A DNA stretch of 64,000 bases from a virus. The translations under genes and the position numbers were made by a program. This document shows, one piece after another, positions 1 through 64,000 of the stretch. The notes under the pieces were generated by a model. That model was given only the letters and a program-made list of their open reading frames with translations. It ran no database searches and had not been told where the DNA came from. Position 1 is the stretch's first letter; each line of letters opens with the position of its first letter. The stretch spans positions 23,338 to 87,337 of IMG/VR virus record IMGVR_UViG_3300047333_000104. One strand, given 5' to 3'.

Positions 1-57
1 CCAACCCTCGGGTGCGCCGAGAACCGCTTGTTGGCCTTTGAAATGGATGGGGTTCAT
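1..57 (-). CDS. Partial CDS, N-terminus of a phage protein
   Basis: Leftward gene that starts with ATG at 57 and runs off the left edge. Only MNPIHFKGQQAVLGAPEGW is visible, too little for a function. The start overlaps the stop of the upstream gene in an ATGA arrangement, which is the main reason to accept it and indicates translational coupling with the small methyltransferase operon. Confidence 0.5.
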   Translation of the reverse strand, partial: MNPIHFKGQQAVLGAPEGW

Positions 58-251
58 TGACGACCCACCGAGTAAAGCCCGCATTTCGGGCAGTTGTCGG
101 AGCCCCGCAACGTTAGGCCGCCCAAGTGTCGGCCATTGACGGACCGAAGCCAGCCTTCGACCAGCACGGCGGCGGAAAGCACGTTATCGGGAATATTTAT
201 CGAACCGATCGGTTTTCCCGAATGGCCGTCGAATAATTGAAGCAAGGCCAT
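54..251 (-). CDS. Small hypothetical protein (65 aa)
   Basis: Third gene of the leftward operon. The start ATG at 251 follows AAGGGG with a 7-base spacer and lies 2 bases after the stop of the methyltransferase-like gene. The N-terminus reads as a short beta-strand protein (ALLQLFDGHSGKPIGSINIP). The C-terminus carries a single CPKCG knuckle, which could be half of a metal site. I do not recognise a family. Position suggests it is co-expressed with the two methyltransferase-like genes. Confidence 0.55.
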   Translation of the reverse strand: MALLQLFDGHSGKPIGSINIPDNVLSAAVLVEGWLRSVNGRHLGGLTLRGSDNCPKCGLYSVGRQ

Positions 252-253
252 TG

Positions 254-859
254 TTAGAACCCCTTCGGCAGCGCCGAGATATACCCCTCGTGGGCATAGT
301 CAATCGCGATCTCGTGCGTCTCTCCGAGCGCAGCATAAAGGAAGTCGAGATTGCGCTGCTCGGCACGCAGTGTTTGCGCCCAGTCGGGTAGGGTGCCGTA
401 AGTGAACGGGCCGTCGACATAAATCCGCGCATCATCAATCAGGAAGATGTCGGGTACTCCGGGCCGTAACGAGCGGATCAATTCGATCTCTCGGGCGAGG
501 GGCAGGCGGAGATCGTCATCGGGCTCAACCGCGGCGTCGTTTGTCGTATAGCCGAGACCGGGGAAATGCGCGTCAAGCCAGAAGAGGACGGGATCGTCGC
601 GCGATATGCCGCTGCCTAGGAGAACCTGCAGTCCTGCGAGGCTATCGGCCTGAAGGATAAGCACCTCTGGGCAGCGCGCGAACCGATCTCGGGCGGCGGC
701 ATGGATCTCTTCGATAAGCTCGATCGAGTAGATATTCGGGAAGCCGGCGGCGAGCGCCGCAGCCACACCTTCGCCCGCTCCGACTCCGGTTTCGACGAAG
801 TGCTTGATACCGTGCGCGGCGCGCAACGCGGCGAGGTCGAAGTGATTGACGATTCCCAT
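254..859 (-). CDS. SAM-dependent methyltransferase-like protein (201 aa)
   Basis: Class I methyltransferase fold is suggested by a glycine-rich loop (FVETGVGAGEGVAAAL, about residues 21-36), an acidic strand end (YSIEL) and the later LFWLDAHFPG and IFLIDDARIY strands. FkbM-like and other small-molecule or sugar methyltransferases have this layout. No DNA methyltransferase motif (DPPY, PC) is present, so DNA is unlikely to be the substrate. I chose ATG at 859 because it overlaps the upstream stop as TAATG; an in-frame start about 66 codons upstream lies inside the neighbour and gives an Arg-rich shadow. The substrate is unknown. Confidence 0.65.
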   Translation of the reverse strand: MGIVNHFDLAALRAAHGIKHFVETGVGAGEGVAAALAAGFPNIYSIELIEEIHAAARDRFARCPEVLILQADSLAGLQVLLGSGISRDDPVLFWLDAHFPGLGYTTNDAAVEPDDDLRLPLAREIELIRSLRPGVPDIFLIDDARIYVDGPFTYGTLPDWAQTLRAEQRNLDFLYAALGETHEIAIDYAHEGYISALPKGF

Positions 860-1428
860 TAAAGCCTCCGCAACACGAACTCGATCGACGACTCGACGTT
901 CGGATTGAGCGTCTGGTCGCCCTGCAAACCTTCGACGAAGAAGTCGCGCACTACCACGATCCGTTCGACCGAAACACCGTCGATCTGGCGCAGCAAATCG
1001 AGCAGATTGATCGACCGCGGCGACCAACTCTCCAGCTTGAACACCGTGAAGGTCCATTTGTGGTCTGCGTTGAACTGAGACGGCCAGAAGCCCTGCTCGT
1101 ACATATCCTCGTCGGGGACGGTGATGACGAGATGGCCGCCCGGTCGGACGACGTTTATCCAGTTTTGGAGGGCGACGGCGGGGTCGGTCATGTGCTCAAG
1201 GCAATGGGCGGAATGGAGGAAATCATAAGGTGGGGCGCCTTCGAGGTATTGAGCATCCCCGTCTTCGACGTCCCAGCAGTCAACGTAGGTAATATGAGGG
1301 AAAGCCCCCATGTGACGGCCGAGACCGTCTGATCCTGCGCCGACGTCGATCCCCGCGCCGACGAAATAGCGCGTCTGGAACGCGCCGTCATTGAAACGGC
1401 GCTTTGCCGCCTTCGATTGCTCATCCAA
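859..1428 (-). CDS. Class I SAM-dependent methyltransferase (189 aa)
   Basis: A Methyltransf_11-type protein. Motif I is GIDVGAGSDG (about residues 26-35), the post-I acidic position is in YVDCWDVEDGDAQ, motif IV region is FLHSAHCLEHMTDP, and post-motif strand is VVRPGGHLVITVPDEDMYE. These enzymes methylate small molecules, lipids or sugars. It is the first gene of the leftward operon, with a candidate promoter at 1459-1487, and is divergent from the terminase gene. As a rightward-late phage cluster neighbour on the opposite strand it looks like an accessory (moron-type) insertion. Confidence 0.75.
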   Translation of the reverse strand: MDEQSKAAKRRFNDGAFQTRYFVGAGIDVGAGSDGLGRHMGAFPHITYVDCWDVEDGDAQYLEGAPPYDFLHSAHCLEHMTDPAVALQNWINVVRPGGHLVITVPDEDMYEQGFWPSQFNADHKWTFTVFKLESWSPRSINLLDLLRQIDGVSVERIVVVRDFFVEGLQGDQTLNPNVESSIEFVLRRL

Positions 1429-1455
1429 TTGATTGACTCCTCAAATCCCGCATAA

Positions 1456-1468
1456 AACGTAATACGTT
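1456..1468. promoter_or_regulatory. 13-bp palindrome AACGTAATACGTT (possible operator, copy 1)
   Basis: Perfect dyad around a central A. The identical 13-mer is also found at 19597-19609. It overlaps the -10 of the leftward promoter and lies 46 bases before the terminase ATG. Confidence 0.4.
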
Positions 1469-1487
1469 GTTTTAATGTCGAAAGCAA
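1459..1487 (-). promoter_or_regulatory. Candidate sigma70-like promoter for the leftward methyltransferase operon
   Basis: On the minus strand TTGCTT (1487-1482), a 17-base spacer and TATTAC (1464-1459) precede the ATG at 1428. The -10 element lies inside the palindrome at 1456-1468, so a factor binding there could repress it. Confidence 0.45.
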
Positions 1488-1513
1488 CCACAATCTAGCC
1501 TATCTTCCTCGAC

Positions 1514-2596
1514 ATGCAAACGGTTCGCGTCGCATATGGGGAGGACCCAACGGGGCTCGGCTTCTACTGGCCGCAGAGCGCCCAGAAGCGTGCCGAAATG
1601 AACGCGATCAAGCGCGGCGATCCCTCGGCCTACGAGTCGGTCTATCAGTGTCGGCCCGGCAGCCGTGAAGGCCAGGTCTTTCTCGAATCGGACTTTGTCG
1701 AATATATCCCGCCGGTCGGCCTGGAGAACGGCGTGCTCGACGAGAGCATCCGCCGTTTCGTTTCCCGAGGAACGGTTGTTCAAGCGTGGGACACCGCGTC
1801 CTCAGTCGCGGCGCAGTCCGCCTACTCCGTGTGCGTAACCGCGCTTTTGATGCCGTGCAACAAGTATCATCGCGCCGAGGACCCCGCGGTCTACGGTCCC
1901 TGCGACGACCATTACGACGTCCATCTGCTCGACCTCCATAGGGGGCGGTACGCGATCGGCGATCTCGTCGGCGCGTTCAAGATGCAGTACCACATCTGGC
2001 GGCCGGAACTGATCCTCGTCGAGAAGAAGTCGTCTGGCATCACGCTTGTCCAGACGATGCCCGCGCTCGGGATGCCCGTTAAAGGGATCGAGCCGGAAGG
2101 CGGCAAGCGCGAGCGAGCGACTAGCAACGTCGGCGCCGGTTCCGCGCAGGGTTGGTTCCGTCAGCACCGGGTGCTTCATCCGAAAGACGCGGACTGGGTC
2201 GCACCGTGGAAGCGCGAACTCAAGGATTTCACGGGTAGCGACGAAGGCATCTCAGATCAGGTTGACGCCTCCGTGCATCTTATCCGCCACGCAATCATGT
2301 CCGGCGCGCACACCGCGCTTTTGCCAACGGATTGGAGCCCGGAGCGCGGTACGATGGCCGATTCGCAGATGGCGATGGGCGAAGGCGGGGTCTACGCGCC
2401 GTTCGCTGATCCGCGATTAGAATTACTGAACGCGCTTGACATGCTCGGGTCTATGTCGAACGATGCGTTTGAGGGGCTCTGCGGTCGTTGTATCAGCTAT
2501 TCAGGTGATACCTGCACGCTCCATCGCATGAAGAAGATCGCGTTGGACTCCTGCCTCATGTTCTCGGACGCAAACCCCGTAAGCTACTATGGGTGA
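1514..2596 (+). CDS. Terminase large subunit, nuclease half only (360 aa)
   Basis: RNase H-like terminase nuclease domain that cuts concatemeric DNA during packaging. Acidic residues are visible in the expected order: AWDTASS (about 91-97), LILVEKKSSG (about 167-176) and DQVDASVHLI (about 248-257). The protein starts where the region after the ATPase of full TerL proteins would be (KRGDPSAYESVYQCRPG). No Walker A or B motif exists in this gene or in the upstream 1.5 kb, which is minus-strand. An in-frame TAG at 1496-1498 closes the frame, so the N-terminus cannot extend. The C-terminus has an unusual Cys cluster (CGRCISYSGDTC). No clear ribosome binding site is seen. The ATPase half must be a separate gene outside the window or is lost. 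Confidence 0.8.
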   Translation: MQTVRVAYGEDPTGLGFYWPQSAQKRAEMNAIKRGDPSAYESVYQCRPGSREGQVFLESDFVEYIPPVGLENGVLDESIRRFVSRGTVVQAWDTASSVAAQSAYSVCVTALLMPCNKYHRAEDPAVYGPCDDHYDVHLLDLHRGRYAIGDLVGAFKMQYHIWRPELILVEKKSSGITLVQTMPALGMPVKGIEPEGGKRERATSNVGAGSAQGWFRQHRVLHPKDADWVAPWKRELKDFTGSDEGISDQVDASVHLIRHAIMSGAHTALLPTDWSPERGTMADSQMAMGEGGVYAPFADPRLELLNALDMLGSMSNDAFEGLCGRCISYSGDTCTLHRMKKIALDSCLMFSDANPVSYYG

Positions 2597-4268
2597 CTTC
2601 GACATCAACGAAGGTGCGCCAGTCAAAGGGCGCGTCATGCTGCCATCTGCCGGGAGTGCCGCGATGGGCGCGGGCATGTCAGGCATGGTCAGCGACGTCG
2701 AGAGCTACGCTGCGATCTTCGAGACTCAGTACGCCAGAGCGATGGACGCGAGTGACGCAGCAGCGAAAAGTATTGCCGTCCCACCAGGTATGCTGTCGTT
2801 CGGCAAGATCAGCTACATGCCGGAGAGTTACAATTCCGGCGTGCTTCAGTGGCCGGGAATCGCCCCGGAGGCCCTCCGCAAGACCGTCCGCGAGAACCTC
2901 GCGCCGCAGCTCATCATCGGTATGCGTTGCGACGACGTCATTCGCTTCTCGCAGTATTCGACGCACCCCTGGAAGCCAGGCTGGCGCATCGAGCCGATGA
3001 ATTCCGAAGCGGCCCCCAGCGTGTCCGACAAAAAGGACATTCAGGAGGTCATTCGGTTCCTGAGTAACTCCAGCATCGACACGACCTACGCGCAAGCTAA
3101 CGAGCGGGACGAGCGAAAGCTGACGAATTTTCAGCGGTTCTTGTCGGCGATGACGCGGGATACGCTCACGTTCGACGGGATCGCGGTTTGGAAAGACGTC
3201 GACCAAAGCGGGAAGGTCAAAGCGTATAGCTTGTTGCCGGCCGGGAACATCCGGCTCGTCGGCCCGGACGGGTACCTCGGGAACAAAGACATCGCTTATG
3301 TCGCCGTGGACGAAGGCAACAAGATCATCCATGAGTTCACACGAGAGGAACTGACGTTCTACATTCGCAACCCTCGGCCGGATGCAGAGTCGTTAGGCTA
3401 CGGGTATCCGGAAATCGAAATAGCGATGCGTCTGGTGCAAGGAATACAGAACGCAATTGACCTAAATTGTGACACCTTTAACAAAAATTCCACACCCAAC
3501 GGTATCCTCGTCCTCTCCGGTTCGTCCGTTACGCAGCGTCAACTTGATCTGCTCAACCGCATGTGGACGAACCTCAAGAAGGGCATCACGAAAGCGTGGG
3601 CTCTCCCGGTGATGGGCCTCGCGGACGGCAGCAAGCTCGAAGTCGTCGATATGACCCGGCTCAAGGGCAACGAGGTCTACTACCGCGACTTTCTCAATAT
3701 GTTCTTCGGCGCGTTTGCTACTGTTTACCGGTTCCCCGTCAAGCGGATCGGCTACAAGATCAGCGGCCAGGGCCGGGACAACGAGCCGAACCAAGACGCC
3801 GCGACCGAGATGGACGATAGCGACGATCCGGGTCTTGCTCCGTTGCTCATCCACATCGAGAACGTTATCAACGAGTACCTCGTCTGGACGCGCTGGCCGC
3901 ATCTGCGTTTCACCTTCATCGGCAAGAACCCGAAAGAGGAGATGCGCGGCTTCGAGTTCCGTAAGAACGCCATGACTTTTGGGGAAGCCCGTTCGCTCGG
4001 CGATCTCGACGACCTCGAGAACGAGGCGAAGGGCGAAGACGAGAAGCTGATCGCCCGCATCATGAACATGGCGCCGCTCGACCCGAATATGTCCGGCGTG
4101 TTCCAATCCGTGGCTGCCGCGTTTATCGCCGCCAAGTTTGGCGCGAAACCGGAGGGCGGCGACAAGGGCAACACGATGACCAGCAAGATCGATCCGGCTC
4201 GATCGGCCGATCATGGAGCCGAAGCTGGAGTGCGGCGGGATTCAGCCGCGGAAACGAAGAAGGAATAG
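2589..4268 (+). CDS. Portal protein (559 aa)
   Basis: Forms the dodecameric ring at the capsid vertex through which DNA enters. Length and layout fit the portal family: an N-terminal wing, GYGYPEIEIAMRLVQGIQNAID in the stem-forming region (quoted partly: YGYPEIEIAMRLV), an Asn-rich NCDTFNKNSTPNGIL stretch and a C-terminal acidic tail. The ATG overlaps the terminase stop by 8 bases, giving the normal terminase-portal order. The last residues AAETKKE and the following stop-RBS-GTG block are repeated at the end of the next gene. Confidence 0.85.
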   Translation: MGDFDINEGAPVKGRVMLPSAGSAAMGAGMSGMVSDVESYAAIFETQYARAMDASDAAAKSIAVPPGMLSFGKISYMPESYNSGVLQWPGIAPEALRKTVRENLAPQLIIGMRCDDVIRFSQYSTHPWKPGWRIEPMNSEAAPSVSDKKDIQEVIRFLSNSSIDTTYAQANERDERKLTNFQRFLSAMTRDTLTFDGIAVWKDVDQSGKVKAYSLLPAGNIRLVGPDGYLGNKDIAYVAVDEGNKIIHEFTREELTFYIRNPRPDAESLGYGYPEIEIAMRLVQGIQNAIDLNCDTFNKNSTPNGILVLSGSSVTQRQLDLLNRMWTNLKKGITKAWALPVMGLADGSKLEVVDMTRLKGNEVYYRDFLNMFFGAFATVYRFPVKRIGYKISGQGRDNEPNQDAATEMDDSDDPGLAPLLIHIENVINEYLVWTRWPHLRFTFIGKNPKEEMRGFEFRKNAMTFGEARSLGDLDDLENEAKGEDEKLIARIMNMAPLDPNMSGVFQSVAAAFIAAKFGAKPEGGDKGNTMTSKIDPARSADHGAEAGVRRDSAAETKKE

Positions 4269-4270
4269 CC

Positions 4271-4504
4271 GTGCGGATTGACACGGAGTCAGTGGGGTCG
4301 ATCGGCTACCGCACCTCGGGCGGGAAAGTGCAATTGGTCGTACAAGACGCGTGGGGCCGCTATATCCAGGTAGCGGAGGGCGCCGTATCTGAAGGGGCTT
4401 TCCAGTTCGTCTACCCCGTTGGCATCCGGCAGGCGAAATTGGAGGGGAAGACGCCGGAGGGGTTTGATGCCCGACCTGCCCCCGCTGAGACGAAGAAGGA
4501 ATAG
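4271..4504 (+). CDS. Small hypothetical protein (77 aa)
   Basis: Starts with GTG 2 bases after the portal stop; the AAGGA within the portal 3' end acts as ribosome binding site. Predicted beta-rich sequence (GKVQLVVQDAWGRYIQVAEGA). No family recognised. Its tail PAETKKE and the bases around its stop duplicate those at the portal end, so the gene boundary itself appears to have been copied. Confidence 0.55.
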   Translation: MRIDTESVGSIGYRTSGGKVQLVVQDAWGRYIQVAEGAVSEGAFQFVYPVGIRQAKLEGKTPEGFDARPAPAETKKE

Positions 4505-4506
4505 CC

Positions 4507-4749
4507 GTGAAACACGCCCACGCGATCGAGAGAGCGTGGGAGAGGCACGGGTTGGAGTTGTCGGAGTCAGATTTCGAAAATGTCATTGCGTCGATCAAGA
4601 AAGGTCAGTCCATCTTGCAGGGGACCGTTGATCACGGCCTAGAGCGCCGGATAGTCCAAGTCAAAGGGAAAGTCCTTTCGGTTGTTTTCGCACCCGCCGA
4701 TGGCTACATCGTTACCGTCCTATCCAATTTCAAAATGCGGAGACCCTAG
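4507..4749 (+). CDS. DUF4258-like small protein (80 aa)
   Basis: Starts with GTG after the same AAGGAATAGCC leader as its neighbour. The pattern HAIERAWERHGLELSESDFENV, here given as HAIERAWERHGL then SESDFENVI, followed by a basic strand RRIVQVKGKVLSVVFAP, resembles DUF4258 and RelE/BrnT-fold proteins in which a helix with H and R precedes a beta-sheet. Such folds occur in toxins but also in harmless phage proteins. No antitoxin-like partner is adjacent. Family assignment is from memory of the pattern. Confidence 0.5.
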   Translation: MKHAHAIERAWERHGLELSESDFENVIASIKKGQSILQGTVDHGLERRIVQVKGKVLSVVFAPADGYIVTVLSNFKMRRP

Positions 4750-4750
4750 A

Positions 4751-7700
4751 ATGTCGAAACTTCAGTTTACCCGTCCCCCTTACGTCCTAGCCCACGCTGG
4801 CGATCAGGCAGGATGCGGTTGGTACAGAATCCAGTCGCCCCTCGAAACCCTGATCAAGAAGGGTTTGATCGCCGGCCGCATCGAGTATTCGTTTCTCTCC
4901 GACGACATGCTCCGCGCGTTGAAACCCGATATCGTGGTGTGGCAGCGCCAGTGCGAGGACTACCAGGTCGACGCGATGCGCCGATATAAAGAGGTTCTTC
5001 CGGATCTCTATATGGTCTTCGAGATCGACGATGCGCTCTCCAAAGTGCCTGACGCATCATACCACAAGGCGTTCATGCCGCCGAACATCGACGCCAATCT
5101 CGCCAATGCGATTTCGCTTTGCGACGTGGTCACCGTTACGACGGCGGACCTCGCGGCGCACATGAAAACGGTCAGTGGCGGCGATACGCCGATCCGTATC
5201 GTGCCGAACATGCTGGCGCAGGAAGACGTCTACAAAGCTGACGCAGCCCGCGTGGCCGCCCGCAAGTTCCGTTCGAAGCTGCGCGTCGGCTGGGGCGGCG
5301 GCATCGGCCATACGGGGGATCTTGCCATCCTCAACCGGGCTATCGCGGAACTTGGCGACGAGGTGGAATGGGCATGGGCCGGCATGCAGCCCGAGATGCC
5401 GGAGGGTACGATCTCGAAATTCTACGGGGCGGTCGCACCGAAGGAATATCTCAGCCTGCTCGCGTCGATGGATCTCGACCTCATGATCGCCCCGATCGAG
5501 GACAACGAATTTAATCGGTGCAAGTCGAACCTGCGACTGATCGAGGGCGGCGCCTGCGGCTACCCCGTGATCGCCAGCCCGGTCGCGCCCTACCTCAACG
5601 CTCCGGTGTTCGCCTATGCCGCCGGCCCCGAGGATTGGGCCGCTAAGATCCGCGAGTTCGCTGCTCTTTCCGCCGAGGAGCGGGGCACCTGGTCTTCCAA
5701 AATGCGGAACTGGGTCGACCGTAAATGGATTCTCGAAGAGAACGCCGAGGCTCGCGCCAAAGCGTGGCTTCCGCCGAAATCCGAACTCTTCTATCCGAGC
5801 CCGAACGTCGTCGGCAAGATCAGCGGCAGCACGATCATCGTGAGCCGCACGCTCGAAGAGGCGGCGCTTGCCCCCTATAAGGTCGTCAAGACCCTGAAGG
5901 ACGCGCTGACCAGCAAGGGCCAGTCCGACATTCTTTACGTCCGGCCGAACGTTGTCATGACCGTCGATCAGATCGAAAGGCTGACGAAGCAAGAGAACTT
6001 CGATATCGCTACGATATCTACGATGAGCAATGACGGCGGTCCGTGCTCCTTTCCGCAGATCGGCCAATTTACCATGCTCGATCCCGGCGCAGCGGACGCG
6101 CTCGATCAATACTGCGCGCAGCGGCCCGGTACGGCGGCACTGACCGCTTGCGCCGGACCGGCGGTTTTGCTCAAGCGCACCGCGCTTAATGCGATCGGTT
6201 GGCCCGACGAGGACGAAGTTCTCGATCTTGCGCTGATCGAATGGTCGGCAGCGGCGGCCGGTCGAGGGTTCCGCAACATCGTCGATTTCAGCGTGTATGT
6301 CGGATGCCCCTCTCCGACGACTTTTTCGCAAGATATCGCGCACAACATGGCGATGCGGATTAGCATGCGCTGGCCGCAAGTTCAGACCGAGCATGAGAAA
6401 ATCGCGGAAGCGCGCAACTTCCTCGAACTTCGTTTTCACCGCGAGTCCTACCGCTACTTGCCGCCGCAGAACCAAGGCGACTACGCGACCTGGAGTCAGG
6501 TCATGGACACGCTCGGCCCGCGCTCGCTCGCGGCCATGAACGAGTGGGACGCGGCCGACATCCGTCCCCTGGTCGTCGCGCATTCTTATGCCAAGGCGCT
6601 CACGCTTCCCGAGACCGGCGATTGGGTGCTGATGCACAAGATGGGCAGCGTCCTTCCCGAGCAGGCGATCCCGCTTTTCGCGGACTTCATCGCCAAGAAC
6701 CCCGAAGCGAAAGTGGTCTACGCTGATCACGATTACCTTGATCAGAACGGCGAGCGCCAGGGCCACGATTTTAAGCCGAACTTCGACCTGCATCTGCTCA
6801 TGGGCCGCGACTACGTTACCCCCGTGTTTGCTGCCCGACGCGCCGATCTCGAACAGATCTCGACGCTCGGTAACGTTCCGGCGGAATGCCTACTTTACGA
6901 ATTCGTTTTGAGCGCGGTCGCCCAGTTCGGTCGACAGAGCGTCGTTCATCTTCCCTCCATTCTCGCGCACCTTCCGGTGCCCAGAGTCGACGACCTGGCG
7001 GAAGCGGCGCGGATCAAATCGGAGATGGCCACCAAGTTCGCCGCACATATCGGCATGGACGCCCAGGTCAAGCCGCATGCGATCGGCCTCGGCTTGATGG
7101 ATGTGAGCTTCGGTCGCGGCAAAACACTCGACATCCCGCACGTCTCGATCATCATTCCGACGAAGAATCGGATCGACATGATCGCCCCATGTCTTGCGAC
7201 CGTCTTGTCTTTGACGACCTACCCGAGTTTCGAGGTATTGGTCATCGACAACGGCAGCGACAAGCAGGATGTGCTCGACTATTTCGCGGGGGTTGCGGAC
7301 AAGCGCGTTCGGATCATCCAGCATGACGTGCCGTTCAACTGGTCTGAGATCAACAATTTCGCGGTCAAGCAGGCCAAGGGCAGCATCTTGTGCTTTCTCA
7401 ACGACGATACCCGCGTTTCGTCCGGAGATTGGCTGACCGAGATGGTCGGCGCCGCGCTCTACGAGGACGTGGGCGCGGTCGGCGCTCGGCTGGTCTACCC
7501 GAACGGGACGCTCCAGCATATCGGCGTCGTCGCACGAGGCGGCATCTGCGGCCACATCCACAAGGGGCTTGCGGCCAATCTGATCGGGTACCACGGCATC
7601 GCTATCCTGCCGCACGAGAACGCCGCTCAGACCGGAGCATGCATGGTCGTTCGCCGCGAAATATACGACCGGATCGGCGGTTTCGACGAATCTTTTTCGA

Positions 7701-8560
7701 ATAACTACAACGACGTGGCGTTTTGCCTAGAAGCGCGCCGTCTCGGCCTGGTTAACGTTTATGCGCCGCGCGCCGAGTTGCAGCATTTCGAGGGCGTATC
7801 GCGAGTGTCGGGCATGACGTCCGAGGGGCAGAAGCTCCTGCATGAGGAGGGCGTCTTGCTCGGCGATAAGTATCCCGAGGACGATCCCTACTGGAACCGC
7901 AATCTCGTATTCGCCGGCCAGAAGGGCGGCATGTACGTCGTCGGCACCAATTACGATATGCTCAATTGGATGCCGCCCGTGTACCCATGGGCCGGCGAAC
8001 GCGGCGAACCGCGCCGTGTTCTCCTGGTCGGTCCGACTGAAACGGCGCTCTCCGAACGTCAGGACGGTTGCGCGGTCTTCACACTCGGCATCCGCGGCAA
8101 CGAAGTGCGGATCGTCGATCCGCCGATGGAGAACAGCAAGACGTTCGATCTTCGTTACCCGCAGGAGATGGTCGAGTCTCTCGCCGCCCTCGGGATCGAC
8201 GAGGTTATCCTGACTTCGGCAGCCGGCGTCCCGTTGATCGTCTTATCATTCTTGAGCCGCCTCGGGCTTCCCGTCACCTATCGGCCGATCGACGCCGAGA
8301 TGGTATGCCCGCGCCTCGACCTGACCGCTTCCGGCTCGCCGTGCGACCGGGGATGGGCGACAGGCGGCTGCCAATCGTGCCTTGACGAACACGGGTCGGC
8401 GAATGGTTACGTGAACCGCATCTCGTGGATGAGCGAATGGGTTCGGTTCACCAGCAACCCCTCGGTAACGATCGATCTCTCGGAGGTCGAAGAGGAACGG
8501 TTTGCCGACGCGATCATGGAAGTGTTTCGGCCGGACGAATTAGTGCGGGCGGCCGAATGA
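4751..8560 (+). CDS. Multidomain glycosyltransferase (1269 aa)
   Basis: Transfers sugars from nucleotide-sugar donors. Four segments are visible. Residues 1-360 look like a GT-B enzyme (GWGGGIGHTGDLAIL near 180; RLIEGGACGYPVIASP near 263). Residues about 620-690 have the GT2-associated pattern WVLMHKMGSVLPE, VVYADHDYLD, FKPNFDLHLLMGRDYV. Residues about 798-1050 are a canonical GT2 domain: VSIIIPTKNR, NDDTR near 882, and NYNDVAFCLEARRLG. The C-terminus near 1185 has CPRLDL..C..G..C..C, typical of the start of a GT4 domain, but ends soon after, so that part is truncated. Start ATG 4751 lies just after the previous stop. It sits between portal and protease genes, so it is expressed with the virion. 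Target may be virion proteins or host envelope. Confidence 0.85.
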   Translation: MSKLQFTRPPYVLAHAGDQAGCGWYRIQSPLETLIKKGLIAGRIEYSFLSDDMLRALKPDIVVWQRQCEDYQVDAMRRYKEVLPDLYMVFEIDDALSKVPDASYHKAFMPPNIDANLANAISLCDVVTVTTADLAAHMKTVSGGDTPIRIVPNMLAQEDVYKADAARVAARKFRSKLRVGWGGGIGHTGDLAILNRAIAELGDEVEWAWAGMQPEMPEGTISKFYGAVAPKEYLSLLASMDLDLMIAPIEDNEFNRCKSNLRLIEGGACGYPVIASPVAPYLNAPVFAYAAGPEDWAAKIREFAALSAEERGTWSSKMRNWVDRKWILEENAEARAKAWLPPKSELFYPSPNVVGKISGSTIIVSRTLEEAALAPYKVVKTLKDALTSKGQSDILYVRPNVVMTVDQIERLTKQENFDIATISTMSNDGGPCSFPQIGQFTMLDPGAADALDQYCAQRPGTAALTACAGPAVLLKRTALNAIGWPDEDEVLDLALIEWSAAAAGRGFRNIVDFSVYVGCPSPTTFSQDIAHNMAMRISMRWPQVQTEHEKIAEARNFLELRFHRESYRYLPPQNQGDYATWSQVMDTLGPRSLAAMNEWDAADIRPLVVAHSYAKALTLPETGDWVLMHKMGSVLPEQAIPLFADFIAKNPEAKVVYADHDYLDQNGERQGHDFKPNFDLHLLMGRDYVTPVFAARRADLEQISTLGNVPAECLLYEFVLSAVAQFGRQSVVHLPSILAHLPVPRVDDLAEAARIKSEMATKFAAHIGMDAQVKPHAIGLGLMDVSFGRGKTLDIPHVSIIIPTKNRIDMIAPCLATVLSLTTYPSFEVLVIDNGSDKQDVLDYFAGVADKRVRIIQHDVPFNWSEINNFAVKQAKGSILCFLNDDTRVSSGDWLTEMVGAALYEDVGAVGARLVYPNGTLQHIGVVARGGICGHIHKGLAANLIGYHGIAILPHENAAQTGACMVVRREIYDRIGGFDESFSNNYNDVAFCLEARRLGLVNVYAPRAELQHFEGVSRVSGMTSEGQKLLHEEGVLLGDKYPEDDPYWNRNLVFAGQKGGMYVVGTNYDMLNWMPPVYPWAGERGEPRRVLLVGPTETALSERQDGCAVFTLGIRGNEVRIVDPPMENSKTFDLRYPQEMVESLAALGIDEVILTSAAGVPLIVLSFLSRLGLPVTYRPIDAEMVCPRLDLTASGSPCDRGWATGGCQSCLDEHGSANGYVNRISWMSEWVRFTSNPSVTIDLSEVEEERFADAIMEVFRPDELVRAAE

Positions 8561-8982
8561 GTATCGACCGCATCTACGGGCCTCTCGAGCATTACGACTA
8601 TGGCGTCCTCGACAGGCATTGTCTCTGCGATCTGTGTCTGGAATGGCGGGCCGCGCAGCGTACCTGGCACGAGTACCAAGACAATAAGCGGAAAAATCCG
8701 CAGGATCGAATTGCTCACCGCTCCACCTATCTCGCCGCAGTATCGCGGCGAGACCTCTATTGCGAGTCGTCTTGGCACGCATCGGAGAATAGGTGGGGCG
8801 AGGACTACATGGACTGGATCTCTCGGCAGATTACCGAGACAGCAGAGCGATCGAAATACTGGTGGCGGACGGAGGGACTTTCCTCTCCATTGCTTTACTG
8901 GTTTCGGCAGTTCAACGTCTATCGTCGTTCGAACGCTACGGCGGCTTTCGACCCTCCTCTGATCGACCTGCGCGGCGCGTAG
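8557..8982 (+). CDS. Hypothetical protein with CLCDLC motif (141 aa)
   Basis: ATG overlaps the glycosyltransferase stop as ATGA, implying coupled translation. The sequence is rich in Trp, Tyr and Arg and has one Cys cluster near the N-terminus (RHCLCDLCLEWRAAQ). No family recognised. Coupling suggests a partner or accessory role for the glycosyltransferase, but that is inference from position only. Confidence 0.6.
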   Translation: MSIDRIYGPLEHYDYGVLDRHCLCDLCLEWRAAQRTWHEYQDNKRKNPQDRIAHRSTYLAAVSRRDLYCESSWHASENRWGEDYMDWISRQITETAERSKYWWRTEGLSSPLLYWFRQFNVYRRSNATAAFDPPLIDLRGA

Positions 8983-9008
8983 CATCTTATGTAACAGCCG
9001 GAGCGCGT

Positions 9009-9035
9009 GATATCCTCCACGCAACGGAGGATATC
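9009..9035 (+). promoter_or_regulatory. Perfect hairpin sequestering the ribosome binding site of the ParB-like gene
   Basis: GATATCCTCC (9009-9018), loop ACGCAAC, GGAGGATATC (9026-9035): a 10-bp perfect stem with a 7-base loop. The right arm contains the Shine-Dalgarno GGAGG and the ATG follows at 9037. Folding would hide the site completely, so translation should depend on RNA unfolding, an RNA-binding protein or passing ribosomes. Confidence 0.7.
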
Positions 9036-9036
9036 A

Positions 9037-9627
9037 ATGCTTGAAGCGCGCTGGGCAAAAGGGGTTCTGACGATCACGTCTCTCGCGGCGGACCCTGCAT
9101 CTGCGGCGATCGAGATTGTCGGTGCGGACGGCAGCCGTGTTCCGTTCGTCAAAGCGTTTCCTGCCGGCGCGGCGCACATTAAGATCGCGATGGAGCGCCC
9201 GCATAGCGTATTTTTATCCTCAATTGCGGCGAAAAGCGTTCCGGTACGGACACTTAAACCGATCGACGATACGTACTCGCACCCGCCGTTTCCCTACGAC
9301 CCACAAGCATTCGACAAACTTCGCCCGGACCAAGTGCCTCGGTTCCTGGGAGCCTTGACCGATCCAGATCGTCTCGAACATCGCCGCATCAGGCTTAACG
9401 ACCTTGTCGCGATGCAGAACCGCGTCGATCGTGGGAAAGTCGAATCGGCCCGAACTCGCGAGGGCGGCAGACCGCCGGTCGTCGTTCGGATGGATGGACG
9501 ATACTATATTGCGGACGGGCACCATCGGATGGCAGCCGCCTATCTAAATGGCGATCAAGATCACGAATGTCTGTTCCTCGACCTTACCCCCGTGAACAAC
9601 GCAATGAAGGGCCGCAGCCATGCGTGA
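9037..9627 (+). CDS. ParB/Srx-fold nuclease-like protein (196 aa)
   Basis: The C-terminal half has the ParB-like pattern: a substrate-side helix NDLVAMQNRVDRGKV, PPVVVRMDGRYYIADGHHR and a following helix MAAAYLNG. DGHHR matches the DGxHR signature. ParB-like domains in phages act as nucleases, CTP-dependent DNA binders or, in T4-like cases, maturation-associated enzymes. The N-terminal 90 residues are unassigned. I chose ATG 9037, not the upstream GTG at 9007, because GGAGG lies 6 bases before it. Its stop overlaps the protease gene start. Confidence 0.65.
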   Translation: MLEARWAKGVLTITSLAADPASAAIEIVGADGSRVPFVKAFPAGAAHIKIAMERPHSVFLSSIAAKSVPVRTLKPIDDTYSHPPFPYDPQAFDKLRPDQVPRFLGALTDPDRLEHRRIRLNDLVAMQNRVDRGKVESARTREGGRPPVVVRMDGRYYIADGHHRMAAAYLNGDQDHECLFLDLTPVNNAMKGRSHA

Positions 9628-10522
9628 AGCCGTACTCATCTCGATCCCCACGATCATCAAAGCGGTGTCTGACGACACGGGGCGGCGCCTGATCTCCGTG
9701 GAGGCCAGCAACGAGGCCGTCGACAGCGAGGGCGACGTCATCCTGCAGTCTGCACTGATGGGCTCGGCGGCGTCCTTCGTGAAGACGGGTCACATCGACA
9801 TCGACCACATCTCGGAACTGGGCGACCGTCTCGGCATCGCTAACCCGACGTCCTACATCATCGGCCGCCCGCTCGAAGTGAAAGACCTCGGCGGCAAACG
9901 GACTGGCGTCGTTGCGGAAATCTTCCGTTCGCATGACGGTAAGGTTGACCCGGCAGCGCATCGATACGACTCGTTCTGGGACAGCCTGCATACCGATCCC
10001 CCAGTAATGTGGCGGTCCTCGATCTACGGTTTCCCGCTTGAAGGTCAGACCGAAGATCACCGCGACAGAGGCGGCAATAAGCGCTTTGTCGTGAAGGGGA
10101 TCGACTGGCGTTCTTTGGCCATGACCCGTAATCCGATCAACACTGATATCCGCGGTTACGCCAAGATCGTTACGGCCAAAGCCGCCATCGCTGAGATGAT
10201 CAAGAGCGGATCATTCGGCCCCGGGGTAGGGCAGTCTCCGTTCGATCAGACCAATCCGTTTGGTGTGGAGACGGTCAACTCCGGCTCGGCGCCGGGGGCA
10301 TACGGGGCATCGCACACGATGGCGCATCCCCGTAACATGGATGACCTCGTCGGTCAGCACGCGCGCCACATCTCTAAGGACTGCCCTTGGTCGGGAGGCG
10401 CGGACACGCGGTCGGGATTTAAAGCCCACTTTGAAAAATGCTGCGGGTCGCATCCGGACGTCGCGGACATGATGGCGCACGCGTTGATGTACCACCGGCT
10501 ACTCGAAAAGAAGCGGGCGTAA
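9620..10522 (+). CDS. Prohead maturation protease (300 aa)
   Basis: Likely serine protease that trims scaffold and capsid during head maturation. Supporting motifs are ASNEAVDSEGDVIL near the N-terminus, a His-containing strand GHIDIDHISELGD, and SSIYGFPLEG, which aligns with the SxGF nucleophile motif of HK97-type (S78/U35) proteases. Its place immediately before an acidic scaffold-like gene and the major capsid gene is the classic order. The last 60 residues (HARHISKDCPW...CCGSHPDVADMMAH) look like an extra Cys/His-containing appendage. Start ATG overlaps the upstream stop by 8 bases. Confidence 0.7.
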   Translation: MREAVLISIPTIIKAVSDDTGRRLISVEASNEAVDSEGDVILQSALMGSAASFVKTGHIDIDHISELGDRLGIANPTSYIIGRPLEVKDLGGKRTGVVAEIFRSHDGKVDPAAHRYDSFWDSLHTDPPVMWRSSIYGFPLEGQTEDHRDRGGNKRFVVKGIDWRSLAMTRNPINTDIRGYAKIVTAKAAIAEMIKSGSFGPGVGQSPFDQTNPFGVETVNSGSAPGAYGASHTMAHPRNMDDLVGQHARHISKDCPWSGGADTRSGFKAHFEKCCGSHPDVADMMAHALMYHRLLEKKRA

Positions 10523-10607
10523 CATACCTACTAGACGCCGAAAATAACGCTGTGTGATTATAGAGCGCAATTATCCACCTTCGGCGCTCCTGAAGAGAGG
10601 TCACGTC

Positions 10608-11831
10608 ATGAATCCCAAACAGATCCTTGAGGCTATCGGCATCCTGGCTAAGGCTCCCGCCGCCGAAGTCGCCAAAATTCTGCAGGACAGCGCCCTCGAC
10701 AAGGCCGCGCAGGATCTCACCCACTCGGAGATGGTCGAAAGCCGGTGGGAAGAAGGTCATATGCATGAGCATATCTCGCGTGAGGTCATTCGTACCGGCC
10801 CCGAGCAAAAGGCTTCGGGCGACGGCGCCGAGAAGATGATCCGCGACTATTCGAATGTCGCGACCCAGCAGGCCGGCATCATGCAGCAGGCCGAATCGCT
10901 GGCGCGCTTGATCGCTCCGATCGCCGCCTCCTCGAAAGCCCAGACCGCCGCGGTCACCGCGCTCATCGAGAACGTCAAGTCGCTCAATGTAACGCTCGCC
11001 GCGCTCGTTACGGCCAAAGCCGAAGGCGAAGACAAGATGGTCGAAGAAGACGACGAGGACGAAAAGGAAACCAAGGAGATGGCCGCTGAGAAGGCCAAGT
11101 CCCTGGTCGCTCGCGCCAAGATCCTGCTCACCAAAGCCAAGAAGGCCGAGGGTGACGCCATGATGGTCGAAGACGACGAGGAAGAAGAGAAAGCTTGCAA
11201 GAAGAAAGCCAAGGCTTTCCGCAAGCAGGCCGCTGTTCTCCTCGGCAAAGCCCGCACCGCCGCCTTCGTGGCCGGTGATCGCGAGACCCGCAAATCGATC
11301 GCCCAGATCGCCGCCAAGTCCGACATTACCGTCGTCGAGGACGACGAAGATGAGGATGACGACGAGAAGGAGAAGGCGAAAGCCGCCGCCGAGAAAGCCA
11401 AGGGCCATGACGCCGCCGGCAACCAAGCCGATTTCTCGAACAAGGACGGCAATCAGGACAGCACCGCCGTCAAGGCAGTGAGCGAGATGTCCGGCAAGGT
11501 CGAAGAGGCGCTGAAAGGTTTTGGCATGCTCTCGATGGAACTGAAAGACATGATGAACGTCGTGTCCGGTCGTTCGAAGGGCACGGGCGCCGTTCCCGAG
11601 TTCACCAAGTCTGCCGTCGATCCGACGCTTGCGCTGGTCAACAAGATCGAAGAACTCGAAGACGCCGGACAATTGAGCGACACGGATGCGTTCGCCGCCC
11701 GCGACATTGTCTCGAAGATGACCGCCGCTCGTGCCGGCCAGTTGGACGCTTCGATCGTTCATGATCGGATCGCCAAGTCCACGCTGCCTGTGCAGATGTT
11801 GTTCAAGGCCGCTACCACGGCTGCCGCCTAA
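10608..11831 (+). CDS. Putative head scaffold protein (407 aa)
   Basis: Highly charged, helical protein with three acidic blocks (VEEDDEDEKETKE, VEDDEEEEK, VVEDDEDEDDDEKEK) each followed by a Lys/Ala-rich stretch (AAEKAKSLVARAKIL and similar), then a C-terminal segment with FTKSAVDPTLALVNKIEELE. Coiled coils and low aromatic content fit a scaffold that is removed by the protease. Position between protease and capsid genes supports this. I chose ATG 10608, preceded by GAGAGG with a 7-base spacer, over an in-frame start 54 bases upstream. Confidence 0.65.
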   Translation: MNPKQILEAIGILAKAPAAEVAKILQDSALDKAAQDLTHSEMVESRWEEGHMHEHISREVIRTGPEQKASGDGAEKMIRDYSNVATQQAGIMQQAESLARLIAPIAASSKAQTAAVTALIENVKSLNVTLAALVTAKAEGEDKMVEEDDEDEKETKEMAAEKAKSLVARAKILLTKAKKAEGDAMMVEDDEEEEKACKKKAKAFRKQAAVLLGKARTAAFVAGDRETRKSIAQIAAKSDITVVEDDEDEDDDEKEKAKAAAEKAKGHDAAGNQADFSNKDGNQDSTAVKAVSEMSGKVEEALKGFGMLSMELKDMMNVVSGRSKGTGAVPEFTKSAVDPTLALVNKIEELEDAGQLSDTDAFAARDIVSKMTAARAGQLDASIVHDRIAKSTLPVQMLFKAATTAAA

Positions 11832-11862
11832 GCCCACCATGTGCCGAGAGAGGATTTGACAA

Positions 11863-13653
11863 ATGCCCGATGGTAACTTCAGCCACATGGTGCCCAAGGC
11901 GGAACGCGATTTCGCGATCTCCAAAGCCGTCGATACGATGGCTCGGTTCGTCAACCCGAATGACCCGCTGCGCGACTTCTATCTGAGCGTCGCGGGCTAT
12001 CGTCCGGAACTGACCGAGCAGATCCAGGCGAAGACGGCGCCGGAGATCGCCAAGGCGAATGCGATCGCCAAGATCTTCCGTTCCAACACCCGCGCCGCTC
12101 GGTTCGCGACCAAGAAGGAACTCGTCGAGAAGGGCGCCCTCTCGAAGGCGCAGCTTGACGTCGGTTCGCTCACCAACTTCGCGCAGATTACCGGCGGCCA
12201 GTCGCTCGGCTATGTCTCGCTCGATACTCAGATGGCCCGCGGCACGGTGCGCCCAAACAGCTTCACGCTGTATCAGGCGCTCCACAAGTCGGCCGCTTTC
12301 CAGGTCGTCGACTACTGGCCGTACGCTTCCGATACCGGCGGCGGTCTGCCCGGCACGGCATTCAGCGGCTTCAGCAACGTGTCCTCGGGCACCCTGTCGA
12401 CCTCGGCCGGCATCTACTCGCTGAACAACATCACGCTGAAGCTGGCCGTCAACGGTCGCGCGATCACCACCGCCCTGGCCGCCCAGAATTCCTTCGTGGA
12501 TGTCTCGGCCCAGGAGAACATCAACGCGGCGCTGACGGTGCTGGAATCGGTCAACTGGTCCTGCTACTGGGGCAACCCTGCGCTCTACCCGAACCAGTTC
12601 CAGGGTATCGCGGGCGTCATTCCCGCCACCAACATCTTCGACTACCAGGCGTTCTACAACAACTTCGCCACGGCGCAAGGCTGGAGCGCCGCGCAGGCGA
12701 TGTTCAACCTGATCTACGAAGCCTCGGCGAAGATCACCGGCTACCGTCAGTACGGTCGCATCACGCACGCTTTCATGTCCCCGGTTTGCGCCGGCAGCTT
12801 GCAGGGCCTCGTGACCACGCTGCTGAACAACATCACCAACAACATCACGCCCGCCCAAGAACGTCTGCACGGCGTGATCGTCGATGGCGATCTGCAGGGC
12901 ATCCGGACCCGCTTCGGCGAGATCCAGTTCCCGATCGACTTCTACATCACCGCTCGTGACAAGCCGGCCCAGACCGTCGTGTACGGCAACGGCACGAACG
13001 CCGCGTTCACCAGCAGCCCGACTCCCCCGACGTCCGTCGCCGCCGCCCTGGTTACGGGCGTGGTTTCGGGGTCCGCGTGGACGTCCGCCTATGTCGCCAG
13101 CAGCGGTATTTACAGCTACGCGGTCGCCGGCTGCGATCAGCTGATGAACGAATCGTACCTGACCTTCGTGTCCTCGGGCGGCGTCGCCGCTTCGGGTCTG
13201 GCGGTCTCCGGCGTCACCGTCGCCAGCGGCGCCTACCAGCTGACGATTACCCCGGCGGACACCTCGTGCCAGGCGTTCCGCGTTTACCGCAGCGGCCTCG
13301 GCTACGCTCCGGTTGGTTCGGGCAACGCGAACCCCGCTTCATACCGCTACATCGGTTCGGTGCTGGCGTCGGGTTCGTCTCCCGTCACCTTCACGGACCT
13401 GAACACGTACATCCCCGGCAGCGAGACGGTCTTCCTGCTCGATCTCGACGAACAAGACAATGCGATCGATTTCCGCTTCCTGCTGCCGCTGACGCGCATA
13501 GAGCTGTTCGCTCAGTCGCTATACATGCCCTGGGCCGTAGCAGAAATTGGTAGCGTAAGAGTTCGCATCCCCAAGTTCAATGGGTATGTGAAGAACTATG
13601 TTCCGGATTCGACGGACTTCAATCCCTTAGCTCCGAACGCTCTCGCGACCTAA
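11863..13653 (+). CDS. Major capsid protein with an inserted Ig/FN3-like domain (596 aa)
   Basis: Main shell subunit, recognised by position and composition: N-terminal arm, then Ala/Thr/Ser-rich beta sequences typical of an HK97-fold capsid (ITGGQSLGYVSLDTQMARG). Residues about 372-520 form a separate beta domain (SSGIYSYAVAGCDQLMNES ... CQAFRVYRSGLGYAPVGSG ... VTFTDLNTYIPG) that looks like an Ig or fibronectin-type fold inserted before the final capsid strands (TRIELFAQSLYMPWAVAEIG). Such insertions are displayed on the capsid surface in other phages. RBS is GAGAGGA. A strong terminator follows 27 bases after the stop. Confidence 0.8.
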   Translation: MPDGNFSHMVPKAERDFAISKAVDTMARFVNPNDPLRDFYLSVAGYRPELTEQIQAKTAPEIAKANAIAKIFRSNTRAARFATKKELVEKGALSKAQLDVGSLTNFAQITGGQSLGYVSLDTQMARGTVRPNSFTLYQALHKSAAFQVVDYWPYASDTGGGLPGTAFSGFSNVSSGTLSTSAGIYSLNNITLKLAVNGRAITTALAAQNSFVDVSAQENINAALTVLESVNWSCYWGNPALYPNQFQGIAGVIPATNIFDYQAFYNNFATAQGWSAAQAMFNLIYEASAKITGYRQYGRITHAFMSPVCAGSLQGLVTTLLNNITNNITPAQERLHGVIVDGDLQGIRTRFGEIQFPIDFYITARDKPAQTVVYGNGTNAAFTSSPTPPTSVAAALVTGVVSGSAWTSAYVASSGIYSYAVAGCDQLMNESYLTFVSSGGVAASGLAVSGVTVASGAYQLTITPADTSCQAFRVYRSGLGYAPVGSGNANPASYRYIGSVLASGSSPVTFTDLNTYIPGSETVFLLDLDEQDNAIDFRFLLPLTRIELFAQSLYMPWAVAEIGSVRVRIPKFNGYVKNYVPDSTDFNPLAPNALAT

Positions 13654-13677
13654 CTTTCTCGGTTGCTCTCGAGCACT

Positions 13678-13709
13678 AAAGGCCCGCTACGTAGCGGGCC
13701 TTTTCTTTT
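13678..13709 (+). terminator. Rho-independent terminator after the capsid gene
   Basis: GGCCCGCTACGTAGCGGGCC (13681-13700) is a perfect 20-bp palindrome flanked by AAA and followed by TTTTCTTTT. It would strongly reduce read-through from the head operon and separates it from the HNH gene and the neck operon. Confidence 0.9.
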
Positions 13710-13718
13710 GAATAGCTA

Positions 13719-13747
13719 TTGCGCAAAAAGTTTCATCGTGGCATAAC
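13719..13747 (+). promoter_or_regulatory. Candidate promoter after the capsid terminator
   Basis: TTGCGC (13719-13724), 17-base spacer, CATAAC (13742-13747). It lies directly downstream of the terminator, where a restart of transcription would be needed. Two mismatches in the -10 keep confidence low. Confidence 0.35.
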
Positions 13748-13749
13748 AG

Positions 13750-13780
13750 GCGTGCCCTTTCCTCCACAGAAGGGGCACGC
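13750..13780 (+). other. Hairpin in the leader of the HNH gene
   Basis: GCGTGCCC (13750-13757) pairs with GGGCACGC (13773-13780), with partial extension inside the loop. There is no T-run, so it is not a standard terminator. It would form near the 5' end of a transcript from the candidate promoter at 13719-13747. Confidence 0.5.
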
Positions 13781-13811
13781 CCTAACCTACCCGTGAGAAG
13801 AGACCTCACCG

Positions 13812-15497
13812 ATGGCTGACCCCACCATACAAGATCCAGTTACTGACCTCAACGCTCCGCGGACCTGTCGGACGTGCGGAGAGACAAAGACCTATGCTGA
13901 CTTCAGCAAGGACAGCACTACGGCAGATAAGATCGCGTGGCACTGCAAAGCGTGCCAAAAAGCTAAGAACGCCGCGAGCTATGCCCGTAACGCGGATAAG
14001 CGGAGGGCGTACGCCAACAAGCGGGCACTCGCTACGAAACCCGAGAAGGCGGCATACAACGCGGCGTACCGCGCTAAAAACCGCTCCGCGCTCGTCGAGT
14101 ATGCGAAAGAGTGGCGCAAGACGCATAAGGTGGTTCGGTCGGAAGAGGCGAAGGCCCGACATCGGGAGCGCTCAAAGGAGCGGTACGCCAGCGACCCCGT
14201 CTATCGTCAGAGGATTCAAGAGCAGGCTAAGAGGTTCCGTCAAGGGAACCCCGAGAAAGTCAAAGCGTGGTTTAACGCTTGGCTCGCCAAAAACCGCAAT
14301 CACATGCTGGAGTACCGCAGGGAATACCACCGCCGCACCTCGGAGGCCATGACGCAGGAAGAGAGACAGGAGCGCTGGCGGAAAAGCCGAGAAAGGAATT
14401 TCCTTCAACGGTCATTGGCGCAAGCGGCCCGTCGCTCTGAGCGCGCAGAGGTCCCCGGCGTGACGACAAACGCCGAACTCTTTTGGGTTCATAAGTGGCA
14501 GGACAACCGGTGCCTCTTTTGCTCTCGGGAGTTGCCGGAAGACCGACGCGGGAAACCGGTGGAACACATCATTCCGATCAAGCGCTTCGGGACTAACCAC
14601 CCCTACAACGTCGTCCGCACTTGCGCGAACTGTAATTTTTCTCGGCAGGAAAAGATCTATAGCGTCGAGTGGAATCCTAAAGAACAATTGCCCGCGGATC
14701 GTTTCCATTCAGCCTATTGCACCGCGCAGCTTCGGAAAGCGCTTTCGGAAGCTGACGTTTCCTTTGAGAATAACGGCACCCATCTCTCGGTTGCAGGTCG
14801 GCCGGTCTTTATCCTCTCCACCTTTTGGATGAGCAGTCGAACTGCACCGATCGAGACTCTCGAGACGTTGCGGGCGAAGCACCCCACCGCCGTGTTCTTC
14901 TTTGACCACGAGTGGCGGGCGCGGCCCGACTCCCTCAAATCCGTGGTCTTAGCTAAAGCGGGGTTGTCTCCGAGCTATGGCGCACGGCAGACGGAGGTCG
15001 AGGTCCCTTCGATTGAGGAGGCGCGGGTTTTCCTGGATCAGTGGCACACGCAGGGGTTTGCCGGCGGTTCTTGGACGATCGGTTTGAAACACGCTGGTGA
15101 GTGGCAAGCGATGGCGGTGTTTCAGGACACTAAGAAGGGTTATGACCTCGCGCGCATGGCGTTTCGCGGGCACGTCTCGGGCGGCATGAGCAAACTCATT
15201 CAGGCGTTTCTAAAGGTTGCCCCCGAGAAGAAGGACATTACCAGCTTTTGCGATCTTCGTTTCGGTGCGGGGTCTGGGTACGAGGCGACGGGGTTTCGAT
15301 CGACTGGGGATAGCCTGCCAGTCACTGCCTATGCGAACGTTCGCGAACTTTTTCATTGGTGGGTCGCCAAGAAGCAAAACCTTACGCGGTGGGACTACTA
15401 CAACGAGAATTTGTCAGACGTGGAGAACCTTCGCGCGAACGGTGTTTTTAGGCTAACCTTGCTTCCTCGGAAAAAGTTCATCCTGACGGCTAAATAG
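13812..15497 (+). CDS. Free-standing HNH homing-type endonuclease with C-terminal DUF7487-like domain (561 aa)
   Basis: Three parts. An N-terminal zinc knuckle (C19-x2-C22 ... C45-x2-C48), a long Arg/Lys/Ala-rich helical linker that probably tracks DNA (about 50-215), an HNH nuclease (C234-x2-C237, H252 in EHIIP, C271-x2-C274), and a C-terminal domain (about 380-561) with EARVFLDQWHTQGFAGG, SGGMSKLIQAFLK and CDLRFGAGSGYEATGF, a pattern I associate with DUF7487 at the end of phage homing enzymes. It sits alone between a terminator and the neck genes, as expected for a mobile gene. Confidence 0.8.
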   Translation: MADPTIQDPVTDLNAPRTCRTCGETKTYADFSKDSTTADKIAWHCKACQKAKNAASYARNADKRRAYANKRALATKPEKAAYNAAYRAKNRSALVEYAKEWRKTHKVVRSEEAKARHRERSKERYASDPVYRQRIQEQAKRFRQGNPEKVKAWFNAWLAKNRNHMLEYRREYHRRTSEAMTQEERQERWRKSRERNFLQRSLAQAARRSERAEVPGVTTNAELFWVHKWQDNRCLFCSRELPEDRRGKPVEHIIPIKRFGTNHPYNVVRTCANCNFSRQEKIYSVEWNPKEQLPADRFHSAYCTAQLRKALSEADVSFENNGTHLSVAGRPVFILSTFWMSSRTAPIETLETLRAKHPTAVFFFDHEWRARPDSLKSVVLAKAGLSPSYGARQTEVEVPSIEEARVFLDQWHTQGFAGGSWTIGLKHAGEWQAMAVFQDTKKGYDLARMAFRGHVSGGMSKLIQAFLKVAPEKKDITSFCDLRFGAGSGYEATGFRSTGDSLPVTAYANVRELFHWWVAKKQNLTRWDYYNENLSDVENLRANGVFRLTLLPRKKFILTAK

Positions 15498-15510
15498 GAG
15501 TCTCACCCCA

Positions 15511-15621
15511 ATGCTCTACGCTATCCTCGTACCCTCTGTCCTCTACCTTCTCTGGCTTGGCTTCGAGCATCTTCGCGGTGCCTTACGCCCCCCGCCACCC
15601 CGTAAGCACCGCCCGTTCTAG
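15511..15621 (+). CDS. Tiny membrane protein (36 aa)
   Basis: ATG at 15511 follows TAGGAG with a 10-base spacer. Product MLYAILVPSVLYLLWLGFEH then a Pro/Arg-rich tail (LRPPPPRKHRPF). One transmembrane helix (about residues 2-18) with a positive tail that would stay in the cytoplasm. No family recognised; short length keeps this tentative. Confidence 0.45.
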   Translation: MLYAILVPSVLYLLWLGFEHLRGALRPPPPRKHRPF

Positions 15622-15679
15622 CCTTGTGCCTGCAATCGCGATATGCTGCCCGGTGCTCCCACAGTCAAGGAACAGCCTC

Positions 15680-16105
15680 ATGCGCTTCTTCGCTCTCCTC
15701 CGCCCGAACTGCCGCGTCGATAAAGCGTGGCGCGCAGCGCACCGTAACGGCGGCCAGATCGCGGGCGTTCAGTTCTCGGTGATCCCCGGCGCAGTCGTGA
15801 ATGCGCTCGACGCGTCGAGGGGGACGTACCGGACGGGCGAGCTGGACGGCGATCAGGTCGCGGCGCTGCAGGGCAATCTCAGCGTCGTGATCGAAGTCAC
15901 GGGGCAGGAGCTTCCGGCGAGCGTTGAGGTGCTATCGGGCGATGCGAAGCCTGCGCCCACGCCCGTCCCGACGGAGCCCCCTGTCGTCACCCCGCCGCCC
16001 GCTCCTGCTCCCACCTTGGCCTCGAAACCAACCGTCACGACCCTCTCCAGCGCCAAGCCGTCGACCATTCTCAGCAGCGGCGGCAACCCCAAGAAGGGGC
16101 GCTAA
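15680..16105 (+). CDS. Small structural or accessory protein with Pro-rich tail (141 aa)
   Basis: Residues 1-90 are a compact mixed domain (VDKAWRAAHRNGGQIAGVQF, then GELDGDQVAALQGNLSVVIE). The rest is a low-complexity Pro/Thr/Ala linker ending in NPKKGR. Start ATG 15680 has AAGGA upstream; a longer in-frame start lies over the tiny membrane gene and is rejected. Possibly a decoration or head-tail accessory protein by position; no family recognised. Confidence 0.5.
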   Translation: MRFFALLRPNCRVDKAWRAAHRNGGQIAGVQFSVIPGAVVNALDASRGTYRTGELDGDQVAALQGNLSVVIEVTGQELPASVEVLSGDAKPAPTPVPTEPPVVTPPPAPAPTLASKPTVTTLSSAKPSTILSSGGNPKKGR

Positions 16106-16108
16106 ATC

Positions 16109-16648
16109 GTGCCGGTCAGCGTCGCCGAGCGTGACGGGAAGTTCCGGATCGTCGGCCCCGACGGTAAGATTGAGGTGACGCCCGAGGGTCACGCCCGCGA
16201 CGGCGGTGGTCACGCCACGCACGAGGAGGCGGCGCGGCAGCAACGAGCGATCAATATGCACCTGGCCGAGAAAGCGCGGAAAGCCGTGCTCGACGTCGCC
16301 ACCACATTAAAGGGGTCGAAGCGCATGAATGGATGGATCGGTGTTGACCTGGACGGAACGCTGGCGATTTATGACGGTTGGAGAGGGCCGGGGCATATCG
16401 GGGAACCGATCCCCCTAATGCTTGACCGCGTCAGAGAGTGGCTTGCGGCGGGTCAGGAAGTGCGGATCGTCACGGCGCGGGCGTCCATCAAGGAGCAGAT
16501 CCCGCCGATCGAGCGCTGGCTGGAGGAGCACGGGATCGGCGGCCTCAAAGTCACGAATGAGAAAGATTTTGGCATGCACGAACTTTGGGACGATCGAGCG
16601 GTTCAAGTGATCCCGAACACCGGACGTCGCGCCGACGGTGGTAAATAA
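16109..16648 (+). CDS. HAD-like phosphatase domain protein (179 aa)
   Basis: The C-terminal 110 residues carry HAD motif I GVDLDGTLAIYDGW (two catalytic Asp), motif II in VRIVTARAS and a final acidic motif ELWDDRAVQVI, so phosphoester hydrolysis is plausible. Substrate could be a nucleotide or polynucleotide end. The N-terminal part has PDGKIEVTPEGHARDGGGHATHEEA, split here as EVTPEGHARDGGGHA, a short module found fused to various phage proteins. Start is GTG at 16109, 3 bases after the previous stop. It is expressed with the connector gene. Confidence 0.7.
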   Translation: MPVSVAERDGKFRIVGPDGKIEVTPEGHARDGGGHATHEEAARQQRAINMHLAEKARKAVLDVATTLKGSKRMNGWIGVDLDGTLAIYDGWRGPGHIGEPIPLMLDRVREWLAAGQEVRIVTARASIKEQIPPIERWLEEHGIGGLKVTNEKDFGMHELWDDRAVQVIPNTGRRADGGK

Positions 16649-17655
16649 TGGCCCTCAACCCCGGTGGCGCCGCACCCCCGACAGTCCCGGACACAGCACT
16701 GTGGCTGTGGGATACGAGCGGCCAGACGCCTGTCGTCAGCGGCTATCCGATTGGTAACGGCGTCTACGCGCCGACTAAGACGGGGCTGACGCCGCAGGAT
16801 CTCCAGAACTTCGTCGGGGTGCCGCTCCAATACTACGGGAACCCGCCGGTTGCGGTCGCTTCGGGGGATATCCAGAATTGGATCAGGTACGCGGAGGATA
16901 TGGTCGAGCAGGAGACATCGATCTTGCTGTGCCAGACATGGGTGGCGAGTCCGCCAGCGTTGTCTCCCGCTGACGTGCAGGCACAGGGGCTGATCGTCAA
17001 TACGAACTCGGGGATACAGGAACTCGGTTTTGATTACGATTTGGAAGATTTTGGGTACGATTTCGTTTTTAATAGAGCACAGGATGAAGGTTGGAGCGCC
17101 CAAGTCCTTCGGTACCATCCTTTAAAATCGACCGCCTATAACACGGCAAGTGGCGCAGCAACCATGGGAACTACCGCAATAAAGAACTGGTGTTTTATCT
17201 ATCCTTTGCTTAACACGTTTTTTCGAGTTCCACCGTCTTGGATAATTGAAGATCGCGATTTTTCATACTGCAGGCTGGTCCCGAGCACCAACGTGCAAAT
17301 GCTTCCGTTGTTCGCTATGCAACTTGCCTTTATGGGATTCGCAGAATCGGTCCCAGGGTGCCACCATATCCAATACACTGCGGGTTTGACTCAAGTAGAC
17401 TATCAAACTCGATTTAGCTTCATGAAAGAGCTAGTGCTGGCGACGGCTTCGATTACTGCGTTGTCTTCCATTCAAGGAACTATTAATTTGGGTGCAGAGG
17501 GAGTAAACACGATCGTTGACGGGCTACAAGTACAGTTTAAATATCCCTCCGCGGGTCCATTTGCGGGGCTGATTTCGCAACTTACCAAACGACGAGAACT
17601 CCTCCTAAAAACTGCCAGAACCAAGGTGTCCGGGCCTATGATGAACACTCTGTAA
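16648..17655 (+). CDS. Putative head-tail connector or neck protein (335 aa)
   Basis: Starts with a TAATG overlap. N-terminal extended region, then DIQNWIRYAEDMVEQETSILL, a helical connector-like segment (short form: IQNWIRYAEDMVEQ), and a beta-rich remainder. Function is inferred from position between capsid and tail genes. The first 380 bases are GC-rich like the neighbours, but from about 17030 to the stop the third positions become visibly AT-rich. The 3' end overlaps the convergent GIY-YIG gene by 20 bases, so the altered tract probably reflects homing or replacement of this part. Confidence 0.55.
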   Translation: MALNPGGAAPPTVPDTALWLWDTSGQTPVVSGYPIGNGVYAPTKTGLTPQDLQNFVGVPLQYYGNPPVAVASGDIQNWIRYAEDMVEQETSILLCQTWVASPPALSPADVQAQGLIVNTNSGIQELGFDYDLEDFGYDFVFNRAQDEGWSAQVLRYHPLKSTAYNTASGAATMGTTAIKNWCFIYPLLNTFFRVPPSWIIEDRDFSYCRLVPSTNVQMLPLFAMQLAFMGFAESVPGCHHIQYTAGLTQVDYQTRFSFMKELVLATASITALSSIQGTINLGAEGVNTIVDGLQVQFKYPSAGPFAGLISQLTKRRELLLKTARTKVSGPMMNTL

Positions 17656-18538
17656 GAGTTTTCTTCTTTCGGTTCAACGCGCCTTGTCGAATTCGCTCTA
17701 CTTGCTCCGGTGTTCTCTTTCTCCCGATATTACAGACACGGAGAATCGCGGCATGCTCGGGGCTACGCGGCTGCCGGCTATAGAGACGGGGAACACCTTT
17801 TTGCTTTGCCGCAATCTTTTGTTTAGCTTCTTCGGTATGGTGCGATCCGCGCCAGGAGTCATGGAGTGCTTTCGCACGTTCTTCCCCGATCGGGCGCCCG
17901 GTGAGCTTCTGGCGCACGATCTCAAGGCAAGGGCGCCCCGTTAAGGCAACGCTGATCTTGGCGCGGTGCTCGGCGCTTTTTGGGACGCCTTTCTGCCAAG
18001 CGGATCTTTTAGCGCGTTCTTCGTCCGTTACTGTTCGTGCGCGAGCCGCTTCGAGCATTTTCTTCGCCCACGCAATCCGTTCGTCTAGCGGGACGCGGAG
18101 TCGAGCTTCTGAAAGCGCCGCCCGCCACTCAAGTGAAAGTTTTCGGCCTTTGCGCGCTGCCGATTGGCGTTGGCGCAATTCGAGTGGCGCTTTGAACCCG
18201 CTGATCCCTTCTCCGCCATCCGTCCCGTTCGTGAGCGGCCCGTTCGGGTAGCGCCCATACATCGCGATGTACGCTTTTTCAAGAGCGCAAGCATCTGCGT
18301 CAGAAATTCCTTCGATGAATTTCTTTTTGGGGAGGTGCCCGAGTTCCGCAACCACTAAATTTATGATGCGGTTCTTGTGGGGGTTTCCCGAGGCTCTCCG
18401 GGCTAGGCGCTCGTGCTTCTTCCAGCGGCCGCCGTACCCTTTGCCGACGTAAAAGATTTGAGTGCAGGCGGCATCCCGATAGAGGCCGTACACGTAATGG
18501 ACTTTCGGTTCTTCGACGGGTAAGGTCACTTCAGCCAT
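17636..18538 (-). CDS. GIY-YIG homing endonuclease with NUMOD repeats (300 aa)
   Basis: N-terminal GIY-YIG nuclease: VHYVYGLYRDA and FYVGKGYGGRWKKH (residues about 13-43), with the catalytic Glu probably in CALEKAYIAMYG. The C-terminal half contains repeated DNA-binding NUMOD3-type units (SAEHRAKISVALTGRP, SPEHAAILRVCNIGRK, TPEQVERIRQGALNRK). Such enzymes spread by cutting intron-less or gene-less alleles nearby. It is inserted antisense at the 3' end of the connector gene, overlapping 20 bases of it. Confidence 0.85.
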   Translation of the reverse strand: MAEVTLPVEEPKVHYVYGLYRDAACTQIFYVGKGYGGRWKKHERLARRASGNPHKNRIINLVVAELGHLPKKKFIEGISDADACALEKAYIAMYGRYPNGPLTNGTDGGEGISGFKAPLELRQRQSAARKGRKLSLEWRAALSEARLRVPLDERIAWAKKMLEAARARTVTDEERAKRSAWQKGVPKSAEHRAKISVALTGRPCLEIVRQKLTGRPIGEERAKALHDSWRGSHHTEEAKQKIAAKQKGVPRLYSRQPRSPEHAAILRVCNIGRKRTPEQVERIRQGALNRKKKTLTECSS

Positions 18539-18722
18539 TTCGAGACTGTCCTTCTCGTTAGCGGTCAGGGGCGGCGAGGTGTTGACGCATCTCGTCGTTC
18601 CGTCATCCCATCAACCGTATTGCGCCGACACAAGAGCCCGTCTCCGCGAGTAGACAGGCGCTCCGCCCTGCGGTAATCTAAGATCTCGCGTCCCGCTGAT
18701 TGACTCCCAGCGGTTGATGCTT

Positions 18723-18757
18723 GAGGCGGTCGAGTGCCCGCAACACTCGACCGCCTC
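18723..18757 (+). other. Perfect 14-bp hairpin upstream of the neck gene
   Basis: GAGGCGGTCGAGTG (18723-18736), loop CCCGCAA, CACTCGACCGCCTC (18744-18757). No T-run follows, so classic termination is unlikely. It is 34 bases before the ATG at 18792 and lies in a 253-base gap (18539-18791) that otherwise shows no coding potential. The loop shares CGCAA with the 9.0-kb hairpin. Confidence 0.6.
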
Positions 18758-18791
18758 GCCCACTTCCCGCCGATAGAAGGATCGACGCCAG

Positions 18792-19574
18792 ATGACCGGT
18801 CCCCCGCAGCCCACGACCTACCTTCCGGCGCTGCAGAGCATGAACCCGTACATGCTTCCGCCGGCTGCTTTCGAAAACCTGATCAGCGCATACGGCATCC
18901 GCATCTCGTGGTGCCGCGCCCACGCGTGCCCCTGTGTCTACGGCGGACCCATCCCCGGTTCTCCCGATACGCAATGCCAAACCTGTGGCGGCCGCGGCGT
19001 CTATTGGGACCAACCGCTCGGCCCGTTCCAGGGCTTGATCACGCTCGTTCACCGCGGTCCGACGCCAGACGAGCCCGGCTCGATCGTCGACGAGAACCAG
19101 GGCCTGGTGGTCAATGGCGAGCCGACCTTGACGATCCCCCACAATGGGCCGTTCGCTGGCCAGAATACGATCTGGGCCGAGGCGGGGATTAACGACCTAT
19201 TCATCGAGATCGACGCGGTCTCGCGGTTCAACGCGCAGCTCCAGGTCGGTGTGCGGACACAGGTGCCGTATCAGTCGAATTTGACGATCGCACCGAGCGG
19301 AGCCGTCCAGGTCTATGATGCTGTCAATCACGTGGTAGTAACGGGGGTCAGCTATACGGTAAGCGGGGCATCCGTTATTGTCTCGGGATACCCGACCGGC
19401 ACCAATTTTATTTGCGACTTCACCGCCGCGCCTTGTTACGTCGGTTACCGAGTCGCCGGCATGCCGGCGCACGTTCGGCCGTTCGGGCAGTTGACTTTGC
19501 CACGCCGGTTCCGTCTGCAAACCCTCGACCTGTGGACGCGCGCGACGGGGAATGGGAACGTGCCGCACGTTTGA
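18792..19574 (+). CDS. Neck-region structural protein with zinc-finger motif (260 aa)
   Basis: N-terminal SWCRAHACPCVYGG and CQTCGGRGVYWD form a four-Cys pattern like a DnaJ-type zinc knuckle. The remaining sequence is beta-rich (GAVQVYDAVNHVVVTGVSYT). Proteins of this kind lie between capsid and tail genes in contractile phages, so a neck or completion role is inferred. The start has GAAGGA about 10 bases upstream. Confidence 0.55.
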   Translation: MTGPPQPTTYLPALQSMNPYMLPPAAFENLISAYGIRISWCRAHACPCVYGGPIPGSPDTQCQTCGGRGVYWDQPLGPFQGLITLVHRGPTPDEPGSIVDENQGLVVNGEPTLTIPHNGPFAGQNTIWAEAGINDLFIEIDAVSRFNAQLQVGVRTQVPYQSNLTIAPSGAVQVYDAVNHVVVTGVSYTVSGASVIVSGYPTGTNFICDFTAAPCYVGYRVAGMPAHVRPFGQLTLPRRFRLQTLDLWTRATGNGNVPHV

Positions 19575-19596
19575 TCTCCGTTGACGGCCGTCGTGG

Positions 19597-19609
19597 AACG
19601 TAATACGTT
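19597..19609. promoter_or_regulatory. 13-bp palindrome AACGTAATACGTT (possible operator, copy 2)
   Basis: Identical to 1456-1468. TTGACG lies at 19581-19586, so the palindrome covers the expected -10 zone of a rightward promoter for the gene at 19641. Confidence 0.4.
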
Positions 19610-19640
19610 TGCGGGATTGAGGGAGATAGGAGTCAACATC

Positions 19641-20114
19641 ATGAATGAAGAAGCGGAGTTTTGGCGTTGCGCAGCCTTACAGTATGAAAGATCAATTGGC
19701 GAAGCGCTATTTCATTTAAAGGGCGATAGGCCGCTGCATGCGGCAGAAGTGCTGAAAGATCGGAAGATGATCGAAGCGGCGCTGATTAGGGCAGACGCGG
19801 GGCAGGATCTTATTGAGAGGGCTAAATCCCTTGCTGAAAATATAAGTCCGGACTATCTAGGCAGAAAATGGTTGGAGTGCGTATCGCCTTTCGGGTACGG
19901 GGACCCGGAATATTCGGCCAAGCTCCTCGTGTTAGAGGGATCTCCCCTCCGGTCGTTTATTCTCTACAAACCGGCGAACGCGGGGTTCGGCACTGGTCCT
20001 GACGAGGCCGTCATACTCTCGATGACTTTTGAGGTAGTCGGACGCGTAGGGCGACAAGTCCTGAGCCCGCAATCGACCGGCCTGAAAGTGTGGTCGGCGA
20101 GACGGAAAGCTTAG
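19641..20114 (+). CDS. Hypothetical protein (157 aa)
   Basis: ATG 19641 is preceded by TAGGAG with an 8-base spacer; a longer frame starting at 19581 lacks a good site. N-terminal half is helical (EEAEFWRCAALQYERSIGEAL), C-terminal half mixed. Codon use is more AT-rich than the flanking structural genes, which suggests an acquired accessory gene. No family recognised. Confidence 0.6.
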   Translation: MNEEAEFWRCAALQYERSIGEALFHLKGDRPLHAAEVLKDRKMIEAALIRADAGQDLIERAKSLAENISPDYLGRKWLECVSPFGYGDPEYSAKLLVLEGSPLRSFILYKPANAGFGTGPDEAVILSMTFEVVGRVGRQVLSPQSTGLKVWSARRKA

Positions 20115-20117
20115 TCA

Positions 20118-20291
20118 ATGGGAGACATTGAAATCGTGCTAGCCCCCGACGTGTCGAGAGAGGACTTCCGAGAGTGGGTAACTCAGTTCCTGACGTGGGC
20201 CTCTAGTGACGAGAGGGTCCCGCCCGATCTGAGGGGATACTGCGCGCAGGCAGTCAGTAAGCGAATGGCGGAGGAGGGGCGTCTCAACTAG
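20118..20291 (+). CDS. Small hypothetical protein (57 aa)
   Basis: Starts 3 bases after the previous stop. Reads MGDIEIVLAPDVSREDFREW and then a helical, mildly acidic stretch ending EEGRLN. It is probably translated with its upstream neighbour; GGAAAG is the only nearby ribosome binding site. No family recognised. Confidence 0.45.
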   Translation: MGDIEIVLAPDVSREDFREWVTQFLTWASSDERVPPDLRGYCAQAVSKRMAEEGRLN

Positions 20292-20369
20292 CGTAAATCG
20301 GTTGAGAGAGGTATCGTAGCTTCACCGACGCGGAATTGGCCGCGTTGAATCTTGCGCGGAGTCAATCCA

Positions 20370-20597
20370 GTGGCAGACCCCCTCCTGGCGCGGTTCACGG
20401 CGTTTTCCCGCTCCGAGAAGTATCAGGTTCGAAAAAGCCTAGCTGTGCTTCGTGAGATCATGGATTGCGCTGACGCTAAAACCGAAACGCGCTTGCACGC
20501 CGCCGAGTCCCTTTTGCCACGGGCACATCCCGATTCCGCTCACCACAAGGCGGCGGTGGCGTTTATCGCAACGGTGAAAGCGAGGTATGATGCCTAA
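20370..20597 (+). CDS. Small helical protein (75 aa)
   Basis: GTG start at 20370 with GGAG 8 bases upstream. All-helical sequence (SEKYQVRKSLAVLREIMDCA). The stop overlaps the start of the next structural gene. Could be a small neck or connector subunit by position; no family recognised. Confidence 0.5.
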   Translation: MADPLLARFTAFSRSEKYQVRKSLAVLREIMDCADAKTETRLHAAESLLPRAHPDSAHHKAAVAFIATVKARYDA

Positions 20598-21177
20598 CAC
20601 CGTCTACACCGTCCACACGAACCTCGACCCGCAGGCTTTGAGTGCAGTCGGTCTCGAGGTTTTCCGCATGTGGATCGCCTTCGCCGCCGGCCAGGAAACC
20701 CTCAACGGCTTCCGCATCGAAAACCCGACCGGCCGTTACGCGGCGAGCATCGAGTACAAGCAGGTCGGCGAGGCCCAGGTCAGCATCGTGCAGCACGAGG
20801 ACGTCGCCCCCGAAGGTGCCTTCCTCGAAGAGGGCACGAAGGAGATCGACATGCTCGCGGCAGGCTCCCCGTGGGTGGGACGCCGCATCCCGATGCACCG
20901 TGGACGACCAGGGCAGTTCGGCAGCCAAGGCAACTCGGTCCCGAAGAACTCTCCGGGCACGATCAAGCAAGCGCGCAAAATGAAGCATATCTGGGTCGAG
21001 GCACGAGGCGACAGCGGCAGCGTGCTGGTTCCCCGATCGCGCGCCGAGGTGCGGCCCGGAGCGCGGAACACGAGCGGCACCGGGCCTGCCTGGACGATCC
21101 CCGCTATGCCTGCGTACTCGCCGGCCGGAACGCTGGCGGATCTCGCGGCTCGCTACGCCGCGTTCGGGGGCGGGTGA
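20587..21177 (+). CDS. Neck or tail-completion protein, HK97 gp10-like (196 aa)
   Basis: Gene order (after connector proteins, before a tail-terminator candidate and the sheath) and size fit the tail-completion family. It has an N-terminal helix, a middle basic region (RRIPMHRGRPGQFG) and a C-terminal segment GPAWTIPAMPAYSPAGTL. Starts at ATG 20587 or 20590 overlapping the previous gene. Assignment rests mostly on context. Confidence 0.5.
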   Translation: MMPNTVYTVHTNLDPQALSAVGLEVFRMWIAFAAGQETLNGFRIENPTGRYAASIEYKQVGEAQVSIVQHEDVAPEGAFLEEGTKEIDMLAAGSPWVGRRIPMHRGRPGQFGSQGNSVPKNSPGTIKQARKMKHIWVEARGDSGSVLVPRSRAEVRPGARNTSGTGPAWTIPAMPAYSPAGTLADLAARYAAFGGG

Positions 21178-22028
21178 TGAGCAGCATCAAGAGCTTGCTC
21201 GTTCCGACCGGCGGGGCCATCTCGTTTAGTATCGTCTCAAGCGGTACGACGACTTTCTCCCGCGCCGTGTCGGGCGTCGGCGGCCTTGGCTCTTTCACGC
21301 AGCTTTACAGCGGCGGCCCAATCCAGACGTACGTCGATACCGGTGATATGCTTCCCGCGCCGCTCGATCCGACGCAGCTTTACGTCTACCAGATGGTCGA
21401 CGCGAACGGTACGCTGACCACGCCGCCGATCCAGCCCTATGTGGCTTTGAACCTCCAGCAAGAGCCGCTTCTCGCTCTATTGATACGGCTCCTGCAGGCA
21501 GGCGTCACGAACCTCATCACTCCGACCGGCGTCCAGCCGTGCCAAGTGCTTCAGGCGATGCCTCTCGTCGGCTTCCCGCCTATGCCGTTCATGGTCGTCA
21601 ATATGGACCTCATGCAGCAGGCGGAAATCCCGATCGGCCAGTCGGCGGAAGCGGTCGACATGAACGGCAATTGGACGATGACGGGATTTGCTCGCCGTGT
21701 CTTTCGCATCTCCGTGCTTGCCCAGAATACGACGGACCGGGATTTCTACCGTGATGCCTCGATCGGGATTTTCGAGAGCATCATTAAATCGGTGCTGACC
21801 CCTCTTGGCCTGGACGTCCGCCACCGCTACCAAGCGGCCGCCGGCCAAGTCGCGAATGATAACATGGGCCAGAGCCCCGGCTTTTATTATGCCGACGTCA
21901 TGTGTACGTTTGAGGGCACATTTAACATCCTGATCACGCCTCAGTATGGCTTGATGAACACGATCACCTTCACCGGTACGCAAGCCAGCGACGGCAAGAC
22001 CGTTATCTCGACTACCGCGACGGCATAA
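21177..22028 (+). CDS. Putative tail terminator or neck structural protein (283 aa)
   Basis: Starts by TGATG overlap. The first 80 residues are a Gly/Ser/Thr-rich beta region; the rest is mixed (ARRVFRISVLAQNTTDRDFY, FESIIKSVLTPLGLDV) with a C-terminal beta stretch. The layout of a domain with an alpha-helix packed on strands just before the sheath gene fits a tail or sheath terminator, but no signature motif is visible. Confidence 0.45.
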   Translation: MSSIKSLLVPTGGAISFSIVSSGTTTFSRAVSGVGGLGSFTQLYSGGPIQTYVDTGDMLPAPLDPTQLYVYQMVDANGTLTTPPIQPYVALNLQQEPLLALLIRLLQAGVTNLITPTGVQPCQVLQAMPLVGFPPMPFMVVNMDLMQQAEIPIGQSAEAVDMNGNWTMTGFARRVFRISVLAQNTTDRDFYRDASIGIFESIIKSVLTPLGLDVRHRYQAAAGQVANDNMGQSPGFYYADVMCTFEGTFNILITPQYGLMNTITFTGTQASDGKTVISTTATA

Positions 22029-22102
22029 CGTAGCTACTAGCCGCTTTTCCGAGCGCTATGTTACTGTGGGCCGAAATCACACAAAGCAAGGGTTTCGTCG
22101 CT

Positions 22103-22294
22103 ATGGCCGCCAAATCTGACATCCCTTCCGAGCCTGACGACTTCCCCGTTCCGCTCGGGGTGTTCCTGAACACGTTGGTCGGAACACATGACGAGATCTG
22201 GATCAAGGCTATGCAGATCGCTCACGGCGACAAGAAGCGCACAATGGCGGAATTCGCCGCGCTGCTCGCCACCCTTCGTTCGACTCCGGTGTAA
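22103..22294 (+). CDS. Small hypothetical protein (63 aa)
   Basis: ATG 22103 preceded by AAGCAAGGG. Sequence is acidic then helical (FPVPLGVFLNTLVGTHDEIW). It lies directly before the sheath gene in the same transcription unit. A longer in-frame start at 22058 overlaps a likely promoter region and is not preferred. Confidence 0.5.
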   Translation: MAAKSDIPSEPDDFPVPLGVFLNTLVGTHDEIWIKAMQIAHGDKKRTMAEFAALLATLRSTPV

Positions 22295-22307
22295 GGGATA
22301 GGTTCCG

Positions 22308-24089
22308 ATGCCCAATCTTGACATCCCTTTCCAGGGTCAAACGCTCGTTAAACCAGGTGCGTACTACGCCGACAACGTCTCGGCGGTCGCCTCTTCGAAC
22401 GCCACGCCCGCGCCCCCGCTGATCTATCTCGGCAACGGGTACGGGCAGAAGCCGCAGACCGCCGTTACCTACGGCTCGTCCCAGGCCCTCCTCGCCGCCT
22501 TGCGTGGCGGTCCGGCCTCCGGATACGTTCCGTTCCTATACAGCCCCTCGGGGCAGTTGAGCGGCGCGCAGCAAGTCACCTTCGTGAATGTCAGCGAGAA
22601 CACCCAATCGGCTTTGACGCTCTACTCAGGCACCTCGGGCCTGATCAATCTGACCTCGACGAATTATGGTCTGCCGTCGAACCTCCTTTCCGCGTCGGTC
22701 GCCGCGTCCCCTGTGTCCGGCAAGACGATCACGCTCTATGACAATTACGCCAACACGAGCCTCGTCGGCACGAACCTCGGCGTCCCGTTTGCGCTCGCGT
22801 ACACGGGTGCCGCGACCGGCGTGACCTATACCGTGACGACGGTGAGCGGCTCGTCGACGCAATTGGCGATCACCAGTCCGAACGCGGGAGAGTCGCAGAC
22901 GATCCCGCTCAGCGCCGGCACATTCGCGACGGTCGAGGCGGTCGTCAACTTCCTCAACGGGACGGGGTACTACTCGGCCTATACCTTCAGTAATGCGGCG
23001 TTGCCCTCGACCAGTCTTGATGCCGCGTCGGCCGTCGCACTGTCCAAGCCCGTCTCCGGCGTTAATCAATATGTCGGCGTTACGGCGACCCTCGGCGACC
23101 CGATCTTCTGGGTTAACCAGTATGCCCAGCTTTATGCGACGGCGGCCCTCTATACCAGCGGAACAGTGTCAAGTCCGGCTTCGGGTTTGTCCACGTTGGC
23201 TCCGACGCTGTTCTCGGGCGCTGCGAACGTCCCTCCGGCGCTCTCCGACTATGCCTCCGGCTTCAACCTCGCGCTGACCTTGAACGGGTCGGTGATCTTC
23301 GCCGACAGCAATGCCTCGGGCGTCGTCGCTCTCGGCTCGCAGCATTCCGTGACAGCCAGTAGCCCCGCGCAGGGGCATTGGCGCCGGTTCTTCTCGGGCT
23401 CGTCGATTGGCGACTCGGTCACGAACGCTATTACGGCCGCGCAGTCCTGCAACGCGATCTCGGCGACTTACGTGTACCCCGGCATCTACCGGACCAGCAC
23501 GACGACCGGCCTCAACACGCTCTATGGTGGCGTCTATGCGGCAGCGGCTGCCGCGGGTATGGCGGCGGGAAACCAAGCGTCCCTCCCGCTGACCAATAAG
23601 GCGTTGACGGGTAATGGCGTGGAAGTCGCGCTGACGGTCACGCAGATCGATCAGCTTCAGCAGGGCGGCGTTATGCCCATCGGGCTCAGTTCGGCCGGCG
23701 TGCCTTCGATCATCTCGGACTTTACGACTTGGCAGAATGACGCCAACCCCGAGAACGTCTTCAACCAGCAGGTCGCTTGCCGGTATTATGCCGCCTACAC
23801 GTTGCAGGCTGCTCTGCAGCCCTACGTCGGCACCGTCTCGTCGCCGCTGAATGAGGTTCTTGTATTGCGCGCCGCGCAGACGGCCCTCAACGGTCTGGTC
23901 TATTCGCAGAATAACGTCAATGGCGTGCTGGCGTCCTGGAACCCGGCGACCCTGCAGCTGGTCTATACCGGCGCGACGCAGACCGCCGCGGTCTCCGTCC
24001 AGGTGCAGTTGGTCGGCCAGAACCGGTTCATTACCATGCTGGTCGGGATTCAGCCGCTGAACTTCACTACCACGATTTCCACTCAGTGA
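22308..24089 (+). CDS. Contractile tail sheath protein (593 aa)
   Basis: Forms the contractile sheath around the tail tube. Length is typical. N-terminal KPGAYYADNVSAVASSNATP, long Ala/Ser/Thr-rich beta domains, and the C-terminal VQVQLVGQNRFITMLVGIQP strand-rich handshake region match sheath architecture. The next gene is a tube-like protein, as in all myoviruses. RBS AAGGGATAGG. Confidence 0.75.
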   Translation: MPNLDIPFQGQTLVKPGAYYADNVSAVASSNATPAPPLIYLGNGYGQKPQTAVTYGSSQALLAALRGGPASGYVPFLYSPSGQLSGAQQVTFVNVSENTQSALTLYSGTSGLINLTSTNYGLPSNLLSASVAASPVSGKTITLYDNYANTSLVGTNLGVPFALAYTGAATGVTYTVTTVSGSSTQLAITSPNAGESQTIPLSAGTFATVEAVVNFLNGTGYYSAYTFSNAALPSTSLDAASAVALSKPVSGVNQYVGVTATLGDPIFWVNQYAQLYATAALYTSGTVSSPASGLSTLAPTLFSGAANVPPALSDYASGFNLALTLNGSVIFADSNASGVVALGSQHSVTASSPAQGHWRRFFSGSSIGDSVTNAITAAQSCNAISATYVYPGIYRTSTTTGLNTLYGGVYAAAAAAGMAAGNQASLPLTNKALTGNGVEVALTVTQIDQLQQGGVMPIGLSSAGVPSIISDFTTWQNDANPENVFNQQVACRYYAAYTLQAALQPYVGTVSSPLNEVLVLRAAQTALNGLVYSQNNVNGVLASWNPATLQLVYTGATQTAAVSVQVQLVGQNRFITMLVGIQPLNFTTTISTQ

Positions 24090-24111
24090 CAGCGTTCGGA
24101 GCGAGATAACC

Positions 24112-24594
24112 ATGCCCGCATTTAGCCCTACCCAGATAAATCCGAACAGCCGCACTGCGAACATGGCCCTGATTCTCGTGGGGGATCAGCCCATTGCGTT
24201 CGCGCAGACGGTCAACCACAGTCTCGAGTACGGCGCCGAAAGCTTTTACGGCATCGGCAGCGCGAAGCCGCAGGAGATCCAGCAGCTCCGCAACAGTATG
24301 CAGATCACGATCGACAATTTCGATCTGACGACGAACGGCATGGCGCTGATCCAGGACAACGATACGCCGCTGAGTTCGATCCTCTCGAACAACTCTCTGA
24401 ATATCTCCGTGGTCGACGGCATTACCAACGTCTCGCTGTTTACCTATGTCGGCTGCGTGTCGACGACGTTCAGCCAAGCGATCTCGGCCAACCAGCCGAT
24501 TACCGACGCGTACACCTTTCATGCCCTCGACGTGCTCGACCAGACCGGTCAGTCGATCCTCAACGGACCGAATGCGTTCTCCGTTACAAACTAA
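24112..24594 (+). CDS. Tail tube protein (160 aa)
   Basis: Stacks as hexamers inside the sheath. Size, beta-rich sequence (SMQITIDNFDLTTNGMALIQ) and location between sheath and chaperone genes support the call. ATG 24112 follows GGAGCGAGATAACC. Confidence 0.7.
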   Translation: MPAFSPTQINPNSRTANMALILVGDQPIAFAQTVNHSLEYGAESFYGIGSAKPQEIQQLRNSMQITIDNFDLTTNGMALIQDNDTPLSSILSNNSLNISVVDGITNVSLFTYVGCVSTTFSQAISANQPITDAYTFHALDVLDQTGQSILNGPNAFSVTN

Positions 24595-24618
24595 AGAGTT
24601 GAAGCCAGGAGTCATTAA

Positions 24619-25050
24619 ATGCCGGAACTTTTCCAAGATGAAATCACCGCCAGTTTCGGCGGCGACGACTTTATTTTCTCGATCCCCTCGCTCCATGACG
24701 AGATCCGCGTCGGTCTGCGTTCAAAAGCGCTTCGACAAGAGTTGGTCGGAGCGGGTGAGGACTCAAGCGAGTACGGCCTCGACGATTGGACAACCTACCT
24801 TCTCCGCGCCAGCGCGACTTTTGAGGTGCTTCTGAAAAAGGCATCCACGAAATGGCCGTTTACGCCAGGCGCGGCCGGCCCGGTCGTCGACTCCAGTAAG
24901 TTCCCGAAGAATAAGGTCGGCGACGTGGTCGCGATTTACCGGAGGTATCTCGACGAACTAGCCACGTTTCGCGAGGGAGGGTCTCCCGCAAAGCCCGTTG
25001 GCGAGGAAGCTGTGGCGGATCAGTCGAATCCTCCAGAAGTCCCCGTTTGA
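24619..25050 (+). CDS. Tail assembly chaperone, first frame (143 aa)
   Basis: Equivalent of lambda gpG or P2 gpE: helps assemble tail around the tape measure. It is a small, mainly helical acidic protein located between tube and tape-measure genes. The second chaperone frame starts within its 3' end (24998-25050). The stop context CCC GTT TGA C resembles the RF2 type +1 shift site, which would fuse the two products. Confidence 0.65.
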   Translation: MPELFQDEITASFGGDDFIFSIPSLHDEIRVGLRSKALRQELVGAGEDSSEYGLDDWTTYLLRASATFEVLLKKASTKWPFTPGAAGPVVDSSKFPKNKVGDVVAIYRRYLDELATFREGGSPAKPVGEEAVADQSNPPEVPV

Positions 25051-25327
25051 CCCCGAGATACTGGGTCTCAACGAGGCTCAACTCGACTTTATCCTAGAGA
25101 GCTACGCGCGGGATAACCCGGAAGAGGGTACGTTCGTGCGCGCTGGCTCGGTAACGCCGCTTACACAGGTTCAAGAGGCAGTGCGGTGGGAGTCGGTCTT
25201 GGTGGGTCGCGCGCACGATGCTATGATCGGCCCGATGATGCCGTCACGGGCAACTCTTGATGCGCTGAAGCGGCTGGAGCGGATGTCGAAGCCGCACTTG
25301 CAGGCCGGCCCTGGGAAGAAGGCGTAG
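24998..25327 (+). CDS. Tail assembly chaperone, second frame (109 aa if started at TTG)
   Basis: Helical protein (LGLNEAQLDFILESYARDN) in the +1 frame relative to its neighbour. The frame opens after TAG at 24959-24961 and contains no ATG or GTG before coding resumes, only TTG at 24998 with no well-placed ribosome binding site. Most phages make this product as a frameshift extension of the first chaperone, so the true N-terminus may be that of the upstream gene. Confidence 0.6.
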   Translation: MARKLWRISRILQKSPFDPEILGLNEAQLDFILESYARDNPEEGTFVRAGSVTPLTQVQEAVRWESVLVGRAHDAMIGPMMPSRATLDALKRLERMSKPHLQAGPGKKA

Positions 25328-25330
25328 ATC

Positions 25331-27799
25331 ATGCCGACAATCAACATCACGGGTTCGGGCGCGGGCGGCGGGAAACCTCCTTCCGGCAACGACGACACGA
25401 AAGCGCTTATCGCCGCGATCAAGAAGCTCGACGCCACGATCCAGAAGTCGATGACGGGTCGTACCGCGGGGTCAACTGTAAAGCCCCCTGCCCCCAGCGT
25501 GGTTGCCGCTTCAGCAGACGTCATAATGGCGGACCTTCGGCGACAAGCCGAGCAAGATAACAAACTCTTCAATATGCGTAAATCGGCCGCTCAGCGGGAG
25601 TCCGCCAAGAAGGAGGCCGACCAGCGCAAGACGGCAATGCAGGCGGAGAAGCTGGCTCAGCGGGAGTCCGCCAAGAAGGAGGCCGACCAGCGCAAGACGG
25701 CCGCCCGCGAGGAGCGGATGGCGCAGAAGGCAGCGGATCGTGCGGAGCGAGACAGCCAGCGCGCGTATTCGCGAGCATACCGATCGCGGAACGCAGGCGC
25801 CGCAGCGGCAATGGCCGGCGAGATGGCACCCGAGGGCGCGTTCCGCTCCCCTCGCGCCCTACGTGCTTGGCAGAACTATCGGAGCATGGGTCGCGCCGGC
25901 CAACGCGCATTCGCACCAGGTCTCGGCGGCTCCCTTATGCGTGCGGGCGGCGTAGCGGGCGCGACTATCGGCGCGGCGATCGAGGCCCCACTACTGCCCG
26001 GTCAGATCATGAACGGCATTCTTTCGACCGCTCAGCCCGCTATCGATCTGACTAAAGGTACCTACGCGCTCGGTCGTGCCGGTGGCTTCTCAGGCGCTGG
26101 GCTATTTAACACGCTCTATCCCGGCACTGGTACGACCCGAGGCACCGAATGGATGACCGACAACATGCTGACGGCGCCCAAGGTGCTGGAGAGTATGGCG
26201 CAGTTCGGCATCGCCCCGCGTAGCGCTGGCCAGACCAAGGACATGGCGATTGCCTTGGCGCAAGCGGGGCTCTCGGGCGGCTTTTCGGGTATGGGCGCGG
26301 GCACGGTGGAGAAGCTTGCGCGCCAGGGCGTCGGTTATGGCGCGGCGCCGAATTCAGCGGCGGGGATCTCGGCATTCTTGGCCCCCGTGGAAGCGACTTT
26401 GTCTGACGCCGTGGCCAAGGGCATGGATCGGACTAAGGTGCTCGCCAGCATTCAAGACAGCCTGGATCTTATGGCGCGCGCGGGCGGTATCGGGGCGTCC
26501 TCTAACTCGGCGCTCGACTTGATCAACAAGCTGATGCAGTCGGGCACGGCGGGCGGTCGCACGGGGGAAACCGCTGTTGGTTTGCAGGCCACCGGGGCTG
26601 CGTTTGCGCGAAACCCTTCCTCGTCTCCTGTCGCTCAGTTGATGATCTACTCTCAATTGCATAAATACGGGATGCTCCAAGATGAGAAAGGCGTGCGAGC
26701 GTTCTGGGGTGATAAAATTAACGCGGTACTGGATAAGACCCCCGCAGTTCGCGACCGGATGATTAAAGACATCACGCGCATAGCGCGCACGACTGGTGCA
26801 GGGGCAGCGATGAATGCCGCGATAGAGGCGGGGGACGGGATAGACCCCTCCCGCCCTAAAGAAATCGCATATCAGGGCGTTCGCGAAGGGGGAACTCCTG
26901 AGGAGTGGCAAACGACGGTACGGGCGCACATGTTCGGGGATGTAACCCCAGACATATACGCGCTAGATGCCGGGACCGCGGCAGGGCCGGCGACTCCCGA
27001 AGGCCGTAAGTCGTCTCCGCACTTCACCGAGACCGCCGCCATCTACAAAGCGCAATTGAAAAACGCGGGCGTCCCTGACGACGTGGCCGCGGCGTTGATT
27101 GCCGCCGGCCAAGCGAAGAACGTCAACCCGATGCTACTCGCTTCGATCGCTAAGACCGAGTCTGGGTTCCGTCAAACCGATGCGCTTGGAAATCCCCTTT
27201 ACAACAAGCCTAAGAAAGGCCGGAAAAGCAGCGGGGCGGTCGGTCTCATGCAGGTCATGCCGATAAGCGGGTCGGGTCCGAGCGACTGGAAGTATGCGGC
27301 GGGGGCACGAGACAACCTAGAGCTGAACGCGATGGAAGGGGCCGATATCTTCGCTAAGAAATTGGCGCGCAGGCACGATGACATTCGCGGAGCACTTCAC
27401 GACTATGGCGGGTTTGACCGCGTTAGTGACGCCGACTACCAAAAGAAAGTTCTCCGAGATTTTCGCGGCAACGAGGACCGGGTGAACATCCCCTCTAAGA
27501 TCGCTGACTATGAAAACGGCGCGTCCCAGAAGACCATCGGGGGCGCTAATTTCGCATTAAATAATTTTGTACCTGCCGCTCAGAAGCTCACGGACGGTAT
27601 GGAGCACGCGGGAGATGCGGTTTTGGCATTTGCTAAAAAAGTTGAATCAGCGACTAAGAGCTTCGACGCGTACCAAGCTACTCGTACTACGCGGGGGGGA
27701 ATATTCGAGGACGGGGACGTCGGCCGCGCTCAAGCAATGAAGTGGGGGTTGAATACCGGATCTCGCGCTAATGCGTCCCCCACCCCCGGTGGTCAGTAA
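25331..27799 (+). CDS. Tail tape measure protein with lytic transglycosylase domain (822 aa)
   Basis: Sets tail length and helps DNA passage through the envelope. N-terminal coiled coil with a 22-residue repeat (residues about 87-125), hydrophobic segment GGVAGATIGAAIEAPLLPG, and an SLT-type transglycosylase region: LLASIAKTESGF then GAVGLMQVMP (Glu of TESGF catalytic) near residues 620-650. Long for the gene order after the chaperones. The enzyme domain would open peptidoglycan locally. Codon use becomes more AT-rich in the last third. Confidence 0.85.
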   Translation: MPTINITGSGAGGGKPPSGNDDTKALIAAIKKLDATIQKSMTGRTAGSTVKPPAPSVVAASADVIMADLRRQAEQDNKLFNMRKSAAQRESAKKEADQRKTAMQAEKLAQRESAKKEADQRKTAAREERMAQKAADRAERDSQRAYSRAYRSRNAGAAAAMAGEMAPEGAFRSPRALRAWQNYRSMGRAGQRAFAPGLGGSLMRAGGVAGATIGAAIEAPLLPGQIMNGILSTAQPAIDLTKGTYALGRAGGFSGAGLFNTLYPGTGTTRGTEWMTDNMLTAPKVLESMAQFGIAPRSAGQTKDMAIALAQAGLSGGFSGMGAGTVEKLARQGVGYGAAPNSAAGISAFLAPVEATLSDAVAKGMDRTKVLASIQDSLDLMARAGGIGASSNSALDLINKLMQSGTAGGRTGETAVGLQATGAAFARNPSSSPVAQLMIYSQLHKYGMLQDEKGVRAFWGDKINAVLDKTPAVRDRMIKDITRIARTTGAGAAMNAAIEAGDGIDPSRPKEIAYQGVREGGTPEEWQTTVRAHMFGDVTPDIYALDAGTAAGPATPEGRKSSPHFTETAAIYKAQLKNAGVPDDVAAALIAAGQAKNVNPMLLASIAKTESGFRQTDALGNPLYNKPKKGRKSSGAVGLMQVMPISGSGPSDWKYAAGARDNLELNAMEGADIFAKKLARRHDDIRGALHDYGGFDRVSDADYQKKVLRDFRGNEDRVNIPSKIADYENGASQKTIGGANFALNNFVPAAQKLTDGMEHAGDAVLAFAKKVESATKSFDAYQATRTTRGGIFEDGDVGRAQAMKWGLNTGSRANASPTPGGQ
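25589..25701 (+). repeat. Two 47-bp perfect direct repeats inside the tape-measure gene
   Basis: Copies at 25589-25635 and 25655-25701, period 66 bases, in frame. They encode AQRESAKKEADQRKTA twice, adding 22 residues of coiled coil per unit. Copy-number change would alter tail length in 22-residue steps. Confidence 0.9.
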
Positions 27800-27801
27800 T
27801 C

Positions 27802-29469
27802 GTGGCCTCCTATCCCGTCGCAATTCCGCAGTGCTTCGTCGACATCTATACCTACGAGGGCAATACTTACTCGCTGCAAGGCGCTCAGGTGAGGGCGGTC
27901 GTCGTGACTAAGAGCATCGACCCGCAAGCGGACACGGGGACGTTCGCGTTAACGCTAGCGCCGGGTGGCCCGAACGGGGCTAATCAGATACCGTCTTGGT
28001 CAGATGTCATCACGCCTATGTCACTGGTCGTTATCGGGATGCGGCGGGGGACCAACGCGGCGATCACGATGTTGGGCGTCGTGCGAGCGGTTGGTGAAAA
28101 CCAGGAGTGGCCGGTTGATCGCCCCGGCGCTCCAGTTGATCGGCAGATCCTGATCACCGGGTTCGACTTTTCCTACTTCTATACGATGTTTACCTACTAC
28201 TCCCTTTGGTATCTCGGCGCGACCGGAGTTGGAGTCTCCGCGCAGACCCCGTCTGAGGGTTTGCCTACACAGCTCGGCGCGTCATACCTCATCGGCGATC
28301 CGGGGCAAATCGCCGCCGCTTGGTTTGAAGGCATCATGGCGGGATCTATCGGCGTTCTGTCGCGTAGTTTCGTGCCGTTCCAAGGCGGAAAAATATTTTT
28401 CGGTACGGCGATGGCGCGGGTCATAGAGACCTACGACGTGATGGTTCCCTACGGGGAGTATTTCGTCGGTACAGAGGGGTCGTGGATCGACAAGTACCGA
28501 CTTATGCTGCCTTTCCCCTTTTACGAATTTTTCGTAACCACTTCGCCAACCACGGGGGGAACGACCTCTTACGAAGACCCGGAAGGTGTGAATTATGCCG
28601 ACAATAGCTCGGGTTACGCCTTCACAAGTAAGGGTCTCGGCTCTTCTATTACGGCGTCTCCGGTAATGGTCGCTCGGCGCAACCCGGTGCCTGCGTTAAC
28701 CGCGCAGATAGAAAACGGGGTTGCGAATTTCAACGGTATCGACGCAACAGCTTGGCGCAAACTCACAGTCAATCAGCTTGATCTCGGTGGGTTTGTTTCA
28801 TCCCAAGTCAGTTTTGATGAAAGCCAAGTCCATAACCTGTACGTTATTAACCCAACGTTCGGGACGGCCTTAAACGGTGGCAGCAATTCTAGCATCATAC
28901 CCTACGTTATGACGGCGGGAGGAGCGGGAGACGCGGCGTCTATCCACAGGTATGGACTGCGGCCAGCGTCGATCGAGACGCATTGGCAGTGCGACCCGAC
29001 CGGTCAGTTCGCCCAATTGAACGAGAGTAGTCCAGTCAATAACTTCATCCTTGGTGCTACTCTCCTGGCTCGATACGCGAGCTATTGGCATCCCACCCCT
29101 CTCATGGCCAAAGCTACCGTAACAACGTGGCTTCGGCCCGACATCCTTCCCGGAACGATCTTCCGTTACAGCCCGTTCAAAGGCGATGTGACGTGGGACT
29201 TCTACGTTACGGGCGTTACGCATCGGTGGGTATTCGGCGGCCCGTCCGTGACGCAACTCACGCTCGAACGCGGATTGCCGACGAGCGTCTATGCCGATAA
29301 CAACCTGCTCTACAATATCCATCTCGGCAACGCGACGAGGGTCGGTTCGACCTACACCGTTGGTCTGCCGTATGACTCGTCACCGACGCTACAAGCGATA
29401 GCGCTCGGTAACTTCCAGGACTTCCTCTCGAACATCGCTTCAGTCTATTCCAAACCCCAGGCTCCTTGA
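27802..29469 (+). CDS. Baseplate hub or tail-tube-initiator protein (555 aa)
   Basis: Starts with GTG 2 bases after the tape-measure stop. N-terminal beta domain of a gp27/gpD-like type (VDIYTYEGNTYSLQGAQVRA, GTFALTLAPGG) and a middle aromatic-rich region. The C-terminal part (GTIFRYSPFKGDVTWDFYVT) resembles the second tube-like domain of hub proteins. Position right after the tape measure is standard for the hub. Confidence 0.6.
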   Translation: MASYPVAIPQCFVDIYTYEGNTYSLQGAQVRAVVVTKSIDPQADTGTFALTLAPGGPNGANQIPSWSDVITPMSLVVIGMRRGTNAAITMLGVVRAVGENQEWPVDRPGAPVDRQILITGFDFSYFYTMFTYYSLWYLGATGVGVSAQTPSEGLPTQLGASYLIGDPGQIAAAWFEGIMAGSIGVLSRSFVPFQGGKIFFGTAMARVIETYDVMVPYGEYFVGTEGSWIDKYRLMLPFPFYEFFVTTSPTTGGTTSYEDPEGVNYADNSSGYAFTSKGLGSSITASPVMVARRNPVPALTAQIENGVANFNGIDATAWRKLTVNQLDLGGFVSSQVSFDESQVHNLYVINPTFGTALNGGSNSSIIPYVMTAGGAGDAASIHRYGLRPASIETHWQCDPTGQFAQLNESSPVNNFILGATLLARYASYWHPTPLMAKATVTTWLRPDILPGTIFRYSPFKGDVTWDFYVTGVTHRWVFGGPSVTQLTLERGLPTSVYADNNLLYNIHLGNATRVGSTYTVGLPYDSSPTLQAIALGNFQDFLSNIASVYSKPQAP

Positions 29470-29525
29470 CGTTCGGATCGGCGGCGGACACAATAACTGT
29501 TCTGTCAGATTAAGGCGGGCATACA

Positions 29526-30011
29526 ATGAACTCCGAGTCACTCTCCCTTCCCGAAGTCATTCGCTTCACCCCCGATCAGGTCATCGACCCGCGCGGCCGC
29601 TCCTGCGAGGTGCGGATTCCCGACGTCTCGTTTTCTCAGTCGCGGGTGTTCAATTCGGTTCCTTGGTCGCTCCACGGCATTTACAGCAACGGCGCGGGGC
29701 GGTTGGTGCGCTGCTTGAGCGGCAGCATTTTCCTCGCCGCCGTCGATTTGCGCGACGACTCCGCCACCTACCTCCAGAGCACGAACTGCCGGATTGACGG
29801 CACTACGCAGCAAGCGGTGTGGGTGCCCCCCGGTTTCGGCTACGGCTTCCTGGCTGACGAGCAGGGCGTCACGGTGCTGGTCGAGCAGACCGAACCGAGC
29901 GTCGATCAGATCACCAACTGGAATAGTCCGTCACTGAGCATCCCGTGGCCGCTGATGCGGAACATGAAAGTCATTACGCCTATTCTCTCCAACCAGGATC
30001 GGGCCGCGTGA
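29526..30011 (+). CDS. RmlC-like cupin (dTDP-sugar epimerase family) in the baseplate operon (161 aa)
   Basis: Matches dTDP-4-dehydrorhamnose 3,5-epimerase: [13 protein letters not shown] at the N-terminus, [19 protein letters not shown] around the His-containing strand (H50), [28 protein letters not shown] and the [11 protein letters not shown] ending. The His of the usual PPGFaHGF motif is Tyr106, and the usual YK.T.Y catalytic Tyr is absent (VLVEQTEP). So it may bind rather than epimerise a sugar nucleotide, or have another role. It is transcribed with the hub and spike genes. Confidence 0.75.
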
Positions 30012-30229
30012 TGGTTACAGGTGTCGTCAAATGGTACAACGCCGCCAAAGGCTACGGCTTTATCCTGCCGGACCTTCGCGTTAACGGTGGCGGCGACGTG
30101 TTCGTGCATGCGTCGGCGGTCGAGGAGACCGGCCTCGATACGCTCGTCGAGGGCCAGAAGATCGGTTTCGACATCGGAACGTCTGCCCGCACCGGGCGTA
30201 GTTGCGCCGTCAACTTGAAAGCGATCTAG
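30011..30229 (+). CDS. Cold-shock-domain protein (72 aa)
   Basis: CspA-type single-stranded nucleic acid binding protein. RNP-1 is KGYGFI (residues 11-16 region, [15 protein letters not shown]) and RNP-2 is DVFVHASAV. Full CSD length. The TGATG overlap with the RmlC-like gene shows coupled translation; a longer in-frame start upstream lies inside that gene and is rejected. Cold-shock proteins melt RNA hairpins, and this is the only RNA-binding protein visible in the late operon. Confidence 0.85.
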
Positions 30230-30231
30230 TT

Positions 30232-31164
30232 ATGGGGGGCATCCCGCTCCTGACGGTCGGGCAGGTTTACGCTCATGCGCCCGATAACGGCGGCGTGCGG
30301 GTAATCCTCCGGTCGTCAGGGCAGGACCCCGGCTACGTCGTCCGTATGGGGTACGTGGGACCGGCGGACACGCTGCGGATCAGGCAGCGCCCGTTGCCGA
30401 CGCGCGGCTCCTGGGGGCTCATCGCGTTCCCCTACGGCGATATCCGCAACGGCGTGTGGATCTGCACGATCTTGCCGAGTTTGGCGGACGCGCTCACCTC
30501 TACGGCATCCGGCGTCTCAGATCTCGACCCCTTCATCGACTATGAGTCGCACTATAGCGGGTTCTGGAAAATGCTCGACGGGCTCGGCCAGTTGTCGATG
30601 CAGTTCCCGGATGGCAGCAGCTTCGTGGTCGGATCTGGGACGGCGTTACCGACGACCTACCGCCACACGGTGACGTCAGGGAACGTTCGAGAGAAAATCC
30701 CCTTCGTGACAGCAGATCGGATACCGAACCCTCCGTCGCCCTACGCGCTGACGCTGGCGATGAAATCAGGTGCTACGATCTCGGTGGATGCCAGCGGGAA
30801 CACCTCTGTTTCAACGGTTGGCAATATCTCGGCGATTGCCTCGGGTACCGCTTCGATTACGGCGTCCGGTAACGTAACGGCGGTATCCGCTTCCGGTTCC
30901 GTTTCTTTGACAGACGGAAAAGGCTCCAATTTCACGCTGAGTAACGACACAAATGGGTCGGCAACAATGGCGGGAACCCTCACCTTGGCCTGCAATGTGG
31001 TTGTTACGAAGACTCTTGCCGTGAGCGGGGCAGTGACCGGTAGTAGCACCGCAGTCTTCACCGGCAATGTGACGGGTCAGGGTACGTCACTTCACACGCA
31101 CACCCATAATGTTTCGGGCGTTCAGACTGGTGGATCGACGCTTCCGACCACCTCGCCGAACTAA
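30232..31164 (+). CDS. Baseplate central spike protein (310 aa)
   Basis: N-terminal OB-fold-like region (GVRVILRSSGQDPGYVVRMG), then a Ser/Thr/Gly repeat typical of a triple beta-helix (ISVDASGNTSVSTVGNISAI and successors), ending with HTHTHN near residues 286-292, the His triad that binds iron at the tip of gpV/gp5-type spikes. It pierces the outer membrane. Start ATG 30232 lies 2 bases after the cold-shock gene stop. Confidence 0.8.
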   Translation: MGGIPLLTVGQVYAHAPDNGGVRVILRSSGQDPGYVVRMGYVGPADTLRIRQRPLPTRGSWGLIAFPYGDIRNGVWICTILPSLADALTSTASGVSDLDPFIDYESHYSGFWKMLDGLGQLSMQFPDGSSFVVGSGTALPTTYRHTVTSGNVREKIPFVTADRIPNPPSPYALTLAMKSGATISVDASGNTSVSTVGNISAIASGTASITASGNVTAVSASGSVSLTDGKGSNFTLSNDTNGSATMAGTLTLACNVVVTKTLAVSGAVTGSSTAVFTGNVTGQGTSLHTHTHNVSGVQTGGSTLPTTSPN

Positions 31165-31200
31165 TAGCTTGCCGCCGCCCTCCGATGCTAGGATACCGGC

Positions 31201-33000
31201 ATGAGCACCTACCTCCGTCCTACGCCGAACACTAGCCTCAAATCCTCATCTCTGTCGGCTTATGCGACAGGGGTCGTGGTCAACGCGCGCTATGCACTCG
31301 ACGCCTGGGCGATCTCAGGATCGGCGATGGTGCAGACGCCAGTATCAGGTGCGGTCGGTGCGTCTGGCATCGGCAGTCTCGTCTCGTGCTCGGATGGCGC
31401 GTCGGGTGAATGGATCGCTCAAATCGCCGGCTCGGTGGTCCGTTACGCTTCGGGCGGCGCGGTGACGGCATATTCGATGCCGACGTCCGCCGCGCTTACC
31501 GGGGCCGCTTACAGCGCTACTCAAAGCGCCCCCTATTTTCTCAGCGCGAACGGAGCGCTCTCGACGATCTCGGGCGCTGTATCGGCCGCCGTAGGGAGCG
31601 GCTTCGGTGCGTCGGGCTTTGCGCTTGCCACCTCAGGGTCCACCCTATTCGCGCTGCTCCCTGGCACGCCCGCGCTCGGAACGTTCTTGTTCGCTACGGC
31701 GACGACGGGTACGAGCGGTTCGATCGCGGCTCCTATCAGCGCGCCGTCCTGTCTGGCGGCAATCTCCGGTTTCGTCGCGGTTGGCGGCTGGAACTATGCC
31801 GGTCTCGGCTCCGGCTTCACCAGCATGGCGATTAGTCCGGCTACGTTTTCCTCCTTGATCGGCGCAACTCCTTCAACGGGCCGCGTAAGCGCGTGGGGCG
31901 TCACGACGGGTAATACGTGGGCGCTTACAAGCGTCGCTTCCGGTCTTGGCGCACCTAACTATGTCGCCTGGATGCCGAGCGGCCTCTACGCCCTAGCCTC
32001 CGACCCGACGAATGGCACGCTCTATAATTTCTCCTATTCACTCGGGACGCTGACGCAGATCCAATCTTTGGCTATCGCGGGCGCCGGCCCCGTGGCGATG
32101 CTTCCCGACAACATCCACGGGTTGCTATGCAGGACCGCGGCCAACCAAGCATTGGCGTTGACTTACGCCGGCAGCGCAGTGTCTTCCGGTACCGGGTTCG
32201 CGATCACGGCGCCTACCTCGATCGCTTATGCAGGAACGTCGGGCCAAATTCTAATCGGGTGCGCTTCGGGACTGGCTCTCGCCACTATCAATGTGAGCGG
32301 AGTCTGGTCCGTGACGGCCACCGGGTCGGTCGGCTTCACGCCGTCGTCGCTGTTCGTGGATGCGTCCGGCAACGCCTACTGCGCTGCCACGTCGGGGGCT
32401 TCCGGGCTTTATGCCATCGCGACGTCGGGTCTCGCTCTGGTCGGCTCTGGGTCATTCGCGGGGTCGGCGGTGGGTATCGTTTACCAGCAAGGTCAAACCC
32501 TCGTAGCCGACGGCGTCAACGCGGTCGTGCGGGGCTTCGGCCCCCGAGGGTCGGTCTACAGTCAATACGCTTCCGCTGCTGCGCCTGCCGGCCTCGCCTC
32601 GATCGTGCTGAATGCTTTCGAAGGATCGGAGCAAGACATTTTTGCCTCCGGTACCTCGACGACCTACCAGCTTAGCCTCACCGCCCCCTATTACGCAGAT
32701 CGCGTTCGACAAGGGGCGGTATCCGTCTACGCATCGGGCGCCTGGACGAATTATGTGCTGCCGGTCGATATCCTTCCCGAGGCAATTGCCTGGAACCCGT
32801 CAGGCAATTTGTCCGTCTATATGCTGACCAACACGCTCTATACCTTTTCATCGGGCTTGGCGCTCATCAGCTCCGGGACAGTCTTGCAACAGCCGAGTAT
32901 CGCGCAGACGACACCGATCGGCGTCTCCAACCTTCTGTGGCAGAACGGTTCGCTTTACGGCTCGACAGGGCTCAATGACTCGTTGGTGCAAATCCAATGA
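31201..33000 (+). CDS. Propeller-like baseplate or tail protein (599 aa)
   Basis: Very rich in Ala, Ser, Gly and Thr with recurring blocks of about 45-60 residues, each holding a SGxxALA or ASGLALI strand (LFVDASGNAYCAATSGASGL is one). This looks like NHL or YVTN-type beta-propeller repeats. No enzyme motif. Its stop overlaps the next baseplate gene. Its size and repeats could support a receptor-facing or wedge role; that is inference. Confidence 0.55.
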   Translation: MSTYLRPTPNTSLKSSSLSAYATGVVVNARYALDAWAISGSAMVQTPVSGAVGASGIGSLVSCSDGASGEWIAQIAGSVVRYASGGAVTAYSMPTSAALTGAAYSATQSAPYFLSANGALSTISGAVSAAVGSGFGASGFALATSGSTLFALLPGTPALGTFLFATATTGTSGSIAAPISAPSCLAAISGFVAVGGWNYAGLGSGFTSMAISPATFSSLIGATPSTGRVSAWGVTTGNTWALTSVASGLGAPNYVAWMPSGLYALASDPTNGTLYNFSYSLGTLTQIQSLAIAGAGPVAMLPDNIHGLLCRTAANQALALTYAGSAVSSGTGFAITAPTSIAYAGTSGQILIGCASGLALATINVSGVWSVTATGSVGFTPSSLFVDASGNAYCAATSGASGLYAIATSGLALVGSGSFAGSAVGIVYQQGQTLVADGVNAVVRGFGPRGSVYSQYASAAAPAGLASIVLNAFEGSEQDIFASGTSTTYQLSLTAPYYADRVRQGAVSVYASGAWTNYVLPVDILPEAIAWNPSGNLSVYMLTNTLYTFSSGLALISSGTVLQQPSIAQTTPIGVSNLLWQNGSLYGSTGLNDSLVQIQ

Positions 33001-33731
33001 CGACCACCAGCAGCTTCCAGTCCTTCTCGACCCGCCCCGTGCTCAATACGCGGCTGGCTCTCTACGCCCTGTCGATCCGGTCGCCGGGCGGCGCCGCCTA
33101 TCAAACCTATACCTTTCCGATCTCCCCAGCGTCATTGGTCAAGGAGTATTCCGCCCTCACGAACTCGTTTGACGTGGCCGGCACGCCGCAGCAGAACGGT
33201 GTTCAGCGGACAATTGATACTTACGGAATCACTCCGGTTTCGTACCACCTCGACGGAACGACGGGTTGGCAACAGCATTCGACGGATGGCTTCGTCGCGA
33301 CGGGCATCGAGTCGATCCTCCAGCTCGAACAGATGCTTGCGCTTTATGCTCAGTTAAACGCAACTGCCGTCGCCGGTAATCAGCCGCTCTACACGCTGGA
33401 GTTCTTCGATTACTTCCTGAACGATTTCTGGCAGATCGAACCGATGGGGCGCCAAGAGTTCCGTCAGTCTCGCGAGCGGCCGCTGGTCGTGAATTACTCG
33501 CTGCACTGGCAGGGAGTTCGCGACCTATCCGCGCCCGCCGGCCCGTCCTCGACGACTACGCTATTTGATTCGAGTTCAAGCAGCGTAGGCACCACTGCGG
33601 CCGCAACATCCTTCCTCGAGACCGGATACGCTGATAACACGCCGGGTGCGCAGGCGCTCCAAACCACCTATGGCGTCCCGAGTAGCCAAGCGGTGTCTGC
33701 CGGCGCATTTACAGGAGCGGCGACCGGATGA
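32997..33731 (+). CDS. Baseplate structural protein (244 aa)
   Basis: ATGA overlap with the upstream stop. Core beta region (AYQTYTFPISPASLVKEYSA) and QRTIDTYG, resembling the tail-tube-associated LysM-like proteins (XkdP/gp53 type) in spirit, then a Ser/Thr/Ala-rich tail. In the baseplate gene run, so structural. No specific family certain. Confidence 0.5.
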   Translation: MTTTSSFQSFSTRPVLNTRLALYALSIRSPGGAAYQTYTFPISPASLVKEYSALTNSFDVAGTPQQNGVQRTIDTYGITPVSYHLDGTTGWQQHSTDGFVATGIESILQLEQMLALYAQLNATAVAGNQPLYTLEFFDYFLNDFWQIEPMGRQEFRQSRERPLVVNYSLHWQGVRDLSAPAGPSSTTTLFDSSSSSVGTTAAATSFLETGYADNTPGAQALQTTYGVPSSQAVSAGAFTGAATG

Positions 33732-35179
33732 CCACCCCCATCTTCTCAGGATACTCCGGAGCCGTGTGGCAGTCGGTCTATGCGAGCATTTGCTACTACC
33801 AGGCTCAGTTGACCGCTCCTCAAGCCTCAGCCAATCCCGCGTCCGTCATAAGCCTGTCGGAAGTCATGCTCCAGACTTTGCTCAACGCGGACGATGCGAT
33901 CGTCGCCAGCGCGATGGCGGCCGCTTGGGCAGTTGAATCCACCCATCTCACTACCGTCTCGACTTTCCCTCTTGGCTCGATCTCGCCAGTCAACGCCTCT
34001 TTCTTCAACAACCGTCTGGCCTCCTACGACGCAGCTACCCCGGCACTCACGGCCATCGTCCCAGCCACGAGTTCGTTCTTGAACCCGTTCCAGGGGATAG
34101 CTAACGGAATCCCCGCCATCCCGCCGTGCAATCTTCTCGGCTTCTTCGCGGCGTTTAATTACGAAACCCCGCCGGTCGGTCTGAACGCGGCGAACTTCGC
34201 GGCGCAGGCGCAGGGCGTGGCGAGCGCGTTCGCTGCGGTAGCGGTCGCCGTCCAAATTTTCCAAGGAGTGTTCCCTACCCAGGCGTACGATACCGTTACG
34301 CAGGAGGAGAATGTCGCTAATGCCGCAGCTTACTTGATCTCGTCGTTTACGTCGGGGACGGTAGCTTCGGGTTCTGCGTCTGCGTGGAACCAGATCGTCG
34401 CCCTGCCCGCCATGACCATGTCCGCCGATATCATAACCGGCGCCCCCGTAGCGGCATCGGCGCAGCAGCAAGCCACGATTCGTTACGCGATGCTCTCCCT
34501 GGCCGCTCAGATAGCCGAGTTTCTCGCTACGGCCGCAATCCCGACTACAGGCCAAGTCAACACGGCCACACTCATGGTTGGACAGAACCTGCTCGACGTG
34601 GCGGCGCAGGCGCTCGGAAATTACGAACTGTGGCCGGAGATCGCGGCCCTCAATAACCTCCTCCCCCCCTACGTCGGGGCAGTGGCGGCCCCGGGGATCG
34701 CCGCGTGGGGAACGCAGCTCCTCCTGCCGTCTCCCGGAACGCAGATGGCCGCCAATGGCGTTACGATCTCGTACGACAACAACGTGCTGGGAACCGATCT
34801 TTACGTCGGCCCGATCAACGGTGACATGCCGGCCTGGGAGGGGGACTTCCAGTCGATAACTGGCTATTCGAATCTCGCGTGGGCGCTCGGTCGGCGGTTG
34901 CAGACCGCTCTCGGGTCTTTAGTGTTCCATCCGGACTACGGCAGCCGAATCCCGCCAGAGGTAGGAATGGTGCTGGACGACTCGACGGCGGGGCATATCG
35001 CGGCGTACGGTAAATCGGCGCTGCTGAATGACCCCCGGGTACAAAGCGTTACCTCCGCCTTGTCCAATTTGATCGCGAACCAAGGCGTTTCTTTTAGCGC
35101 GACGGTCCAACCGATCGGTATTGGTTCTACCCCCACGCAGGTAAATCAGGTTATCGTTTCGCCGAATCAGCAAGGATAG
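33728..35179 (+). CDS. Baseplate wedge protein: LysM-like plus gp25-like domains (483 aa)
   Basis: N-terminal 280 residues are a helical and Ala-rich region without recognised fold. About 287-335 is LysM-like (DVAAQALGNYELWPEIAALN). About 354-483 is gp25/gpW-like: GTDLYVGPINGDMPAWEGDF, LGRRLQTALGSLVFHPDYG, then a tail region QVNQVIVSP. gp25 domains organise sheath-to-baseplate contacts. Normally the LysM and gp25 units are separate genes; here they are fused. Confidence 0.7.
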   Translation: MTTPIFSGYSGAVWQSVYASICYYQAQLTAPQASANPASVISLSEVMLQTLLNADDAIVASAMAAAWAVESTHLTTVSTFPLGSISPVNASFFNNRLASYDAATPALTAIVPATSSFLNPFQGIANGIPAIPPCNLLGFFAAFNYETPPVGLNAANFAAQAQGVASAFAAVAVAVQIFQGVFPTQAYDTVTQEENVANAAAYLISSFTSGTVASGSASAWNQIVALPAMTMSADIITGAPVAASAQQQATIRYAMLSLAAQIAEFLATAAIPTTGQVNTATLMVGQNLLDVAAQALGNYELWPEIAALNNLLPPYVGAVAAPGIAAWGTQLLLPSPGTQMAANGVTISYDNNVLGTDLYVGPINGDMPAWEGDFQSITGYSNLAWALGRRLQTALGSLVFHPDYGSRIPPEVGMVLDDSTAGHIAAYGKSALLNDPRVQSVTSALSNLIANQGVSFSATVQPIGIGSTPTQVNQVIVSPNQQG

Positions 35180-35182
35180 GCC

Positions 35183-36346
35183 ATGGCCCTCGAACCGACT
35201 GTCGCCGCCCCTCCCTCCACTCAAACCGTGGCATCGCAGTTCTTGGCGAGCATGGCGGCGCTGTCCGGGGTTTTGACCGACTACAATTCCGGATCGCAGG
35301 TTCGCACGATCGCCGAGAGCCTAGGTTCGGTGGTGGAGCAGCAGAGCATCTGGACGCAGGCGGAGGCGTTTCAAGCGCTCGCCTACGGCGCCATGACGGT
35401 TCTGGGGATAACCCCGTACGCGGCGTTCCCTTCGGTCGGACAGCTTACCTTCGCCACGGCACCCGGCAGCCCGTACCCGACTGCGACCCAGAACGTCAAC
35501 ATCCCCGCCGGCACCCTTGCGCAGACGACGGGCGGCGTGCAGTTCGTCACGACCGCTAACGCGGTTCTCGCGAGCGGCACGACCAGTATCGTTATCCCGG
35601 CGACAGCGGTGCTGGGCGGGGTCGCAGGAAACGTTCCGGCCGGCGCGGTTACTCAGATCGTCACGGGGCTTCTCTACCCCCTATTCGTCACCAACGCGGC
35701 AGCTTTCACAGGGGGTACGAACGCGGAGCAGCTGGCCGCCACCTTGGCGAGGTTCTCCTCGGCGGTAGCGGCGATCGGTTTGGCCTCTCCCGTCGCCATC
35801 GCGAATGCGGCGATCGGTGTGACGAACCCGGCGACGAGTGAGGAGGTGCTTTTTAGCACCCTGTACGAACCCTTCGTGGCGGCGGGAAGCGGCGCGGGGT
35901 CGGGTGTCGCGGGTTGGACGCTCTATATCGATAACGGCACTGGCGCCGCCAGCTCAGGTCTCATCAACAACGTTATCAGCAAGTTGAACGGTAACGCCGC
36001 TTCAGGGCAAGTTGGATACCGAGATGCGGGCGTGCCCTACATCGTGTCCGGAGTAACCCCCACCTATGCCGTCGTCGGCGTATCGGGGACAGCGTCGAGC
36101 CTGACGACCGACGCCGCGTTGCAAACCCTGATCAACCAGGCGGTCAGTGGGTACTTCATGCTGCCCTTTGGAGCGTCGGCGCAGCAGGCAGTGCTCGCGC
36201 AGAATGTCGGAAATGCGGTCCTCGGCTTAATGACCTCGCTGACGGTATCACTGTACGCTTCCGGGTCCGGGTCTCCGCTCACAGCTTTGACGCCAGCCGT
36301 GACTGGCCGAGTGGTGCTCGGGCAGATCAACTATGCGCTGAATTAG
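35183..36346 (+). CDS. Baseplate J-like (gp47-type) protein (387 aa)
   Basis: Wedge protein that links the central hub to the periphery. Typical features are SGSQVRTIAESLGSVVEQQS near the N-terminus, FATAPGSPYPTATQNVNIPAG as the beta domain (quoted in part: VNIPAGTLAQTTGGVQFVTT), and a C-terminal part with repeated strand-helix units. Immediately follows the gp25-like gene and precedes a tail protein I type gene, the standard order. Confidence 0.8.
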   Translation: MALEPTVAAPPSTQTVASQFLASMAALSGVLTDYNSGSQVRTIAESLGSVVEQQSIWTQAEAFQALAYGAMTVLGITPYAAFPSVGQLTFATAPGSPYPTATQNVNIPAGTLAQTTGGVQFVTTANAVLASGTTSIVIPATAVLGGVAGNVPAGAVTQIVTGLLYPLFVTNAAAFTGGTNAEQLAATLARFSSAVAAIGLASPVAIANAAIGVTNPATSEEVLFSTLYEPFVAAGSGAGSGVAGWTLYIDNGTGAASSGLINNVISKLNGNAASGQVGYRDAGVPYIVSGVTPTYAVVGVSGTASSLTTDAALQTLINQAVSGYFMLPFGASAQQAVLAQNVGNAVLGLMTSLTVSLYASGSGSPLTALTPAVTGRVVLGQINYALN

Positions 36347-36348
36347 CC

Positions 36349-36990
36349 ATGGATTTTCCGACCGTCCAAGCCTCGCTCAACGACCTTCCTCCGACATTCA
36401 AGCGGTCGAACGCGCCATTCCTCCAGGTCGTCGATTCCGAGTCCGCGGCGTTATCGCGGCTGACAATGGCGGCCGACACCATACTGAGTATGGTGAGGAA
36501 CATATCGAACGCGCAGTATGGCTGGCTTGACTTTTGGGGCCTGTTGTTCGGCATTGCGCGCAACAATAACGAATCCGACGCGACGTATCTCGCCCGCACT
36601 CTTTTCACCCTCCAGAACGGGGCCGGGCCGCCGCTCGCGATCGTTAATTGGATTCAACTCGTCTGGGGCGTCACGGCCACTTTTGCGGAGAACTTTCCCG
36701 CCCTTGGATATAGCCTCTCTTTTCCGCCGGCCATCACGCCTGCCCAGCTTCAAGTGATCGTCCAGGGGCTCGTCCGCGTGCGTCCAGCCGGCGTCCCTTT
36801 CGCTACATACTCGGCCAGCGCGGGGCCGTACTTGGATACCGTTAATTTTCTCGACTGTCCGCGCATCTCCGGCGCATATGTCGGCGGGGGCGGAGCAACG
36901 CGGGTTTTTGTAACGCAATCCGCCGCCACTCCGAACAGCACGCCCGGATTGCCGACGCTATTCATGACTGACCCGACGTTGAACGCCTAG
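36349..36990 (+). CDS. Baseplate/tail protein I-like (gp48/DUF2313-type) protein (213 aa)
   Basis: N-terminus fits the family: helix SESAALSRLTMAADTILSMV then GWLDFWGLLFGIARNN, SDATYLARTLF. These proteins close the wedge next to baseplate J. Gene starts 2 bases after the J gene stop. The Gly-rich end (SGAYVGGGGATRVF) is unassigned. Confidence 0.65.
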   Translation: MDFPTVQASLNDLPPTFKRSNAPFLQVVDSESAALSRLTMAADTILSMVRNISNAQYGWLDFWGLLFGIARNNNESDATYLARTLFTLQNGAGPPLAIVNWIQLVWGVTATFAENFPALGYSLSFPPAITPAQLQVIVQGLVRVRPAGVPFATYSASAGPYLDTVNFLDCPRISGAYVGGGGATRVFVTQSAATPNSTPGLPTLFMTDPTLNA

Positions 36991-37061
36991 TCCGCCTGCA
37001 ACTAGCGCAAAACCGGCGCTTGCCTTACACTCACGCGTAGATACCCTCTAGGAACCCGTGG

Positions 37062-38135
37062 ATGCCCCAAAACCCAAATTACACGGCGTACGAGTTTTTG
37101 AGCGCGGCAGCGCTGAACGCTGCGGCGGGTGTCGTATCTGGGTCTCTTGCGCAAATCGTTTCGGGCGTCTCAGCGCCCGGTCTCGTTCACCCAGAAGTTG
37201 TCGGGTTAACGGCAAGCGGTCTCGTCGTTACGGTAACCGCGCCGCTGCCATTCCAAACGCTTTTCGGTTCCGGCGTCCTGGCTTCCGCGTCTGGCGTAAC
37301 GACGGGCGTAACGTCGTCAACCTACTCCGTCAATTTCTCGGGCGTCGTGCCAGTCTCGGGCGCCGCAGTAACCGCATACCTCCTCGCGTCCTACGCCTCG
37401 ATATTGGAAGGCGCGTACCAGGTTGTCGGCCCCCCGCAAGGCCACCCCGACTACAATCCTCTCTTCGTGCCTGCGACGGCCTATGCTTCCCAGCTTGACA
37501 CGATCGCGTTGGCAGCCTCCCTGACGGCGCCGGACAACGTTACGACGTTCGAACTCGCGCGCTGCACGCTCGCATCCGGCGCGACGGGCGTAGGCAGTCT
37601 CAGCACGGCGTACCAGCAGCGGGCTTCCGCCCTGCCGGCGACTCAGGGGTTGCAAGTCTCGGGCGCGATCACGCTCACGCCCGCCGCGCACGGCGGCAAG
37701 ACGCTAGTGTTCGTCGGCAGCGGTACGGCAACCCTGTGGCCAGCGGCGTCCGGTAACGGGCTCGGCGTGACTTTTGTCTCGACGACCAGCGGCACGGTTG
37801 CGGTTCAGACGACCGGTGCGGACCTCATTTATGGGTCGGCTAGCTATGGCGGCTCGGGCGGCGTATCGGGGATCACCGTTGCGCAAGGATCTCAGATCGA
37901 GTTGGGGTCGCTGTACGGGATCTGGCAGACGCAGAGTCTCTCCCCAAACGCCAAAGGCAGCGTTACGCCCTCCTCGAACCAGACATATGTGGCGGCGGTG
38001 TCAGGGGCGGTAGTCTCAGGGAATTATGCGATCTTTAACGACACCACCGGAACCGTCGAGGATAGTGGAACCTCCCCGGCGACGGTTAACTCCACAGGGT
38101 CCGCCGCCCTATATCAACTCGGATATCTTCTCTAG
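37062..38135 (+). CDS. Tail fibre-like protein (357 aa)
   Basis: N-terminal YTAYEFLSAAALNAAAGVVS followed by long Ser/Thr/Gly/Val beta stretches, as in fibre shafts. A new transcription unit is likely, since a 71-base gap with promoter-like bases (TTGCCT at 37020-37025) precedes it. ATG 37062 follows TAGGAA. No receptor-binding signature is visible. Confidence 0.55.
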   Translation: MPQNPNYTAYEFLSAAALNAAAGVVSGSLAQIVSGVSAPGLVHPEVVGLTASGLVVTVTAPLPFQTLFGSGVLASASGVTTGVTSSTYSVNFSGVVPVSGAAVTAYLLASYASILEGAYQVVGPPQGHPDYNPLFVPATAYASQLDTIALAASLTAPDNVTTFELARCTLASGATGVGSLSTAYQQRASALPATQGLQVSGAITLTPAAHGGKTLVFVGSGTATLWPAASGNGLGVTFVSTTSGTVAVQTTGADLIYGSASYGGSGGVSGITVAQGSQIELGSLYGIWQTQSLSPNAKGSVTPSSNQTYVAAVSGAVVSGNYAIFNDTTGTVEDSGTSPATVNSTGSAALYQLGYLL

Positions 38136-38147
38136 GAGCCCAGAAGC

Positions 38148-38552
38148 ATGGCCACGACTCCCAATTACGCCTCTACACCCACTGTGGGCGTTGCGCTCCT
38201 CACCGCTGCGAATAGTGGGTCCAGGGCTGCCCCCGCGGCGGGAACGACGATCTTCACTCCCGGCGCGTCTGGTGCGGAGATCGAGCGAATTGTCATTCAA
38301 CCGGTCGCGACGACGATTGCAGGTACGGTGCAGATCTATCGCGTCATCAGCGGCACCTATTACCTGTATGCCGAAGTACAATTGCCGATCCAGACGGCGG
38401 CTACCGGAACGGCGATTGCGAACCAAACCCTCGAAGCGGTCGACAATCCGAACTTGTTCCCAATCGCCATGCCGACAGGTTCGACTCTTTACGGCGTCCT
38501 GAGCGTGGCGCAGACGGGCGTCGTCGTGCAAGTCGAGGGGGGGAGTTACTGA
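38148..38552 (+). CDS. Tail fibre accessory protein (134 aa)
   Basis: Small beta protein (IERIVIQPVATTIAGTVQIY, YYLYAEVQLPIQ) 12 bases after the fibre gene, RBS TAGGAG. Similar small jelly-roll-like proteins accompany fibres; the role is inferred. Confidence 0.5.
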   Translation: MATTPNYASTPTVGVALLTAANSGSRAAPAAGTTIFTPGASGAEIERIVIQPVATTIAGTVQIYRVISGTYYLYAEVQLPIQTAATGTAIANQTLEAVDNPNLFPIAMPTGSTLYGVLSVAQTGVVVQVEGGSY

Positions 38553-38553
38553 T

Positions 38554-39491
<938 letters not shown>

Positions 39492-39495
<4 letters not shown>

Positions 39496-39944
39496 CCAAT
39501 CTTTATGCTCGCGTCGTTGATGGCGTCGTTATCGAAGTTTGCGACGGGGAAACCCTCGCTACGCATGTGCCGTCGCTACAAGCGCAATTCCAAGAATGCC
39601 CAGACGACGTGGCGGCAAACTGGACCTTTGTTGCTCCGAGCACTTGGACCGCCCCCGTCGCTCCGACGCCTCCAGCCGCCCGTTATGCAAACCTTACGCC
39701 GATCCAATACTACAACGCCTTCACCGCGGCAGAGGCGATTGCGATCAAGACTTCGAACGACCCGGTCGTTCAGGAGATCTGGTATCGTCTGCAAACCGCG
39801 ATCACCGCGTCCGGTAACGTTCCGATCATCGACCCCAATTCAACGCCAGTCCAGGCGGGGTTAACTTACCTCAGTACCGCATCGCCGACGCCGTATATCC
39901 AACCATCACGCATTCCGCAAATATGCGCGGGGGTCGCACAATGA
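39492..39944 (+). CDS. Tail fibre assembly-like protein (150 aa)
   Basis: ATGA overlap with the adhesin gene. N-terminus YARVVDGVVIEVCDGETL fits the common start of small fibre-assembly proteins that follow fibres, then a Pro-rich linker and helix TPIQYYNAFTAAEAIAI. Likely chaperone or short accessory of the adhesin. Confidence 0.55.
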
Positions 39945-40417
39945 CGCCCGTCGCCCCCGAAGACCGACGCCGACGCAACGCCGACGTACAAGCGGCCCAT
40001 CTTGAAGGACGCATGGATATGATCGAGCAACACCTTGAGATGATGGACAAGAAGATCGACGGCGTCGTCTTCAGCATCGACAAGGTGCTCCAGGAGATCA
40101 AAGCGACGTCTGATCGAATGCAGCGGATGGATATCGAAGCCACCGAACGAGACGGCCGCGTGCGTCTTCTTGAGCAACGGATCGGAGACCTTCTGTCACG
40201 TCCGGCGCCTGCGACGACGCAGACTACGACCACGACGACTTCCCCGACTCCGCCCCCGGAAGATGAGTTGGTACGCTACCGTAAGCGCGCGGTTGACGTC
40301 TTCGTTATCTCCATCTGCGTCCTAGGGATTTTCGGCGTCGTGATCTTCATCTCGAACAACATGCTCAACAAGCAAACTGCCGAGACGGCCGGGAAAATCA
40401 TTGAGCACGTCCCGTGA
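39941..40417 (+). CDS. Membrane protein with coiled coil (158 aa)
   Basis: Starts at ATG 39941 in an ATGA overlap. Residues 10-85 form a charged coiled coil (MIEQHLEMMDKKIDGVVFSI), then a Thr/Pro linker and one transmembrane helix near residues 120-142 (VFVISICVLGIFGVVIF). Position just before the lysozyme suggests a lysis role such as a holin-associated protein. Not a typical multi-pass holin. Confidence 0.55.
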   Translation: MTPVAPEDRRRRNADVQAAHLEGRMDMIEQHLEMMDKKIDGVVFSIDKVLQEIKATSDRMQRMDIEATERDGRVRLLEQRIGDLLSRPAPATTQTTTTTTSPTPPPEDELVRYRKRAVDVFVISICVLGIFGVVIFISNNMLNKQTAETAGKIIEHVP

Positions 40418-40854
40418 CTCGGCAAGTCAACGCCGCCGGTATTGCGCTAATCCAAGGATTTGAGACCGATCAACCTGTCGGGATGTTACCGACCTCGCGG
40501 GACGTCCCGACCGCCGGATGGGGGCATACCGGACCGGACGTGAAGCTCGGTGTGGCGTATCCCCTGGCGCAACGGCAAACTTGGTTCGCTCAGGATCTTA
40601 AATGGGCCTGCGATACGGTCGAGGAGCATTGCACAGTGCCGTTGACAGACAACCAATTCGCAGCGCTGGTCAGCATTTGCTTCAACATAGGAGCGGCGAA
40701 TTTCGACCGATCTACACTCTTGAAAGACCTTAACGCCTCTGACACGACGGACGCTGCGGCACAGTTCCTCGTATGGGATAAGCAGAGAGGCGTCAAACTG
40801 GCGGGCCTCGACCGCCGTCGCGCCGCTGAAAAAGCGCTATTTGAAACACCGTAG
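40414..40854 (+). CDS. GH24 phage lysozyme (endolysin, 146 aa)
   Basis: Cleaves peptidoglycan glycosidic bonds at lysis. Typical pattern is GIALIQGFE (catalytic Glu17), then PTAGWGHT with T33, and conserved C-terminal FAALVSICFNIG, where canonical GH24 has a DN/AL-FN-G signature. The usual Asp of E-8-D-5-T is Thr27 here. GTG start overlaps the previous stop. No signal peptide is present, so a holin is needed. Confidence 0.85.
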   Translation: MTRQVNAAGIALIQGFETDQPVGMLPTSRDVPTAGWGHTGPDVKLGVAYPLAQRQTWFAQDLKWACDTVEEHCTVPLTDNQFAALVSICFNIGAANFDRSTLLKDLNASDTTDAAAQFLVWDKQRGVKLAGLDRRRAAEKALFETP

Positions 40855-40911
40855 CGCTAGACCTCGGCGAACTAGCGTATTACTATCGTCGGGCCTACCA
40901 GGAGTCGCATC

Positions 40912-41181
40912 ATGAATCCGACAACCCTCAAGATGGTCTTTTCCGCTCTCGGAGTCGCGTCCCTGTTCGCGCTCGTTTTGATGGGCAAGATGGACGCGAT
41001 CGAATATACTGACCTCGTGGTGGCCGCCATATTTGGCGTTGCGGGACACTCGGCTGGCAAGAACGTCGCGGGCATCCCGATCTCGACCACGCTTGGTTAT
41101 TCCACTTACGAGCCGCTTACCTCCGGTGCCACCCCAATACCTGCGCCCGCTACACCTACCGAGGGAGTCACTCAACCATGA
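40912..41181 (+). CDS. Holin-like two-TM membrane protein (89 aa)
   Basis: Hydrophobic helices LKMVFSALGVASLFALVLMG and YTDLVVAAIFGVAGHSA, with a Pro-rich tail. ATG 40912 after CAGGAG. Small size, two helices and place after the lysozyme fit a holin. The stop overlaps the lipoprotein gene. Confidence 0.6.
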   Translation: MNPTTLKMVFSALGVASLFALVLMGKMDAIEYTDLVVAAIFGVAGHSAGKNVAGIPISTTLGYSTYEPLTSGATPIPAPATPTEGVTQP

Positions 41182-41639
41182 TCAAAGCATTCTTCACTTC
41201 GCTGTTTCTCGTTGGCGTCACGCTCGCGATGTCCGGCTGCGCCGAGATGCAGGCGAGCTGGTCGGGCGTCAACACGGCGACGGCTACGTCGATCAAAGCC
41301 ACGCAGAAGAACCTCCAGGGCTCCAACGACAATATCGCGCAGGCGTGGGCCGACTCCGGGTGCGCGATTCCGTACGGCGAGGTCGTACGCAACGGTTCCG
41401 GCAACCCCAATCTACCCGCCGCAATCATCACTCTCTGCGGTGCGCCGTCCGGTTTTACGATGATCCATTCGACGCCGACAGCGACGGCCACGACTACCAT
41501 CCCGACGAACTCGACCGACGCTCCCGCGGCGCCGGTTCCGTCGAGTTCCGCAGCCCCTCTGAGCACGACGAAGAACACCGCGCAGACTTCGGTGAACGCA
41601 CTGGCGGCGGAGATCGCCGCGCTGATGCAGCAGCACTGA
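41178..41639 (+). CDS. Lipoprotein, possible outer spanin (153 aa)
   Basis: N-terminal signal MIKAFFTSLFLVGVTLAMSGC with a lipobox-like MSGC (Cys21). After it comes a Ser/Thr/Ala-rich sequence to the end. Outer spanins are Cys-lipidated proteins that link to an inner partner at lysis; size is larger than usual. Starts in an ATGA overlap with the holin-like gene. Confidence 0.6.
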   Translation: MIKAFFTSLFLVGVTLAMSGCAEMQASWSGVNTATATSIKATQKNLQGSNDNIAQAWADSGCAIPYGEVVRNGSGNPNLPAAIITLCGAPSGFTMIHSTPTATATTTIPTNSTDAPAAPVPSSSAAPLSTTKNTAQTSVNALAAEIAALMQQH

Positions 41640-41640
41640 G

Positions 41641-41787
41641 ATGGCTCGGCGTATCGACCTATCCTTGATCGTCGCTTCTGCGTCGGCAGCGTCAGTCGCC
41701 TTCTGTGTTGACCCGTTCGCTACCTTATGCACCGCCGCGTCGGTGGGGTTACTGTGGCTACGTCCGAGAGTCCGCAGATGGATTTAG
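41641..41787 (+). CDS. Tiny membrane protein (48 aa)
   Basis: ATG one base after the lipoprotein stop. Hydrophobic stretch IDLSLIVASASAASVAFCVD and VGLLWL with a basic tail RPRVRRWI: one or two helices. It could be an inner spanin or holin accessory; short length keeps this tentative. Its last codons overlap the lipase-like start. Confidence 0.45.
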   Translation: MARRIDLSLIVASASAASVAFCVDPFATLCTAASVGLLWLRPRVRRWI

Positions 41788-42539
41788 CCCAGAACTGGAC
41801 GGACTTCTACCTCTCGATCCAGGCGTGCAACGCCGGCTATCTTATGGACGCCGACGCCGAGGCCGCCGCGTTCGACGAGATCGGCTGTTCGGTCGTTGCG
41901 CGGCTATCCGACGCATCCGGGCAAGCAACGATATACCGAGATGCGCTTGGAACGCTTAACTTGCTCCCCTGCGGTACCCGTTTTTCGGAGGGTTCGCCGG
42001 ACGAGCGCCTAGCGGACCTGCTGAAGGACCTGGAGATCGGGCTGACCTATCCATGGGCAGGCAGTGCGGCGGGAGTCTGGGATGGCGCGTTCAAAGACGC
42101 GCAGACAGTCGTTTCCTGGGCAACACCAGTCATTGGCTCGGAGCAGGTTCGCGTCCACGGGCATTCGCTCGGGGCGGGGGCGGCCACGCTGATCGCCAAG
42201 TGCGGGATGATCCCCGAGGCGCAGATAATCGACTGCACCGTGTGGGAGAGCCCGAAGCAGGGAAACTCGGCGTTCTGGCGACGGACGGTCGGGGTCTGCA
42301 CCGATAAGGTGCGGTACCTGGGGCATCAACTCGACGGGTTCTGGTTGAACTATCCGCCAGACCTCGTCTCGTCGTTACGCCACCCGCCGGATCTGGCGAT
42401 TTGGTTGCATGACGGAACGTGGAACCTGACGACTCCGGACACGATCGCCAACGATGGCTTGCTGATCGACCTGGCGGAACATTTCGGAGATCACGGGCCG
42501 ACCTCGATCATCCAGTCGGTCAAGGCGCTCTTAGCATGA
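41778..42539 (+). CDS. Lipase class 3-like alpha/beta hydrolase (253 aa)
   Basis: Contains the nucleophile elbow GHSLGAGAATLIA (Ser of GHSLG) near residue 130 and a late EHFGDHGPTS where the catalytic His would be. No signal peptide. In the lysis region, so it may act on outer-membrane lipids at release, as LysB enzymes do for mycobacterial phages; that is by analogy. Start ATG 41778 overlaps the tiny membrane gene; an in-frame start at 41727 is less likely. Confidence 0.6.
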   Translation: MDLAQNWTDFYLSIQACNAGYLMDADAEAAAFDEIGCSVVARLSDASGQATIYRDALGTLNLLPCGTRFSEGSPDERLADLLKDLEIGLTYPWAGSAAGVWDGAFKDAQTVVSWATPVIGSEQVRVHGHSLGAGAATLIAKCGMIPEAQIIDCTVWESPKQGNSAFWRRTVGVCTDKVRYLGHQLDGFWLNYPPDLVSSLRHPPDLAIWLHDGTWNLTTPDTIANDGLLIDLAEHFGDHGPTSIIQSVKALLA

Positions 42540-42727
42540 TGCCGACCGCGTGGCTACAGCACCAACGAGATTTAGCCATGGCGGCGTTCGTTGCCGGGCT
42601 GTCGATCGCGGATTTCTGGGCGGCCATGACACTCAACATGCTTGACGCTGGAGTCCCGCGACCCGTCTTACGGCTCGTTGCTTGGCACGGCCATACTATC
42701 GACTCGGAGGGCTTCCAGAATGACTGA
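42536..42727 (+). CDS. Small hypothetical protein (63 aa)
   Basis: ATG overlaps the hydrolase stop. Sequence reads MMPTAWLQHQRDLAMAAFVA, then a hydrophobic stretch and GVPRPVLRLVAWHGH. Perhaps amphipathic. Coupled to both neighbours by overlaps; function unknown. Confidence 0.5.
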   Translation: MMPTAWLQHQRDLAMAAFVAGLSIADFWAAMTLNMLDAGVPRPVLRLVAWHGHTIDSEGFQND

Positions 42728-43331
42728 CACGACTTCCGTCCCGGCCCCTGCAGGCGAGCGCGAGATTAAGAGCACGATCATCGACGATACCTTCGATGAG
42801 ATCCACACGCGGATTGATACGACGACGTTTCTCGCAACCAAACGGATGCTCGATGCGGCAGGGGTCCGCTGCTGCATCACGGGGCTTTCGCGCGAAGAGG
42901 CCAAAGAGTTCGGAGAGAACATCGAGGAGCACCATACGGGACTCGAATACAGCCTCCAGTTTGGCGTCAATTGGGACACCGTCAAAGCCGTCGCGCTCGG
43001 GCAGATCACTGAGTTACCGTGCCTGCATCCCAAGACGAGCTTGCCGCTGCCGGGGAAGACCGCACCCGCGAAAGGTTTCCTGTTCTTCTGGTTCCTAGAA
43101 TGGACAAAAGCCCGAGGGTTCGACTGGAACGCTTTCGACCCGGCGAAACCCGAGACCTTCGTCGATAGCGTCCAGCAGATGATCCCGCTGATCACCAACG
43201 TCCATACTGGAGGGCACGGGGTGCACCGCCACAGTGCCCCCGTCTGGCTGTTCCTGATGTGGCCGCGGAAAGAGGGGTTCATTTACTTCCGCGACGAAGA
43301 GGGCACCCATGCAAGTAACGCCGCATCCTAA
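42720..43331 (+). CDS. Hypothetical protein with possible metal-binding motif (203 aa)
   Basis: Starts in an 8-base overlap. Contains CCITGLSREEAKEFGENIEE then HHTGLEYSLQ and later TGGHGVHRHSAP, reminiscent of a divergent HNH or metal finger, but not conclusive. The last codons overlap the HNH gene at 43309. Confidence 0.45.
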   Translation: MTDTTSVPAPAGEREIKSTIIDDTFDEIHTRIDTTTFLATKRMLDAAGVRCCITGLSREEAKEFGENIEEHHTGLEYSLQFGVNWDTVKAVALGQITELPCLHPKTSLPLPGKTAPAKGFLFFWFLEWTKARGFDWNAFDPAKPETFVDSVQQMIPLITNVHTGGHGVHRHSAPVWLFLMWPRKEGFIYFRDEEGTHASNAAS

Positions 43332-44025
43332 AACGGTCCAGAACCTAGATATGACAGCGGCAAAGTTAATCATCCCCGGAGAAAGATTTTATAAACTTTC
43401 GATTATCCGGGAGGTCTCCCCAGGCGTGAACAAACATCGCCGGGTTGAGGCAATCTGCGACTGCGGTAAAATAAAAACCTACGAGATGGCTGTTTTACGT
43501 GCGGGGAATACGAAGTCCTGCGGATGCTACATAGGAAACAGGGGTCGCGCGACTAAGGGAAAAACCGCTTGGAATAAAGGAATACTCTTTTCCCAAGAAT
43601 CTCGTACAAAAATGGCGGCGGCCAAACAAGACAGAAAAAGACTACCATTCACTAGAGATACCCGAGAAAAATTAGCGGCGTCAAAAACCGGTTCCAAAAA
43701 CCCCATGTTTGGGAAGACCGGAAACCAAAACCCTAACTGGCGCGGAGGATACCCTCCTCGGAAAATAGGCACGCGGTATCAAGAATGGCGCCTAGCCGTG
43801 CTGGCTAAAAATATGAATACTTGCGTAGTATGCGGCAGCAACCAAAAATTACATGCGCACCATAGAAAGAGTTGGAGGGATTTTCCAAAGCTCCGGTACT
43901 TAGTTTGGAACGGAGTTACTGTTTGCCAAACTTGCCACATTAAATACCACTCTCTTTTACCTAAGCCACCTCGCGGGACCAAGATTAGCGTGACTCACGC
44001 GCAGCAACAGCGGAAGGCTGCTTAA
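43309..44025 (+). CDS. HNH homing-type endonuclease (238 aa)
   Basis: N-terminal CxC pairs (C50/C52, C71/C73) form a zinc motif with the usual CDCG...CGC pattern, then NUMOD-like helices (KGKTAWNKGI, SRTKMAAAKQ, REKLAASKTG), and an HNH nuclease with C172-x2-C175, HAHH at 182-185 and C206-x2-C209, H214. Visibly AT-rich compared with the surrounding genes, so recent acquisition is likely. It is the last rightward gene before the convergent replication block. Confidence 0.85.
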   Translation: MQVTPHPKTVQNLDMTAAKLIIPGERFYKLSIIREVSPGVNKHRRVEAICDCGKIKTYEMAVLRAGNTKSCGCYIGNRGRATKGKTAWNKGILFSQESRTKMAAAKQDRKRLPFTRDTREKLAASKTGSKNPMFGKTGNQNPNWRGGYPPRKIGTRYQEWRLAVLAKNMNTCVVCGSNQKLHAHHRKSWRDFPKLRYLVWNGVTVCQTCHIKYHSLLPKPPRGTKISVTHAQQQRKAA

Positions 44026-44041
44026 CGCGCAGTAGCCGCGA

Positions 44042-44452
44042 TCATGCGCCCGGCACCCGCCGATCCATACCGTCCCGCGAGACCCGATAAAGCACGTCGG
44101 TTATAAGCCCGAGCAACGACGCGGCCAGCGCACCCGGCTCGATGCTCTCCCGCGACAGGGCCGCGCTCAGCTGCTGCGGCGTCATCCCGTTCTGCAGGCA
44201 ATGTGAGAGCAGCACGCACGCATCGTCGATTACGGCTTGATAGTCCGAACCAATCTTGGCGCCGTCCGCGAATACCTCAAGTGGCTTGCCGGATCGCGGG
44301 TCGAAGCCGATGTAGAACGACCAATTTTTCCCCGCCCACTCGACCGAGAAGCTCTCGTTTTCGCGCCGGTTCGGAAGCTTCTGACGTTTCGAACCGTGAT
44401 TGACGGGCGTTCCGTCCGCATGCTTGCCGGTGAAAAAGGCTGTTTCGTCCAT
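44042..44452 (-). CDS. TSCPD-domain protein (136 aa)
   Basis: Resembles the C-terminal TSCPD domain of class II ribonucleotide reductases: KLPNRRENESFSVEWAGKNW, PLEVFADGAKIGSDYQ, LLSHCLQNGM. No catalytic reductase domain is encoded here. Phage orphan forms exist near replication genes and could regulate or assist nucleotide supply. I chose ATG 44452 with AAGGGGTG upstream; its start overlaps the polymerase 3' region by a few bases upstream only. Confidence 0.65.
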   Translation of the reverse strand: MDETAFFTGKHADGTPVNHGSKRQKLPNRRENESFSVEWAGKNWSFYIGFDPRSGKPLEVFADGAKIGSDYQAVIDDACVLLSHCLQNGMTPQQLSAALSRESIEPGALAASLLGLITDVLYRVSRDGMDRRVPGA

Positions 44453-44457
44453 GTCGG

Positions 44458-46767
44458 TCACCCCTTTTTGTACCTTTTGGCTCTGTAGCCGCCCGTCGCG
44501 CGCACTGGCCAGCCAGCGGCCCACGGCGGCATCGTCGACATGATACGCTCGAACTCCTCAATCGAGCCGAAGCCTTCTGGCACTTCCGCCACATTCTCGT
44601 CATAGACGTGGAGAACGATTGGATAGCCGGCGCGCTCCTGGTTGATGATCGCATAGCGCTGGATGTCGCGAGCGGTTGCCTGGACCAAGTTTTCCGTAAT
44701 TTTTCCCGCGTACAGGGAATGCGTGATCCACCCCATCGGGCCGTTCTTCGGGTTCGAGTTCCAGCCCTCGTAGCTTAATGCCTGTTCGCCCGGCCTCCTA
44801 TCGCTCGGCGATAAGCGAGCGCGGTGATAAGTCAAATAGCGCCCCGACAAGAGTCGACAATAGAGAGTCCCGGCTTGCATCACCCAGTAAAACCCGTGTG
44901 ACTGAAACCACGTCCCTGGCGACATTACGGCGGATACCGCGGCGCCTTCTTGCCCGAAAAGTTCCGGTCGCCAATTTCGAGACTGACCGCCCCAGAACTC
45001 GACGAGGGCCGGCGAGGCTTTGCGCCAGTCGAGGATGGCCGTTCGCATTTCGTCTTCGGTCATGAAGTCATCAGCGCCGAAAGCTTTGAGCGCGCCTATC
45101 CAGCCGGCATAACCTAGGGCCAATTCAAAAACCTTGAATCGCTTTCGGAGAGGATGCGGCGAGCCGGTGCGCTCCTTGTATTCGAGGATCTCTTCAAGAG
45201 GGATGCCGGATTGCTTAGCCGCCGACATTTCATAGATCTTACCGTGGGTGCGGAACACCTCTTGCCGCCACGATTCTCCTGCCAGTTCGGCTAGAACGAC
45301 GGCTTCGATCGCGCTATAGTCGGAACAGATCAGATCATGGCCGGGAGCCGCCACGAAGAGGCCGCGTAGGCAACCAGAAATCGTCGGCAGCGCATCACCG
45401 AACATCAACTCGGCGCAATCAAGCGACCGCGCGGACATCGCTTCCAATGCGTAGTCGACGCTACGTCCGTGCTCTCCACCCTTGACGTTCGTGCCGCCCC
45501 ACTCAATAGGTTTGCTTGGAAACGACGGTTGCGCGCACCACGGGCAGTTCTGCAGATGCGTCCCATAATGACGGGAACAGGCGGGGCACTCGAAGACTTC
45601 CGGGCCGTGATTGGGTAAATTAGTTGGCTGCACTGACCCCGCGATGACCCGGCCGGTCCTCGCGCCATGGTACGTGAATAGGTCTCTGACTCTGCCGTCC
45701 GAGCATACGGTGTTCGCCATCGCAAAGATCTTCTTCACGCTCGCCGACCCCACGAGCGCCCTTATCTCAAGCGCCCGTCTCGCTTGCGGCGGTAGGTCCG
45801 TTCTCTTGAGCGCCTCATCTAGGTGCTCCTCGTCCAGCGAGTCTACATGCACCCCGAGCGCCCCAAGCCAACCTGTGAGCTTCTGGATCTCCGACGCCGC
45901 CGACACGGTGCCGCCGGTCAGCACGTAAAGCTCCGTGTTGTACCGTTCAAGCGCCTGCTCGACGATCGCGATGCAATCTGTGACCGCCTTCAGGTCAATC
46001 TGCACACCTCGGCAATTGATCTCCTGATCGATCTGCCAGTATTCGAACTCCTCGCCTTCGAGGTCCGGTACGAGGGATGAGACCTCGGCCTCCGCCTCGA
46101 TGTCGGTGCCGTTGTAGGAGTAAAGCCGCGCCGCGTCCGCCGGGTCTTCCTCGCACCGAATGCGCGTACGGGGGTCGTTCTTCGTCGGATTGCGCGGGAT
46201 GCTGAACTTATCGAGCAACCGCTTGCCGTCTTTGTCCTTCTTTGCATCTGTGCCGAGCACGTCCGCCGCGTTCCCGAGCGCGCCAGGCAGCGCGAAGGCC
46301 CGCGCCTTAGCCATAGCGCACCGCCATTGACTCCGGGCCACGGGCGGCCACCCCAGGCGCGGCACGCATATCTTTTCCCAAATATGACGCTCGAACCCAA
46401 CGTTCCATGCTTCGAGGAGGCCGCCAGCGATGACGTGGAAATAGAGGTCGTCGGGCATCGGCGCGGGATCGGACGGCTTCCAGAGGCGCCGGCCGAGACC
46501 GTCCTTGAGGTCATAGGCCATCGACAGGATCTCGGTCGACGGGTGCTCAGCGTAACGGGCGGCGCCGATCACAGGGAGGCCCTTCTTGCCTTGAGACGCG
46601 CGAGGAAGGCAACCCCATTTGTTGATAGCGGGCTGCCACACGAAACCAGCTTCGCTGTAAGTCTCGAAGTCGATATCGGGAATGACCGTGGACGTGCCGA
46701 GGCCGGCGCGGAGGATCGTACCGGCGCGGAGGTCGGCGAGTTTGGGGGGCAGGGGAACTGGGATCAT
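44458..46767 (-). CDS. Family A DNA polymerase with 3'-5' exonuclease and a zinc-finger insertion (769 aa)
   Basis: Replicative polymerase. Exonuclease motifs are D33/E35 in DIDFETYSE, WNVGFER near 122, and YNGTD at 218-222. Polymerase motif A is DYSAIEAVVLAELAGE (D483), motif B RKRFKVFELALGYAG (about 541-555), motif C HVYDENVAEV (D723, E724). A four-Cys ribbon, CPACSRHYGTHLQNCPWC (394-411), sits between the thumb and motif A. ATGA overlap with the upstream gene. Confidence 0.9.
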   Translation of the reverse strand: MIPVPLPPKLADLRAGTILRAGLGTSTVIPDIDFETYSEAGFVWQPAINKWGCLPRASQGKKGLPVIGAARYAEHPSTEILSMAYDLKDGLGRRLWKPSDPAPMPDDLYFHVIAGGLLEAWNVGFERHIWEKICVPRLGWPPVARSQWRCAMAKARAFALPGALGNAADVLGTDAKKDKDGKRLLDKFSIPRNPTKNDPRTRIRCEEDPADAARLYSYNGTDIEAEAEVSSLVPDLEGEEFEYWQIDQEINCRGVQIDLKAVTDCIAIVEQALERYNTELYVLTGGTVSAASEIQKLTGWLGALGVHVDSLDEEHLDEALKRTDLPPQARRALEIRALVGSASVKKIFAMANTVCSDGRVRDLFTYHGARTGRVIAGSVQPTNLPNHGPEVFECPACSRHYGTHLQNCPWCAQPSFPSKPIEWGGTNVKGGEHGRSVDYALEAMSARSLDCAELMFGDALPTISGCLRGLFVAAPGHDLICSDYSAIEAVVLAELAGESWRQEVFRTHGKIYEMSAAKQSGIPLEEILEYKERTGSPHPLRKRFKVFELALGYAGWIGALKAFGADDFMTEDEMRTAILDWRKASPALVEFWGGQSRNWRPELFGQEGAAVSAVMSPGTWFQSHGFYWVMQAGTLYCRLLSGRYLTYHRARLSPSDRRPGEQALSYEGWNSNPKNGPMGWITHSLYAGKITENLVQATARDIQRYAIINQERAGYPIVLHVYDENVAEVPEGFGSIEEFERIMSTMPPWAAGWPVRATGGYRAKRYKKG

Positions 46768-47177
46768 TCAGCAGGGACGCCCGGCCAGCAAGCGTTGCCG
46801 TATAACACGGCCTGAAATAGTGCGATCCGGTCCTCTTTTTGCAGGAGGTTCAGGCGGAGGCAAACCGACGTCGCCGCCATAAAGCGAGAGAAGAACAAGA
46901 AATCCTGGGTGATGATCAGATTGATGTCTTCGCGGGTGAACGATTCGAACCCGTACCCGACTTGAACTCCTTTCGACTCGATTTTCGAGCCGCCGAGTTC
47001 CCAGCCGTTCGTCGCGAGATACTCTAGCAACGAGGCGTATTGTACGGTTCCGTGCTGCGTCTCAACGGGACAGTAGACGAGATAATCCACGTCGGTCCCG
47101 GACGGCGGCGGATTGCACGTTACGCGGCTGCCTACCGGTTCGAAACGCACGCAGAGTTTTTTAATTTCTTCGATCAC
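46764..47177 (-). CDS. Nucleotidyltransferase-like protein (137 aa)
   Basis: GTG start at 47177 after GAGAGGAG. The motif GSRVTCNPPPSGTDVDYLVY has the GS...DxD layout of minimal nucleotidyltransferases, as found in small phage proteins next to polymerase genes. Rest is a mixed fold. Its stop overlaps the polymerase ATG. Confidence 0.5.
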   Translation of the reverse strand: MIEEIKKLCVRFEPVGSRVTCNPPPSGTDVDYLVYCPVETQHGTVQYASLLEYLATNGWELGGSKIESKGVQVGYGFESFTREDINLIITQDFLFFSRFMAATSVCLRLNLLQKEDRIALFQAVLYGNACWPGVPAE

Positions 47178-47385
47178 GGTTCTGACTCCTCTCTTTGAAC
47201 TCTCTCATTACGCCGCGTTCCGCCGAGGTCCCGAGGATCGGGTCGAGAACAGCGTCAATCCGCTTCAATACTCTATCCTTTAGTACTGCCTCGCTTAGCG
47301 TTGCCGGCTTGAACGAGACGTCATAGTGGTTGGATAGCTAGAGCAGCAGGCGTATCGGGTCTTCGGGATTACTCGGGAGGGGCAT
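47161..47385 (-). pseudogene. Amber-interrupted small gene (15 + 58 codons)
   Basis: From ATG 47385 the frame gives MPLPSNPEDPIRLLL, then TAG at 47340-47338, then an uninterrupted LSNHYDVSFKPATLSEAVLK and 38 more credible residues to TAA at 47163-47161. There is no start codon near the beginning of the second part. The ATG overlaps the end of the upstream gene and the stop overlaps the next start, as for a normal gene. A nonsense mutation, suppressed amber codon or sequencing error are the possible causes. Confidence 0.5.
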
Positions 47386-47644
47386 TGAGAGACTCCCAAT
47401 ATTCGCGCAGGAGCTTAATGTTGCGATTCGATAGCGGGCCGCTAAATACGGCCATTGGCTGCTCTCCGAACCCCGGCAAGAACCGGACTCCGACCGTATT
47501 GACGACCGCCGGCCGCCACACCATTCCGCAATGCTGGCAACTGTGCGTATGATGAGGTCTGGTGGCGAACTCGCCCTCATCGACATGAAGTTCGCCGCAT
47601 TCGGGGCAATTGAGGCGGATCGGAATCGGCTCGCTATCAGCCAC
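47369..47644 (-). CDS. Zinc-ribbon phage protein (91 aa)
   Basis: Two CxxC knuckles with His between: LNCPECGELHVDEGEF and HTHSCQHCGMVWRPA, followed by VGVRFLPGF. This is a small protein commonly found in phage replication clusters; function unknown. GTG start at 47644 with AGGGAGA upstream; a longer in-frame ATG at 47686 overlaps the upstream gene. Confidence 0.65.
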   Translation of the reverse strand: MADSEPIPIRLNCPECGELHVDEGEFATRPHHTHSCQHCGMVWRPAVVNTVGVRFLPGFGEQPMAVFSGPLSNRNIKLLREYWESLNAPPE

Positions 47645-47655
47645 TTGCGGTCTCC

Positions 47656-47925
47656 CTAGCGCCGAAAAACCGGGCAACCACCCCACGTATCGTCATGCGA
47701 GCAGAGGGTATGCCATACCCCGTCGTGCGCCTTCGGGTGTTCATGGCCGCAGTTTGGATAGCCGCAACAGGGACAGCCCTTCGCTACTGCATAAGACGAT
47801 AGATCGCCGGTCACGCGGTGAATAGAGAAACGGAACGGTCCGAACGCCCACATCGTTTTCTTACGGATATAGAATTTCCCGAAATCCCAAGAGGTCGGAA
47901 AGATTGCAAGGCTGTAACCGATCAT
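47656..47925 (-). CDS. Cys-rich hypothetical protein (89 aa)
   Basis: ATG 47925 has GGAG 8 bases upstream. C-terminal Cys/His cluster: GCPCCGYPNCGHEH and HTLCSHDDTWGGCPVF, suggesting a zinc-binding fold. No family recognised. 120 bases upstream to the SSB gene (47926-48045) show no coding potential. Confidence 0.5.
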   Translation of the reverse strand: MIGYSLAIFPTSWDFGKFYIRKKTMWAFGPFRFSIHRVTGDLSSYAVAKGCPCCGYPNCGHEHPKAHDGVWHTLCSHDDTWGGCPVFRR

Positions 47926-48045
47926 ATCCTTGACTCCTTTCTGCGGGTGCTGGGGGTGGACGTCCGCTATCCGTCCAAAGACGCCGGGTTACCTTGGCTC
48001 CGCGCGTCCTCCCGGTTTGAAGCTCACCGGCTACCCCCAGAGTGG

Positions 48046-48990
48046 CTAAGTTGCAGCCATCATTCCGTGCTGGATGAGAAGCTTATCGTCCCACCCGTTC
48101 GCGATGTACTGCTCGTACGTGATGTTGCCCGCCGCCGGCAGCATGAGACGAACCGGCGTGCCGACAACGGGAGGTGGCGGCGCTGCGCCCGGAACGGCGA
48201 GGAACCCCGGATGCGGCTGAACGACCATGGCCGGGGCGGCGGATGCCGCAGCGACCGGAGCCGGGGCGGCAGGCGCTGGCGGCGTGTAAACCGGTGCCGC
48301 CGCAACGGGAGCCGCGGGGGGAGCCGGCGGAGCAGCCGCGACACCGGCAGGCGGCGCGAACCCACCGACCGGGACAGCCGAAGCACCGGGCGGTAACGGG
48401 GCGGTACCGAAGCCCGCAGAGGTCGGGTCGGGACCGATGACGATCTCCGGCCCGTATCCAGCGAGCGCCACCATGCTGTGATTGATGTATACGCCGGGCT
48501 GCTGCATGCTCTCATTGCCGGCCACGGAGCCCGCGACCTGGACGTAATAGCCGAGTTTCACCGCATCGGGCTCGACGATCGGCGCGGAGCCATCCGCATT
48601 GAAGATGCGCGGAGCGTAGCCGCCGCTGAAGTGAACCACCCAATGACCCTTGTAGCCCTCGCGGTCACAGGGTTTACGTCCCGCCTTGTTCGGGATCGAG
48701 CTGTCGCCATCGACGATCTTCCAGGCGAACGCCGGGGATGTCGCCTGGCCGTTGGGGAAAGACTTGTGGCCAGTCACCCAGATCTTCTCACCCCATTCGG
48801 TCTCGGCCCAGTGCCGCTCGGCGCCCTTCGGAATAGCGAGCGCGAAGAAAAAGTCGACGCGGGGCTGGCCGGCGTTCGGGCCGGTTTTGATAACCAGCGG
48901 GCGGTTCTCGGCATCGGTAGTCTGCGCTTTGTAAAGCGAGCCCATGACGAGCCGGCCAACCGGCGTGGTGAATGTTACGGTTTCAGACAT
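48046..48990 (-). CDS. Single-stranded DNA-binding protein, gp2.5/DUF2815-like (314 aa)
   Basis: N-terminal 190 residues match phage SSBs of the T7 gp2.5 type: TTPVGRLVMGSLYKAQTTDA, PRVDFFFALAIPKG, GKIWVTGH like stretch WGEKIWVTGHKSFPNG, and VVHFSGGYAPRIFN. After about residue 205 comes a long Pro/Ala linker, then a C-terminal unit (NITYEQYIANGWDD). There is no classic acidic tail. Neighbours are polymerase and RecB-like nuclease genes. Confidence 0.75.
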   Translation of the reverse strand: MSETVTFTTPVGRLVMGSLYKAQTTDAENRPLVIKTGPNAGQPRVDFFFALAIPKGAERHWAETEWGEKIWVTGHKSFPNGQATSPAFAWKIVDGDSSIPNKAGRKPCDREGYKGHWVVHFSGGYAPRIFNADGSAPIVEPDAVKLGYYVQVAGSVAGNESMQQPGVYINHSMVALAGYGPEIVIGPDPTSAGFGTAPLPPGASAVPVGGFAPPAGVAAAPPAPPAAPVAAAPVYTPPAPAAPAPVAAASAAPAMVVQPHPGFLAVPGAAPPPPVVGTPVRLMLPAAGNITYEQYIANGWDDKLLIQHGMMAAT

Positions 48991-49018
48991 GCTGTACTCC
49001 TGATGAGATAGGCGACCG

Positions 49019-49273
49019 TCAGACCACGCTGCGAACGACGGCCTGGAAGAGATAGTCCTTCAGCTTCTGCTCCGGCGGCAATTCGTCGTACGGAACGAAG
49101 CAGGGATGCGTTTTGGCCTCGGGGTTGGCGAGCGTGAACTCGACGCCCTTGATCGTGCTCTCGCGCTGCCAGTCCGGCACGTCTTCCCACGCGGGTTGCG
49201 AATGATCGCCGAACGCAGCACATGCGGCGCGGTTGACTTCGTAACAGACCTTGGCGATGTCTTCCGAGTACAT
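49019..49273 (-). CDS. RyR-domain-like protein (84 aa)
   Basis: Pattern KVCYEVNRAACAAFGDHSQP, DVPDWQRESTIKGVEF, THPCFVPYDELPPEQKLKD resembles the RyR module of phage proteins, known for ligand or nucleotide sensing in some bacterial defence proteins. Function here unknown. Confidence 0.6.
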   Translation of the reverse strand: MYSEDIAKVCYEVNRAACAAFGDHSQPAWEDVPDWQRESTIKGVEFTLANPEAKTHPCFVPYDELPPEQKLKDYLFQAVVRSVV

Positions 49274-49288
49274 TGCTTTAATCCCGGT

Positions 49289-49678
49289 TTACTTGGTTAC
49301 GCCGCGACCGGCTTCCAGCAAGGGCATCCCTGCTTCGGTCGGCACATAGATGACTTGGCCCTTCGAGCCGTCGAGCTTATCCACCCACAGGTATCGTAGG
49401 TAGGCTTCATTGCCCTTCAGGCTGTCGCCGATGATCTTGTTCGCTTTGGCAACGCCCTCTGCGCGGGTAACTTCCGCTTCCGCGAGTTTCCCGGCACTAT
49501 CCGCGACCGCTTGAGCCTCGAGAACCTTCGTGCGGCGGGTACTTTCCGCTTTGGCGAGTTCCGCTTGGCCTGACAGGGTACTCGAATAGACTTCGTACTG
49601 AGGGCAGCCATAAAGGCCGCCGCAAATTACCCCAACGAGCAGAAGGCTGCCGAGACCGATATTCGCAGTGTTTGACAT
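49289..49678 (-). CDS. Membrane-anchored Band-7-like helical protein (129 aa)
   Basis: N-terminal hydrophobic segment (SLLLVGVICGGLYGC) followed by a long Ala/Glu/Lys coiled coil (AEVTRAEGVAKANKIIGDSL) and a C-terminal YLWVDKLDGSKGQVIYVPTE. This matches the C-terminal part of SPFH/Band-7 proteins found alone in several phages. Location: inner membrane. Role unknown. Confidence 0.6.
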   Translation of the reverse strand: MSNTANIGLGSLLLVGVICGGLYGCPQYEVYSSTLSGQAELAKAESTRRTKVLEAQAVADSAGKLAEAEVTRAEGVAKANKIIGDSLKGNEAYLRYLWVDKLDGSKGQVIYVPTEAGMPLLEAGRGVTK

Positions 49679-49752
49679 GTTGTTAGACTCCTGTTTCTTG
49701 GCGCTAGCGAACCGCTCATACGCCCGTCTGAATACCTCTTCTAGGTCGTCAA

Positions 49753-50889
49753 TTATCCCGCAAACGCCTTACGCGCCGCGACTGTGCTGACCGGAACGAG
49801 CTTCGCGGCACCGGCCCGACGTTCGCTATATTCCCGGCACATAGTCTCATCCAATCCGAGCTTACGCGCCTGATTCGGCGTAACGAGCTTCACGCCCGCG
49901 TCAAGCTTGATACCGAGCATCTCGCCGAGAAGGAGGATTTCCTCGTCAGACCGCGCCCATTGCTCGCGACCGGTCGTATGCTCAATAGTCCAGCCAGGAA
50001 CCGAAACGCCCTTACGGATCTCGGCTTCGGCTTGCGATTCGAGACCGCTAATCCGAGCATCAAGGAGAGCACGCGCACGGCGTAGAGCGCTCAGTTCTTT
50101 CCCGAGCGCTGCCGGTGGCAGATCAAGTGGAGTTGCGTCGCTCGACCGATCCACGATGTCCAGATCCGTCGCTTGCAAAGCTTTGCAAGCGTGGCGGGCG
50201 AGACAATGCGTGCAATGTAAACCAGGTCGAGTGGCCGGGTTGTTCCCGCGCGCCTCGTGCGCCGCCGAGTTTAAATGGCGGGTATATTCACGGGCCTGAG
50301 TCGAAGTCAGCTTCCACTCGCGGATTGGGCCATCCTTGTGGTAACTGCGCGGCTGAACGATCCGCAGAATAATCTTATACTCGGGCCGGTCCTCTTTAAG
50401 CTCGTCCAGAACGCCAGCCAGATAGTCGAGCAACTGCCAGTTCTCGAAGACCTCGACGAAGCCATGCCCCCATTTGAAATCCCAGATGTGGATGGTCGCA
50501 GTCTCTTGATCGTAGAGAGCCGCATCCGTCGTGCCCCAGTTATCGGCATGCACGGAGGGGCATTTAACTTGGTGCTCGACGACAAGGGTCTTGCGCTCGC
50601 CATAAACTGCGTGGGTCTTCAGGACGTCCTCGACGTAAGTCGGTACGCCCTCGCGCATCTCGTCGTCGATCGGAATACCGTTCGGCGCGATCTTATCGTC
50701 GAACGCCTCGATCTGGCCGAGGGCAAGCTTGAGCGACTGTGAAGCGAACCAGTGCGCCGCAGTACCCTCCTTCGCTTCAAGGCTGTCGTCCTCAGGATAC
50801 TGCGCCTCCAACGGGACAGAGCCGGGGCACGGCACCCAGCGGTCGGCCGAGCTGGGTGCCAAGACGCTATGGGCGGCGTCGTCACTCAT
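49753..50889 (-). CDS. RecB/Cas4-like nuclease, DUF2800 family (378 aa)
   Basis: DUF2800 proteins are RecB-fold exonuclease homologues in phage recombination modules. Visible are SSADRWVPCPGSVPLEAQYP, EGTAAHWFASQSLKL, GTTDAALYDQETATIHIWDF with the likely D..D metal site, and a Cys group CTHCLARHACKAL as in Cas4 Fe-S nucleases. Start ATG 50889, with AGGAG upstream, is in an 8-base overlap with the small gene. Confidence 0.75.
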   Translation of the reverse strand: MSDDAAHSVLAPSSADRWVPCPGSVPLEAQYPEDDSLEAKEGTAAHWFASQSLKLALGQIEAFDDKIAPNGIPIDDEMREGVPTYVEDVLKTHAVYGERKTLVVEHQVKCPSVHADNWGTTDAALYDQETATIHIWDFKWGHGFVEVFENWQLLDYLAGVLDELKEDRPEYKIILRIVQPRSYHKDGPIREWKLTSTQAREYTRHLNSAAHEARGNNPATRPGLHCTHCLARHACKALQATDLDIVDRSSDATPLDLPPAALGKELSALRRARALLDARISGLESQAEAEIRKGVSVPGWTIEHTTGREQWARSDEEILLLGEMLGIKLDAGVKLVTPNQARKLGLDETMCREYSERRAGAAKLVPVSTVAARKAFAG

Positions 50890-51052
50890 CGGATTTCTCC
50901 TGCGGGAGTGCAATCGTCTCGTTGATTGCGCTGTGATCCGGTATCTGGTCAAGCAGAATTGCCGAGATCTGCATATCCGACGCCCCTGGATACTGCGCCC
51001 GCAGCGAATCCATTATAGAGGGGTCATACCAGGGCGGTAGCGAATTACTCAT
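50882..51052 (-). CDS. Small hypothetical protein (56 aa)
   Basis: Begins MSNSLPPWYDPSIMDSLRAQ and ends EKSDE. Both its ends overlap neighbours by 8 bases (ATGAGTAA and ATGAGTGA), so it is surely translated as part of the coupled set. A helix is predicted in the middle. No family recognised. Confidence 0.6.
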   Translation of the reverse strand: MSNSLPPWYDPSIMDSLRAQYPGASDMQISAILLDQIPDHSAINETIALPQEKSDE

Positions 51053-51803
51053 CGGACGCACTGAACAGAAGCGAGAAGACCGTCGGCACGAGATCGGGCC
51101 GTCCGCCGAGCGCCGGAAGCGCCGGGACGCCGACCGCTTGGCACGCTTCGATGATCTGCGTCATGGTGAGATGCTTGTCGCGCAACGCGGCGGTAATATG
51201 CGGCATCAACTGCGCGAAGTTGACCGGTACCTCGGGTTCGGCAGTCGCCGGGGGCGGCGGGATCACGACCTCGGCTGCCGCGGCAGTCGCCGGGGGCGGC
51301 AACGGAACGGCGGGCGCAGGCGCAACAACGGGTGCCGGCGCCGGCATCGGATACTTAACGCGCAACTCGGCGGTCACATCGGCGAGAACCGAACTGTTCA
51401 GACCCCGCTTCTGGCGCCATGTCCCGTCCGCATTGAGCGCCTTCGATGAAGCATGGATGCGCTCGTCCCACGGGAAACCGGAAGCATCGAGCGTTACGGC
51501 AACGCCTGCGGTGCTGACGATAGCGGCAGCTTCAGTGGCGATGCTCGACTGAACGGGCGGAGGCGGCACGACGATCTCGGCGGCTTCCTCGACCCCCGCG
51601 ACAGCGAGAGGAAACGGAACCACGGCATCGGACCCTTTAATCTGGTCACCGGGTCTACCACCGAACTTCGACGCCGCTTCCGAAACGAGCGCGGTGCTCG
51701 TCAGCAGCTCGTCTTTCGCGCCGGAGATCGCCAAAAAGAAGTCGGAAAGCGCTCGCAGATGCGAAGCCGGGCTGTCGGTTGTTGCGGTAATCGTGATCGG
51801 CAT
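51045..51803 (-). CDS. Phage replication-cluster protein with Pro/Ala linkers (252 aa)
   Basis: Contains the recurring phage motif DASGFPWDERIHASSKALNA followed by GTWRQKRGL, seen in small proteins near phage RecB/RecT-like or SSB genes. Pro/Ala linkers separate it from a C-terminal helical domain (MPHITAALRDKHLTMTQIIE). First gene of the leftward unit with GGAG just upstream of ATG 51803. Function unknown. Confidence 0.65.
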   Translation of the reverse strand: MPITITATTDSPASHLRALSDFFLAISGAKDELLTSTALVSEAASKFGGRPGDQIKGSDAVVPFPLAVAGVEEAAEIVVPPPPVQSSIATEAAAIVSTAGVAVTLDASGFPWDERIHASSKALNADGTWRQKRGLNSSVLADVTAELRVKYPMPAPAPVVAPAPAVPLPPPATAAAAEVVIPPPPATAEPEVPVNFAQLMPHITAALRDKHLTMTQIIEACQAVGVPALPALGGRPDLVPTVFSLLFSASDE

Positions 51804-51830
51804 TGGAGACTCCGAGATGGTTATTTGGTG

Positions 51831-51859
51831 TTGACGGAAGCCAGAAGTACCCCTAACTT
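51831..51859 (+). promoter_or_regulatory. Promoter for the rightward replication operon, near-leaderless
   Basis: TTGACG (51831-51836), 17-base spacer, TAACTT (51854-51859). Transcription would begin around 51866, at or one base before the helicase ATG at 51867. No ribosome binding site is seen upstream of that ATG. Confidence 0.6.
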
Positions 51860-51866
51860 GACGGTC

Positions 51867-53531
51867 ATGTCAACGCAGAAATATACCCTCCGTCCTTATC
51901 AGAGCGAACTCATTGCCGGCATATATAAGGCCTGGGAAACGGCCCAAAACGTTTGCGCGGTTATGCCGACCGGGGCGGGAAAAAGCCTGACGTTCGGCTC
52001 GATCCTAAAGGATCACCAAGGCGCGTCAGTAGCGATTGCGCATCGTCGGGAACTCGTGGGGCAGATGAGCGTGACTCTCGCGAAGCTGGGGGTCAGACAC
52101 CGTATCATCGCGCCCACAGGAACGATACGAGAAATCGTTACTCGGCAAATGAACGAGGTCGGGCAGTCGTTTTATAACGCCAATGCCCCCTGCGCCGTAG
52201 CCGGGGTCGACACGCTCGTGCGCCGCGAACTCGGCGGTTGGGCGAACCAAGTGACGCTTTGGGTGGTCGACGAGTCCGCGCACCTCACCAGACCCACGAA
52301 GTGGTGGACTGCCGTTAATAGGTTTCCGAATGCCAAGGGCCTCGGTGTTACGGCAACGCCCGAGCGATTAGACGGCAAGGGGCTGGGGAGACACGCGGAC
52401 GGGGTGTTCGACGTCATGGTCCTGGGCCCGCAAATGCGTTGGCTTATCGACAACGGCTACCTCTCAGAGTATCGGATTATCGCGCCCGAAAGCGATATTG
52501 ACTTAGCCAGCGTGCCGGTGTCGGAAACCACGGGTGATTATAATCCCCCTGCGCTCCGAGCGGCGGCCAAACGTAGCCACATTGTCGGCGATGTTGTAGC
52601 TTCGTACCTCAAATTCGCCGCGGGCAAGCGCGGGATTACCTTCTGCGTCTCCGTGGATATTGCCGAGGAAACTGCCGCGAATTACCGCGCCGCTGGCGTG
52701 CCGGCTGAAGTCGTATCCGCAGAAACGCCCGAACTGATCCGCGCCGAAATCTTACGCCGTTTCGTGAGCGGTCAGGTCCTACAGCTTTGTAATGTCGATC
52801 TCTTCTCAGAGGGGGTGGACGTGCCTGGCTGCGAGGTCGTAACGATGGCGCGGCCATCGTTAAGCTATTCGCTCGTGATGCAACAATTCGGTCGTGCGTT
52901 GCGTCCGATGGGCGACAAAATAGCGATTATTATCGATCACGTCGGCAACATCCTTGGCCGCAACGGGCGTCCCGGCCATGGCCTCCCTGACGCACCGCGC
53001 GTCTGGTCCCTTGATCGCCGCGAGCGCAAATCCCGTTCCAAATCCGACGACATCCCGCAGATCCGCGCGTGCCCTGCGTGCACGATGGTCTACGAGCGTT
53101 ACCACGTCGCCTGCCCCTATTGCAGCCATGTCCCGACGCCGATCTCTCGCTCCGCGCCCGAGCATGTCGCGGGCGATCTCGCCGAACTCGACCCTGAGGT
53201 GCTGCGCCAACTCCGTGGCGAGATCGCCCGTATCGACGGCCCCGTGCGCGTCCCTCAAGGATTGACCGGTCCCGCCGCGATGGCTGTTGCTAATCACCAC
53301 AAGGAGCGGCAACATGCTCAGTCCCGGCTTAGGAATGCTATCGCGGGGTGGGCCGGGTGGCAAAGAGCGCTCGGACGATCCGACAGCGAAGGATATCGCC
53401 GGTTTTACCTCCAGTTCGGCATTGACGTCGCGACCGCACAAACCCTCAAGACCGCCGACGCTGATACGTTAGCGGGCCGTATCGGAACGGTGCTTCAATC
53501 CGAAGGAGTCTTCGTCAATGCCGCCCAGTGA
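51867..53531 (+). CDS. SF2 DNA helicase with zinc finger (554 aa)
   Basis: Superfamily 2 helicase of the type found next to VRR-NUC nucleases. Walker A is MPTGAGKSLTF (residues about 33-43), motif II VVDESAHL (about 134), motif III GVTATPERLDGKGLG, motif VI QQFGRALRP. A four-Cys ribbon (ACPACTMVYERYHVACPYC) follows near 402-421. Start ATG 51867; the longer frame upstream covers the divergent promoter region and is rejected. Confidence 0.85.
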   Translation: MSTQKYTLRPYQSELIAGIYKAWETAQNVCAVMPTGAGKSLTFGSILKDHQGASVAIAHRRELVGQMSVTLAKLGVRHRIIAPTGTIREIVTRQMNEVGQSFYNANAPCAVAGVDTLVRRELGGWANQVTLWVVDESAHLTRPTKWWTAVNRFPNAKGLGVTATPERLDGKGLGRHADGVFDVMVLGPQMRWLIDNGYLSEYRIIAPESDIDLASVPVSETTGDYNPPALRAAAKRSHIVGDVVASYLKFAAGKRGITFCVSVDIAEETAANYRAAGVPAEVVSAETPELIRAEILRRFVSGQVLQLCNVDLFSEGVDVPGCEVVTMARPSLSYSLVMQQFGRALRPMGDKIAIIIDHVGNILGRNGRPGHGLPDAPRVWSLDRRERKSRSKSDDIPQIRACPACTMVYERYHVACPYCSHVPTPISRSAPEHVAGDLAELDPEVLRQLRGEIARIDGPVRVPQGLTGPAAMAVANHHKERQHAQSRLRNAIAGWAGWQRALGRSDSEGYRRFYLQFGIDVATAQTLKTADADTLAGRIGTVLQSEGVFVNAAQ

Positions 53532-53889
53532 AGCCGCTTCCACCGCTATCGTTCGCCTCGAAGCCGCACGCCTCGGCATCTTGCTGTGGCGGAACAATGT
53601 CGGCGCCGGAGTGCTGCAGGATGGCAGCTTTATCCGCTGGGGCCTAGCGAACGACTCGACGCAAATGAACCGTCAGATCAAATCCGCTGACCTGATTGGT
53701 ATCCGCCCGTTACTGATCACCCCGGCGCATGTCGGGCATACGATCGGCCAATTCGTCAGCCGCGAATGTAAGCGCCCCGGCTGGAAATGGTGCGGTAACG
53801 AACGGGAATTGGCGCAACTCGAATGGGCGAAGCTCGTGAACGGTGCGGGCGGTGATGCCGCGTTCGCGACCGGGGAAGGAACGCTGTGA
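53518..53889 (+). CDS. VRR-NUC nuclease (123 aa)
   Basis: PD-(D/E)xK nuclease of the VRR-NUC family, thought to cleave structured DNA together with the helicase. Motif KSADLIGI (catalytic Asp) and FVSRECKRPGW with E-x-K, preceded by an N-terminal helix. Overlaps the helicase stop. Confidence 0.8.
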   Translation: MPPSEAASTAIVRLEAARLGILLWRNNVGAGVLQDGSFIRWGLANDSTQMNRQIKSADLIGIRPLLITPAHVGHTIGQFVSRECKRPGWKWCGNERELAQLEWAKLVNGAGGDAAFATGEGTL

Positions 53890-54209
53890 GTTATCTTCGG
53901 CAACAGCCCGAAAGCGGGCGTCTCGTTCAGCAGCATCGCCGCGAGCAGTTGATCCGCGCTGCCCTGCCGCTCGCCGAGAAGCACGGGTTCGAGCGCGTGA
54001 CGCGTAACATGGTCGCCGCCGCTGCTGGGTGCTCCGCATCGCTGATCTCCGCGTATTGGACCGCGCCGAACCTGCAAACGGCGATTATGGAAGAAGCGGT
54101 GCGCGTCAAATGCCTTCGCGTGATCGCGCAGGGGCTCGCGTCGAACCATCCGGCAGCGCTCGGGGCGCCATTCGAGGTTCGGAAGCTTGCGGCCGCATCG
54201 CTGGTTTAG
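53886..54209 (+). CDS. TetR-type helix-turn-helix protein, DNA-binding domain only (107 aa)
   Basis: Contains REQLIRAALPLAEKHGFERV then TRNMVAAAAGCSASLISAYW, the TetR HTH order. The ligand-binding C-terminal domain of TetR proteins is mostly missing. GTGA overlap with VRR-NUC. Could regulate the replication operon. Confidence 0.7.
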   Translation: MSYLRQQPESGRLVQQHRREQLIRAALPLAEKHGFERVTRNMVAAAAGCSASLISAYWTAPNLQTAIMEEAVRVKCLRVIAQGLASNHPAALGAPFEVRKLAAASLV

Positions 54210-54219
54210 GGAGTCAATC

Positions 54220-55329
54220 GTGGTCGCCTATTATAACGAGAACGACCCCTACGCCGCGCAATGGCTGAGGAATTTGATAGCCGAAGGGCTGATCGCACCG
54301 GGAGATGTTGATGAGCGTTCTATCGAAGACGTTACTGCCAGCGACGTGCGGGGATACACCCAAAAGCACTACTTTGCGGGACTTGGCGGCTGGTCCTTCG
54401 CTCTTAGAATCGCGGGATGGTCCGATGACCGACCCGTCACCACGGGGTCGTGCCCATGCCAACCGTTCTCACAAGCGGGCAAACAAAAAGGCTTCGACGA
54501 CCCCCGCCACCTCTGGCCTCATCTCCGAAGACTTGTCGCCGAGTCAGGCACTGACCCGCTCTTTATTGAACAGGTTGCCTCTGCATCTGAATGGATCTGT
54601 CTCGTGCGAAGTGATCTGGAAGCAATGGGACGCGCCGTGGGGGGAGTCCCTGTGGAAGCCGCGAGCGCGGGCGCGGAGCATTTTCGTGATCGATATTGGT
54701 TTGTGGCCGACTATCCAAGCTGCCGCGCGGATGCGGAGCGGTCATCAAGTGAACTTACAAGACCAAGTAATCTCTCTAGGAGTCTGGCCGACCGCTCGTG
54801 TGGGGAACAACGGCGGCTACGGGAATCCAGATCGTCTAATGAACCCGAAGAACTGCCGGATCGAAGATACGGTGCCGGGAGTGCTGAAATTCGCGACAGC
54901 GCCACCGGAGACGTCGATAGCGGTCGGCCTTTGGCCGACCGCTACGAGCCGGGATCACTTCCCGCCACACAGCGAGGAGTACATAGCGAGCAAGCGGGCG
55001 CAGGGCCACGGGATGTCGAACCTCAACGACACGGTCTATCATCTCGGAGTTTGGTCGACGCTCCGGGCCTCGGATGGGGAGAAGGGTGGACCGAACCAGA
55101 GTTTCGGAGCCGGGGGTTCACCGCTACCGTCGCAAATATCGACGGTTGCCAATACCTCGAATGTCCCGACGGAAAATGGCGCCGGCTCCCTCCACCCAGC
55201 GTTTTGTGGTTGGGAACTCGGATACCCGCCCGAATACCTAAATTGCGCGCCCTCGGAAACTCGATTGATCACCGGCCGGCGGTCGCGTTCATAAAGTCGT
55301 ACATGGATGTCGTCGAGGCGGGAGAATAG
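54220..55329 (+). CDS. C5-cytosine DNA methyltransferase (369 aa)
   Basis: Adds a methyl group to cytosine C5, usually for protection from host restriction. Motif I is HYFAGLGGWSFAL (about residue 50), motif IV GSCPCQPFS with catalytic Cys near 79, motif VI replaced by FIEQVAS (usual ENV-type), and RDRYWFVAD with ALGNSI near the end. The middle has repeated LADR/LVDA segments. GTG 54220 with AGGGAG six bases upstream is preferred. It shares nearly a kilobase with an overlapping frame that also looks coding. Confidence 0.85.
   Translation: MVAYYNENDPYAAQWLRNLIAEGLIAPGDVDERSIEDVTASDVRGYTQKHYFAGLGGWSFALRIAGWSDDRPVTTGSCPCQPFSQAGKQKGFDDPRHLWPHLRRLVAESGTDPLFIEQVASASEWICLVRSDLEAMGRAVGGVPVEAASAGAEHFRDRYWFVADYPSCRADAERSSSELTRPSNLSRSLADRSCGEQRRLRESRSSNEPEELPDRRYGAGSAEIRDSATGDVDSGRPLADRYEPGSLPATQRGVHSEQAGAGPRDVEPQRHGLSSRSLVDAPGLGWGEGWTEPEFRSRGFTATVANIDGCQYLECPDGKWRRLPPPSVLWLGTRIPARIPKLRALGNSIDHRPAVAFIKSYMDVVEAGE
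54311..55294 (+). CDS. Overlapping gene in the +1 frame of the cytosine methyltransferase (327 aa)
   Basis: ATG 54311 has its own GGAG six bases upstream. The product begins MSVLSKTLLPATCGDTPKS and has a Ser/Arg-rich region, then WPT-type repeats (GLWPTIQ, GVWPTAR, GLWPTATSRD, GVWSTLRASD) and a C-terminal PAFCGWELGYPPEYLNC. From memory, this pattern with ATCGDT, LTWK-like and GYPPEW signatures recurs as a distinct protein family in phages and prophages. The WPT repeats coincide with LAD repeats in the methyltransferase frame. An experimental product is not shown here. Confidence 0.55.
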   Translation: MSVLSKTLLPATCGDTPKSTTLRDLAAGPSLLESRDGPMTDPSPRGRAHANRSHKRANKKASTTPATSGLISEDLSPSQALTRSLLNRLPLHLNGSVSCEVIWKQWDAPWGESLWKPRARARSIFVIDIGLWPTIQAAARMRSGHQVNLQDQVISLGVWPTARVGNNGGYGNPDRLMNPKNCRIEDTVPGVLKFATAPPETSIAVGLWPTATSRDHFPPHSEEYIASKRAQGHGMSNLNDTVYHLGVWSTLRASDGEKGGPNQSFGAGGSPLPSQISTVANTSNVPTENGAGSLHPAFCGWELGYPPEYLNCAPSETRLITGRRSRS

Positions 55330-55331
55330 CC

Positions 55332-55835
55332 ATGGATCTTCGCGAGATTTACCTAACCCGAGGTGCCGTCTGCCTCATCTCCGCCGCCGACTATCCACGC
55401 GTCTCGCCCTACAAATGGCGTCTCCAAGTCAACGAGCATAGCGGCAAGCAATACGCCACGACCGATATCCTGGGCCGCAAGGTCTATCTTCACCGCTTCC
55501 TCACGAACTGCCCGCGCGGTTTGGTCGTCGATCACGAGGACGGCGACGGCCTCCACGACTGGCGGGAGAACCTCCGCGTCACCACGCACGCTTTCAACCA
55601 GGCGAATTGCTGCGCGTTCGGCGTCGTGCCATATCGCGGAGTTACCAAAGATGGCCGCAAGTTCCGGGCGCGGATCAACGACCGCCATCTCGGTTCGTTC
55701 GACGACCCCGCCGATGCCGCGCGCGCCTATGACGCCGCCGCTCTCGCCGAATGGGGCGACTTTGCGTGGCTGAACTTCAAGGAGGCACGCCCCGCTTGCG
55801 CCGTCACTCCTATCGCCCAGGACCCGCCATTTTGA
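55332..55835 (+). CDS. HNH endonuclease with AP2 DNA-binding domain (167 aa)
   Basis: HNH_3 core: H54, VVDHEDGDGLHDWRENLR (about 65-82). The C-terminal AP2-type module is YRGVTKDGRKFRARI (101-115) and HLGSFDDPADAARAYDAAAL. Common small mobile enzyme in phages. Starts 2 bases after the methyltransferase stop. Confidence 0.85.
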   Translation: MDLREIYLTRGAVCLISAADYPRVSPYKWRLQVNEHSGKQYATTDILGRKVYLHRFLTNCPRGLVVDHEDGDGLHDWRENLRVTTHAFNQANCCAFGVVPYRGVTKDGRKFRARINDRHLGSFDDPADAARAYDAAALAEWGDFAWLNFKEARPACAVTPIAQDPPF

Positions 55836-56038
55836 CCGGCTGGGGCGAATTCACCGATTACGAGCGCGAGATCATCGAGCTTCGTAACCGCGGCAACGAG
55901 GATATCGAGCGCCTGCTCGCCGTTCTCAAGGAAACCGAGAATCAAATCGCCGATGACGCTCATTGGCGAGAAGAGATGGCTCGTAATGAAGGTTTTGTCG
56001 CCGGCTGGAACGCCGCGCTCAAACAAGCAAAGACGTGA
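55832..56038 (+). CDS. Small helical protein (68 aa)
   Basis: TTG start in a TTGA overlap. Sequence is acidic and helical (TDYEREIIELRNRGNEDIER). No family recognised. A longer frame upstream covers the HNH gene. Confidence 0.55.
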   Translation: MTGWGEFTDYEREIIELRNRGNEDIERLLAVLKETENQIADDAHWREEMARNEGFVAGWNAALKQAKT

Positions 56039-56042
56039 ACCT

Positions 56043-58430
56043 ATGCAATCCGTTCCCGCCGCCTTCGCCGCCATGGCTCGGTACGAGCAGTTCATCCTCT
56101 ATCGTACGCAGCCATCGTCGATCCGCCCCGGCAAGACAGACAAGTTCCCGGTCGATTGGCGGTCCGGCGCGGTCGCCGACGCACACAACCGAGAGATCTG
56201 GACGAGCGCCGAGAACGCTATCGCCGCCGCCGAGGTTTGGGGGGCGCCTTATGGTTTCGGGTTCGTTATCAGCGAAACGGACCCGTTCTGGTTTCTTGAT
56301 ATAGACAATTGCCTCACTCCGACCGGCTGGTCGCCTTTGGCGCTCGAACTCTGCAACCGTTTGCCTGGCGCCGCGTGCGAAATCAGTTGGTCCGGCAACG
56401 GATTGCACCTTTTCGGTTCCGGCGCGGTGCCGCCGCACGGCTGCAAGAACGTCACCGCCGGAATCGAACTTTATACCTCCGGTCGTTTTGCAGCTCTCAC
56501 TTTCAACGGCGCGCAGGGCGACTGCGGGCTGGATTTCTCCGCGCATATCGCGCCCGTTGTCGCGCTCTATTTCCCCCTAAATGGCGGTAACGGTCCAATC
56601 GACGACGCTAACTGGACGACAGCACCGTGCCCCGCATGGGGAGGCCCGGAAGACGACGATGCGCTAATTGAGATGATGCTCAACGCCAAAGAGTCAGCCC
56701 AAGTCGCCTTTGCCGGTAAAGCCAGTCTCCGCGATCTGTGGGAGGCCAACGAGGAAGCCCTGGCGCGTACTTACCCCGACCCCAACCGCGCCTACGACGC
56801 TTCCAGCGCCGACGCAGCGCTCGCTCAGCACCTCGCGTTTTGGACCGGCAAAGACTGTGCCCGCATGGACCGCCTGATGCGCCGGTCAGCGCTCGCCCGC
56901 GAGAAATGGGACTCCCGCGGCGATTATTACCTGCCTCGCACGATCATGCGCGCGACATCCATGCAGGGCGATCGAGTGCTCCAGGGCAAAGGCGCGGCAC
57001 CCACAGGTATTCCCGCACCTGGCGATCTCGCCGTTTCGCCGATAGCGCTCGCCAGCGACCTCGACGCGCATTTCGCTGGCTGTGTCTATGTGGAGAGCCT
57101 ATACGTCGCCGCAGTGCCGGACGGTAGTCTTCTCACCCCGCAGCAATTCAGGTCGAGCACGCGGTATGGCGGCCGCGAGTTTCCGATCACTCACAGGGGG
57201 AGGCCGGTCAAGAATGCATGGGAGGCATTTACGGAGAACTGCTGCGGCTTCAAACCTGTTCACGCCCACCAACTCTGCTTTCGCCCTGAATTGCCTTCCA
57301 GAGCGATCGTCGAGGAGAACGGCCGGCGGTTGCTCAACAACTATGTCCCGATAGAGACGGCAGCCAAAGAAGGCGATGTGACGCCGTTCCTCGCGCATAT
57401 GGCGAAGCTCCTGCCGGTAAGTACGGACCGTGAGTACCTCGTCGCCTATATGGCGAGCCTGCTGCAGAATCCGGGCGTCAAATTCGGTTGGGCGCCGCTC
57501 ATCCAGGGGGTAGAGGGCAACGGTAAGTCCTTCCTCATCGAGATCATGGTGCGTTGCGTTGGTCAGCGCTATTCGCATCTGCCAAACGCGCAAGACTTGG
57601 CCAATAAGTTCAACACTTGGATGGAGAATAAGCTTTTCATTGGCGTCGAGGAGATCTACATCCGCGAGAAACAAGAGCTGATCGAGACCCTGAAAACTTA
57701 CGTCACGAACGCCTGGATCGAGAACCAAGGCAAGGGTGCGAACCAAACGATGATGGACAATCGCGCCAATATGATGCTGCTGACCAACCACAAGGACGCG
57801 ATGCCTAAAACCAACCGCGACCGCCGGTACGGGATTTTCTTCACGGCGCAGCAGGAAGAGATCGATTTGCGGCGTGACGGTATGGACGGAAAGTATTTTA
57901 CGGAGTTTAAGGCTTGGTTGGACACGGGGGGTTACGAGATCATCAACTACTTCCTACGCCACCTTGAGATCCCCGCAGCGATCGATCCAGCTAAAGAATG
58001 CCGGCGTGCGCCCGTTACATCCACCACGGTTGAGGCGATCGAGGTCAGTCTTGGCGTGGTCGAACAAACCATACAAGAGGCAGTGGCTTCGGGAGAGATG
58101 GGCTTCCAGGGCGGGTTCATATCCTCGACCGCACTCGTCCGGCTATTGAGGGAACACCGACTTGAGGCGCGTTGCCCGAAGAACCGTTGGGACCCGATGA
58201 TGCTGACGCTCGGCTATATCAAGCATCCGGCCTTGCCTGACGGGCGGCTCAACAATCCTGCCTATGGAGACGAAGGGAAAAAGTCGCGGATTTGGGTCAA
58301 GAAGGGGAGTATCCAGGCGCTCAACCTTACGTCGCCGGCCGAGGTCGCGCGGGCCTATGGGATAGCGAATGGAGCGGATAAGTTGGCGATTGGACAGGGC
58401 GCAGTGCCGGCGCCGCCGGGGCGGCCTTAA
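56043..58430 (+). CDS. Primase-helicase, bifunctional PrimPol-like plus D5-type helicase (795 aa)
   Basis: N-terminal primase-polymerase-like domain: FLDIDN (D86, D88) and SWSGNGLHLFGSG. The C-terminal helicase (DUF5906/D5 type) has Walker A LIQGVEGNGKS (about 487-497), a Walker B-like IGVEEIY and sensor VTNAWIENQG region. It supplies priming and unwinding for replication. Start ATG 56043 rather than an upstream ATG overlapping the neighbour. Confidence 0.8.
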   Translation: MQSVPAAFAAMARYEQFILYRTQPSSIRPGKTDKFPVDWRSGAVADAHNREIWTSAENAIAAAEVWGAPYGFGFVISETDPFWFLDIDNCLTPTGWSPLALELCNRLPGAACEISWSGNGLHLFGSGAVPPHGCKNVTAGIELYTSGRFAALTFNGAQGDCGLDFSAHIAPVVALYFPLNGGNGPIDDANWTTAPCPAWGGPEDDDALIEMMLNAKESAQVAFAGKASLRDLWEANEEALARTYPDPNRAYDASSADAALAQHLAFWTGKDCARMDRLMRRSALAREKWDSRGDYYLPRTIMRATSMQGDRVLQGKGAAPTGIPAPGDLAVSPIALASDLDAHFAGCVYVESLYVAAVPDGSLLTPQQFRSSTRYGGREFPITHRGRPVKNAWEAFTENCCGFKPVHAHQLCFRPELPSRAIVEENGRRLLNNYVPIETAAKEGDVTPFLAHMAKLLPVSTDREYLVAYMASLLQNPGVKFGWAPLIQGVEGNGKSFLIEIMVRCVGQRYSHLPNAQDLANKFNTWMENKLFIGVEEIYIREKQELIETLKTYVTNAWIENQGKGANQTMMDNRANMMLLTNHKDAMPKTNRDRRYGIFFTAQQEEIDLRRDGMDGKYFTEFKAWLDTGGYEIINYFLRHLEIPAAIDPAKECRRAPVTSTTVEAIEVSLGVVEQTIQEAVASGEMGFQGGFISSTALVRLLREHRLEARCPKNRWDPMMLTLGYIKHPALPDGRLNNPAYGDEGKKSRIWVKKGSIQALNLTSPAEVARAYGIANGADKLAIGQGAVPAPPGRP

Positions 58431-58447
58431 ACGCCGATGATGCTCAC

Positions 58448-58609
58448 TCAGGCGCCGATGATACGGGCGGCCATAGATACGGCGACAGCCAAATATTGTT
58501 CGCCGCTCTCGATGCCCTCGGCAATCTTGACGGCGATGTATGAGGTATTGCCCAGGGCCGGTTGCGCATGTTCGACCAGAAGCAGGGCGTCGGGCGCAAG
58601 AGCGGCCAC
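58448..58609 (-). CDS. Small hypothetical protein (53 aa)
   Basis: Reads MAALAPDALLLVEHAQPALG and continues as a credible helical protein ending AARIIGA. GTG start at 58609 with a GACGGGG site upstream. It is in the same frame as its upstream neighbour, which ends in TAG at 58628-58630, so the two could be one gene with an amber codon; two genes is simpler. Confidence 0.5.
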   Translation of the reverse strand: MAALAPDALLLVEHAQPALGNTSYIAVKIAEGIESGEQYLAVAVSMAARIIGA

Positions 58610-58627
58610 GACCCCGTCAAGGGCTCC

Positions 58628-58849
58628 CTACAAAGTCTGTTTCAACAGCGCGTCGAAGCGCTCGACGTTCTTCACGGCCTGTTCCGGCAACAGCCGGTTA
58701 GTGGTCAGCATCCATGCTACCGCCAAATCCCTGGCCGCTTGTAAGGCGGCGCGCAACTGGTCGATCTCTCGGGCTTGCCGCTCGGTTTCGCTGACATCCT
58801 CTCCGCCCTGAAGGACGGGGGTTCCGGGGATACCGCGATGAAGATTCAT
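58628..58849 (-). CDS. Small coiled-coil protein (73 aa)
   Basis: ATG 58849 follows GGGGAGGAAAG. Coiled-coil core (SETERQAREIDQLRAALQAA), then VAWMLTTNRLLPEQAVKNVE. Overlaps its upstream neighbour by ATGA. Function unknown. Confidence 0.6.
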   Translation of the reverse strand: MNLHRGIPGTPVLQGGEDVSETERQAREIDQLRAALQAARDLAVAWMLTTNRLLPEQAVKNVERFDALLKQTL

Positions 58850-59244
58850 GCGGCTTTCCTCCCCATGGCGGCGGCGAACAGCTTCGGCGCCGGCAGGCTG
58901 GCAATCAGGCCGAAGAGATTTCCCTCGACGCCAATAGTGGCCAGGGCGCCGACGGCCAGCACCGCGAGGCACGCGACACGCGCCATGCGGCTGGCACGGG
59001 TGGCACTCGGCGGGATGGTGCGCTCGACGCATTCCGAGCCGCTGTCGCCGGCTTGTTTCTGCGGTTCCCGGGTGGTGCGCACGACGCTATCGCCGCGCAG
59101 ATCGGCCAGCACGCCCGCGCGCCAGGCGGCGGTGATGCACTTGTGGCCATAGACCTTGCGACCATGGCCGTCTTCGATCGGGCCGAAGCGCGCGGTCAGT
59201 TCGTCATGCAGCCGGCGGCCGGCTTCGGAATTGAGCGTCACCAC
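58846..59244 (-). CDS. Membrane protein (132 aa)
   Basis: N-terminal DNA-like soluble part (LHDELTARFGPIEDGHGRKV), then one C-terminal hydrophobic helix (RVACLAVLAVGALATIGVEG). GTG start with AGGGAGGGAAGTA upstream. Function unknown. Confidence 0.55.
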   Translation of the reverse strand: MVTLNSEAGRRLHDELTARFGPIEDGHGRKVYGHKCITAAWRAGVLADLRGDSVVRTTREPQKQAGDSGSECVERTIPPSATRASRMARVACLAVLAVGALATIGVEGNLFGLIASLPAPKLFAAAMGRKAA

Positions 59245-59507
59245 TACTTCCCTCCCTTGTCGGATTCGGAAATCGGCGGATTTTTCACGACCTCGCCGGG
59301 GTCGCAGCGATCGCAGTAATGGGCGACGGTGACATCGACACTTTCGTTATTGGTGATCTCGCGGACATCGACCAGGCAGAGCGAGCACTGCAAGAAGACG
59401 CGCGCCGTCTGAGCGCCACTACCTTCGGTGCGGAAAGTCGGCGTGGTTGCGCGGCGCGCGCGCCAAGCCGAGGCAATCAGTCCGTCGACGATCTGCTTGC
59501 GGCTCAT
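59244..59507 (-). CDS. Small Cys-containing protein (87 aa)
   Basis: Cys pair CSLCLVDVREI and HYCDRCDPGEVV form a likely zinc knuckle. Stop-start overlap TAGTG with the next gene. Function unknown. Confidence 0.55.
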   Translation of the reverse strand: MSRKQIVDGLIASAWRARRATTPTFRTEGSGAQTARVFLQCSLCLVDVREITNNESVDVTVAHYCDRCDPGEVVKNPPISESDKGGK

Positions 59508-59519
59508 GGTTGGTTCCTC

Positions 59520-59714
59520 TCATTTACCAGCCAGCGCGTCACGCGCCACGTTTCCACAGTCAGACCGGAGCTTCCCCATTCCGCCCGTCAATGGCGCTTT
59601 ATAATCGCTCGGATCGGCGTAAAACTTCAATGCCGCGCGAAGTCGGGCAATCGTCTCCATCGCCTGTTCGGCCTGGCGCTTTGCCAGGGCTTCATCAAAC
59701 TGGATCAGGTTCAC
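59520..59714 (-). CDS. Small helical protein (64 aa)
   Basis: GTG start with GGGAGCG upstream. Helical Ala-rich stretch (FDEALAKRQAEQAMETIARL), then DPSDYKAPLTGG. Similar short early proteins accompany each other in this cluster; function unknown. Confidence 0.6.
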   Translation of the reverse strand: MNLIQFDEALAKRQAEQAMETIARLRAALKFYADPSDYKAPLTGGMGKLRSDCGNVARDALAGK

Positions 59715-59730
59715 AGCTAGACGCTCCCTT

Positions 59731-59778
59731 TCAGACGACGCGCCACTTGGCGCGATTGGTTTCAGGATCGTGCAGCAT
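59731..59778 (-). CDS. Possible 15-codon mini-gene
   Basis: MLHDPETNRAKWRVV after AAGAGGATCCG, in the gap between the adenine methyltransferase and the next gene. Clear ribosome binding site but very short, so only tentative. Confidence 0.25.
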   Translation of the reverse strand: MLHDPETNRAKWRVV

Positions 59779-59795
59779 CGGATCCTCTTGTAAAT

Positions 59796-60296
59796 CTACG
59801 CAGCCAGCCACTCGCCAGCACCGCGCCGAACGAATAGACCGAGGCCACAATTCCGCAACGCTTGAACGGCGACATCGCCCATGCCAAGCAACACCACGCC
59901 ATGCCCCGGCGCGCCCCCCACCGACCCATCGGGCCGAATGAATTTTGTCTTGCCACGCGGGAACAGCATCGCGTCTGCATCAACCGCGTGATCGTGAAAC
60001 CAGCTTGACGATGTATAGGCCCGAACCACGGCGATTCCGTTGCCGTGCGCCAGGAACTTTTGCAGCCACGGAACATGCCCAAAGCGGCCACCAAACGGCG
60101 GGTTCATGAAGACCATCCCGCGCCAGTCTTGCGCCAGACCGTCATCGTCTTTCGTGAAGATCGACTTCGCCGGGACCCAATGGCCGGGACCGGGAGAGCA
60201 GGGGTCAAGGTCGAACGTCAGGCCAAGCGCCTCAAAAATCTCTGGCGGCGTGTACCAATCGTCTGACTGTCCAATGCTCGGCTCATGCTCTGCCAA
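59796..60296 (-). CDS. Phage DNA N6-adenine methyltransferase (166 aa)
   Basis: Matches the small Dam-type phage methyltransferases: SDDWYTPPEIFEALGLTFDL, DPCSPGPGHWVPA, MNPPFGGR (NPPF catalytic motif near 65-68), and HGNGIAVVRAYTSSSWF. Methylates adenine, commonly as anti-restriction. TTG start at 60296 with GGAGCG upstream. Confidence 0.8.
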   Translation of the reverse strand: MAEHEPSIGQSDDWYTPPEIFEALGLTFDLDPCSPGPGHWVPAKSIFTKDDDGLAQDWRGMVFMNPPFGGRFGHVPWLQKFLAHGNGIAVVRAYTSSSWFHDHAVDADAMLFPRGKTKFIRPDGSVGGAPGHGVVLLGMGDVAVQALRNCGLGLFVRRGAGEWLAA

Positions 60297-60311
60297 TCTC
60301 AGGCGCTCCTT

Positions 60312-60563
60312 TTAGATGTTCGCTGCCCTGGCGACGTATTTCAGGCAAAGGTCCGTAGATTTCACCATGGCATAGCCGTGGAAATCGCTATCAGCAGCGC
60401 ACCAAGTGCCTTTCAGCCCGACCGGCGCCTTGCGTTCGAAAGACCGGCACGAATGACAGCTTGCGCCCTTATTCCTCAGATCGGCCATAGCCGCCTGATC
60501 GCGACAATCGCGAAGCAGATCGGACAGATGCCAGACGGTTGGATAGGGTCTGCGTTTCGCCAT
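60312..60563 (-). CDS. Small Cys-containing protein (83 aa)
   Basis: ATG 60563 with AGGGGCGACC upstream. Helical N-terminus (YPTVWHLSDLLRDCRDQAAM) and Cys pair GASCHSCRSFER then GTWCAAD, a possible zinc site. Function unknown. Confidence 0.6.
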   Translation of the reverse strand: MAKRRPYPTVWHLSDLLRDCRDQAAMADLRNKGASCHSCRSFERKAPVGLKGTWCAADSDFHGYAMVKSTDLCLKYVARAANI

Positions 60564-60575
60564 GGTCGCCCCTTA

Positions 60576-60707
60576 TTACTTGCCAAACAATATGACCGAC
60601 ACGCCAAACGCGGTGACGGCGGCATACAAGAACCCACTGATCTGATCCGGCGCATAGTCGAAGCCGAATCGCTTGTAGGACCAGTTGCGCTTTACTGATA
60701 ACCGCAT
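60576..60707 (-). CDS. Tiny membrane protein (43 aa)
   Basis: ATG 60707 follows GGGAGG by 8 bases. Basic N-terminus (MRLSVKRNWSYKRFGFD) and one membrane helix (GFLYAAVTAFGVSVILFG). A good ribosome binding site supports expression. Function unknown. Confidence 0.5.
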   Translation of the reverse strand: MRLSVKRNWSYKRFGFDYAPDQISGFLYAAVTAFGVSVILFGK

Positions 60708-60722
60708 GGTTAGGGCCTCCCT

Positions 60723-60995
60723 TCAGATATCGACGCCGAGGACATACGCCAGCATGGCGCGGGCCTGTACCGCATCAAGCAGATTGGTACCGGTCGGGCT
60801 GCCGTACTTGGCCGCATACTCCCGATCCAATTTGACGCCGCCATCGGGCGCAAAGTTTTCCGGTACGCGCCAGCCGAGGAAGCGATTAACGGCATCATCA
60901 AGAAAGACGGCATGAAAAGAGCCAGCGCCGACCTCGGCGTTACCTTCTGCCGTTGCCATCTTGAGGCATTCGTCTTTGGTCAATTCCAGCTTCAT
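60723..60995 (-). CDS. Small hypothetical protein (90 aa)
   Basis: ATG 60995 with AAAGGAGCGGAAA upstream. Reads MKLELTKDECLKMATAEGNA and later VFLDDAVNRFLGWRVPENFA, GTNLLDAVQARAMLAYV. Acidic, helical. No family recognised. Confidence 0.6.
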   Translation of the reverse strand: MKLELTKDECLKMATAEGNAEVGAGSFHAVFLDDAVNRFLGWRVPENFAPDGGVKLDREYAAKYGSPTGTNLLDAVQARAMLAYVLGVDI

Positions 60996-61006
60996 TTTCC
61001 GCTCCT

Positions 61007-61177
61007 TTAAATATCCGCGCCGTATCGGCGCTCACGAAACTTCAACCACCAGACATTATCGCGCTTGCACACCATCAGCGTGAGGGGCCAAGGAAGATCG
61101 AAAACCGATAGCCAAGAAAGCCCGTCTTCGTGTCGATCCCAAAGTCCCAACGCTTGTAAAAGAACGCGAGCAACGAT
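61007..61177 (-). CDS. Small hypothetical protein, start uncertain (about 56 aa)
   Basis: Clear coding sequence (GLWDRHEDGLSWLSVFDLPW, DNVWWLKFRERRYGADI) ending at TAA 61009-61007. No ATG or GTG is well placed. GAGGGAGG just upstream favours a start near 61177 (ATC codon) or TTG at 61150. The gene overlaps nothing else. Confidence 0.45.
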   Translation of the reverse strand: MVARVLLQALGLWDRHEDGLSWLSVFDLPWPLTLMVCKRDNVWWLKFRERRYGADI

Positions 61178-61184
61178 GCCTCCC

Positions 61185-61571
61185 TCAGTGTGCGGAAAGC
61201 CCAGGGCAGGGCAATCCGTTGTTATGGGCAGACCCGCCGCACAGCGGGCATTGGCCGGGAATGGCCGGTTGAAGCGGGCCGAAAAACTTCTTGAGCGGCG
61301 TCTGGGTGTCGCCCAACAGAACCTCGCGCTTCCTCCCGACCAACTCGTCAAGGCTGATGCCGAAGAAATCAGCGATCTTGACCAGCGTAGCCAGTGAACC
61401 AGCTTTCGTGCCCTGGCCGGTCATGATCCGCCAAAGCGTCGTATGCGCAAGCCCGGTGGCGCGCTCAACGTCGGCCAGCGTCACGCCTTTGGCATCGCAC
61501 AGCGCCTCAATACGATCACCGATCGTTGCGGCTTCAATAGCGCCGGTTCCTTGGCATTTCGGACACTTCAC
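61185..61571 (-). CDS. XRE-type regulator flanked by split zinc-knuckle pairs (128 aa)
   Basis: Helix-turn-helix core (residues 29-55: VTLADVERATGLAHTTLWRI) of the Cro/CI type, followed by IADFFGISLDELVGR. CPKC at 3-6 and CPLCG at 108-112 are at the two ends and could form one shared zinc site. GTG start 61571 with AAGGAG upstream. Likely regulator of the early region. Confidence 0.65.
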   Translation of the reverse strand: MKCPKCQGTGAIEAATIGDRIEALCDAKGVTLADVERATGLAHTTLWRIMTGQGTKAGSLATLVKIADFFGISLDELVGRKREVLLGDTQTPLKKFFGPLQPAIPGQCPLCGGSAHNNGLPCPGLSAH

Positions 61572-61582
61572 GGTTGGCTCCT

Positions 61583-61801
61583 TCAATGTCCCGCGGCGTC
61601 GGACGCGCGGTCGATAATTCTGGTGCCGGTGCACCTCGGATGCTTGCGAATACCAGCCGCCATTTGATGGGCGCCCATTTCGGTTTCGGCCCATCCGATG
61701 ACAGTTTCTTCGCCCTTTTTAGGATAGCCGGTGGCGCGCACTTCATAGCGCTGCCCGCGATCTCCGATATTGGTATGCGGCATACCGCCGGAATGCGTCA
61801 T
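61583..61801 (-). CDS. Small hypothetical protein (72 aa)
   Basis: ATG 61801 with GGAG six bases upstream. Basic and charged (YEVRATGYPKKGEETVIGWA). Function unknown. Confidence 0.5.
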   Translation of the reverse strand: MTHSGGMPHTNIGDRGQRYEVRATGYPKKGEETVIGWAETEMGAHQMAAGIRKHPRCTGTRIIDRASDAAGH

Positions 61802-61812
61802 TGGATGCTCCT

Positions 61813-62061
61813 TCAAGATAGATCAGCGAGGATCGCGGTCAGACGCTCTTTGACGAGTGCTACGGCCTCTGCCTGCGCGTCTTCCAGCGCCTCACTCGTG
61901 AGTTGCCTGCGGTCGAAGAACTCGCACGACAAGAACCACTTCCCGGTAATCCCGCGCAGCCGAGTGACGACGATCCGGAACCCGCTCGGGCGGATCTCCG
62001 TCGTCTCCACGGGGTGATCTTTCTGCCCCTGCGAGTAACTGGTAATGTTCTTCCAATTCAT
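61813..62061 (-). CDS. Small hypothetical protein (82 aa)
   Basis: ATG 62061 with GGAGG upstream. Beta-alpha type sequence (TEIRPSGFRIVVTRLRGITG) then helical LEDAQAEAVALVKERLTAIL. Function unknown. Confidence 0.6.
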   Translation of the reverse strand: MNWKNITSYSQGQKDHPVETTEIRPSGFRIVVTRLRGITGKWFLSCEFFDRRQLTSEALEDAQAEAVALVKERLTAILADLS

Positions 62062-62076
62062 GGTCAGGGCCTCCGT

Positions 62077-62268
62077 TTATCCGCGCACAGTGACAAAGCC
62101 ACCGTGATTTCTCTGTTCGCCGGTCATGGCGTAATGCTTGGCGTCTTCGTCGAGTTTGGAGAAATGGTCACAGCCGTTACGGCGCCCCCATTCGACCCCG
62201 GCTCGGAATGCCGCTTCAATTTCCGCCCTTTGCTCGGCGTCCATTTTCACCAAATCGTCAAGGTCCAT
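62077..62268 (-). CDS. Small acidic protein (63 aa)
   Basis: ATG 62268 with GGAGG seven bases upstream. Acidic helix MDLDDLVKMDAEQRAEIEAA then GVEWGRRNGCDHF. Function unknown. Confidence 0.6.
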   Translation of the reverse strand: MDLDDLVKMDAEQRAEIEAAFRAGVEWGRRNGCDHFSKLDEDAKHYAMTGEQRNHGGFVTVRG

Positions 62269-62281
62269 TTTAGCGCCTCCT

Positions 62282-62476
62282 TCAAAGTCCAAGCGCAGTT
62301 ATTTGTGCGGTGATTTCCTTGAGAGCCTTATTATACCCCTCAATCTCCGGCGAAGTGACGGCGCACGGATTATACGTCTCGCGGTCGATTAGGCGCAAAA
62401 TCTTCGCCCGCTCATCTTCGCGGATTTGACGGATGACAAACTGTTCCATCGTCTCTCCATCTCGTTTCTCACTCAT
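62282..62476 (-). CDS. Small helical protein (64 aa), first gene of the leftward early unit
   Basis: ATG 62476 with AAAGGAGCG upstream. Charged helix (MEQFVIRQIREDERAKILRL) and TYNPCAVTSPEIEGYNKALK. Directly after the leftward promoter at 62528-62555. Function unknown. Confidence 0.6.
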   Translation of the reverse strand: MSEKRDGETMEQFVIRQIREDERAKILRLIDRETYNPCAVTSPEIEGYNKALKEITAQITALGL

Positions 62477-62519
62477 AATCGCTCCTTTGATCGAGGAGCA
62501 ACAGCCCCTCCGAATTCGA

Positions 62520-62548
62520 TAGACAGGAGGATATCAGACCAGTATCAT
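62520..62548 (+). promoter_or_regulatory. Rightward promoter
   Basis: TAGACA (62520-62525), 17-base spacer, TATCAT (62543-62548). Reads toward the gene at 62576. The two promoters share bases, so only one may be used at a time. Confidence 0.55.
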
Positions 62549-62555
62549 ATGTCAA
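62528..62555 (-). promoter_or_regulatory. Leftward early promoter
   Basis: On the minus strand TTGACA (62555-62550), 16-base spacer, TATCCT (62533-62528). Near-consensus -35. It faces the rightward promoter and overlaps it completely. Confidence 0.65.
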
Positions 62556-62575
62556 TCACAATTAGAGAGCGACGC

Positions 62576-63232
62576 ATGGAAGACCGATATTTCATAGGAT
62601 GGTTCACCCTCTCGCGGAATGGTTCGGACGCTGCCCAATGGCGCGCTGCGCTTGCGGGATGTGGCGTCGATATCAATGACGAATGGGCGCCGGTATACTG
62701 CGACAAGACGCCTCGAAAGCCGCGCGGCGTATCTCTGACACTTGATATGCTTCCCGATCTGTCCGGTGCAATCCGCAGCATGCGAGTTTGCCCGGCTGGC
62801 GCAAAGCCAGTGCTGGTCGTGCCTAACATGGGGCACTTCGGCGCGGAAAATATCTGGCGCTCGGCGTGGCCGCTGATCGCGGAGAAGGGCGGTATCGTCA
62901 TCAGCGCCGAGGGCCGCGAGGAAGTCACCGATCTGGAAACCGGGCTGCACCTATTTCGACAGAAGCGCGGTCGAACCGCGACCGAGAAAGCTATGCAAGC
63001 GCGACTGAAAATCGGGCCGCCGACGATCAAAATGTCGCCAGGCAAGCGGGAGGACGCCATCCGGTTCTTCGGGGATCGGGAGTGGCCAATTCCGCGCATC
63101 GCCAACCATTGCGGCTGTTCGGTCCTGACCATCCGGCGCCGCATGGAGGAGTGGACGGGCACAGATAGCAAGACCGAGGCCGTCCTGCTCGCCGATGAGG
63201 GCAAGTGGCCGCCGAAGAGGAAATTGAGGTGA
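62576..63232 (+). CDS. DNA-binding protein with C-terminal helix-turn-helix, resolvase-like order (218 aa)
   Basis: N-terminal 140 residues lack clear resolvase catalytic Ser (usual YxRVS absent), but the overall order, including HLFRQKRGRTATEKAMQARL and a C-terminal HTH (WPIPRIANHCGCSVLTIRRR), resembles serine recombinases and their regulator relatives. ATG 62576 has GAGAG upstream; it is the first gene after the rightward promoter. Might regulate the switch. Assignment uncertain. Confidence 0.5.
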   Translation: MEDRYFIGWFTLSRNGSDAAQWRAALAGCGVDINDEWAPVYCDKTPRKPRGVSLTLDMLPDLSGAIRSMRVCPAGAKPVLVVPNMGHFGAENIWRSAWPLIAEKGGIVISAEGREEVTDLETGLHLFRQKRGRTATEKAMQARLKIGPPTIKMSPGKREDAIRFFGDREWPIPRIANHCGCSVLTIRRRMEEWTGTDSKTEAVLLADEGKWPPKRKLR

Positions 63233-63579
63233 GCGATACCGCGAAAACCCGCAACGCCGCCACCGATGAAGGCCGCGAACTTGGTCACCATCTGGCGCGG
63301 TTCTGCGACGACGCCGAACCGGCCGCGCGTCTCAAGGTACCCGAGCTTGTGCCGCGATGCGCTTCATGCGCCTTTCGCGCCGGCCCGCATGTCGCCAATG
63401 GTTCTCCCACCACTCAGATGGACGCGCTGAAGTGCGTCATTGAGGGCGTTGAGTTTCTTTGCCATGAGCCGGCGCGCAAAGGACATCCGTGCTCGGGCTG
63501 GACGATGCTGATACTGGCCAAGGACGAACCAGATTTTGTCGAGGTTGCGTGGCCGTTTCCTGATGAACCGGTCACGTAA
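63229..63579 (+). CDS. Small Cys-rich protein (116 aa)
   Basis: GTGA overlap with the upstream gene. Contains PRCASCAFRAG, CVIEGVEFLCHEP and PCSGW, suggesting a metal-binding fold. Function unknown. Confidence 0.55.
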   Translation: MSDTAKTRNAATDEGRELGHHLARFCDDAEPAARLKVPELVPRCASCAFRAGPHVANGSPTTQMDALKCVIEGVEFLCHEPARKGHPCSGWTMLILAKDEPDFVEVAWPFPDEPVT

Positions 63580-63591
63580 GGGGAAATTAAG

Positions 63592-63876
63592 ATGACTAGA
63601 CAATACGAGCTTTGCGGCTACCCGATGCGGGATGTGGTCAAGGATCACGTCGAGAGCATCGTAAGGAAATATTCCTCACCGCGTGGAGAGGTATTCTGCC
63701 GATCAGAGGAGCTAGTTGACGAGTTTCTCGTCCTAATTGGCGCGCTTGAAATGGAGCGGCAGAATGCCGAAGCTCAAGCCGAGGCATGGAATCATTGCGT
63801 TAGAAAATATTCGAGGGAGAAAAACTGGTTAGAGCGCCTGTTTTTCCATCAGGCAACCAGAAGCCTTGTGGACTGA
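63592..63876 (+). CDS. Small hypothetical protein (94 aa)
   Basis: ATG 63592 with AAGGGGAAATTAAG upstream. Helical (EELVDEFLVLIGALEMERQN) with an acidic-basic pattern. Function unknown. Confidence 0.6.
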   Translation: MTRQYELCGYPMRDVVKDHVESIVRKYSSPRGEVFCRSEELVDEFLVLIGALEMERQNAEAQAEAWNHCVRKYSREKNWLERLFFHQATRSLVD

Positions 63877-63881
63877 CATAA

Positions 63882-63891
63882 GGGGGGGGGG
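63882..63891 (+). repeat. Run of ten G residues, also acting as the ribosome binding site
   Basis: Ten consecutive G (63882-63891), then seven bases and ATG at 63899. A homopolymer this long can change length by slippage and would then change spacing to the start codon. Confidence 0.7.
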
Positions 63892-63898
63892 AATCTTG

Positions 63899-64000
63899 AT
63901 GGGCCAAGATGCCGAGGAGGAAATGCTAGCGCGCGCCCAGGTCATCAAGGACTGGGATGGAGTTCCCGCCGGCAAGACTGCAGAGCAGCTTCAGGCGCTG
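63899..64000 (+). CDS. Partial CDS at the right edge
   Basis: Reads MGQDAEEEMLARAQVIKDWD from ATG 63899 and is open to the right edge. Acidic, helical start. Expression depends on the G-run upstream. Confidence 0.5.
   Translation, partial: MGQDAEEEMLARAQVIKDWDGVPAGKTAEQLQAL

Follow-up and report, generated by a model that had tools for sequence, protein, structure and literature searches.

A phage C5-cytosine DNA methyltransferase very probably made as two subunits from overlapping reading frames

Results

Organization of the methyltransferase locus

The window (the entire 64 000-nucleotide stretch of viral DNA that was analysed) carries a C5-cytosine methyltransferase gene, here called alpha, which extends from GTG 54220 to the stop at 55329 and remains open over those coordinates (369 aa); this and the other features of the alpha–beta pair are on the plus strand. 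A probable ribosome-binding site, GGGAG (54209–54213), was recognized from the sequence 6 bases before the GTG. Alpha matched PF00145 in Pfam (E 5.7e-9, 36.3 bits with a cut-off of 22) over residues 86–131 only, and phrog_363 in PHROG (E 1.4e-59). Motif I (FAGLGG, 54373–54390), motif IV (PCQPFS, 54454–54471, including the catalytic cysteine as located by alignment with M.HhaI), motif VI (EQVAS, 54568–54582) and motif VIII (RDRYWFVA, 54685–54708) are together in this one polypeptide, as is motif X (LGNSI, 55252–55266). A linker bearing LAD repeats (54709–55130, limits approximate) follows motif VIII. The first-pass annotation had taken this frame for a complete C5 methyltransferase. That description did not hold: neither motif IX nor the target-recognition region is present in alpha, which has motifs I–VIII and X, so that the recognition domain, IX and X are not found in a single chain, X being in alpha and the rest in beta. 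The alpha of the window also deviates from residues that are near-invariant among its relatives, having T for W before TGSCPCQPFS (54438–54446) and replacements of P111 and G116 (54550–54570), and its activity is therefore not to be taken for granted.

The second reading frame, beta, lies in the +1 frame and extends from ATG 54311 to a stop codon at 55292–55294 (54311–55294, 327 aa). It was assigned as the protein bearing the putative target-recognition region and motif IX from its PHROG match, permutation, codon positions and profile comparison. Beta matched phrog_1008 (E 5.5e-15, label 'DNA methyltransferase'), a family also matched by all 47 relatives in alignment A1; beta alone gave no match in Pfam, NCBIfam or PADLOC. 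Its probable ribosome-binding site, GGAG (54301–54304), is 6 bases before ATG 54311, a pattern repeated in phage Tunturi_1; a second ATG at 54305 abuts the GGAG, and the +1 frame is already open upstream of ATG 54311. The start, the spacing of the GGAG and the 327 codons agree with the first-pass annotation, as do four places at which WPT repeats of one frame and LAD repeats of the other come from the same bases: the four W(P/S)T codon sets of beta begin at 54704, 54785, 54932 and 55052, and read in frame 1 as VAD, LAD, LAD and LVD.

Within beta, a predicted N-domain of a helix and a beta-hairpin (residues 77–121, 54539–54673, from an AlphaFold model and substitution rates) is encoded by bases that overlap alpha motifs VI–VIII. 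The putative target-recognition region with the four W(P/S)T repeats (54701–55189, from permutation and profile comparison) follows, and the bases of the alpha linker double as its code. Motif IX, LHPAFCGWELGYPPEY (55190–55237), was placed by alignment to single-chain homologues. The WPT/LAD codons at 54704, 54785 and 54932 contain TGGCCG, which fits YGGCCR, the site reported for M.EcoHK31I; this is probably a coincidence of codon choice.

The neighbours of the locus include a DEAD/ResIII helicase, a TetR-type HTH protein, a weak HNH match and an NrS-1/VapE-like protein, and no restriction nuclease partner was recognized beside the locus. The HNH_3 match (E 0.0018) is directly behind alpha at 55332–55835 and falls below the cut-off. 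The reading frame at 55953–58430 has NrS-1 polymerase-like HBD, DUF5906 and VapE-like domains and probably encodes a replication protein.

The second frame recurs in all relatives

A conserved, GC-rich methyltransferase gene could leave a +1 frame open as a non-functional by-product, and a single gene of 60% GC would do so by chance at about 0.1–1%. When the codons of the window gene were permuted synonymously with the alpha protein fixed, the +1 span was stop-free in 0.1% of 5000 permutations, and in 1.2% if codons were drawn from the usage of the phage itself. Taken alone, the window thus offers moderate evidence against chance openness.

Across relatives the evidence against chance openness is overwhelming. 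Relatives were gathered in three ways with the methyltransferase (alpha) as the only query, which yielded 210 loci; a recognizable beta reading frame was present in every one (210/210), always in the +1 frame, and both proteins were full length in 196. The +1 frame is open also in relatives of 47–52% GC (Paenibacillus phage Leyra, Lacticaseibacillus phage R9.2, N15, Vibrio phage Vaitephage and pangalan), which argues against a by-product of high GC. The suggestion in the first-pass annotation that the second protein type occurs in other phages was thereby borne out, as was the suggestion that it often goes unrecognized as overlapping. In Tunturi_1 (L072, XJP11540), the nearest annotated phage, only beta is annotated, as 'DNA methyltransferase', and the catalytic alpha frame was missed; in PMG1 (L093, YP_005098260) only beta is annotated, as 'DNA methyltransferase', and the alpha over the same DNA was missed.

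The converse dependence was also apparent. With beta held fixed, the alpha frame would be expected to stay open through the recognition region in approximately nine of the 96 testable loci and was open in all 96, which indicates that the open alpha frame is maintained so that translation extends to motif X. Three of the 210 loci (L020, L024 and L334) have an intact beta but a stop codon in alpha, located between motifs VIII and X; these loci are either decayed or represent a form whose alpha no longer has motif X. A locus on a Citrobacter amalonaticus plasmid (L297) is a decayed pair, the beta frame of which runs into a YadA C-terminal domain annotation. No EcoHK31I-like restriction-modification system on a plasmid was found among the matches listed, of which this Citrobacter region was the one inspected.

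The frame under selection switches along the gene

In a +1 overlap, positions 3 and 1 of alpha codons fall on positions 2 and 3 of beta codons, respectively, and this offset allows selection on the two frames to be distinguished. In 70 epsilon15-type genes, alpha position 3 took 87% of the changes upstream of the overlap. From motif VIII to motif X of the same genes, alpha position 1 took 60% of the changes and position 3 only 18%; around motif X, alpha position 3 was again the leading site of change. When disjoint pairs of the epsilon15 cluster were compared, changes at alpha position 1 exceeded those at position 3 between VIII and X in 27/27 pairs, and the upstream part gave the reverse, alpha-frame pattern in 26/26.

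Overlap-aware, OLGenie-style rates were calculated for each frame in epsilon15-type relatives. Before the beta start, dN/dS was 0.06 for alpha and 1.51 (0.88–2.82) for beta, the latter value indicating that there is no beta there. In the N-terminal tail of beta the beta value was 0.47, and beta residues before ∼69 are weakly constrained in relatives. Both frames are constrained over the beta N-domain (alpha 0.18, beta 0.27) and over the segment of motif IX and pre-X (alpha 0.64, beta 0.36). Over the recognition region dN/dS was 0.93 (0.84–1.02) for alpha and 0.34 (0.27–0.40) for beta, so that the alpha linker of these relatives is near neutral, though kept open. The strongest of these tests rest on epsilon15-type relatives, which are not closely related to the window. 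Comparison of the window with relatives of its own gave the same flip at higher divergence: the C-terminal half had its changes most often at beta position 3, the N-terminal half at alpha position 3.

Profile scores of the two halves of beta were compared with those of permuted sequences in which the alpha of the window was fixed. The C-terminal half scored 151.5 bits, against 8 ± 8 when permuted (z = 18). The N-terminal half scored 108.4 bits against 82 ± 8.5 (z 3.1); approximately three quarters of its score (82 of 108 bits) survives synonymous permutation, as a by-product of alpha would. A proposed strong conservation of this half independent of alpha was weakened accordingly, most of its score being attributable to alpha, and what it keeps is a modest but real excess, with clear selection in the epsilon15 cluster.

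The flip of the codon-position rates, in 27/27 pairs and with alpha at 0.93 where beta is at 0.34, refutes the reading of the +1 frame as a by-product, which the z of 18 and the conserved internal ribosome-binding site and ATG described below also oppose and which is now scarcely credible. Judged from these substitution patterns, the two frames at the locus are two selected proteins, as the first-pass annotation had supposed. Normal synonymous variation in the methyltransferase frame, which it had named as counting against the overlap, was sought through both codon positions and rates, and the overlap withstood this.

Start signals of beta

The epsilon15-type genes have AAAGGAG with an ATG eight bases later, inside the alpha codons for ERSIED, and this internal ATG is present in 70/70 of them. 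Third-position diversity at the internal start was 0.04, compared with 0.31–0.35 on either side. AGG serves as the Arg codon at the start site in 50% of 180 distinct genes and in 8% of cases elsewhere in those genes; 128/180 have GGAG together with ATG. These sequence data show that in relatives beta possesses start signals of its own.

The window and Tunturi_1 are without the family-wide GGAG–ATG pair and have a pair of their own a few codons upstream. ATG 54311 was considered as the conserved start of the family and was rejected, an ATG being there in only about half of the relatives; most have GGAG and ATG a few codons downstream of that site. The start proposed in the first-pass annotation is therefore common to Tunturi_1 and is not that of most relatives, and ATG 54311 is likely to be a local beta start rather than the family-wide one.

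If ribosomes instead underwent a programmed +1 frameshift past motif VIII, one polypeptide with motifs I–VIII, the recognition region and motif IX would result, and many actinophage alphas do stop just after VIII with the recognition region immediately next in the +1 frame. For the overlapped class such a shift is very unlikely, since the beta N-domain upstream of the shift point is constrained (beta dN/dS 0.27) and is confidently predicted to fold, the internal ribosome-binding site and ATG are conserved, and the fused product would be without motif X.

Beta carries the parts that alpha lacks

Single-chain relatives from actinophages have, in one frame, motifs I–VIII, LPTP repeats, WMMGWPxGW (motif IX) and GNGVVPQQA (motif X). 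The beta profile finds its own C-terminal half inside these enzymes, and in profile–profile comparison alpha fell on the N-terminal part of the single chain (E 5.1e-20) and beta on the repeats and motif IX (E 3.7e-11). The single-chain model matched M.HhaI along most of its length, and the single-chain motif IX aligns in order with KLHPRECARVMGYPDSYK of M.HhaI, the HMMER score of −2.8 bits not being significant alone. The LHPAFCGWELGYPPEY of the window beta aligned to motif IX of the single-chain homologues and can be identified as that motif. At the level of sequence, the C-terminal half of beta is homologous to the single-chain segment between motifs VIII and X. In C5 methyltransferases the target is recognized through the variable region between VIII and IX (PMC3404938), which would place the recognition region here in beta.

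The structure of beta alone was modelled with AlphaFold2 from the beta alignment. A helix and a beta-hairpin were confidently predicted at residues 77–121; the model was poor outside these residues (mean pLDDT 56.7). Foldseek of the model against the PDB gave no fold match, and neither did a profile search of the PDB with the beta alignment. Beta could be a real protein whose function lies outside methylation, such as regulation through DNA binding or anti-restriction, and its want of a Pfam, NCBIfam or PADLOC match and of a PDB fold match is consistent with this. Such a function is nonetheless very improbable: the C-terminal half of beta sits in frame between VIII and X of single-chain methyltransferases, exactly those parts are consistently absent from alpha, and M.EcoHK31I provides a precedent for the division. 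The first-pass annotation had proposed that the second protein may be a specificity or helper factor; this is very likely right, and beta would be a missing part of the enzyme rather than an accessory to it.

Discussion

The gene for the small subunit of M.EcoHK31I lies inside that for the large subunit, in another frame. The window resembles this enzyme in the following respects: the large subunit, alpha, has motifs I–VIII and X and no IX, motif IX is on a second polypeptide, beta, and that polypeptide is selected in another frame of the gene. These data suggest that the locus very probably encodes a two-subunit C5-cytosine methyltransferase of the M.EcoHK31I kind, with a catalytic alpha and a target-recognizing beta. 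One mRNA would give, through its overlapping frames, two polypeptides of one enzyme. Alpha, in frame 1, would supply the AdoMet-binding and catalytic motifs I–VIII and motif X; beta, translated independently from the internal ribosome-binding site, would supply the N-terminal helix–hairpin domain, the repeat-bearing target-recognition region and motif IX. We infer that the two associate as in M.EcoHK31I, with beta as the small domain that reads the DNA and alpha as the catalytic one, that beta recognizes the target, and that the enzyme is active and has a biological role. Most likely it would methylate the DNA of the phage itself and so evade host restriction, because it is an orphan methyltransferase with no nuclease partner recognized adjacent; M.EcoHK31I, in contrast, is part of a restriction-modification system.

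M.EcoHK31I (YGGCCR) consists of two polypeptides, with motifs I–VIII and X in the larger and IX in the smaller (PMC3404938), and has been described as naturally split (PMC3439449); the likeness to the window is drawn from such descriptions. A review places its predicted target-recognition domain in the large subunit (PMC3404938), whereas in the window the recognition region is assigned to beta; if M.EcoHK31I belongs to the present family, the codon positions argue that its recognition domain is in the small subunit. M.AquI (CYCGRG) likewise has its catalytic and recognition parts on two polypeptides, but its smaller subunit has both IX and X, whereas in the window X stays with alpha (PMC3404938). 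The single-chain C5 methyltransferases of mycobacteriophages (e.g. Rita gp76) share the LPTP/WPT repeats, motif IX and the catalytic core with the window, but have every part in one frame rather than two.

In annotation the pair has been recorded piecemeal. The families phrog_363 (alpha) and phrog_1008 (beta) are both labelled DNA methyltransferase and kept separate, and the labels are silent on their being two frames of one gene. The 'Mte8-like protein' and the doubly annotated pairs of fTaEco01 (TE1_031/032), Leyra (gp61/gp62) and PhiXhv-28 are the same overlapping pair, and in the doubly annotated cases the second protein is named just methyltransferase, with no role of its own. A search of the available literature found no earlier description of this phage overlap. 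The mechanism has a precedent, and the new elements are its breadth, the evidence for a recognition region in beta and the systematic mis-annotation.

In a tree of the catalytic core, which has few columns and leaves the deep forks unresolved, the overlapped form spans proteobacterial and Firmicutes phage clades, and the single-chain and split forms are concentrated and interleaved in the actinophage part. Actinophage relatives (L175–L220, L087 Upyo and L088 Rita) have the recognition region and motif IX, with or without X, in either the alpha frame or the +1 frame. In the +1 cases alpha ends just past motif VIII and the recognition region begins immediately afterwards, which may be a programmed +1 frameshift or split genes, both being possible. 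Near neighbours differ, L176 being single-chain and L191 split.

A broader reading is somewhat more likely than not. In it, this phage-wide family of C5 methyltransferases, in proteobacterial, Firmicutes and cyanobacterial phages, would be obligately two-subunit, and its modular, fast-changing recognition region would be read in the +1 frame from bases that in alpha encode a nearly neutral linker. Specificity could then evolve without disturbance of the catalytic chain, the recognition domain assigned to the large subunit would be a misassignment, and the actinophage region would toggle between one-frame, split and possibly frameshifted forms.

The locus belongs to a known and rare-seeming kind that proves to be common. 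The overlap is long and on the same strand, roughly 230–330 codons in most relatives, and occurs in phages of several bacterial phyla; the gene family is large, in phages and prophages, and one of the two proteins is often unannotated. Along one gene, the selected frame switches cleanly. The overlapping arrangement accounts both for the incomplete appearance of these phage methyltransferases and for the many 'DNA methyltransferase' or hypothetical entries that would really be a specificity subunit. It also predicts that expression which destroys the +1 frame, as codon-optimized synthesis does, would give an inactive enzyme, a prediction that bears on methylome work and on phage annotation.
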